The notes under the pieces are model-generated. The model worked only from the letters and a program-made list of their open reading frames with translations, ran no database searches and was not told the origin of the DNA. Position numbers and translations under genes: made by a program. Positions 1 to 34,235 of a DNA stretch of 34,235 nucleotides are shown here, one piece after another. The DNA comes from Leptospiraceae bacterium. Lineage in GTDB: Bacteria; Spirochaetota; Leptospiria; Leptospirales; Leptospiraceae. The stretch covers positions 1 to 34,235 of the forward strand of contig CANGZW010000031.1 in the NCBI GenBank assembly GCA_947458405.1, written 5' to 3'. Position 1 is the stretch's first letter. Each line of letters starts with the position of its first letter.

Positions 1-2
1 AT

Positions 3-1103
3 AAAGGAAAATTAAATCTTACATTAGAACTAGAAGAGACTTCTAAATTAAATGATTGGTTTTATGGAGAAGGAAAGCTAGAAATTGAAAATTTTGAACT
101 TCATAAAAATGAAAATAGATTAGATCTAGTGATAAGCTCAGCTAATTTTGAGTTTGATAATAAAAATAATTTAAAAAGTAAAATTGAAGGTAAGATTTTT
201 GATTCACCATTTAGTATTAAAAATAATTCAATAATTAATATAGCTAAGGTTAATAATAGTAAAATTAATTATCAATTTTCAGTAAATGGTATTATTGATG
301 TTCTTGTTGATAACATATATATCAATGACTTTGTATCAATTTATGAGTCTATAAAAGTAAGAATTCAGGAAGATATAAAAGAACGTCAGGAAAAGATGTT
401 ACCTGAGTCCTATGTAATAGAATCAAATTTTTATAAAACTTTTCTAGAAAAGCTAACATTATTACTTCAAATAAAAATAAATAAACTTTCTAAATCTAAA
501 GATGCAGATTCAATTGGAAAAGTTCAATTAGATTTAAAATTTAATAAAGCAAATTTGGATATTGATATATATGATATTTTAGATAATGTAAAAGGAAAAA
601 AACTAATATTTCTTAAAGCAATATTTGATAGAAAAAATCCATATTATGACTTAAAAGTGAAAGTGGAAAACTTAAACTGGAGTGATAAGATATATAACTT
701 ATGTAGCTCAAATTTCTTTTCTAAAAATTTTGATATTAATATATCATTTGTTGCTTTGGGAAATAATTTTTCAGATATAATTATCAATAAAAATTTTAAT
801 ATTGAATTTTTATTTCGAAATGTTAACATCGTTCAACTTGAAAAGATTGATAATTTAGATTTATCTGATATATTTGGAAAAGAAAAATTATATGATATAA
901 AAGGAAATTTAAGTGGCTATGGTCAGGAAAATAATTTTAGAAATTTAGAAATTTATAATTCTGATTTTAATTTTAAAGGTTATTCATCTTCTAACTTTTC
1001 AAAAGGTTCGGGATATCAATTTAGTTTATATGGAAATTATAATAATAAAAATTTAACTTATAATATATTTGAGGTAGGAAATAGATGTTATTTAAAAAAA
1101 TAA
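3..1103 (+). CDS. AsmA/TamB-like envelope protein, C-terminal part (5' end outside window)
   Basis: The reading frame is open from the first bases with no stop, so the true start lies upstream; the GTG at 129 is probably internal. About 366 residues are visible. They are rich in Asn, Ile, Lys and Phe and alternate polar and apolar residues in short beta-like stretches, such as repeated I-D-I and L-D-L patterns. No catalytic motif is visible. Large, low-complexity, beta-rich proteins of this kind in diderms are often AsmA/TamB-type proteins that sit in the inner membrane and span the periplasm, but I recognise no diagnostic motif, so this is inference. The last codons overlap the start of the next lipoprotein gene by 19 bp, which suggests coupled translation. 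Confidence 0.5.
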   Translation, partial: KGKLNLTLELEETSKLNDWFYGEGKLEIENFELHKNENRLDLVISSANFEFDNKNNLKSKIEGKIFDSPFSIKNNSIINIAKVNNSKINYQFSVNGIIDVLVDNIYINDFVSIYESIKVRIQEDIKERQEKMLPESYVIESNFYKTFLEKLTLLLQIKINKLSKSKDADSIGKVQLDLKFNKANLDIDIYDILDNVKGKKLIFLKAIFDRKNPYYDLKVKVENLNWSDKIYNLCSSNFFSKNFDINISFVALGNNFSDIIINKNFNIEFLFRNVNIVQLEKIDNLDLSDIFGKEKLYDIKGNLSGYGQENNFRNLEIYNSDFNFKGYSSSNFSKGSGYQFSLYGNYNNKNLTYNIFEVGNRCYLKK

Positions 1104-1477
1104 TAATTTTTATAATATTAGGAGTTACTTTAGTTTATTCCTGTAAAAAAAAAGAAAAGGCTCCGGATAATTTTCTTAAAAAGTACGACACAAAAGAAAT
1201 TATAGGATTTTGGAAAGTAATCCCTTCTGAAAAAGAAACATATGTGCTATTTGAAGAAGATGGAAATGCAAAACTTTTTTTAGATAATATCCCAAGACAA
1301 ATTTTTTTATACTCTGATGCAAATGGGTTAAGATTTTTTTATAATGATAATGAAGAAACGCCTTTTGCCTATTTTTTGTTTACAGAAAAAAAAGAAAATA
1401 TTTGGACAGGACTATTTGAAAACCATTTAATTAGAATAGAAAAAATACTTACAAAGAAGAAATCAGTTTTAGAATAG
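1085..1477 (+). CDS. Small putative lipoprotein
   Basis: A 130-residue protein with a short basic start, a hydrophobic stretch at residues 6-19 and a lipobox-like LVYSC with Cys20. This fits a lipoprotein signal with the relaxed spirochaetal lipobox. The mature part begins with a Lys-rich linker. It contains a WKVIPSEKETYVLFEEDGNAKLF-like segment typical of small beta-barrel, lipocalin-like domains that compare a value with a threshold; I do not recognise a named family. The start overlaps the end of the AsmA-like gene. The 3' end overlaps the convergent lpxB gene by 29 bp, with no terminator between them. Confidence 0.7.
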   Translation: MLFKKIIIFIILGVTLVYSCKKKEKAPDNFLKKYDTKEIIGFWKVIPSEKETYVLFEEDGNAKLFLDNIPRQIFLYSDANGLRFFYNDNEETPFAYFLFTEKKENIWTGLFENHLIRIEKILTKKKSVLE

Positions 1478-2606
1478 CCATAGCTGATTTTTTAGAGGCA
1501 TCTCCAGTACCTAAGCCTTCTTTTACTAAACTTATATTATTAATCATTTCTTCTCTATATTTATCTTCTTTTAATATTTTATTAGTTTCGATAAAAATAT
1601 TATTTGGATTACATTCTGATTGTAAAAACTCTTTGCATATAAATTTTTCAGATAATATATTTACTAATCCAACATATGGTATTTGTAAAAGTCTTTTTCC
1701 TATAAAATGAGTTATAAAACTATTAATATATAGGATTATCATAGGTTTTTTAAAGTAGGCTACTTCTAATGTTGCAGTTCCTGATGCTAGTATAACTAAA
1801 TCTGCTTTTTCAATACTTCTTGCAGAATTATGAAATTGATATTGAATTTTCAAGTCATATTTTTCTGTATATTTTTTTATATTATTTTGAATGTATGAAT
1901 CTTCTTTATCATTTATATTGGGAATTATAAATTCTACATTTTTATACTCTTTAGAAATCAATACTGCTGTATCTAGCATCTTTTCTAAGAGTCTGGTTAT
2001 TTCCCCAGTTCTTGATCCCGGCATCAATGTAATAACTACAGAATCTTTTTCCGTAATGATTTCTTTGCCATTATCAAAATTTGTTTTCATTTTGCCCATT
2101 AATTGATGACCGACTACAACATTATCGATATTGTATTTGTCATAAATTTTTTTCTCAAATGGAAAAAGTAAAAGTATTAAATCTATATATTGTTTGATTT
2201 TAAAGATTCTATTAAATTTCCATGCCCAAATTTGAGGTGATACATAAAATATTATTTTTATATCTTTAATATCTTTCTTTAGCATTTTTGATAATTCTAA
2301 ATTAAAACCGGGATAATCAATTAAGATTGCTATTTTAACATTTTTTAATTTACATTCTTTTACTATATTTATCGCAATTTTTTTTAATGATCTATATTTT
2401 AATAGAGCTCCACTAAACCCCATTACATTTAACTCTTCAATATTTGATAATGAATGGAAACCTTGAGCAATCATATCGTTACCACCAATACCAAAATAAT
2501 TACAATTCAAATTATTATTTCTTAATTCAAAAAGGAGTTCACCACCTAGAGAATCACCGGAATGCTCTCCAGCAATCATTAAAATATTAGATTCATTGTT
2601 TATCAT
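1449..2606 (-). CDS. lpxB: Lipid-A-disaccharide synthase LpxB
   Basis: This 385-residue glycosyltransferase (GT19 family) joins UDP-2,3-diacylglucosamine and lipid X to make the lipid A disaccharide on the inner face of the inner membrane. The N-terminal motif AGEHSGDSLGG (residues 12-22) is the LpxB signature. Further family features are FGIGGNDM, the YVSPQIWAWKFNR segment, LMPGSRTGEI and the C-terminal LASGTATLEVA. The length is normal (E. coli about 382). Its ATG overlaps the lpxI stop by 4 bp (ATGA), so translation is coupled. Being next to lpxI, the enzyme that makes its lipid X substrate, confirms the role. Confidence 0.96.
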   Translation of the reverse strand: MINNESNILMIAGEHSGDSLGGELLFELRNNNLNCNYFGIGGNDMIAQGFHSLSNIEELNVMGFSGALLKYRSLKKIAINIVKECKLKNVKIAILIDYPGFNLELSKMLKKDIKDIKIIFYVSPQIWAWKFNRIFKIKQYIDLILLLFPFEKKIYDKYNIDNVVVGHQLMGKMKTNFDNGKEIITEKDSVVITLMPGSRTGEITRLLEKMLDTAVLISKEYKNVEFIIPNINDKEDSYIQNNIKKYTEKYDLKIQYQFHNSARSIEKADLVILASGTATLEVAYFKKPMIILYINSFITHFIGKRLLQIPYVGLVNILSEKFICKEFLQSECNPNNIFIETNKILKEDKYREEMINNISLVKEGLGTGDASKKSAMAILKLISSL

Positions 2607-3451
2607 AAAGTTATGTGCTTCTTATTTATTTCTTCCATATTTAGATTTTCTTCATAACTAAAAAAGTTTATTTTTAATTTATTGGCTTCTTCAATAAATT
2701 CTTTTGGATTTATGACAATTGTTTCTCCAGAACGAATTGCTAGTGTTTTATAATTATACTCAGTTAATTTTTGTAAGGTTTGACTTCCTACAACTGGTAA
2801 ATCAAATCTATCATCCTGACCTGGCTTTGAGCTTTTACATAAACAAGCTCCTTTCCCTCGGGATAAAATTCCACCCCTTTTAATTGTCTCATCAGTTCCT
2901 TCAATTGCTTCCAAGGCTAAGGTCATCTTATTGAGTACTACAACCGATTGTCCTACATCTAATCTCGCTAATTCTCGAGCAAGATCCATCCCATAAGTGA
3001 TATCTTCAATAGAATCCTTATCCATCTTTTTTTTAGTATAACGTCCAGGTTTTAAAATTAAATTGGATAAGAAAAATTTTTGAGAAAGTATTTCAATATT
3101 ATTTTTTGAAAATTCTTCTGCTGCAATTTCAAAGAATGTATAATCATTTTTATTTAGCATCTTAGCCATTAAAATAATTGATTTCAAATCAAATTTATAT
3201 GATTTTAATATTATATCTTTATTTACTTTTCCAAGTAATATTAAGCGATTAATATTATTTTTTTTACATGTTTTAATTACTTGGCCTATTTGAGTGATAT
3301 TAATTTGTATTACACGATCTGCATATTCTCCAGACCGAAATTCTGACTCATTTATCGCCAGAAAAAGAGGATCTTCTCCTTTTTGAATTGCCTCCTGCAT
3401 TGCAAGATGTGGGAGCTCTCCCCCCCCTGCAATAATTCCTATCCTTGACAA
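2603..3451 (-). CDS. lpxI: UDP-2,3-diacylglucosamine pyrophosphatase LpxI
   Basis: LpxI hydrolyses UDP-2,3-diacylglucosamine to lipid X and UMP; it replaces LpxH in many non-gammaproteobacterial diderms. The protein (282 residues) begins with the family motif IGIIAGGGELPHLA. It carries the C-terminal signature KSSKPGQDDRFDLPVVGSQT, where the Asp-Arg-x-Asp-Leu-Pro block is expected at the active site. The start is a TTG at 3451-3449, directly after the fmdB stop. A GGGAAG about 9 bases upstream inside the fmdB end can serve as ribosome-binding site. It lies second in an fmdB-lpxI-lpxB operon. Confidence 0.94.
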   Translation of the reverse strand: MSRIGIIAGGGELPHLAMQEAIQKGEDPLFLAINESEFRSGEYADRVIQINITQIGQVIKTCKKNNINRLILLGKVNKDIILKSYKFDLKSIILMAKMLNKNDYTFFEIAAEEFSKNNIEILSQKFFLSNLILKPGRYTKKKMDKDSIEDITYGMDLARELARLDVGQSVVVLNKMTLALEAIEGTDETIKRGGILSRGKGACLCKSSKPGQDDRFDLPVVGSQTLQKLTEYNYKTLAIRSGETIVINPKEFIEEANKLKINFFSYEENLNMEEINKKHITL

Positions 3452-3730
3452 TTATGAAGAGCTTCCCTGGTTTGATGGGGGAGTAGTTGGAGTTGGGGCA
3501 GGAGTAGTGGTTGGTGCCGCTGGAGTGTTTTCGGAGGAGCTGGATGATTTTTTGTAATCATTTACATAGAAACCACTTCCTTTGAAAATAATCCCACCTC
3601 CATTCGATATCATTCTAGAAACTTTCCCTTTTTTTTCACATAAACACTCTGCTAAGGGCTCATCTTTCATGGATTGAAAATGCTCAAAAACTTTATCACA
3701 ATCCAGACATTTATAATCATAAGTAGGCAT
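3452..3730 (-). CDS. FmdB-family zinc-ribbon protein
   Basis: A 92-residue protein starting MPTYDYKCLDC, the classic FmdB/CxxC zinc-ribbon opening. Cys8 and Cys11 form the first knuckle. The second pair is Cys29 and Cys31, spaced CxC rather than the usual CxxC. The conserved GGGIIFKGSGFYVNDYK segment follows, then a 33-residue tail of Ser, Thr, Pro and Ala that is probably disordered. The role of this family is poorly known (a putative regulatory protein). A good ribosome-binding site (GGAGATTT) precedes the ATG. It is the first gene of the lpxI-lpxB operon, and its stop abuts the lpxI start. Confidence 0.88.
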   Translation of the reverse strand: MPTYDYKCLDCDKVFEHFQSMKDEPLAECLCEKKGKVSRMISNGGGIIFKGSGFYVNDYKKSSSSSENTPAAPTTTPAPTPTTPPSNQGSSS

Positions 3731-3835
3731 TTTAAATCTCCAAAAATATATTCAAATACTAATCTTTTAAAAAGTGAGAATCATTCAAGGAGAAATTCAC
3801 TGGACATTTATGGAGAGACCTTCACTCCTTTCAAT

Positions 3836-4636
3836 ATGCATCAAATATTAAGTAGTTTTTCCAATGAAAAAGTGAAGTATGTTTCCTCCTTAAAAGAGAA
3901 AAAAAATAGGGATAAAAACAATCAATTTTATTTGGAAGGTTATCGAGAGATCAAGAAGGCGATTCTATCCCAAAAGATTAAATTTCACTCCTTATTCATA
4001 TCATATGATTGTTTCTTGGGAACCAATGAAGATAGTTTAATTGCAGAACTAGAAAATAACAATGTTCCAATATTCGAAATTCCTCGCAAAATTTTTGAAA
4101 AAATATCTTACAGGGATAGACCAGATGGACTCATTGCAATTTGTGAAGTACCTGATTATGAATTTAAAGGGGATAGACTTTCAGGAAATTTTTTTGCAGT
4201 CATAGAAGGAGTCGAAAAACCCGGCAATTTAGGAACAATTCTCAGAACAGCTGAAGGAGCGGGCCTAGATGGAATTTTTATTTCAGACTCCAGGTTAGAT
4301 CTTTTTAATCCAAATGTAATTCGCTCCAGCACAGGAACATTATTTACTTTACCAATATATGTTATATCTATTGAAAATATTTTTAAAATTTTTAAGCAGA
4401 ATAAGATAAAATCCTTAGCTGTAACACCAGAGTCAAAAAATATATATCATAAAGAAAATTTAAACGATCCTATTGCATTTATTTTTGGAAGTGAACAGTA
4501 TGGATTAACTAAATATTCAAAGGATAATTCAGATAATTCAATCTCTATCCCAATGAAAGGGGAAGCAGATTCTTTAAATTTAGCAATGTCCGCAGGAATT
4601 ATTTTTTATGAGACATTAAGACAGAGAAGTATATAA
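3836..4636 (+). CDS. SpoU/TrmH-family RNA 2'-O-ribose methyltransferase
   Basis: A SPOUT-fold enzyme that methylates a 2'-hydroxyl of rRNA or tRNA using SAM. I start it at the ATG at 3836 (266 residues). The frame is open further upstream, but that part would run antisense into fmdB and does not resemble the family. The N-terminal part (about 10-45, KVKYVSSLKEKKNRDKNNQF) matches the SpoU substrate-binding domain. The three SpoU motifs are clear: KPGNLGTILRTAEGAG (128-143, Asn131 and Arg137), IFGSEQYGL (216-224) and IPMKGEADSLNLAMS (238-252). The target nucleotide cannot be told from sequence. No strong ribosome-binding site is visible. It shares a 105-bp divergent upstream region with fmdB and is followed 1 bp later by a glycosyltransferase. 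Confidence 0.9.
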   Translation: MHQILSSFSNEKVKYVSSLKEKKNRDKNNQFYLEGYREIKKAILSQKIKFHSLFISYDCFLGTNEDSLIAELENNNVPIFEIPRKIFEKISYRDRPDGLIAICEVPDYEFKGDRLSGNFFAVIEGVEKPGNLGTILRTAEGAGLDGIFISDSRLDLFNPNVIRSSTGTLFTLPIYVISIENIFKIFKQNKIKSLAVTPESKNIYHKENLNDPIAFIFGSEQYGLTKYSKDNSDNSISIPMKGEADSLNLAMSAGIIFYETLRQRSI

Positions 4637-4637
4637 T

Positions 4638-5690
4638 ATGAAAATATTTTATTTTGTAAGTGGTCATGGGTTTGGTCATATAAGTAGGTCTTTTGAGATT
4701 ATCAAAGAAATACTAAAAAATGACATACAGATTTTTTTATTTACAAGCAGACTAGATTTTTTAAAAAATTTTACTCATCCAAATTTATTTTTATATTCAG
4801 CAATTACAGACATTGGTATGATTCAAAACTCTTCTATAGATATGGATTTATCTGCAACGAAGACCGCAATATTAAATTTTGAATTAAATCAAACTATACT
4901 TATCGAATACTTATCTTCAATAATTGAATTACACAATCCTAATTATATTGTATCTGATATATCATCTTTTCCATTTCTTCTAGCTAAAAGATATAATATA
5001 CCATCCATATTTATAGGTAATTTTACTTGGGATTTTATTTATAAAAATTATTCTAAAATAGAGCCTTTTTTTGAAGAATACTCCGAAAAATTATCAGAAG
5101 AATATGGACTATGTGATAGGGGATATGTGCTTCCCTTTAATTGTCCGATAACTTCAGTTCCTAATTTAAAAAAAATAGGCTTGGTGGGAAGAAAACCAAC
5201 TCATACCAGAGAAAGTGCGAGAAAACTATTAAATTTTAAAGATAATTATCATTATTTATTATTATCTTTTGGAGCTTATGGCCTGGATTCAAATAAGTTC
5301 AATTTCAAAAATTTAGATGACAATATTTTTTTAGTAGTATCCGGACTAGATAATTTCAATGGAAAAAATGTAGTACATTTTAATGATATTTATTATCCCG
5401 ATTTACTAATAGCTTGTGATGCAGTTTTAACAAAGCCGGGATATGGAATATTATCAGAAGCCTATAATACAAACTGTCCCATCATTTATACAGATAGGGG
5501 CGATTTTATTGAGTATAAATATCTTTTAGAAGCTATGACTGAATACCATAATTCTGTATATATTTCCCAAGAAGAGTTATTTGAACTAAAATTAGGTGAA
5601 AAATTGAATTTCATAGAAAAAAACAGTTACAAATCAAAGATAATACTTGAAAACGGAATTCAAGAAATAATAAAAACTTTTTTAATTTAA
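4638..5690 (+). CDS. Glycosyltransferase, GT-B fold (family 28/MGT-like)
   Basis: A 350-residue protein starting MKIFYFVSGHGFGHISRS. This glycine- and histidine-rich loop is typical of the GT-B N-terminal domain in MurG/UGT-like enzymes and of the N-terminal half of plant-type L-arabinokinases. The C-terminal part has DAVLTKPGYGILSEAYNTNCP followed by YTDRGDFIEYKYL, the expected sugar-nucleotide binding loop. Donor and acceptor are not predictable. The start lies 1 bp after the methyltransferase stop, so the two genes are probably cotranscribed although functionally unrelated. No signal peptide; likely cytoplasmic. Confidence 0.8.
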   Translation: MKIFYFVSGHGFGHISRSFEIIKEILKNDIQIFLFTSRLDFLKNFTHPNLFLYSAITDIGMIQNSSIDMDLSATKTAILNFELNQTILIEYLSSIIELHNPNYIVSDISSFPFLLAKRYNIPSIFIGNFTWDFIYKNYSKIEPFFEEYSEKLSEEYGLCDRGYVLPFNCPITSVPNLKKIGLVGRKPTHTRESARKLLNFKDNYHYLLLSFGAYGLDSNKFNFKNLDDNIFLVVSGLDNFNGKNVVHFNDIYYPDLLIACDAVLTKPGYGILSEAYNTNCPIIYTDRGDFIEYKYLLEAMTEYHNSVYISQEELFELKLGEKLNFIEKNSYKSKIILENGIQEIIKTFLI

Positions 5691-5785
5691 TACAATAATT
5701 CTCTTTTCATAAAATGACTGGAGAAATACCATGTCATTAAATTCCAAAAGTCATATAGACTGCACATTAAACTGGAGAATAACGT

Positions 5786-6013
5786 ATGTTAAAAAAATTA
5801 GGAATATCTATCCTATTACTCGCTTTCCTTACTATGGGAAATGTTTTTGCTCAGGAAGAAGAAGTAGACAACGAACCTGCTGAAGAAATCAACGACTCTG
5901 ACAAAAAAGATTCTAAAGACGCCAAAAAAGATAAAAAAGGCGGAGAGAAAAAAGGTAAAAAATCAGGAAAGAGCAAAAAAGGTGGAAAAAAAGGAAAGAA
6001 AAAGAAAGACTAA
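5786..6013 (+). CDS. Small secreted protein with acidic head and Lys/Gly-rich tail
   Basis: A 75-residue protein with a clear signal peptide: MLKK, a hydrophobic core at residues 5-19, and likely cleavage after NVFA (residue 22). The mature part has an acidic first half (Glu/Asp-rich, about 23-40) and a tail of Lys, Gly and Ser with runs such as KKGGEKKGKKSGKSKKGGKKG. A good ribosome-binding site (CTGGAGAA) lies about 7 bases before the ATG. A strong intrinsic terminator follows at once, so this is a single-gene transcript. I do not recognise the family. The charge pattern could suit binding to anionic polymers (lipopolysaccharide, nucleic acid, peptidoglycan), but this is speculation. Confidence 0.82.
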   Translation: MLKKLGISILLLAFLTMGNVFAQEEEVDNEPAEEINDSDKKDSKDAKKDKKGGEKKGKKSGKSKKGGKKGKKKKD

Positions 6014-6021
6014 TCTTTCCG

Positions 6022-6053
6022 AAATAGGGAGCATTCGTTCCCTATTTTTTTTT
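6022..6053 (+). terminator. Rho-independent terminator after the Lys-rich secreted protein
   Basis: The left arm AATAGGGAGC (6023-6032) pairs with GTTCCCTATT (6037-6046) around the loop ATTC, giving 10 pairs including one G-U. A run of T to 6053 follows. It sits 9 bases after the stop. Confidence 0.93.
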
Positions 6054-6342
6054 AATCTCATACTTCCCATAATGTATATTATGTCTCATTAATGTTATGT
6101 TACATTAGGATTTATAAAGAATATAAGAGATTTTAGGGAAGAAAATGGGTTTCGAATCTTTACTAAATCATATTAAATTTAAGAAGTAATAGCAACTTTT
6201 GGTTTGTTTATTTTAATAGAGATACGTAAAATTATTTGAATCAAATCCAGTGCCCATTTTTCTTTTATACCGAAACATGGATTTACATCAGAGTCTTTTT
6301 TCTAAAAGCCACCTACAATCATCTTGTAGATGGCACACATGG
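6054..6342. other. AT-rich gap without a convincing gene
   Basis: This gap holds no ORF of normal coding character. I see two small adjacent inverted repeats (CATAAT-GTAT-ATTATG around 6072-6087 and TAATG-CATTA around 6096-6113). There is also a 14-codon frame at 6145-6189 (MGFESLLNHIKFKK) behind AGGGAAGAAA, which may be chance. The right end holds the terminator of the minus-strand Cys-rich gene. Confidence 0.6.
6304..6334 (-). terminator. Rho-independent terminator of the Cys-rich protein gene
   Basis: GCCACCTACAA (6308-6318) pairs with TTGTAGATGGC (6324-6334) around a 5-base loop, 11 positions with one C-A mismatch. Read on the minus strand, the hairpin is followed by TTTTAGAAAAAAG, so it ends transcription of the minus-strand gene whose stop is at 6343. 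Confidence 0.75.
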
Positions 6343-6618
6343 TTATTTTTTAGATAGAGTATCCAATAGGATATTTCCTTGTTTATAGTTATTACAGTAA
6401 CAACCAGGTACGAAACCTCCAGTACAAACTGAAACCTCCGCACAGCATTGACCCCCTCCCGATACCCTGCAACAACAGGTCACTCGTTTTTCAAAAGTTT
6501 GGGTTAGTTTGTTACTATCACATTGATTATTCTGATTGAACTTGAAATCAATAGATAAGGGAGCGGAGTATAAAAATCCAGAAAGAAACAATAAGTAGAT
6601 ACTTAATAATATTTTCAT
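6343..6618 (-). CDS. Small secreted cysteine-rich protein, unknown function
   Basis: I start this at the ATG at 6618 (91 residues). A GAGG ribosome-binding site lies 8-10 bases upstream, and the start gives a clean signal peptide, MKILLSIYLLFLSGFLYSA, with cleavage near Ala19. An in-frame start at 6666 would add 16 residues before the signal peptide and is less likely. The mature protein of about 72 residues carries nine cysteines in the order C, CCC, CC, C, C, C, with the segment VSGGGQCCAEVSVC in the middle. Such spacing suits disulphide knots or metal binding. I recognise no family. The gene stands alone, with non-coding DNA on both sides and its own terminator. Confidence 0.78.
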   Translation of the reverse strand: MKILLSIYLLFLSGFLYSAPLSIDFKFNQNNQCDSNKLTQTFEKRVTCCCRVSGGGQCCAEVSVCTGGFVPGCYCNNYKQGNILLDTLSKK

Positions 6619-7122
6619 TGGCTTTTGCCTCATTCTAAAAATGAATAAAAGGTTAATATTAGTCAAATTATTTTTTAAAAATTATTTTTTTGTCATAAAA
6701 TTTACAAAATTTTCCCTCACATTGGTAAATTATATAATTTAACTTTAATTATAAGTTTATAACTCAATATGATTATTTTTTATTGGTATAAATTTAAAAA
6801 AATTATCAATATATCATATATATTCTAATTTAACCCTTTTATTATCCTTTTTCTCTTTTTCCAATATGATTTCGGTTTCTATGCATCATACTTAAGGTAA
6901 GAATCTTTTCTATTTAACTAATCTCGAAAAATAAAAAAACACTAAATTACTGACTAAATAGAGAGTCTGTGAAATAGTATTTTATTTAATGTATTTTCCT
7001 ATTGAATATTCAGCCAAATAAACCAAAATATCCAATTATTAATTTTTTTATAAATATTCTTCTGTTAAAAGTTAGACTAAAAAAACAGCACTTTTCTTAT
7101 AGAAAATGACGAATTTATTAGT
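6619..7122. other. Long AT-rich intergenic region between two divergent secreted-protein genes
   Basis: About 500 bases with no ORF that looks coding on either strand. It must carry the promoters of the minus-strand Cys-rich gene and the plus-strand gene at 7123. On the minus strand a TTGACT lies about 50 bases upstream of the Cys-rich start and could be a -35 element, but no well-spaced -10 matches. No tRNA-like or clear RNA structure was seen. A small RNA cannot be excluded. Confidence 0.5.
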
Positions 7123-7989
7123 ATGGGTAAGAAGTTTTCTTTTATAATTTTTATAGTTGTTTCCTCTGTTTATGCCATTGATTTTATTTCACAAGATTTT
7201 TTTGGAGCCAAGATAAACTGGAATGAAATGAATGTTTCCTTTCAGGTAACAGAAAAATTACCGAGGGTAATTATAGATACCAAGGATTTAGAATATGGAA
7301 AGCCAGGAACAGCTTTTAATATTTCAGAAGCTAGAAACAAAGCCCAACTCAAAGCCCGCGAAAAGATCAATTTACAATTGGTGAGATCCATTGAAACTAT
7401 CCGTGTTGATGATGATTATACGATAATTCAAAAAATTCAAAATGATCCAATTTTCCGTGAAAAAGTAAATGAATTTTTTCAACTAGAAAAATCAGAACTA
7501 AAAGTAAATTATAATAAAGATAGAGTCACCGTAGAAAGTGTCTTACCTTTAAAGGGAAGATATGGTCTGATTAATTTTATAGATTTAGAATTTGGAACAG
7601 AAAAATTTCCGGAATTAATTGCCGATGAAATTGTTAGACCATCAAACTTTACAGGTCTAGTTCTCGATGCCCGACATTTAGACGCAGAACCATCCCTATT
7701 CCCTCGTATCACAACAGAAAAAGGAATTGATATTTATTCCTATCATTTAGTAAACAAAAATAGTGTTATAGATAATGGAATGGTTCTATACCAGTCAAAT
7801 CCAGATGAGGCAATAAATGATAAACGTGTGGGTAAAAATCCTCTTTATATTCTGGCACTAACCACAGTTGGAAAAAACAAGACAGGATATTCTATAACCT
7901 CAGAAGATGCTAAGAGTCTTTTGGTTTCAAAAGAAACTAAAAGTGCCCTTAGAAAATGTGCAGTAATTATTTTGCTACAGAATAAATAG
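7123..7989 (+). CDS. Exported LPP20/FlgT-like protein of unknown function
   Basis: A 288-residue protein with a signal peptide (MGKKFSFIIFIVVSSVYA, cleavage near residue 18). Residues about 60-85 (ISEARNKAQLKAREKINLQLVRSIE) match the helix of LPP20-type and FlgT N-terminal domains, where repeated Ala-Arg-x-Lys-Ala marks a periplasmic helix packed on a sheet. The segment FTGLVLDARHLDAEPSLFPRI, then an IYSY, matches a conserved 'GLVxDARxLxxxPxLxPRI' block seen in spirochaetal and deltaproteobacterial exported proteins. Function is unknown; some relatives are linked to flagella or the outer membrane. No clear ribosome-binding site was seen. The 3' end overlaps the convergent TPR gene by 23 bp. 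Confidence 0.72.
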   Translation: MGKKFSFIIFIVVSSVYAIDFISQDFFGAKINWNEMNVSFQVTEKLPRVIIDTKDLEYGKPGTAFNISEARNKAQLKAREKINLQLVRSIETIRVDDDYTIIQKIQNDPIFREKVNEFFQLEKSELKVNYNKDRVTVESVLPLKGRYGLINFIDLEFGTEKFPELIADEIVRPSNFTGLVLDARHLDAEPSLFPRITTEKGIDIYSYHLVNKNSVIDNGMVLYQSNPDEAINDKRVGKNPLYILALTTVGKNKTGYSITSEDAKSLLVSKETKSALRKCAVIILLQNK

Positions 7990-8737
7990 TTGCTCTCTTA
8001 AAAACTTCTTCTGCCTTATCAAATTGGCTGGAAAATAAATAAGCAAATCCTAGATTTTTCAATTCTTGAAGAGATAAATTTTCTTTATTTTCTAATTTTG
8101 GTATCTCTTTTATTATTTCCTGAAACTCTTCTCTTTTTTCTTCGAAGCTGGGAAGTTTTTTTGAATTTGGAACCTTGGCGAGAAGAACTTCTGATTCCTT
8201 AAATTTTCCCAATGCCTGTAAAGAGAGACCAACCTTCATATAAATTTGTAAATCCATATCAATAGACTTGCTGTACTTTTTAAAATAACCTATTAATTCG
8301 GTGTGTTTATTGAGAGAAAAATAAGATTGGATTCTTTCTCTATAGTAAAACTCTTCATTCAACCCGCTAGTATCTCTGGACATGATATAAAGACATGCCT
8401 GGTATTCTTCTAATTCAAAAGCCAGCTTGATCCCAATCTGAAAGAAAGGAAGGCAGGATAGAGATTCCTTATTCTGTAAAAATAAAATATATTTTTTTAA
8501 GGTTTCCCGGGTATGATTTTTAAAAAAATAGTCAAAATAAACTTCTGCTATTAATTTTAAACGGGACTCGCCCTCCGGAAATTCTTCTCTTCCGGGTATC
8601 TGCCCCTCTTCAATTTTAGCTATTAAAGATAAGTGAGATAAAAAGTTACTAGATGGACTTTTTTCTGCAAATTGAATCACTTCATCGAAAAATCCTACCT
8701 CAAACGATTCCCAGGCTTGTAATTCCAATTCTGTCAA
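7967..8737 (-). CDS. TPR-like repeat protein
   Basis: A 256-residue, all-helical-looking protein without a signal peptide or membrane segment. The pattern of paired helices, for example around YMKVGLSLQALGKFKESEVLL and LKNLGFAYLFSSQFDKAEEVFKRA, fits tetratricopeptide repeats, so a protein-protein scaffold is likely. The start is TTG at 8737, supported by a strong AGGGAG ribosome-binding site six bases upstream. It lies 86 bp downstream of asnS on the same strand and may be read from the same transcript. The partner is unknown. Confidence 0.72.
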   Translation of the reverse strand: MTELELQAWESFEVGFFDEVIQFAEKSPSSNFLSHLSLIAKIEEGQIPGREEFPEGESRLKLIAEVYFDYFFKNHTRETLKKYILFLQNKESLSCLPFFQIGIKLAFELEEYQACLYIMSRDTSGLNEEFYYRERIQSYFSLNKHTELIGYFKKYSKSIDMDLQIYMKVGLSLQALGKFKESEVLLAKVPNSKKLPSFEEKREEFQEIIKEIPKLENKENLSLQELKNLGFAYLFSSQFDKAEEVFKRATIYSVAK

Positions 8738-8823
8738 ATTTATCTCCCTATGCTTTCCCTATCGGAAAAACAGTCCCAAATTCAATAGACAAAATATATG
8801 TCTCATTCTTCAAGACTTATTTA

Positions 8824-10131
8824 TTACGGATCTAATCTACCCATCAAACGGGGAAAGGGAATACATTCTCTTACATGGGGAAGCCCCGCAATCCAGGCAA
8901 TTAAACGCTCTAAACCCAACCCAAATCCTGAATGGGGGACACTTCCATACTTTCTTAGATCCAAATACCAAGAATAACTCTCTAAGGACAAATCTTCCTC
9001 TTTTATTCGTCCTATAATTTTTTCTAAAACCTCTTCTCTCTCCGAACCACCTATTATCTCCCCCACTCCCTCCGGAGCAATAAGATCGGCACACAATACT
9101 GTTTTGGGATTCTCGGGATTTTGTTTCATATAAAAGGCTTTGATGCTTCTGGGATAATTCTTTATAAAAAGTGCTCCATTGTAGTGATCAGTCAAAATTG
9201 ATTCCCGCTCTGCATTGATATCTTCTCCCCACTGAATTTCTTCTTTTTTTGATTGGAGGGTGGAGATGGCTTCGTCGTAACTAATTACCAAAAAAGGATT
9301 TTGAATAAATGAATTCAATTTATCCACATCTCTTTCTAAAATCTTCAATTCTGTTTTACACTTTTCTATTGTTTCTTTGATAACAGTTCTAATGAATATA
9401 TCCTGAAATTGAATATTGGTTTCATTATCAAAATTGGCAGTTTCTGCTTCCAACATCCAAAACTCAGTCAAATGTCGCCTGGTTTTACTTTTTTCAGCCC
9501 GAAACGTGGGCCCAAAACAATATACCCTATCATGAGCAAATATCCCAGTTTCTAGATACAATTGTCCCGTTTGAGCAAGATAGGCTTTTCCTAAATCAAA
9601 GTACTCCGTTTCAAAGAGTGTTCCGGCGCTCTCTCCAACAGAGCCTGTCAGTATAGGTGTATCAAGTAGTACATAATTTTTTTTATAAAAAAAACTACGT
9701 ATTGCATAGCTCAATTCGTTTCTAATTTGAAGAATAGCCAATTGCCTTTTAGAGCGTAACCATAAATGTCTGTTGTTATGTAAAAAGTCGGTTCCATGCT
9801 CTTTTGGAGTAATGGGATAATCAATTGAATCCCCTAAAATGGAATAGGATTCCAAAATTACTTCAAAACCCAGCTCCGATTTTTCGCTTTCCACCACTCT
9901 TCCAGTTAACTCTAAGCTCATTTCTTGGTGTAATGTCTTAATTTTTGAAAAATCTTCTTCTGAAAATTTTTCTTTTTCAACAACTACCTGAATAATACGC
10001 CCAGAGTTTCTAATCTGAAGAAATTGAATGTGATTATTTCCCCTCTTAATTTGTAACCAGCCTTTTAAAGATACCGTTTTATTTAAATAATCTGAAATAT
10101 TTTTGAGTGATATGGATTCCATAGCTTCCAA
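8824..10131 (-). CDS. asnS: Asparaginyl-tRNA synthetase
   Basis: A class II aminoacyl-tRNA synthetase that charges tRNA-Asn. An OB-fold anticodon-binding domain lies at about 17-105 (VSLKGWLQIKRGNNHIQFLQIRN). The catalytic domain follows with HLWLRSKRQ, motif 2 FRAEKSKTRRHLTEFWMLEAE, and motif 3 GFGLGLERLIAWIAG, ending HVRECIPFPR. That ending and the HLTEFWMLEAE sequence separate it from AspRS and LysRS. The start is either TTG at 10131 (435 residues) or ATG at 10122 (432); neither has an ideally spaced ribosome-binding site. It is divergent from gltA across about 160 bp. Confidence 0.95.
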   Translation of the reverse strand: MEAMESISLKNISDYLNKTVSLKGWLQIKRGNNHIQFLQIRNSGRIIQVVVEKEKFSEEDFSKIKTLHQEMSLELTGRVVESEKSELGFEVILESYSILGDSIDYPITPKEHGTDFLHNNRHLWLRSKRQLAILQIRNELSYAIRSFFYKKNYVLLDTPILTGSVGESAGTLFETEYFDLGKAYLAQTGQLYLETGIFAHDRVYCFGPTFRAEKSKTRRHLTEFWMLEAETANFDNETNIQFQDIFIRTVIKETIEKCKTELKILERDVDKLNSFIQNPFLVISYDEAISTLQSKKEEIQWGEDINAERESILTDHYNGALFIKNYPRSIKAFYMKQNPENPKTVLCADLIAPEGVGEIIGGSEREEVLEKIIGRIKEEDLSLESYSWYLDLRKYGSVPHSGFGLGLERLIAWIAGLPHVRECIPFPRLMGRLDP

Positions 10132-10232
10132 TTTTTTTAAATCTTTGTCAGAGAAAATATATTTTTTGAGTTTCCATTTTTTTAGATATAAATTTTAACT
10201 TGAATCTTAATACTATTGATTTGATATACGTT

Positions 10233-10257
10233 TTTGGATTCCAAATGGGTTCCAAAA
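10233..10257. promoter_or_regulatory. Possible operator in the gltA leader
   Basis: TTTGGATTCCAAA (10233-10245) is a perfect palindrome around a central T. A further half-site TTCCAAAA starts at 10250. It sits about 40-60 bases before the gltA ATG, just downstream of a weak promoter-like pair (TTGAAT at 10200, GATATA at 10223, 17-base spacer). A repressor site is possible but unproven. Confidence 0.3.
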
Positions 10258-10293
10258 TCACAGGTACTGCAAACCAAAAAAAAGGATGAAAAC

Positions 10294-11580
10294 ATGGCAG
10301 AAAAGGCGTTAATCACAATCGGTGATAAACAATACGAATTACCGATTATTATTGGATCTGAAAATGAAAAAGCTATTGATATTACCAAATTAAGAGAAAT
10401 GACCGGATACATCACCCTGGATAATGGATATTTAAATACGGGTGCATGTTCAAGTGGGATTACATTTTTAGATGGTGAAAATGGAATTTTGAGATATAGA
10501 GGAATTCCAATTGAACAATTAGCAGAAAAATCAACTTTTACAGAAGTTGCTTATCTTTTAATTTATGGAAAACTACCCAATGATGCTGAATTGCAAGATT
10601 GGAACCACCATCTCACCAGACATACAATGATTCATGAAGACCTCAAGCGTCTTTTCAATGGATTTCCTAAAGATGGGCACCCTATGGCTATACTTTCCTG
10701 CTTAATTGCCTCTCTTTCTACTTATTATCAAGATTCTTATGATCCAGAAAATCCAGAACACAGACAAATTTCTATGGTTCGTCTTATAGCAAAATTTCCT
10801 ACACTAGCGGCATTTGCTTATAAGAAATCGATCGGTCAACCTGCAGTTCATCCAATAAATTCTTTGGATTATTGTAGTAATTTCTTAAACATGATGTTTT
10901 CTGTTCCTGCAGAAGGATACCATGTGGATCCTGAAATTTCTAAAGCTATGAATTTACTCCTAATTTTACATGCTGATCATGAACAAAACTGCTCCACTTC
11001 TACTGTAAGACTGGTAGGTTCAAGTTTAGCGAATATCTATGCAGCAATTTCTTCGGGAATTTGTGCTCTTTGGGGACCCCGTCACGGTGGTGCCAACCAA
11101 GAAGTGTTGGAAATGTTACAGGGTATCAAAGAAAAAGGATGGACTGTAAAACAAGTAATTGAAAATGCCAAGGATAAAAATTCTACATTCAGATTATCTG
11201 GATTCGGTCATAGAGTTTACAAGAACTTTGATCCTAGAGCGAAAATCATTAAAAAAGCATGTGACAACGTTCTAAACAAGTTAGGAATCAAAGATCCTTT
11301 ATTAGATATAGCTAAAGAATTGGAAGAAGCCGCACTAAAGGATGATTATTTTGTTCAAAGAAAGCTTTATCCCAACGTAGATTTCTATTCTGGAATTATC
11401 TACAGAGCATTGGGTATACCTACAAATATGTTTACTGTTATGTTTGGTATGGGAAGACTTCCAGGTTGGATTGCTCAATGGAAAGAAATGATAGAAGCAC
11501 CCGGCATGAAAATTGGTCGTCCACGCCAAATTTACACCGGACCAACTGAGATTTCTTACTCAGATGCAAAAAAGAAATAA
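10294..11580 (+). CDS. gltA: Citrate synthase (type II, GltA-like)
   Basis: This enzyme condenses acetyl-CoA and oxaloacetate to citrate, the entry step of the TCA cycle. I start it at the ATG at 10294 (428 residues, like E. coli's 427), preceded by AAAGGATG; a longer frame from a TTG at 10234 would add 20 residues with no family match. The catalytic triad is visible: His264 in LWGPRHGGANQE, His306 in SGFGHRVYK and Asp363 in YPNVDFYSG. The sheet-rich N-terminal domain typical of the hexameric, NADH-sensitive Gram-negative type is present (residues 1-50). Leptospiraceae live on fatty acids, so citrate synthase is central. A hairpin array follows the stop. Confidence 0.97.
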   Translation: MAEKALITIGDKQYELPIIIGSENEKAIDITKLREMTGYITLDNGYLNTGACSSGITFLDGENGILRYRGIPIEQLAEKSTFTEVAYLLIYGKLPNDAELQDWNHHLTRHTMIHEDLKRLFNGFPKDGHPMAILSCLIASLSTYYQDSYDPENPEHRQISMVRLIAKFPTLAAFAYKKSIGQPAVHPINSLDYCSNFLNMMFSVPAEGYHVDPEISKAMNLLLILHADHEQNCSTSTVRLVGSSLANIYAAISSGICALWGPRHGGANQEVLEMLQGIKEKGWTVKQVIENAKDKNSTFRLSGFGHRVYKNFDPRAKIIKKACDNVLNKLGIKDPLLDIAKELEEAALKDDYFVQRKLYPNVDFYSGIIYRALGIPTNMFTVMFGMGRLPGWIAQWKEMIEAPGMKIGRPRQIYTGPTEISYSDAKKK

Positions 11581-11587
11581 AATGTAA

Positions 11588-11642
11588 ACAGAATAAATGA
11601 ATGACCTCATTCTGTAGTACCAACAAAGTATAACAGAATGAG
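11588..11642 (+). promoter_or_regulatory. Two mutually exclusive hairpins after gltA
   Basis: CTCATTCTGT (11606-11615) pairs perfectly with ACAGAATGAG (11633-11642), and an inner TAC/GTA can extend the stem. The same central arm ATTCTGT (11609-11615) can instead pair with an upstream ACAGAAT (11588-11594). No T-run follows, so this is not a standard terminator. It may stabilise the gltA 3' end or act as a processing or attenuation element before the next gene at 11692. Confidence 0.45.
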
Positions 11643-11691
11643 TTCAATCAATTAAACTTAATTTAAATCAAACCATAAAATGATAAACTAA

Positions 11692-12909
11692 TTGTCCTCA
11701 CTTAATAAATATAAAACCTTAACTCTTGATAAAATATCAATTCATACGGTTAAAAGTCAACATCCTTGGATTTTTAGTAAGAGAATTGAAAAAAGCTCAA
11801 AAGAATTCTTTCCGGGAGATTTCATACGATTAGTTGATGCTGACAATCTATATCTGGGCACAGGCATTTTCTCGGGATCTAAGGATTTAATATCCATTCG
11901 AGTCTTTGCATTTGAATCAGAATTGACTTATGAACTTATAAAAAATAGACTCATCACTTCCATTGAAAAAAGACTTCCCCTACTCGTTTATACCGACTCC
12001 TTCCGATTAATCCACGGAGAAAATGACCTATTACCCGGTATAAATGTTGATTATCATTCTGGGACTATTATTCTACGTTATTATAGTAAATCTTTGTATG
12101 TATTTTCAAGAATGATACTCAGAGCATTATGGAATCTCATTTGGAATAATCCAAATTGGAATCTTAGAATTGAAAATGCCTATATCCAAGCACCCAAGAG
12201 AATTGGTAAAAATAATATTCAATTTTTAAATTCATTCAGAGTTGTAAGAGGAAACAAGCATGAATATATAAAAATTCGATATAGGGATATAAACTATTTA
12301 ATTAAACCAGATATGCAAAAAGGTGGAATCTATAACGATATTCGTAACCTAAGAGATTATCTTTGGCTACATAAAAGTTATGTATATGAAAAAAATATTT
12401 TAAATTTATTTTCTAACAATGGGTTACTTTCGAAATGCTTAGTTAATTTGGGAGCAAAAAAAGTTTACTCCATTGAAGATAGTAAAGAATGCATAGATGT
12501 TCACAACTTAAATAGTGCTAAAAATCCAAAAGAAATCATAATTAAGAAAAATCTATTTACAGAATATGAAGAATTTGCTAAACAGTTAGATTTTAAATAT
12601 GATTTAATTATAATTGATCCACCTAGTCTTACCGCAAGTGCAAAAGATAAACCCAAGGCTATTATAATATATAAAAAATTAATATCAATTTCTTTAGGAA
12701 TTTTAGCAAAAGATGGTATTTTAATTCTATGCAGTTGTTCAAATAGAATTCACACAAATGAATTTGAAAATATCTCAAAAATTGCATTTTCTGAAAATGA
12801 AGTAAAAATGAAAAGACTTGATCGATTAAAAAATGAAATAGACCACCCGATATTAAATAATTTTCCCGAAGGCGATTACTTTAAAGTACATATTTATAAA
12901 AAATTATAA
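11692..12909 (+). CDS. RlmI-like class I SAM-dependent 23S rRNA methyltransferase
   Basis: A 405-residue protein with an N-terminal PUA-type domain (about 10-75, including the family hallmark SQHPWIFSKRI and GTGIFS) and a C-terminal Rossmann methyltransferase. The SAM-binding loop is ILNLFSNNGLLSKCL and the catalytic block LIIIDPPSLTA; the late CSCSNR segment also fits. RlmI methylates C5 of a 23S rRNA cytidine in E. coli; the exact target here is uncertain because the SAM loop lacks the usual YTGGFS. The start is TTG at 11692 immediately after an in-frame TAA, with no ribosome-binding site, so the N-terminus is uncertain by a few residues. Its stop overlaps the next ATG by 1 bp. Confidence 0.83.
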   Translation: MSSLNKYKTLTLDKISIHTVKSQHPWIFSKRIEKSSKEFFPGDFIRLVDADNLYLGTGIFSGSKDLISIRVFAFESELTYELIKNRLITSIEKRLPLLVYTDSFRLIHGENDLLPGINVDYHSGTIILRYYSKSLYVFSRMILRALWNLIWNNPNWNLRIENAYIQAPKRIGKNNIQFLNSFRVVRGNKHEYIKIRYRDINYLIKPDMQKGGIYNDIRNLRDYLWLHKSYVYEKNILNLFSNNGLLSKCLVNLGAKKVYSIEDSKECIDVHNLNSAKNPKEIIIKKNLFTEYEEFAKQLDFKYDLIIIDPPSLTASAKDKPKAIIIYKKLISISLGILAKDGILILCSCSNRIHTNEFENISKIAFSENEVKMKRLDRLKNEIDHPILNNFPEGDYFKVHIYKKL

Positions 12910-13463
12910 TGAAATACATAATATTAAATAAACCCTTTAATATATTGAGTCAATTCAAAGAAGTTGAAGGAAAAGAAAATTTAAAAAAATTTATAAACAT
13001 TAGAGAGAAACCTAAAGCAGTTGGAAGGTTGGATTATGATAGCGAAGGACTTTTAATTCTAACTGATGATATAGAATTTTCTAATTTTATTACCCACCCT
13101 GAAAATAAAATAGAAAAAGAGTATCATGTTCAAGTGGAAGGATGTCTTACAGAAAATGATTTAAAACCAATATTTTTAGGTATTCAAACAAATTCAGAAT
13201 ACTACAAACCTGCAAGAGCTGAGTTAATTGCAGAACCTCCTTATCTATGGGAAAGAATCCCTCCAATTAGATTTAGAAAATCCATTCCAACTTCTTGGCT
13301 AAAACTAATTTTAAGAGAAGGAAAAAATCGACAGGTCAGAAAAATGACTGCTTTTATTAAATTTCCAACCTTAAGACTTGTGAGATACAGAATCGGTAAA
13401 ATTACAATAGAAGATCTAAAACCCGGTGAATGGAGAGAAGTTAGCTGGAGAGATATATGTTAA
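12909..13463 (+). CDS. RluE-like 23S rRNA pseudouridine synthase (RsuA family)
   Basis: A 184-residue enzyme that isomerises a uridine in rRNA. It begins MKYIILNKPFNILSQF and lacks an S4 domain, as RluE does. The catalytic signature is VGRLDYDSEGLLILTDD, with Asp42 as nucleophile; later blocks EKEYHVQVEG and LREGKNRQVRKM complete the family pattern. RluE modifies position 2457 of E. coli 23S rRNA; I cannot confirm the same site. It overlaps the upstream methyltransferase stop by 1 bp and the downstream methyltransferase start by 7 bp, so it lies in the middle of a coupled three-gene rRNA-modification operon. Confidence 0.9.
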   Translation: MKYIILNKPFNILSQFKEVEGKENLKKFINIREKPKAVGRLDYDSEGLLILTDDIEFSNFITHPENKIEKEYHVQVEGCLTENDLKPIFLGIQTNSEYYKPARAELIAEPPYLWERIPPIRFRKSIPTSWLKLILREGKNRQVRKMTAFIKFPTLRLVRYRIGKITIEDLKPGEWREVSWRDIC

Positions 13464-14338
13464 ATTATAAAATATTAGATTCTGGAGATAATGAAAAATT
13501 AGAAATCTTGGGGAAATTTAAAATAATTAGACCTTCATTGAGCGCACCTTTTCCCAAAAAAAATCCTAAACTTTGGAATAATATTGATGCACACTATATA
13601 AAGACAGATTCAGGGTCAGGATATTGGGAATATTACACTAAGATTCCCGAAAGTTTCAATCTAAATATATCAGAAAACCCATTTATATCTATTAAAATTA
13701 AATTTACTCCATTTGGCCATTTAGGATTTTTTCCTGAGCAAGAGTTAAATTGGAAAATAATAAACCTATTAGGAAAAATGTACAACAATCACTCAGAAAT
13801 ACTTAATTTATTTGCCTATTCTGGAATTTCAACATTGAATGCACTCGAATCAAATTTTAATGTATGTCATGTTGATGCTTCCAAAGGTATGGTGGATTGG
13901 GCGAGAGAGAATTCATATTTATCGAATTTACATGATAGAAAAATACGATGGATAGTTGATGATGTACTAAAATTTTTAAAAAGAGAAATAAATAGAAATA
14001 GAATTTATGATGGCGTAATACTTGATCCACCCAGTTTTGGAAGGGGTGCAAAAGGAGAAGTATGGAAAATTGAAAATGATCTTGTAACATTAATGGAAAT
14101 GATAGAAATACTTACCAAAAAAGATCCAAAATTTATTATATTATCTTGTCATACAACAGGATTTAGTCCTATCATATTAGAAAATTTTTTAAAATCATAC
14201 ATTAAAAAAAATTCCGGGTATTATTTCAATAGAGAGTTATTCATAAAAGAAGAATCTGGCGAGAAATTATCCGGAGGTTTTTGTGCTTATTACTTCAAAG
14301 ATGAAAACTCCTCAATTTTTAGGCTTTTATCGGAGTAG
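13457..14338 (+). CDS. Class I SAM-dependent RNA methyltransferase, RlmK/RlmI-like
   Basis: A 293-residue protein with a short N-terminal beta region and a C-terminal Rossmann domain. The SAM loop is LNLFAYSGISTLNAL (about 114-128), the acidic residue ending strand 2 is in CHVDASKGMVDWARENSYLS, and the catalytic block is VILDPPSFGRGAKGE. This is the pattern of RlmI/RlmK-type rRNA base methyltransferases. The PUA domain of its operon partner at 11692 is absent here. Its start overlaps the RluE-like gene by 7 bp. Its stop overlaps the convergent rsfS gene by 20 bp. Confidence 0.83.
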   Translation: MLNYKILDSGDNEKLEILGKFKIIRPSLSAPFPKKNPKLWNNIDAHYIKTDSGSGYWEYYTKIPESFNLNISENPFISIKIKFTPFGHLGFFPEQELNWKIINLLGKMYNNHSEILNLFAYSGISTLNALESNFNVCHVDASKGMVDWARENSYLSNLHDRKIRWIVDDVLKFLKREINRNRIYDGVILDPPSFGRGAKGEVWKIENDLVTLMEMIEILTKKDPKFIILSCHTTGFSPIILENFLKSYIKKNSGYYFNRELFIKEESGEKLSGGFCAYYFKDENSSIFRLLSE

Positions 14339-14726
14339 CATCTCCCCATAATTTTTCCAAATCATAGTATTTTCTTTTTTCGGGGGTCATAATATGTACT
14401 ACAATTTCTCCTAAATCCAAAAGTATCCATCCGTTATCAGAATTATGTGCTTTTTTTTCTTGGTTTCCCGGACCGAGTTTATATTCTTTTAGAGATCTCT
14501 CCAATTCACGTGAAACTGCTCTTGCCTGTACAGCACTATTGACAGTACATATAATAAAAATACAGAGATAACTATTTACATTTTCTAGATCTAATATTGA
14601 TATATCTTCACATTTTTTTTCTTCAAGTATAGTAGTAATTTTTTTTATTATTTTTTTGGTAGTTGTAGGTGTTGTTCCCTTTTTCTTTGGCTTTACTGCA
14701 ATTTCACTTTCCTGGTTTAATTTCAA
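14319..14726 (-). CDS. rsfS: Ribosome silencing factor RsfS
   Basis: RsfS binds ribosomal protein uL14 on the 50S subunit and blocks joining with 30S, slowing translation in starvation. After a Lys-rich N-terminal lead of about 25 residues, the family fold is clear. It shows ITTILEEKKCEDISILDLENVN, then IICTVNSAVQARAVSRELE, GWILLDLGEIVVHIMTPEKRKYYDLEKLWGDA, which closely match the family. The start is TTG at 14726, inside the end of the LCP gene (23-bp overlap), with a strong AGGAGAGG ribosome-binding site just upstream. The LCP-rsfS pair is familiar from Leptospira. Confidence 0.95.
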   Translation of the reverse strand: MKLNQESEIAVKPKKKGTTPTTTKKIIKKITTILEEKKCEDISILDLENVNSYLCIFIICTVNSAVQARAVSRELERSLKEYKLGPGNQEKKAHNSDNGWILLDLGEIVVHIMTPEKRKYYDLEKLWGDATPIKA

Positions 14727-15876
14727 AATCCTCTCCTAATAGTACGGTTGTATCTAATCCTATTTCTTTATTTATTAAATGGTGTACATTTTTTATTCCC
14801 AAAAGTCTTCCTATTTTATAAGAATACTCGGTGCTACCAGATCTATCAATAATAATTGTTTTATTTTCCTTAGTATTCCAACCATTTCCAACTGATAATA
14901 CTTTAATACTATTCTCATTCAAAATAGACTTAACACTTTTGGCTAACCCATTTTTTTCAGTGCTATTAAGCACTTCTGTTCGAGCTAATTCACCTATATT
15001 GTAATCTCCCGAACTAAGATAGGAAGCAAGTTTTGAAAAACCAAAATTTGCATTTTCTTCATGTATTATAAGCTTTAATATTTTCTTATCTGAATCCAGT
15101 ATCAATTCTCCTGGCATTTCTGATATTGAAAATATGATATTATTATTTTTTATATATGAGTATAAAGAATATAAATCCTGACCATTTAAATTGGTATCCA
15201 TTTTTTTATCTAAAACTTCAAACCATTCTTTGCGTAATTCTGTTTTTTCTTTTATTCTATCATAGAAACTCAACGCTAAACTTTCTTGAGTGTTGATACG
15301 ATTTACATAGCTCAATGGATCGTCCCTTTTTATAAAGCCTGTATAATCATTTAATTCTTCTCCTGAGAAAATGTACAATCCGCTACTTCTTTTATAATTT
15401 TCAGATGGGTAAGTACTAAAAGTATCTAAATAAAATGGGAGACCTTCAAATAAATCAATAACCTCAGTTACAGTTAAATCATTCATATTAATATAAAAAT
15501 TGATTTTAAGTCCGGTTATAGCCTCTATTTTTGGTATCATAAAAGGGAGGGCTTCTTTTCCCATGGTCTCAATTTTTTTATCTTCAAAAGTGGAAACGGG
15601 ATTTATAAAAAACATTCCACATTTTCTCTGAATGGGTTGCAAAAAAATAAACACGCTAAGGTTAAGATTTTGGTCATCAAAACTATTAATAAAAAAAGTT
15701 AATATCTTATCCTGCGATAATTTTTCTTCTAATTTAGTTTTGTAGGCGAGCTTAGCATATCCTTTTTGCATTCCTATAAATAATGGTATACAGAGAGAAA
15801 GAGTTAAAAATAGAAATATGACGGTTTTGAATGTTTTATTATTTATAGGTTCCTCCGCTTGACTTTTTAGAGACAT
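14704..15876 (-). CDS. LytR-CpsA-Psr (LCP) family protein with LytR_C domain
   Basis: A 390-residue protein with an N-terminal cytoplasmic stretch, one membrane segment at about 18-38 (TVIFLFLTLSLCIPLFIGM), then an LCP-type domain. Family-like features are TFFINSFDDQNLN, the FINPVST strand, and ITGLKINFYINMNDLTVTEVIDLFEG. A C-terminal LytR_C-like domain (about 295-385) reads TEVLNSTEKNGLAKSVKSIL then the DRSGSTEYSYKIGRLLGI segment. LCP enzymes transfer glycopolymers from polyprenyl carriers to the cell wall or other acceptors. The usual acidic and Arg residues are only partly recognisable, so catalysis is uncertain. It faces dinG across 46 bp. Confidence 0.78.
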   Translation of the reverse strand: MSLKSQAEEPINNKTFKTVIFLFLTLSLCIPLFIGMQKGYAKLAYKTKLEEKLSQDKILTFFINSFDDQNLNLSVFIFLQPIQRKCGMFFINPVSTFEDKKIETMGKEALPFMIPKIEAITGLKINFYINMNDLTVTEVIDLFEGLPFYLDTFSTYPSENYKRSSGLYIFSGEELNDYTGFIKRDDPLSYVNRINTQESLALSFYDRIKEKTELRKEWFEVLDKKMDTNLNGQDLYSLYSYIKNNNIIFSISEMPGELILDSDKKILKLIIHEENANFGFSKLASYLSSGDYNIGELARTEVLNSTEKNGLAKSVKSILNENSIKVLSVGNGWNTKENKTIIIDRSGSTEYSYKIGRLLGIKNVHHLINKEIGLDTTVLLGEDFEIKPGK

Positions 15877-15922
15877 ATTTATTCTTAGATTTCAACGGAG
15901 ATTGTCAACTTAAAAAATTTTA

Positions 15923-17920
15923 ATGGGAAACAAAACTACTGAAATTTCAGAACTTTTTGAAAGTCTCGTAGACTTAGATGGAAGAGATTTCGAATTAAGA
16001 AAAGAGCAGATTAAGATGTCTATTGATGTCCAGAAATCGCTCCAAAATTCCGAAATTTCTTTGATTGAAGCAGGTACGGGTGTTGGCAAGAGTTTAGCAT
16101 ACCTCATACCCTCTATACTTTATTCTCTCGAAACAGGTAAAAAGATCGTTATCTCAACAGAAACAATTGCATTACAAAATCAATTGATTCAAAAAGACAT
16201 CCCCATTGCCAAAAAAATACTAAACAAAGATATTAAGGCTGAAATTGCCTTAGGATCTTCCAATTATCTTTGCAAACGTAAAATGGATCATACTATCGCA
16301 AGTGGTAATTTTGGATACGAAATGACCCCACATCTCAATGATTTTTATGCATGGGAAAAAAATACTTCCACAGGTATAAAATCGGAGTACAGAGGCTTTA
16401 CAACTCCTGAATTTTGGTCAAAAGTCACCAGGGATAGTGAAAATTGTCTCTCTCGAAAATGTCCTAATTTTAATATTTCTTATTATTTTTTAGAAAAAGA
16501 AAAATGGAAAAATGCTAATATTTTAATAGTAAATCATTATTTACTAGCAAGTCATATAGCAGGTGATTTAAAAATTTTACCTGAATTCCAAAATCTAATC
16601 ATTGATGAAGCTCATAACTTTCCTGATATTTTAGGGAAATCTTTTCGTATTTCAATTCTTTATAATGATATTTTGAATTTAATTCAATTTATTTCGGGTA
16701 GGGATAAAAAAAACACCGGACTCTTAGGAAAGATTGATGATTCTTTAAAAAATAAAAAACTTATCAATAGACTAAATGAAGGAGAGGAAATCCTAAAGTA
16801 TTTTTATGGAAAACTTTTTGAAGAATTTCCTGTACTTTTTCAAGCACAAAGAGTTACAAAAAAAATCAACCCCGACAATTGTATTTTAGAAAATTATTTA
16901 TTTGAAATTTCCACCTTCTTAAAATCAATTCAAGACAAGTTTAATCCTGAAACAGAAAATATCTTAGAAAAAGAAATCATAATGGAATTAGATTTTTCAT
17001 TATCTAAATCTAAAATGTATGCTGAATCTTTAAAGATGATAAGAACATTAGAAAAAAGTAATATTGTAATATGGTTGGATCCAGCAGAAGAAAATGCAAA
17101 AGAAAAATTTTATGGAATTAACGCACAACCTATGGAGTCTGGAGACTTAATTACTGAAAAATTGTATCCAAATATGGATAGCATTATCTTTACTTCTGCC
17201 ACTCTTTCTAATGGAAAAAACAAATTCACATTCTTTAAGTCTCAAATTGGAGAACCTTCTACAAAAGAAAAGAGTTATCCCTCTCCCTTTCCCTACTCTA
17301 AAAATGCCCTCCTTTATTTACCTAAAAATATTAGGGATCCCGTTTCACAGCCAGAAGAATTCCAAGAAGATATCATCAAATTATTGCCTTTTCTTTTAAA
17401 TCTATCCAATGGGAATGCATTTGTACTTTTTACATCGAATAAGATGATGAGAGAGGTTTATAATGCTGTAAAAGATACCATTAATTTTTCAATTTACTCG
17501 CAACATGAACTTGGGGCAGAAAGAGCAAAACAAGATTATTTAGACAATGATAATAGTATTTTATTTGGAGTTTCAACTTTTTGGCAGGGAATTGACATAA
17601 AAGGGGATAAATTACGATCAGTTATCATAACTAAATTACCCTTCCAGGCTCCAGGGGAACCTGTCCTAGAAGCTAAAATTGAATCATTTAAAGATAAAAA
17701 CTCCAATCCATTTACGGAAATTCAACTACCCCATGCAATACTTACATTAAAACAAGGTTTTGGAAGATTGATCCGCTCAAAAACCGATAAAGGATTTGTG
17801 GCAATTCTCGATCCTAGAGTACAAACAAAAAAATACGGTGAAGATTTGATTAATAACCTTCCACCGGCAAAAATAGTAAAATCATTTAAAGCTCTCAAAG
17901 AGTCGTATAGCAAACTTTGA
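15923..17920 (+). CDS. DinG/XPD-family ATP-dependent DNA helicase
   Basis: A 665-residue superfamily 2 5'-3' helicase. Walker A is EAGTGVGKS (49-57), the Walker B/DEAH box is IIDEAH (226-231). Motifs V and VI appear as LFGVSTFWQGIDIKG and LKQGFGRLIRSKTD. The Fe-S insert between motifs I and II shows Cys117, Cys175 and Cys180 (NCLSRKCP), but where family members usually have a fourth Cys (C-P-x-x-x-x-C-F/Y) this one has Ser186. It may have lost or altered the cluster. It is similar to DinG/YoaA. The start is an ATG with no obvious ribosome-binding site. Confidence 0.9.
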   Translation: MGNKTTEISELFESLVDLDGRDFELRKEQIKMSIDVQKSLQNSEISLIEAGTGVGKSLAYLIPSILYSLETGKKIVISTETIALQNQLIQKDIPIAKKILNKDIKAEIALGSSNYLCKRKMDHTIASGNFGYEMTPHLNDFYAWEKNTSTGIKSEYRGFTTPEFWSKVTRDSENCLSRKCPNFNISYYFLEKEKWKNANILIVNHYLLASHIAGDLKILPEFQNLIIDEAHNFPDILGKSFRISILYNDILNLIQFISGRDKKNTGLLGKIDDSLKNKKLINRLNEGEEILKYFYGKLFEEFPVLFQAQRVTKKINPDNCILENYLFEISTFLKSIQDKFNPETENILEKEIIMELDFSLSKSKMYAESLKMIRTLEKSNIVIWLDPAEENAKEKFYGINAQPMESGDLITEKLYPNMDSIIFTSATLSNGKNKFTFFKSQIGEPSTKEKSYPSPFPYSKNALLYLPKNIRDPVSQPEEFQEDIIKLLPFLLNLSNGNAFVLFTSNKMMREVYNAVKDTINFSIYSQHELGAERAKQDYLDNDNSILFGVSTFWQGIDIKGDKLRSVIITKLPFQAPGEPVLEAKIESFKDKNSNPFTEIQLPHAILTLKQGFGRLIRSKTDKGFVAILDPRVQTKKYGEDLINNLPPAKIVKSFKALKESYSKL

Positions 17921-17978
17921 TCAAGAATCACATAGAAAAAAGAATCGACTTTAAAGAATAGATTTTGAAAATTGAAAT

Positions 17979-19916
17979 ATGAAAGAAGCAAAAAGTGATA
18001 GACAAGTAGTTGATACCAGAACATCGGTTGAAGCTCTTTCAGAGACATTTAAAGCATCCAAATTAACAATTCGAATCAAGCTAATGGTGATTATTTCCTC
18101 CATCATCTTTCTTTCCCTATCAGCAATTATTTACTTAGCTACCTTCTTTTTCAAAAAAGATTCTGAAAATAGGATTAGGGAAAATGACTTACAAATAACC
18201 AATATTATTTCATTAAAGCTAAAGAGCGAATTTTTTTCATTAGCAAGTAATATGACACTCCTTGGGTTAAATCTTTCTGATAAATCTGATTGTGATGATC
18301 CAGAGCTTAGAAGTTTGTTTTTTAACAATGCAAAAGATGTACTATTTGTTGGGATTTATTTGGCAAAAGATGAATTTAACAATCCCAAATTTAGTTGCTT
18401 AAATCCCAATTTTTTAAATAAAGATTTTTCAACCCCCGAAAGTTATGAAACTATTATAAACTTCAATAAAGCCTATTTTAAAAAATCTATGCAGGGCTCT
18501 ACTCTCCTAAAAAACTTCAGTCCTCAAATAAAAGATGCTGTACTAGCCTATAGTTTTCCCTTCCAGAATAAAGGGGGTGACAAATCAATTATTGTATCTT
18601 TCCTTAAAGTATCAAATATTAAAGAAACTTTCAGCTCTAGTGGAGCTAGTACTACATTTTTAGTTGATGATGAAGGCGGTGTACTGATTCATCCTGATAA
18701 GAAAAAAATGATTGAGGGAGTAAATTTCTCCAACCTCGTAATTGTGAAATCCATGCTTACAAGTAAGTTAGACAATAGCCAACAGGGGTACTACGAAGAA
18801 GGTGTGGGTGACTCTATTGGGACTTATAATAAATTAGGTTTTACAGGTGGGGGAATTATCTCCACAATTCCTGAGTCAAAAGCCTTTGAAGAAGTTTACA
18901 ACCTTCAGAGAAGAAATATTTATCTCATGATTGCAGTATTAAATTTAACAATTATAATTGTATTTATATATTCTAAAACACTCACAGACCCTATTTTAAA
19001 ACTAGTTTTTGCCTCTGGAAAAATTGGAGAGGGTGATTACAGTGTTCGAATTGATCCCAAGTCAGGAGATGAGATTGGATTATTGACAAACTCATTCAAT
19101 CATATGAGTTTAGGCTTGGAAGAAAGAGAAAAATTAAAAGTATCTTTTGGTAAATTCGTAAACAAAGAATTAGCAGAAATGGCTATGAAGGGTGAAATTA
19201 AGCTCGGAGGAGAAAGAAAGTACTGTGCAATCTTTTTCTCGGATATCCGTAGTTTTACTTCCATTTCCGAAAAACTTGAACCGGAAGAAGTTGTGGAATT
19301 TCTAAACCAATACATGACCGAGATGGTAAATTGTGTTAATAAAACAGGTGGAATCGTAGATAAGTTCATCGGTGATGCTATTATGGCAACATGGGGTGCC
19401 TTAAACCCCCTTCCCAACGAAACAGAAGCAGCCGTTACAGCATCCTTAATGATGAGAACTGCCTTGCAGGAATTCAATGTAGGAAGGGGTGGTGATAAAA
19501 AGCCAATTATTAAAATTGGATGCGGGATAAACTCAGGATATGTAATTTCCGGTCAAATTGGATCGAATGAGAGACTAGAATACACTGTCATTGGGGATTC
19601 TGTAAACCTAGCGTCCCGTATTGAGTCTTTAAATAAACCATTCGGTTGCGATATTCTAATCTCACAAGATTCTTATGAACAAGTAAAAGATATTTTTAAA
19701 GTAGAAAAAATGCCGAGTATTAAAGTGAAAGGAAAAGAAGACCCTCAAACTATATACAGTGTTTTAGGAAGACTCGATGATCCAGATTGTCCTCCGGATA
19801 TGAGAACTTTAAGAAAAATACTCCATATAGATTTTGATGAGGAATCACTTCATCCTAAGAAAAAGAAAGATTCAGAAGATGGGGAAGACAAAGAAGTAAA
19901 ATATGAAATTCTTTAA
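17979..19916 (+). CDS. Membrane Cache-HAMP adenylyl cyclase (class III)
   Basis: A 645-residue sensor enzyme that makes cAMP. Membrane segment 1 lies at about 35-57, an extracytoplasmic sensor of about 250 residues follows (Cache-like, with FLVDDEGGVLIHPDKKK at 227-243), then segment 2 at about 314-331, a HAMP domain (333-390, ending GDEIGLLTNSFNHM) and the cyclase domain (410-600). Metal-binding Asp422 (FFSDIRSFT) and Asp466 (VDKFIGDAI), the purine-specifying pair Lys462 and Thr536, and the transition-state residues Asn543 and Arg547 (VNLASR) are all present. A Lys/Thr pair points to ATP as substrate. An acidic Lys/Glu tail follows. It overlaps the FecR gene by 14 bp. Confidence 0.93.
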   Translation: MKEAKSDRQVVDTRTSVEALSETFKASKLTIRIKLMVIISSIIFLSLSAIIYLATFFFKKDSENRIRENDLQITNIISLKLKSEFFSLASNMTLLGLNLSDKSDCDDPELRSLFFNNAKDVLFVGIYLAKDEFNNPKFSCLNPNFLNKDFSTPESYETIINFNKAYFKKSMQGSTLLKNFSPQIKDAVLAYSFPFQNKGGDKSIIVSFLKVSNIKETFSSSGASTTFLVDDEGGVLIHPDKKKMIEGVNFSNLVIVKSMLTSKLDNSQQGYYEEGVGDSIGTYNKLGFTGGGIISTIPESKAFEEVYNLQRRNIYLMIAVLNLTIIIVFIYSKTLTDPILKLVFASGKIGEGDYSVRIDPKSGDEIGLLTNSFNHMSLGLEEREKLKVSFGKFVNKELAEMAMKGEIKLGGERKYCAIFFSDIRSFTSISEKLEPEEVVEFLNQYMTEMVNCVNKTGGIVDKFIGDAIMATWGALNPLPNETEAAVTASLMMRTALQEFNVGRGGDKKPIIKIGCGINSGYVISGQIGSNERLEYTVIGDSVNLASRIESLNKPFGCDILISQDSYEQVKDIFKVEKMPSIKVKGKEDPQTIYSVLGRLDDPDCPPDMRTLRKILHIDFDEESLHPKKKKDSEDGEDKEVKYEIL

Positions 19917-21465
19917 AAAAAAAGATTTCTTAGTCGTACTAATTTTAGTAATCAACGCCGCTATTTTTTCGGGCTTATTTTATTACGATTTAAATAAGGA
20001 TTTATATACTAGAGACGAAGGCGATGAGATAGGTATTGTTACCTTTAAAATGAACTCAATCCAAAGAAAACCCGGCCAAAAAGTAGTTTGGAAGGACGTA
20101 TATGAAAGTTTTCCTCTAAACAATAAAGACATGATTCGAACGTATGAAGATTCGGATGCCGTCATCAAATTCAATGATGGTACCGAAGTTAAACTCGATG
20201 AAAATAGCTTAATTTACTTTGATTTTACAGACAAAAAACCTTCCATTAAGTTTGATAGCGGTAAGATCCAAGTTAATTCTACCAATGAAAATGTTTCTAT
20301 TACATCCGATGACAAAAAAATCGATATGGGTAAAGGGGATTTTAAACTCGGAAAAGAAAATGATAATGATTTGAATTTTGTTGTCAATTCCGGAAATGCA
20401 ACTATAGAATCTGGTGGAAAAAAAGCTACTATCAAAGAATCCCAACAAGCCAAAATTGGGAGTAAGGGTATGTCAGTTGAAGACTTACCCTTTGCCCTTA
20501 TTTCACCCGAAGACCAGTACAAATCTTTGACATTTAAAACTTCTACAATCAATTTTAAGTGGAAATCTAAAACAAATCTCCCCAATTCTTTCTTAGAAGT
20601 AAGCCGAAACAAGGATTTCTCCGATCTTGCATACCAAACAAAAGCCAATGGCGAAACTGCAACAGCCACACTTCCTCCTGCTACTTATTTTTGGAGAATG
20701 AAACTACAAAAAGGTGTTGGTGATTATGCATATAGTGATACTAGAAAATTACTAATTATACTAGATAGTGAATTAAAACTATTTAGCCCGGAACCCCTTG
20801 CAATTTTTCCCAAAACTACCAAGACAGTTAATTTTGCTTGGAGTAATTATCCGTTAAGTCAAAATTTTAAAATACAAATTAGTACCACTCCAGATTTTTC
20901 AAATGTGGCAAGGGATATTCCTCTCGGGACTAATACAATTCAAATACAAGATTTACCACCGGATGAATACTATTGGCGTGTTACAGTAACACCCAACTTA
21001 AAAGATGCAGTTCCGGCTGTAAGTACAACAAATAAGTTTACTATTTTACTTACTGATGAAATCCCAGAAGAAGTTCCTGTGTACAATAGAGATACGCTAG
21101 AAAAAAGCATGCTCCCCAATAAAGAAAAAATAACTTTTACAGACAAAACTCCTATTAAATTTCATTGGCAGGAAGTAGAAGGATCCACTGCATATGAGGT
21201 AAAAGTATTCAATGGAAATCATGCAGGGAAAAAAGAAATATTTAATTCCCGAACTAAAAAAAGTGAAGTTGTATTTAGCAAGTATGCTTCTTTAGAAGAA
21301 GGAAAGTTCTATTGGGAAGTGAATGCTATTGATCCATCTGGAAAGAAAAGAGAACCTGCCAGGGGTAGTTTTGAAATTGCAACTGATGATAGTCTAAAAA
21401 AATTAACACCAGATGATATAAAAATAATTTCTTCAGATACAATTTACAGGACAGAAAATGAGTAA
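19903..21465 (+). CDS. Membrane-anchored FecR-domain protein with Fn3-like repeats
   Basis: A 520-residue protein with one N-terminal membrane anchor (about 9-28) and a periplasmic part. Residues about 40-180 form a FecR domain: [46 protein letters not shown], and repeated beta-solenoid strands. Three Fn3-like domains follow at about 200-285, 290-365 and 400-495, each with a sheet ending in YFWRM, YYWRV or FYWEV. No FecI-type sigma factor lies nearby. The start overlaps the cyclase end by 14 bp and its stop overlaps the next gene by 8 bp, so the three are almost surely one operon. Confidence 0.85.
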
Positions 21466-22924
21466 ATTTTTATTTACTATTTCTTTTCTCTTGTTATGTA
21501 CTAATATCCAATTATTCGGTACCGAGCAGGGTTATATTGAATGGAAACCAATTAAAGGTGCATTTGGTTATAAACTTGAAATTAGAGATGAAAATAAAAA
21601 ATTAATTATTGAGGAAGTAGTCAATAATACAAGATATTTAATTAGAACTCCCACAGGAAAATATGATTTTAGAATTTCCCCCATGAATGTCTTCGAAAAA
21701 ACAACTGTTTGGTCCTATTGGAATCCATTAAATGTGGTTATTTCTAAAAGACCTTCCATTCTCTTGGCAGAGCTTTCTTTAGATATTTCTGAACTCAACA
21801 AACCAATCATTTTCAAAGGCAAAAACTTCTTAACAGATACTAAATTGAAATTTACATGGGGTAGTCGTACACTTAACGCTAAGTCTATAACTTTATCAGA
21901 CCCAGGAACACTCTCGGTGCTCTTAAGCCCTGAAAATGCAGTACAGGGAAAGTATGAACTGCTAATGGAAAATCCTGGAAACCGAATTCTATCCATTAAA
22001 AACTTTTTAAATTTAACTGATAATAATGAAGCTGATAGACTTGCCCGAGAAAAAGCAGAAAGAGAAAGACTAGAAGCTGAAAGGCTTGCCCGAGAAAAGG
22101 CAGAAAGGGATAGACTCGAAGCAGAACGATTAGCACGTGAAAAAGCTGAAAGAGACAGACTTGAAGCAGAAAGATTATCTAAAATGTCAGAGAAAGAGAG
22201 ACTCGAAGCAGAAAGATTGGCTAGAGAAAAAGCCGAGAGGGAAAGGCTCGAAGCTGAACGATTAGCACGAGAGAAAGCGGAGAGAGATAGGCTTGAGGCA
22301 GAACGATTAGCAAGAGAAAAAGCGGAGAGAGATAGACTTGAAGCTGAAAGATTAGCAAGAAGCAAATCTGATAGAGAAAGATTAGAAGCAGAAAGGCTAG
22401 AAGCGGAAAGATTGGCTCGAGAAAAAGCGGAACGGGATAGACTGGAAGCGGAAAGATTGGCCCGAGAAAAAGCAGAGCGGGATAGACTTGAAAGAGAAAG
22501 ACTCGCCCGGGAAAGAATGAAGGATAAAAAACAAGTAATCATTGATGGAATAGAAGACTCAAGTAACCGAGAATATCTGAATGTGGGCTCCTATGACCTA
22601 GATATGATTTTGAATGATTTTAAGAAGAGTTGTAGTCCCTCTAATCTATTGGAAACTCTTGTAGAAAAATGTTTCTCCAATCATTCTGTTTTAAAGATGG
22701 GGACAGTTCAAAAAGCTGACATCTTAAATTATTTATTATTGAATAGTGATAATTATAGGACTAGAATTAAATCCTATACTTATTTTATGAAAGAAGGATC
22801 CCCTCAAATGAAAGCAGCACTAGAAAAGATGATTAGCAAGGTAGATAAAACATCTTCAATAGATTTAGAAGAAAAAGAATTTATTGAAAAAGCTATTGAT
22901 TTTCAAAAAAAGAATTCTAAATAA
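21458..22924 (+). CDS. Exported protein with Fn3/IPT-like head and long ER/K repeat
   Basis: A 488-residue protein. A signal peptide ends near residue 21 (LFG-TEQ). An Fn3-like region (about 25-95, [17 protein letters not shown]) and a second beta domain resembling IPT/TIG (about 115-188) follow. Residues 193 to about 354 are some ten near-perfect copies of the 15-residue unit [15 protein letters not shown]. One copy is degenerate ([13 protein letters not shown]) and one five-residue partial copy is present. The C-terminal domain (about 360-488) is mostly helical and unrecognised. The repeat will be an alpha-helical rod, either a coiled coil or a single charged helix. The start overlaps the FecR gene by 8 bp. 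Confidence 0.82.
22034..22519 (+). repeat. 45-bp tandem repeat encoding the ER/K rod
   Basis: About ten 45-bp units run in frame, each giving [15 protein letters not shown] or a close variant. Synonymous positions differ between copies (for example GCCCGAGAA, GCACGTGAA, GCTAGAGAA), so the array is old or under selection on protein sequence rather than freshly expanded. The antisense strand gives a spurious Ser-rich frame. Confidence 0.93.
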
Positions 22925-22925
22925 G

Positions 22926-23471
22926 CTATTCAAGTGTAGACTTTAATCTCAAATTTACTACATTGGAATGGTGTAGATTGTGTTTTAAAACAAACAAACA
23001 AAACATTTTTAAATTAATATTTAAAAAAAAACCTCTAAATTCATTTAACTCATTTTCAGTTCTTTTATCAATTTTGCGACAGATATGATCACAGGAATCA
23101 TTTAATTGTTTGAGCAATTTGTCTTTTTCCTCTTGGCTATTATTTTCAGATTTTAGATATCTACCATAATCTGTAATACCATTTCTGTTGGTTGGATTGA
23201 TTTTTTCAACTGAATGATGAGATTTTTTAATTTTACCAAATAAATTTAAAAAGAAGGATGGTGCTCCAATCCATAATCCAAACGAGTAATTTGAGCTGAT
23301 GACATGCTTTAAGTTTCTTTTTATACTCCAACCTTCAGGAAAACCTTTTGAATTAAAATATTCAAGAGGAGTTTCTTTATAAAATTTATATAAGAAATCA
23401 TTTACAGAAATATATTGTTTTATTAAATCTTCTTTGGATTCTGAGTATACAACAGTTGGAAATTGAGTCAT
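22926..23471 (-). CDS. DinB-like (four-helix, putative metal-binding) protein
   Basis: A 181-residue protein with no signal peptide. The segment GWSIKRNLKHVISSNYSFG with His56 and the late FCLFVLKHNLHHSNVV with paired His suit the three-His metal site of the DinB/YfiT superfamily; 'GWSxxxxLxHv' and 'HxxxH' are its usual patterns. Members act as thiol-dependent transferases or remain unknown. The gene ends 1 base after the ER/K-repeat gene on the other strand, and is divergent from the second cyclase. No ribosome-binding site is evident. Confidence 0.68.
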   Translation of the reverse strand: MTQFPTVVYSESKEDLIKQYISVNDFLYKFYKETPLEYFNSKGFPEGWSIKRNLKHVISSNYSFGLWIGAPSFFLNLFGKIKKSHHSVEKINPTNRNGITDYGRYLKSENNSQEEKDKLLKQLNDSCDHICRKIDKRTENELNEFRGFFLNINLKMFCLFVLKHNLHHSNVVNLRLKSTLE

Positions 23472-23526
23472 ATTTATTACTGTAAAATGAAGGCTATTTT
23501 GAGTAAATATTTTTATAATGAATTTT

Positions 23527-23554
23527 TTGGAATTGTATGTTTTTAGAGTATAGA
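23527..23554 (+). promoter_or_regulatory. Candidate promoter of the second cyclase
   Basis: TTGGAA (23527-23532), a 16-base spacer and TATAGA (23549-23554) form a moderate sigma-70-like pair about 48 bases before the ATG. A small inverted repeat, AGTAT-AGAAA-ATACT, overlaps the -10. Weak evidence only. Confidence 0.33.
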
Positions 23555-23601
23555 AAATACTAATGGAAACTATGTTAACTCGGATTTTTTAGAAAAAAAT
23601 T

Positions 23602-24825
23602 ATGATACAAATACTTTGGAATTTTTTTGCATACTTAGGTGTTGGATATGTTAGAGATCCTAATGAACATAAACATATAGTTTTAGTAAACTCGTTATCA
23701 CTCTTTATTAGCTTTTTTACTACACTCATTTCTTTTCAAATGCTCTTCTTACCACTTCCAAAAATTATTTTCTATATTTCTCTTGTATATCCTTTTTTAC
23801 TTTTATACACTCTCCGATTAAATGCAAAAGGATTAATAGATAAAGCAAGATTTTTTCTAGTAGCACTGTCATACATTTATATTACATATGTTGTCTTTCT
23901 TCAAGGAAATCAAGCAAGTGCACATTTGTACTATCTGATTATTACATTAGGAATATTTTTTATATACCCCTACTCTAAAAGAAAAACAGGATATTATTTA
24001 ATTATATTTATTTTTTTAACATTTTGTTTTTTTGAATTATTTAATCACCTTCTCACTCCAATTATTTCTGTAAATGATGAACATTTATTAATCAGGATAA
24101 AATCGAATAATTATTCCTTTGCTATTTTGCTCATGGGTTTTTCTTTTTATATTCATACAATCTTTAAAAAAGCAGAACTTTCTCTACAACTTGAACATGA
24201 AAAATCAAACAAGCTACTTGAAAATATTTTACCCCTCTCAGTTATTCAAAAATTGAGAGACAATCCTGATTCAATTGCAGAAAAATTTGAAGAATGCACA
24301 GTTCTATTCAGCGATATCGTAGGGTTTACAGAAATGTCCCGTAGACTTCCTCCTCAGGATCTAGTTTCCCTTCTCAATGAAATATTTTCCTCCTTCGATG
24401 ATTTAGCTGAGAAGTACAAACTTGAAAAAATAAAAACTATAGGCGATGCTTATATGGTTGTGGGAGGACTCCCCGATAAAGAACCATTCCATGCTGAAAA
24501 AATTGCAGATTTTGCCTTGGATATGATCACTGCCATTCAATTATATAGAGAAAAATCGGGCTACCCCATTCAACTTCGAATTGGAATACATTCCGGTGCC
24601 GCTATTGCTGGTGTTATAGGAAAGAAAAAATTTATATATGATCTTTGGGGAGAAAGTGTAAATACCGCATCTAGAATGGAATCTCATGGAATTCCGGGAC
24701 AGATTCAAGTTTCTGAATCAACTTATGATAGATTAAAAAATAAATTTGTATTTATGGAAAGAGGTATTCTAGAAGTGAAGGGAATTGGAAAAATTAAAAG
24801 TTTTTTTCTAATTCAAAAAATTTAA
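23602..24825 (+). CDS. Polytopic-membrane adenylyl cyclase (class III)
   Basis: A 407-residue protein with about six membrane segments in its first 187 residues (for example 28-50, 54-72, 83-100, 108-124, 131-150 and 171-187), a short helical signalling linker (190-225, LSLQLEHEKSNKLLENILP), then the catalytic domain. Metal-binding Asp238 (VLFSDIVGFTEM) and Asp282 (KIKTIGDAYM), Lys278 and Asp347 (FIYDLWGESVN) for adenine, and Asn354 and Arg358 (VNTASR) are present. The Lys/Asp pair is the textbook ATP signature. The membrane part has no known sensor motif. The N-terminal TM design differs from the HAMP-type cyclase upstream. Confidence 0.93.
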   Translation: MIQILWNFFAYLGVGYVRDPNEHKHIVLVNSLSLFISFFTTLISFQMLFLPLPKIIFYISLVYPFLLLYTLRLNAKGLIDKARFFLVALSYIYITYVVFLQGNQASAHLYYLIITLGIFFIYPYSKRKTGYYLIIFIFLTFCFFELFNHLLTPIISVNDEHLLIRIKSNNYSFAILLMGFSFYIHTIFKKAELSLQLEHEKSNKLLENILPLSVIQKLRDNPDSIAEKFEECTVLFSDIVGFTEMSRRLPPQDLVSLLNEIFSSFDDLAEKYKLEKIKTIGDAYMVVGGLPDKEPFHAEKIADFALDMITAIQLYREKSGYPIQLRIGIHSGAAIAGVIGKKKFIYDLWGESVNTASRMESHGIPGQIQVSESTYDRLKNKFVFMERGILEVKGIGKIKSFFLIQKI

Positions 24826-24861
24826 TATCAGATTTTATAAATTAATTTATAAAATCTGATA
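24826..24861. terminator. Perfect 36-bp palindrome between convergent genes (likely bidirectional terminator)
   Basis: TATCAGATTTTATAAATT (24826-24843) is followed immediately by its exact reverse complement (24844-24861). It starts right after the cyclase stop and ends 11 bases before the trpB2 stop. Read on the minus strand it is followed by TTAAATTTTTTG, which suits termination for trpB2; on the plus strand the trailing sequence is not T-rich. Confidence 0.7.
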
Positions 24862-24872
24862 ACTTTATAAAA

Positions 24873-26231
24873 TTAAACTGAAGGATAATCCGCCAATTCT
24901 TTTATGCCTGATTTTAATTCTTCCTCGTTTAAAAAATGATCCTTAAGTTTGCCATCAAAATAATCCTGGTAAGCCTGCATATCTAAGTGACCATGTCCAC
25001 AAAGATTAAATAGAATTGTCTTTGAGCTACCCTCTTCTTTAGCTTTTTTAGCTTCCCGAATAACTTGTGCAATTGCATGATTTGCTTCTGGAGCGGGCAT
25101 AATCCCTTCCGATTTTGCAAAGATGATACCTGCTTCAAAACATTCGAGTTGTTGAATAGCAACTGCTTCTATTAATTTATCTCTTAGGAGTTGACTGCAT
25201 AATACACTTGCTCCGTGATACCTTAGACCACCAGCATGTATAGCAGCGGGTCTAAAATTATGTCCTAGAGTGTACATAGGTAAAAGTGGTGTATATCCAG
25301 CTGAATCACCAAAATCATATCGGAATTCACCTTTGGTTAATTTTGGACAGGATGCAGGCTCAACTGCAATACATCTGACTTTTTTACCCTTTTGAATATT
25401 TTCTCTTAAGAATGGAAATGAAATACCTGCAAAATTAGATCCTCCGCCGAGTGGAGCGATCACTATATCGGGGTAATCCCCTGCAATTTCCATTTGTTTT
25501 AAGCACTCTTCTCCAATTATAGTTTGGTGCATCAACACATGATTCAATACACTACCCAATGCATATTTAGTAGTTTCCTCCTGAACAGCACATTCAATAG
25601 CTTCGGAAATAGCAATTCCCAAACTACCCGATGTTTGGGGATCTTTCTCTATTATATCACGACCTGCTTTAGTTCTATTGGATGGAGAAGAATAGACATG
25701 GCCTCCAAAGGAATTCATAATTGCTTTTCTGTAGGGCTTTTGATCATAACTAATTCTGACCATATAAATATCACATTCAATACCAAACATATTACAGGCA
25801 TAGCTGAGTGCAGTTCCCCACTGACCAGCCCCAGTTTCGGTAATTATTTTTTTTACACCCTCTTGTTTATTATAATAGGCCTGTGCAACTGCTGTATTTG
25901 TTTTATGAGATCCACTGGGACTCACACCTTCATATTTATAGTAAATCTTTGCTGGTGTATCCAACATCTTTTCGAGTCTTTTGGCTCTAAATAAGGGAGT
26001 TGGTCTCCAAATTTTATAAATATTTTGGACTTCTTCTGGGATTTCAATGAATCTTTCTTTGGAAACATCCTGTTTAATCAACTCCATAGGAAAGAGAGGA
26101 GCTAAATCCTGGGGTCCCACGGGTTGTTTTGTTCCGGGATGAAGGGGAGGCAGGGTAGGATTGGGCATATCTGCCTGGATATTGTACCAATACTTTGGCA
26201 TATCTTTTTCTTCGAGATTTATCTTATTCAT
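24873..26231 (-). CDS. trpB2: TrpB2-type tryptophan synthase beta-like enzyme
   Basis: A 452-residue PLP enzyme. The long N-terminal segment with WYNIQADMPNPTLPPLHP and WRPTPLFRAKRLEK is typical of TrpB2, not TrpB1. The PLP Lys is Lys110 in PSGSHKTNTA; GAGQWGTALSYAC and the phosphate-binding loop APLGGGSNFAG are present. TrpB2 enzymes make tryptophan from indole or O-phosphoserine and may act without TrpA. No trpA or other trp gene lies in the window. A good ribosome-binding site (AGGAAA) lies in the end of the upstream fecR gene, 4 bp away, so the two are coupled. Confidence 0.94.
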   Translation of the reverse strand: MNKINLEEKDMPKYWYNIQADMPNPTLPPLHPGTKQPVGPQDLAPLFPMELIKQDVSKERFIEIPEEVQNIYKIWRPTPLFRAKRLEKMLDTPAKIYYKYEGVSPSGSHKTNTAVAQAYYNKQEGVKKIITETGAGQWGTALSYACNMFGIECDIYMVRISYDQKPYRKAIMNSFGGHVYSSPSNRTKAGRDIIEKDPQTSGSLGIAISEAIECAVQEETTKYALGSVLNHVLMHQTIIGEECLKQMEIAGDYPDIVIAPLGGGSNFAGISFPFLRENIQKGKKVRCIAVEPASCPKLTKGEFRYDFGDSAGYTPLLPMYTLGHNFRPAAIHAGGLRYHGASVLCSQLLRDKLIEAVAIQQLECFEAGIIFAKSEGIMPAPEANHAIAQVIREAKKAKEEGSSKTILFNLCGHGHLDMQAYQDYFDGKLKDHFLNEEELKSGIKELADYPSV

Positions 26232-26235
26232 GTTT

Positions 26236-26973
26236 TTATTTCCTATATAGGTCTTGGTTTTTATTTTTCAGTTCATTTAAGGATTTATTATTCAAGTCTT
26301 TTTGAATTACTAATGTATTTAGAATTTCCATCTTCTCTTTGAGGTAGGCTTCTATGATTCCTTTTTTTAATCCATTGGAGGTTACCAATACTTCTTCTCC
26401 TGCTTTTAAAATTTCAGTTTGTTCTAGTTTTCTGGAATTGCTAACTTCTACTTCCCCATCTTTTAAGAATAATCCCGAAGGAGCATTATCATTTTCTAAT
26501 TCAGTAGATTTTTCAGAAAAAAGAAACTCCGTTCCCCTAACTCCTGCATTTATGGAGGGAGAATAGAAATCCATAGATGTATTCCCTTCTTTGATTTTGT
26601 TAATTTTAGCAAATAATTCACCCACTTCTAGAAATATTGACACTGACTTTTTGCTCTCGTTATTTACTAAATTTTTTATTTGTATTTTTGTGTTCTTATT
26701 AATTCTAAATATTGCATCTGTTCCCAATTGAAGATCAGCAATTCCATTTTCTGTTTGAATTTCATCCTCTTTTGCGAGCATAGTTTTTGGTTTGAGAAGT
26801 TGTTTTTTTCCTTTACGAACTAAGTATGTTTCCCCATTTACAAAGCTAACAGCAATAGAAAAATCCTGACCAAGGAGAGAAGTGGTAAAAATAAATGTAA
26901 ATAGAATTATAAAGGTATTGATTAAATTTAATTTATGAATGATTAAGGGTTTGATAATTCCTGTTTTTAACAT
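26236..26973 (-). CDS. Exported FecR-domain protein
   Basis: A 245-residue protein with an extended N-terminal hydrophobic signal (about 18-35, NTFIILFTFIFTTSLLGQ). The FecR-type domain spans about 40-200: FVNGETYLVRKGKKQLLKP, DEIQTENGIADLQLGTDAIFRINKNTKIQI, the FLEVGELFAKI strand, and SPSINAGVRGTEFLF, the hallmark 'xxAGVRGTEF'. A Lys/Asn-rich helix ends it (about 210-245). These spirochaetal FecR proteins lack a sigma partner. It is upstream of and coupled to trpB2; ompL1 is upstream behind a terminator, so its promoter should lie in 26974-27025. Upstream sequence has no strong ribosome-binding site. Confidence 0.85.
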   Translation of the reverse strand: MLKTGIIKPLIIHKLNLINTFIILFTFIFTTSLLGQDFSIAVSFVNGETYLVRKGKKQLLKPKTMLAKEDEIQTENGIADLQLGTDAIFRINKNTKIQIKNLVNNESKKSVSIFLEVGELFAKINKIKEGNTSMDFYSPSINAGVRGTEFLFSEKSTELENDNAPSGLFLKDGEVEVSNSRKLEQTEILKAGEEVLVTSNGLKKGIIEAYLKEKMEILNTLVIQKDLNNKSLNELKNKNQDLYRK

Positions 26974-27025
26974 TGGGTTTTCTCTTGGGATATTTTGATT
27001 GAAAGATATAAAGAACGTTAGGTTC

Positions 27026-27064
27026 TAAAAAAAAATAAATGTAGAGGGAAAAACTCCCTCTACA
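27026..27064 (-). terminator. Rho-independent terminator of ompL1
   Basis: TGTAGAGGGA (27040-27049) pairs with TCCCTCTACA (27055-27064) around a 5-base loop, a perfect 10-bp stem. On the minus strand it is followed by TTTATTTTTTTTT. It sits 8 bases after the ompL1 stop. Confidence 0.95.
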
Positions 27065-27072
27065 CAAAATAA

Positions 27073-28026
27073 TTATAATTCGTGTTTGTATCCGAATCTA
27101 AAATAGTTACCAGCGACTGTTACTGGATATGCAGGGTAAGGAGCTAATGCCGCCCATCCACCTGATGATTTAGCCGCACCAGTTGCAGTTAAGGAACCAG
27201 AAACATGTGTTTCAACTTCAGCAAAGAAAAATCCTTTCTCTGAAATTCTTGTATGAGATCCAATAATATAACTAAATCCAATTCCATGACCTCTAAATAC
27301 AACGTCTTCATTTCGAACAGCTCCGCCAGATCCTGTAGCAGAGGTTCTAGGAAGTTCATAAATAACAGAAGTTGCACTTGATCCTAGTAAATCAGTTAAA
27401 AATTGTCCATCAACAGTTCCTTTTAATTGCCACATAGCATTGTAGTAATGTAAACCGGGAGCTACATAAAAAGCTGAGTTTTTTCCTAAATTTAATTTTA
27501 TACCATAATAAGCAGGAATAACTGCAGAACGAAAATTCCAGGTTACATCATAAAAATTATAACCAGCTATCGATGCAGTTGAGTGCCCACCAGAAATTTT
27601 TGTGTTAAGGCTTAATCCGACTCTGAAAAAGAAATTATCTCCGACATCTTTTTCATATCCAATTGTTAAACCACCACCAGTCATGGGTCCACCAGTTTTA
27701 GTATGAACGGCTCCACCTGTAACATTGCTAATTGTTTTTAATTTATTATCAGGATAAATTAAGTTTTGATCTTGGAGATATACCTCATTGGTTCCATCTC
27801 CATTCAAATCTCTGGAGACTACCCTACTGTTTCCAGCCAAACCATCTTTAGCGACTGTTCCCCCCAGACCATTAGGGTCAAAATTTAAAGAGCCCCCAAA
27901 TATCCATCTTGCTTTTCCTGTGTTTTTAAACGCACTTCCTTCTTCTTCCCCATTTGCAGAAATAGTTCCAATGCTAAGACCTATCGCTATGATGGCTGAA
28001 AGAAACTTAAAGTTTTTTTTATTCAT
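27073..28026 (-). CDS. ompL1: OmpL1-like outer-membrane porin
   Basis: A 317-residue beta-barrel precursor. The signal peptide runs to about residue 24 (ending GTISA), with cleavage near NGEEE. Blocks matching Leptospira OmpL1 as I remember it are LGGTVAKDGL, DNKLKTISNVTGG, MTGGGLTIGYE, KISGGHSTASIAGY, AVIPAYYGIKLNL, and the end YPAYPVTVAGNYFRFGYKHEL. A terminal hydrophobic/aromatic strand ending in Leu suits barrel assembly. OmpL1 is a surface-exposed porin of Leptospira. A strong GAGGGGAAA ribosome-binding site precedes the ATG. An unusually good promoter and a terminator flank the gene, so it is a highly expressed single-gene unit. Confidence 0.93.
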   Translation of the reverse strand: MNKKNFKFLSAIIAIGLSIGTISANGEEEGSAFKNTGKARWIFGGSLNFDPNGLGGTVAKDGLAGNSRVVSRDLNGDGTNEVYLQDQNLIYPDNKLKTISNVTGGAVHTKTGGPMTGGGLTIGYEKDVGDNFFFRVGLSLNTKISGGHSTASIAGYNFYDVTWNFRSAVIPAYYGIKLNLGKNSAFYVAPGLHYYNAMWQLKGTVDGQFLTDLLGSSATSVIYELPRTSATGSGGAVRNEDVVFRGHGIGFSYIIGSHTRISEKGFFFAEVETHVSGSLTATGAAKSSGGWAALAPYPAYPVTVAGNYFRFGYKHEL

Positions 28027-28097
28027 TATTTTCCCCTCTATGAGTATTGTTTTCGATTCAGTTCGACTTTTTTGGAAATTGTGAAGCTATCCGAAGA

Positions 28098-28117
28098 ACG
28101 ATTATGAGATTAATCGT
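28098..28117. promoter_or_regulatory. Inverted repeat overlapping the ompL1 promoter (candidate operator)
   Basis: ACGATTA (28098-28104), six bases TGAGAT, then TAATCGT (28111-28117) form a perfect inverted repeat. It covers the ompL1 -10 and part of the spacer, so a bound regulator would block RNA polymerase. Confidence 0.5.
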
Positions 28118-28130
28118 AAAAAAATGTCAA
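28101..28130 (-). promoter_or_regulatory. Strong sigma-70-type promoter of ompL1
   Basis: On the minus strand a consensus -35 TTGACA (28130-28125) is followed by an 18-base spacer and a -10 CATAAT (28106-28101), which matches the consensus at five of six positions. It lies about 75 bases upstream of the ompL1 ATG. The leader between has a strong ribosome-binding site. Confidence 0.75.
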
Positions 28131-28179
28131 TAAATTCTAAAAAAAAAAATAAAATTTTTAATAAAAAAGATGCGAAAGT

Positions 28180-28893
28180 TTATTTTTCGTCGTCTACTAT
28201 AATTATTCCTTTATCGTTAAGGGAATCATAAAGAAAAATCTGTGATGGATAGGTTTCTTTTTTAGATTGGTTTAATTTTTTAACAACAAACGCCAGAGTA
28301 TTTTTCTTTGTATTCAAGAGGATTTTTTCATAGAAGTAGTTCTCGGGGAGAATGTCGGAGAGTTTTTCCTCTAAAGGATCATAAATAAAGATTCTAGCCT
28401 TGTCTTTGTAATTGAGATACCCATCTTTATTTGTATCAATAGTCATAACTAATATTATAAATTTATATCCTATATCAATGCTGTCTGTTATTACTTCCTG
28501 ACTGGAAAAACTGGTTTGTGTTTTTGAATAATCGCCAGGAAAATAATCATATATATAAACTTTTTTCTCAAATACCTTGTGGAGCTTTCCATTATTTAAA
28601 TTGATAAAGGATAAATTTCTGGCATGATGGAGAATTTTTTGGGGTCCCGAAGAATCATCCTCCCTCATTAAATCTGTGGGATAATAAATAAAACTTTTCC
28701 ATATTACACGGGATTCTCTTTCTACCTCGTCCGATTGAACAATTTCTTTTTCTACGGTCTCTTCTTTTCCACTTTCTTCTTTTGCTAAATTAATACCCCT
28801 ATCCAAGAAAAACCAACTCTTAGATAGACTAAAAGTGAGAATTGCCAATAAGGAAATTCCTATGAATAGGAGTATTATTTGGAGTTTATTCAA
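28180..28893 (-). CDS. Membrane-anchored hypothetical protein with a possible beta-propeller-like domain
   Basis: A 237-residue protein with one N-terminal membrane segment (about 5-24, [19 protein letters not shown]), a charged Glu/Lys linker (about 36-60) and an extracytoplasmic domain. Phrases such as [27 protein letters not shown] and [28 protein letters not shown] are typical of repeats that report state in WD/TolB-like proteins. The segment [12 protein letters not shown] resembles an EF-hand calcium loop. I do not recognise a named family. Its ATG overlaps the aminotransferase stop by 4 bp. A weak hairpin (CGAAA/TTTCG) followed by T6 downstream may end the operon. Confidence 0.7.
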
Positions 28894-29993
28894 AGACTTT
28901 TAATTGTATTGATAATTTCATTGAACTCATTTTCAGTCATATACGGGAAAAGTGGGAAATTTAATACAGTTTGACTCAATTCATTTGCATTTCCCTTGCT
29001 AAATTTCCCTTTTAATGTGTCACGAGAGCCTTCTTGGTCACTCATTGCCCCGGGATAAATATTCGCAAATCCAATTCCAGCTTCTTTTAATTTCGATTCT
29101 AATTTTGTTCTTTCCAGATTGGGGAAAAGAGTAACATTGCAATATCCATTTTCTTCATAATCAGAGGGGGGAGAAATTACTTTTACTCCCAGAGATGGAA
29201 GTACTTCGCGATATTTTTTTGCCCAATAGCGTCTGGAATCCAGCCTTTCTCTAATTCTTTTTAGAGATAAATTTAGAAATAAGGCCTGAAAACTATCCAG
29301 ACGCGAATTCCAACCAACAAGGCCATGTCCATAATGAGATGTTCTACCATGGTTGGCTAGTTTTCTTGTTTTGTCAGCTAACTGTTCGTCGTTAGTAAAC
29401 ACTGCGCCCCCATCTCCAGCAGCTCCCAACACTTTGGCAGGATAAAAGGAAGTTGTAGCAATAAGTGCGTTTTTATAAACGGGCTCATTTTTATAGAGAA
29501 CACCAAAGCACTGAGCTCCATCTTCAATCAATGGGACTTTATGGTCTTTGCAAAAATCTCTGAATTCTTGGAGGCGGGATGATCCCCATCCATAGAGATG
29601 AACAATGATCACTGCTTTTGGTTTTACAGATTCAAAGGCTTCTTTAAATAGATCAAAATCCATTTCCAAATCGGTAAGGTTAGTATCAACAACATAAGGA
29701 TCTCCTCCAACATTGACCACAGCTTCATAGGTTGCCCAAAAAGTAGAATCGGGTAATAAGACTTTATCTCCCCTACCTACTCCAACTGCTCTTAGAGCCA
29801 GTTGAATGGCATCTGTCCCGTTGGCACAAGAAATTGAATATTTAGTTTGAGTATAATTGCAGAGATTTTTCTCCAGATCGGAAACTTCTGTTCCCCCTAT
29901 AAATTGTGCATTTTTGGTCATCTCAGAAATTCTTGAATGAAACTCGTCTAAAAATCCATTTTCAAATCTTTTTATATCAATAAAGGGAACCAT
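28890..29993 (-). CDS. DegT/DnrJ/EryC1/StrS-family PLP aminotransferase
   Basis: A 367-residue sugar aminotransferase family member. It starts [10 protein letters not shown], a usual beginning for this family. The PLP Lys is Lys187 in [16 protein letters not shown], the Asp that binds the pyridine nitrogen is Asp158 in [10 protein letters not shown], and [13 protein letters not shown] forms the phosphate loop. Such enzymes aminate keto-sugar nucleotides for O-antigen or glycan synthesis. No other sugar-nucleotide gene is next to it. A strong AGGAG lies five bases before the ATG, in the 19-base gap after lon, so it is likely cotranscribed with lon. It overlaps the following hypothetical by 4 bp. 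Confidence 0.93.
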
Positions 29994-30012
29994 GGTTACT
30001 CCTGCTTTTAAT

Positions 30013-32418
30013 TTATTTTTTTGTTATTTTGTCAAATATATATTTCGGGAAAAGAAGCTTAATGATTTCGTAAAAGTGATTTACAGGATAAAACTTCATG
30101 CCTTTTTTCACATACTTTGGAATTTCCCTAAGTTGGGGCTCATTGTCTTTAGGAAGGATTATATTGTTAATTCCAACTCTTTTTGCCGCTACTATTTTTT
30201 CTTTTAACCCACCAATAGGAAGCACCTCCCCTGTTAAGGTAAGTTCTCCCGTCATACCATATCCCGGTTTAATTACTTCTCCGCTGATTAAGGAAAGAAA
30301 TGCGACAGCCATTGTGGTACCGGCACTTGGTCCATCTTTTGGTGTGGCACCATCCGGAACATGTAGATGGATTTTATTTTCCCAGAGAGGATCTTCCTTC
30401 CATAGACTTTTAATATAACTAATGGCTATAGAAGCAGATTCATTCATCATTTTTCCCAATTTCCCTGTCATTATAATTCCACCACCTTTTTGTGATACGA
30501 AAATTGCTTCCACAAAAAGAGTGGCTCCTCCAATTGAGGTGTATGCCAAACCCAAAGCTGTTCCGGGTTTGTTGGGGTGAATCATTCTCTCATCAGTAAA
30601 AAGAGGGATACCGAGATATTCTTCTAAATTTTTAGATTCTATTTTAGAAGGTATTTTTTTACCAGACACATAATTGTATGCTATTTTTCTGACTAGCTTA
30701 TCTGTAGTACGCTCCAAACCACGCAAACCACTTTCTCTTGAATATGAATTTATAAGATGCTCAACTGTCTTGTCATCCATAAATATGCGTTTATCTTTTA
30801 GGCCATTTCTAATTAATGTCTTGCCCCATAAATATTTTTTGAATATATGAGTCTTTTCTTCAGTTATATAACCTGAAAGTCGTATTACGTCCATTCTATC
30901 CAATAAAACTCTAGGTATAGTGTCTGTTGTATTGGCTGTTGCTATAAATAAGACTTTAGATAGATCGAATGGAAGATCTAAATAATGATCCCTAAATGTT
31001 GAGTTTTGTTCTGGATCTAAAACTTCTAAGAGTGCACCTGCTGGATCTCCCGAAAAACCCACTTTTAATTTATCAATCTCATCTAAGAGGATTACAGGAT
31101 CTCTTTCTTTTAAAATTCTTAAGGAGTTAATGATCTTTCCTGGCAGGGCTCCAATATATGTTCTTCTATGACCTTTGATTTCAGCTTCATCTCTCACACC
31201 ACCAAGGGAAATACGAAAAAACTTTTTTCCTAAACTTTCCGCAACTGATTTGGCAATAGAAGTTTTTCCTACACCGGGGGGACCTACCAAACACAAAATT
31301 GTAGAATTCATTACTCCTGAATTTAATTTTTTTACTGCCAGAAATTCCAATATTCTAGACTTTACATCTTCGAGTCTATAATGATCTCTGTCTAAAATCT
31401 TTTTGGATTTATTTATATCTATCTCTCTAGTTGGAGGCTCTTCCCAAGGAAGTGCATCTATCATATCTAAGTAATTTCTGATTACATTGTAGTCGGGTGT
31501 GTTGGAATCTGCATATTTTAACTTTTCGAGTTCTCGTTTTGCTTCAGATAAAATTTCCGGTAGTACAGAGATTTTATCCAGCCTCTTAATTAAATCTTCG
31601 TACTTCTTTTCAGTTTTTTCTTCTCCTAGCCCGAGCTCACCCTGAATTGCTTTTAATTGCTCCCTTAAAAAAAACTGCCTTTGTTGCTTGTCCATTTTAT
31701 CATTGATTTGATCATTTATTTTCTTTTGGACATCTATGAGTTCTAATTCTTTTTTTAAATATAGGATTACTTTTTCAAGTCTCAGGTGAACACTTTCTGT
31801 TTCTAAAACATCCTGGTATTCTTCTTTCTCCAAATTTAAAATTGAGCATACAAAATCAGCCATTCTACCTGGCTCTGTCATATTAACTAAGGTTAATTTC
31901 ATTTCTTCTGTAAATAAGGGATTATTCTGAGCCAGCTCTTTAGTATGGATCAAAAGAGTTCTCATGAGAGCCTTTAAATCAGTTCTAGAACCATCATCTA
32001 GATTATCAATGGGATAACTCACACCTGCAACTAAATAGGGCTCTTCTGTGATGAGTTTTTCTAGATTAAAACGATTGAGAGTATTAATTAATATATTAAC
32101 TCCCCCGTCGGGTAGATTGAGTTTTTTTAATATTCTAGCAACAACACCAACCCTATAAACATTTTTATGAGATTCTTTTTCTTCTTTATCTTCTTTTAGT
32201 AATACTAAACCAAGATAACCTTCTTTTTTGTATACCTCATCAATAGATAAAGAAAACTTTCCCGCAGGTACAACTATTGGAGTAATGATTCCCGGAAAAA
32301 TTGGACGACCTTTAATAGGTAATAAATGAATTTCATCGGGAAGAATCTCTTCTACAATTGGCTCTTCCTCTTTTTTTTTAATAAATTTTTTCTTTTTTCC
32401 AGTTATAGTTTTTTTCAT
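30013..32418 (-). CDS. lon: ATP-dependent Lon protease
   Basis: An 801-residue (E. coli 784) AAA+ serine protease that degrades damaged and regulatory proteins in the cytoplasm. The N-terminal substrate-recognition domain spans about 28-225 and starts with a Lys-rich lead. The AAA+ domain has Walker A GPPGVGKT (379-386) and Walker B LLDEID (444-449). The protease domain has the catalytic Ser698 in [10 protein letters not shown] and Lys741 in GLKEKIVAA. It is a complete enzyme. The ATG has no ribosome-binding site, and no CIRCE element was seen. It shares a 51-bp divergent region with the amidohydrolase. Downstream genes on the strand are an aminotransferase and an anchored protein. Confidence 0.98.
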
Positions 32419-32469
32419 TGTATTTTTTAAGATTTAAAAACCAATATACTTGAACACCATTGAAAAACA

Positions 32470-33633
32470 ATGAAAAATAAAAATCATTCTTACCTAATCC
32501 TTTCTCTCCTATTCAATTTAATATTACTGATTTTCATATCACCAGTAAATCGAGCCAGGGCTAAAATAGCTTTTTATAGTATTTTAGGGTTTTCCAGCAA
32601 TACAAACCCACCCAATTTTAGAGACACAGTTTTAGTTTCAGAATATAAACCAAAGTCACTCTTTGAATCTATCGATGCAAGACCCTCCAAGACTCCCTCC
32701 TTCCCCATTTTTGAAACTCATGGACATCTCGGATCTTTTTTTAAATCTACTCCCGAAGAGGTTTCAAAAAATATGGATTCCTTAAGAATTGAATATTTAA
32801 TTAACTTAAATCTAATAGGGGGAAGCGATTTTCAAGATGTGATTCAAAAATACAATGATCCCCGTATCATTCATTTTACCAGTTTTCAATGGGATCTTTT
32901 GCAAGAAAAAGATGGAATAGAAAAAATGCTCTCTATTCTAAAAGATGACTTTAAGAGAGGAGCTAGAGGGGTTAAACTTTGGAAAAACTTTGGTTTGGAA
33001 ATAAAAAAGCCCGACAAAGAAAGACTTAAGTTAGATGATCCCATTCTCGAGCCCCTTTTTAGGGAAATTGAAAATCAAAATAAAATTATATCCATTCACA
33101 CCGCAGATCCGGAAGCATTTTTTTCTGAAATAGATGAAGAAAATGAGAGATACGAAGAATTAATACGTCATCCCGAATGGTCCTTTCAAAATGAAAAATT
33201 TCCAAAATTTAACGAAATTATGGAAGAAAGGGAAAGAATGTTTAAGAAATATCCTAAAATTATATTTATTTCCTTACATTTTGGAGAATATCCACATAAT
33301 CTACAGAAGGCTGATGATTTGTTGACGAACAATCCTAATGTAAATCTAGACATAGCCGCAAGAATAGATGAATTGGGAAGACACCCCATTGCCACTAAGA
33401 ATTTCTTTGTAAAATGGCAGGATAGAATCCTATTTGGCATGGATGGACCTCCCGATCCTGATAAGGTTGCCATATATACCCGATTTTTAGAAACAGAAGA
33501 TGAATATTTTGACTACCATTCAGCAAATAAACCCAGAAAGGGACTTTGGAAAATATCAGGCTTGGGTTTATCTCCTATAACTCTTGAAAAAATTTACAAT
33601 GGAAATGCAAAAAGAATATTTGGAAAAAAATAA
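32470..33633 (+). CDS. Extracytoplasmic amidohydrolase-family protein (PF04909-like TIM barrel)
   Basis: A 387-residue protein with an N-terminal membrane anchor or signal (about 8-24, YLILSLLFNLILLIFIS). The metal-dependent hydrolase pattern is there: THGHL with His84 and His86, GVKLWK with Lys169, SIHTADP with His210, SLHFGEYP with His270, and LFGMDGPPD with Asp325. This fits the amidohydrolase_2 family, which includes decarboxylases and lactone hydrolases. The substrate is unknown. Being anchored and probably facing the periplasm is unusual for this mostly cytosolic family. It is divergent from lon. A palindrome lies downstream. Confidence 0.8.
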   Translation: MKNKNHSYLILSLLFNLILLIFISPVNRARAKIAFYSILGFSSNTNPPNFRDTVLVSEYKPKSLFESIDARPSKTPSFPIFETHGHLGSFFKSTPEEVSKNMDSLRIEYLINLNLIGGSDFQDVIQKYNDPRIIHFTSFQWDLLQEKDGIEKMLSILKDDFKRGARGVKLWKNFGLEIKKPDKERLKLDDPILEPLFREIENQNKIISIHTADPEAFFSEIDEENERYEELIRHPEWSFQNEKFPKFNEIMEERERMFKKYPKIIFISLHFGEYPHNLQKADDLLTNNPNVNLDIAARIDELGRHPIATKNFFVKWQDRILFGMDGPPDPDKVAIYTRFLETEDEYFDYHSANKPRKGLWKISGLGLSPITLEKIYNGNAKRIFGKK

Positions 33634-33710
33634 ATTTTTGGAGTCTAACTCTTAGGTATTTATAACATTTATTAACCACAATTTATTGATATTTTAGTAA
33701 ATTTTTTTCC

Positions 33711-33740
33711 GATTTTAATAAGGATTGCTTTATTAAAATC
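33711..33740. repeat. Perfect 11-bp inverted repeat between the amidohydrolase and OMP genes
   Basis: GATTTTAATAA (33711-33721) pairs with TTATTAAAATC (33730-33740) around an 8-base loop. It lies 77 bases after the amidohydrolase stop and about 70 bases before the next start. No T-run follows, so an operator or transcript-end hairpin are both possible. Confidence 0.6.
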
Positions 33741-33808
33741 TATAAATTTCATATAGAACAAATGGTAGGAGTAATATACAATTGAGAAAAAACGAAGGTA
33801 AGAATATT

Positions 33809-34235
33809 ATGAATTTCATCTATAGATTTGGATTATTCTTGTTCTTAATTGGTAATTCAATTTTTTCTCAGGTAAACTCCCCGCCCTATATGCCTCCCGG
33901 AGCCAATCTGAAGCCTAAATCAGATTTATTTAATTTAGATGCCGGGATAAACCAATACAATAAAGATACTTTTTTGTATCTCAATCCAACATTTAATTTT
34001 AATACTTCAAATTGGGGGATCGGTTTTCAACTTCCATTAAATATACTTGCTATTGATAAGGATCCTAAACTCGACAATTCAAAAATAGGTATGCTACGAC
34101 CTGGAGATTATGATTCTAACAAAGACTACCAAAGGTTATTAAATTATGTTTGGTTTGGAGATTATGGATACTACGAACCAAATAAAGTCACTTACTCTGT
34201 ATATATGGGTAAAATGTTTGATGGATATATAGGTC
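33809..34235 (+). CDS. Probable outer-membrane beta-barrel protein, 5' part (runs off the window)
   Basis: The frame is open from the ATG at 33809 to the window end (about 142 codons). The signal peptide is MNFIYRFGLFLFLIGNSIFS with likely cleavage near residue 20. The mature part (PPYMPPGANLKPKSDLF, then FLYLNPTFNFNTSNWGIGFQLPLNI, alternating strands) looks like a beta-barrel outer-membrane protein, similar in style to Leptospira OMPs. It has no recognised family. An in-frame TTG at 33782 behind AGGAG (33767-33771) is an alternative start that would add nine residues; the ATG is preceded by GAAGGTAAG. Both fit. Confidence 0.72.
   Translation, partial: MNFIYRFGLFLFLIGNSIFSQVNSPPYMPPGANLKPKSDLFNLDAGINQYNKDTFLYLNPTFNFNTSNWGIGFQLPLNILAIDKDPKLDNSKIGMLRPGDYDSNKDYQRLLNYVWFGDYGYYEPNKVTYSVYMGKMFDGYIG

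Follow-up and report, generated by a model that had tools for sequence, protein, structure and literature searches.

A recurrent cyclase–FecR–Fn3/TIG gene module in spirochetes with a probable role in trans-envelope cAMP signaling

Three overlapping genes in the genome of a Leptospiraceae bacterium probably encode a single trans-envelope signaling module that ends in cAMP. They code for a class III adenylyl cyclase, a membrane-anchored FecR protein and an exported protein with an Fn3/TIG-like head, and they lie within the window, the 34,235-nucleotide stretch of contig C31 that we analyzed (host genome, 3.94 Mb in 198 contigs). The module offers a route, open to experimental test, by which the outer envelope could act on cAMP in the phylum that holds the agents of syphilis and leptospirosis.

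Layout of the operon and its proteins

The original prediction described three genes overlapping by 14 and 8 bp, which the open reading frame coordinates and the sequence bear out; all three lie on one strand. The features are as follows:

17979..19916 (+): adenylyl cyclase of class III, comprising a dCache-like periplasmic sensor, a HAMP domain and a catalytic domain (645 aa; Pfam HAMP and Guanylate_cyc; dCache_1 matches in the family)
18138..18917 (+): periplasmic sensor region, aa 54–313 (flanked by predicted TM helices; dCache_1 on homologues)
18972..19121 (+): HAMP domain, aa 332–381 (Pfam PF00672, E 1.7e-11)
19221..19751 (+): class III catalytic domain, aa 415–591 (Pfam PF00211; column conservation)
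19903..19916 (+): cyclase/FecR gene overlap, 14 bp (sequence)
19903..21465 (+): FecR protein with N-terminal TM anchor, periplasmic FecR domain and three Fn3-like domains (520 aa; Pfam PF04773; TM; Fn3 cross-matches)
20131..20397 (+): FecR domain, aa 77–165 (Pfam PF04773, E 2.9e-9)
20530..21432 (+): three Fn3-like domains, aa 210–308, 305–401 and 410–510 (profile cross-matches)
21458..21465 (+): FecR/third gene overlap, 8 bp (sequence)
21458..22924 (+): third protein with signal-peptide-like N terminus, Fn3 and TIG-like domains, charged helical rod and C-terminal helical domain (488 aa; AlphaFold model)
21533..21736 (+): Fn3-like domain, aa 26–93 (alignment, AlphaFold model, fold search)
21773..22018 (+): TIG/IPT-like domain, aa 106–187 (model; TIG matches on homologues)
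22022..22525 (+): ER/K-rich helical rod, aa 189–356 (model, alignment, repeat analysis)
22589..22915 (+): C-terminal helical domain, aa 378–486 (alignment, model)

The cyclase has TM-like segments at aa 35–53 and 314–332 (hydropathy) and retains all of its catalytic residues: the metal-binding aspartates (D422 and D466), the substrate pair (K462 and T536) and the transition-state residues (N543 and R547). Each of these sites is kept in at least 68 of 69 and in 13 of 13 relatives. The Lys/Thr pair suggests ATP as the substrate, and the product would be cAMP rather than cGMP. Of the Cache-HAMP architecture first assigned to this protein, the HAMP domain was recovered by Pfam and the Cache domain is likely for the family: among 29 homologous sensors, 17 match dCache_1 at E values down to 1e-9 (below the Pfam cut-off wherever cut-offs were shown), and the window protein itself is unmatched. 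In the host genome as a whole, Pfam PF00211 identifies 26 cyclases. Another class III cyclase gene of the window (23602–24825, +) lies 0.7 kb downstream of the operon and has no same-strand FecR neighbor; its product carries hydrophobic segments toward the N terminus.

The FecR domain of the second protein scores 37.7 bits against the PF04773 cut-off of 24, and PF04773 matches all 26 family members examined (E up to 0.001). The family profile also matches chain R of 6ovk, listed as a siderophore-interacting protein (E 0.0019). The TM helix (aa 9–27) and the cross-matches of the downstream domains to the Fn3 model of the third protein, together with weak Pfam and PDB Ig/Fn3 matches in the family, agree with the earlier description of a membrane-anchored FecR protein carrying three Fn3-like domains. 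The number of these domains varies between FecR proteins of the family. We rejected an assignment to the FecR anti-sigma regulator type, which has a cytoplasmic N-terminal domain: the TM helix starts near residue 9 and the conserved neighbor is a cyclase gene instead of a FecI sigma gene. The window also encodes another exported FecR-domain protein (245 aa; 26236–26973, −) in a gene adjoining that of an OmpL1-type porin (27073–28026).

The third protein has no Pfam match. Its AlphaFold model (mean pLDDT 75.9, pTM 0.33) has the Fn3/TIG head and long helical rod foreseen for an exported protein, and adds a C-terminal helical domain to that description. The rod is built of a 15-residue repeat (DNA period of 45 bp) and is modeled as a helix from residue 189 to 356, briefly broken at 242–244. 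Four cysteines are conserved in the C-terminal domain of relatives; the window protein has the first pair (C392 and C405) but not the second. The matches listed by a fold search were mostly Ig- and Fn3-like chains, consistent with the head, and were uninformative about the C-terminal domain. The head (aa 26–202) matches the NCBIfam model LIC11435 with an E value of 1.1e-31, under the model's curated cut-off, and such sub-cut-off matches of third-protein heads hint at the presence of the module in Leptospira.

The ER/K rod had been presented as a defining part of the trio, a view that comparison with relatives does not sustain. Among the relatives examined the rod occurs only in this genome and the spacers elsewhere are unrelated; relatives that share the C-terminal domain have a different repeat in some cases and a short linker in others. 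Other third proteins carry DUF5683 or a predicted barrel. The single relative whose barrel we modeled, from Alkalispirochaeta alkalica (L256), was predicted to have an Fn3-TIG head and an 8-strand barrel (mean pLDDT 81.0, pTM 0.51) that superimposes on OmpA with a Z score of 19.2 (rmsd 2.1, 158 residues). Among 93 distinct third proteins lacking the four-Cys domain, 61 have F, W or Y as their last residue, a feature shared by none of the 87 FecR proteins and by 95 of the 772 ORFs. Judged by sequence, the third proteins of many other relatives are predicted to end in an outer-membrane beta-barrel. The window protein was rejected as a barrel candidate: its C-terminal part is modeled as helical and its last residue is Lys.

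Recurrence and coevolution across the Spirochaetota

The module is spread over much of the Spirochaetota, and its recurrence across the phylum places the arrangement far beyond chance. We searched 61 genomes with each of the three proteins and annotated the 100 loci fetched with profiles. A FecR gene lies immediately downstream of the cyclase gene, on the same strand, in 90 of the 93 class-level loci with a family cyclase (gaps of −319 to +22 nt), and the Fn3/TIG third gene comes next in 61 of these 90. The original prediction had been staked beforehand on the co-occurrence of the trio in related genomes, and it survived this comparison. The three loci without the FecR neighbor correspond to a contig end (L180), one genome whose FecR gene lies on a different contig (L115) and a match to the end of the sensor profile only (L159). 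The third gene may be optional, because it is missing downstream in 29 of the 90 loci; in some of these an Fn3 gene lies beside the cyclase–FecR pair on the opposite strand. Comparison of locus neighborhoods revealed no fourth conserved gene, the neighbors being subfamily-specific. Elsewhere in the window, adjacent LpxB and LpxI genes for lipid A synthesis occupy 1449–3451 (−).

A second scan used a narrow sensor alignment against one genome per species (84,980 prokaryote species). The best 80 loci, which were kept, are nearly all labeled as spirochetes, including Treponema species and A. alkalica, and two are labeled just 'bacterium'. A FecR gene adjoins the cyclase gene in 76 of these best 80 loci, most commonly with an overlap of 17 or 20 nt; cyclase–FecR overlaps are mainly of 4–35 nt. 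The sensor profile is present in 112 of 247 Spirochaetota genomes and 61 of 125 genera (E 1e-40), in counts that overlap with those of the class-level and species scans and are not independent of them. Several paralogues of the module per genome are common. The host genome itself carries a second paralogous module (L081, C22:18000-31000) with a catalytic domain of the second lineage described below and a DUF5683-type third protein.

We also compared maximum-likelihood distances for the sensor, catalytic domain, FecR domain and third-protein head. Sensor distances correlated with those of FecR (r 0.80) and of the third protein (r 0.72), values that none of 1000 permutations among within-genome paralogues only could reach. 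The correlations were similar within the main catalytic lineage alone (0.78 and 0.77, respectively). The sensor correlated with its own catalytic domain at 0.18 overall and at 0.71 inside the main lineage. We discarded general domain shuffling as a reading of the 0.18 value, which comes mostly from the 13 loci of the second catalytic lineage.

Gene fusions and a change of output link the same partners. A 1596-aa open frame in a Treponemataceae-like genome (family inferred) joins cyclase and FecR (L277:3201-7991), either as a fusion or as a frameshift artefact, and one FecR protein (L120) ends in the Fn3 and four-Cys domains of the third protein. At another locus (L138:6850-9459) the same sensor is followed by an Hpt/HATPase kinase output in place of the cyclase and sits beside FecR and third genes. 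Since this sensor keeps FecR despite its histidine-kinase output, the sensor is the partner with which FecR groups, and these observations bind both FecR and the third protein to it rather than to cAMP itself. The congruent trees, fusions and output swap support what would be a functional unit with the sensor at its core. They also provide a natural experiment, in which one sensor–FecR–receptor unit would drive different outputs.

Related systems and the Treponema operon

A literature search retrieved no description of the dCache cyclase/FecR-Fn3/Fn3-TIG trio and, for Leptospira and Treponema, no report that connects FecR to adenylate cyclase. The earlier statement that no such system had been described was nonetheless too strong. 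The available part of a study of Campylobacterota describes a cluster of genes for a CHASE2 adenylate cyclase, a FecR-domain protein, a TPR protein and a phosphodiesterase, and proposes a single pathway for them (PMC9239204). Like the spirochete operon, this cluster groups a class III cyclase having a periplasmic sensor with a FecR-domain protein. It differs in having CHASE2 rather than dCache-HAMP, in the presence of the TPR protein and phosphodiesterase and in a FecR protein that is called outer-membrane, and the same part of the study mentions no Fn3-TIG third protein. Sinorhizobium meliloti provides a second parallel in the NsrA–CyaD1/D2/K–Clr system, where, in the portion of the report available, membrane cyclases and cAMP act downstream of a beta-barrel protein of the outer membrane (PMC13001267). 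Compared by description only, that system differs in its CHASE2 cyclases and names no FecR bridge. In the FecA-FecR-FecI system of E. coli, an inner-membrane-anchored periplasmic FecR is also signaled by an outer-membrane protein, FecA, from which it gets the ferric citrate signal (PMC8144685); there, the ferric citrate transporter serves as the outer-membrane partner, and a sigma factor takes the place of the cyclase as output. The trio is therefore new in detail, cyclase–FecR clustering being already known from Campylobacterota.

One of the operons belongs to a Treponema genome (G097) assembled as a single contig of 1,139,633 bp. All five Tp0483 peptides of PMC13181057 occur in the third gene of this operon, four at a constant offset of 47 and one at 45, and these peptides identify the genome as an apparent match to T. 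pallidum. Pfam found a single PF00211 cyclase and a single FecR domain in it, both inside the operon. TPASS_0484 is annotated as FecR (PMC5951579) and both TP0484 and TP0486 are listed in PMC2408589; by gene order, the operon cyclase would be TP0485. No match to the barrel profile was obtained for the third gene of this genome, and hhalign aligned only the head of its product (Fn3 domain and a short following stretch). Tp0483 and TP0484 share with the module the third-gene peptides and the FecR annotation and differ in how they have been described: Tp0483 is reported as a fibronectin-binding adhesin (PMC5421087), with no cyclase link found in the literature. The operon links this reported adhesin to signaling genes that include the sole PF00211 cyclase found in a small genome.

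A proposed route from the envelope to cAMP and its alternatives

In the mechanism that we propose, the third protein would act on the outer side of the periplasm, sensing or holding something there through its Fn3-TIG head and a variable C-terminal anchor. The latter is a putative outer-membrane beta-barrel in many relatives and, in the subfamily of the window protein, a spacer with a four-Cys domain. The head would dock on the FecR-Fn3 protein, which is predicted to bridge the periplasm from its anchor in the inner membrane and to contact the dCache sensor of the cyclase, whose HAMP domain would then control how fast cAMP is made. In this way FecR and the third protein could report the state of the envelope to the cyclase, as first suggested. 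We infer the physical contacts, outer-membrane location, direction of signaling and ligand of this module. More tentatively, the route could be a general outer-membrane-to-cAMP architecture of spirochetes, with a FecR-Fn3 bridge between a dCache cyclase and an Fn3-TIG barrel protein in the outer membrane. It would then include the only PF00211 cyclase of the T. pallidum-like genome and give Tp0483 the role of receptor subunit in a cAMP pathway.

Direct binding of small ligands is common among dCache domains. The sensor could likewise bind a metabolite and act as a stand-alone cyclase, with FecR and the third protein as envelope or adhesion proteins that are merely co-expressed. The fibronectin binding reported for Tp0483 (PMC5421087) and the loci that lack a downstream third gene fit this explanation. 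We consider it unlikely, however, as the sensor coevolves with FecR within genomes, is accompanied by FecR after the change of output and belongs to a set of proteins with both cyclase–FecR and FecR–third protein fusions.

It is rather improbable that the trans-envelope module works as a mechanical gauge, with the third protein and its variable spacer measuring inter-membrane distance or tension and FecR-Fn3 passing the strain to the cyclase. The combination of a conserved head and tail with unrelated spacers (ER/K helix, other repeats, short linkers) and the differing number of Fn3 domains in the arrays would suit such a device, but spacer length differs widely among close relatives and in many third proteins the predicted barrel directly follows the head. 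Regulated proteolysis of FecR, with the cyclase as a parallel output, has very little probability: E. coli FecR is processed in this way with RseP (PMC8144685) and the window protein is likewise of the FecR type, with one TM helix at its N terminus, but the approximately 8 residues that precede this helix leave little N-terminal cytoplasmic part to release.
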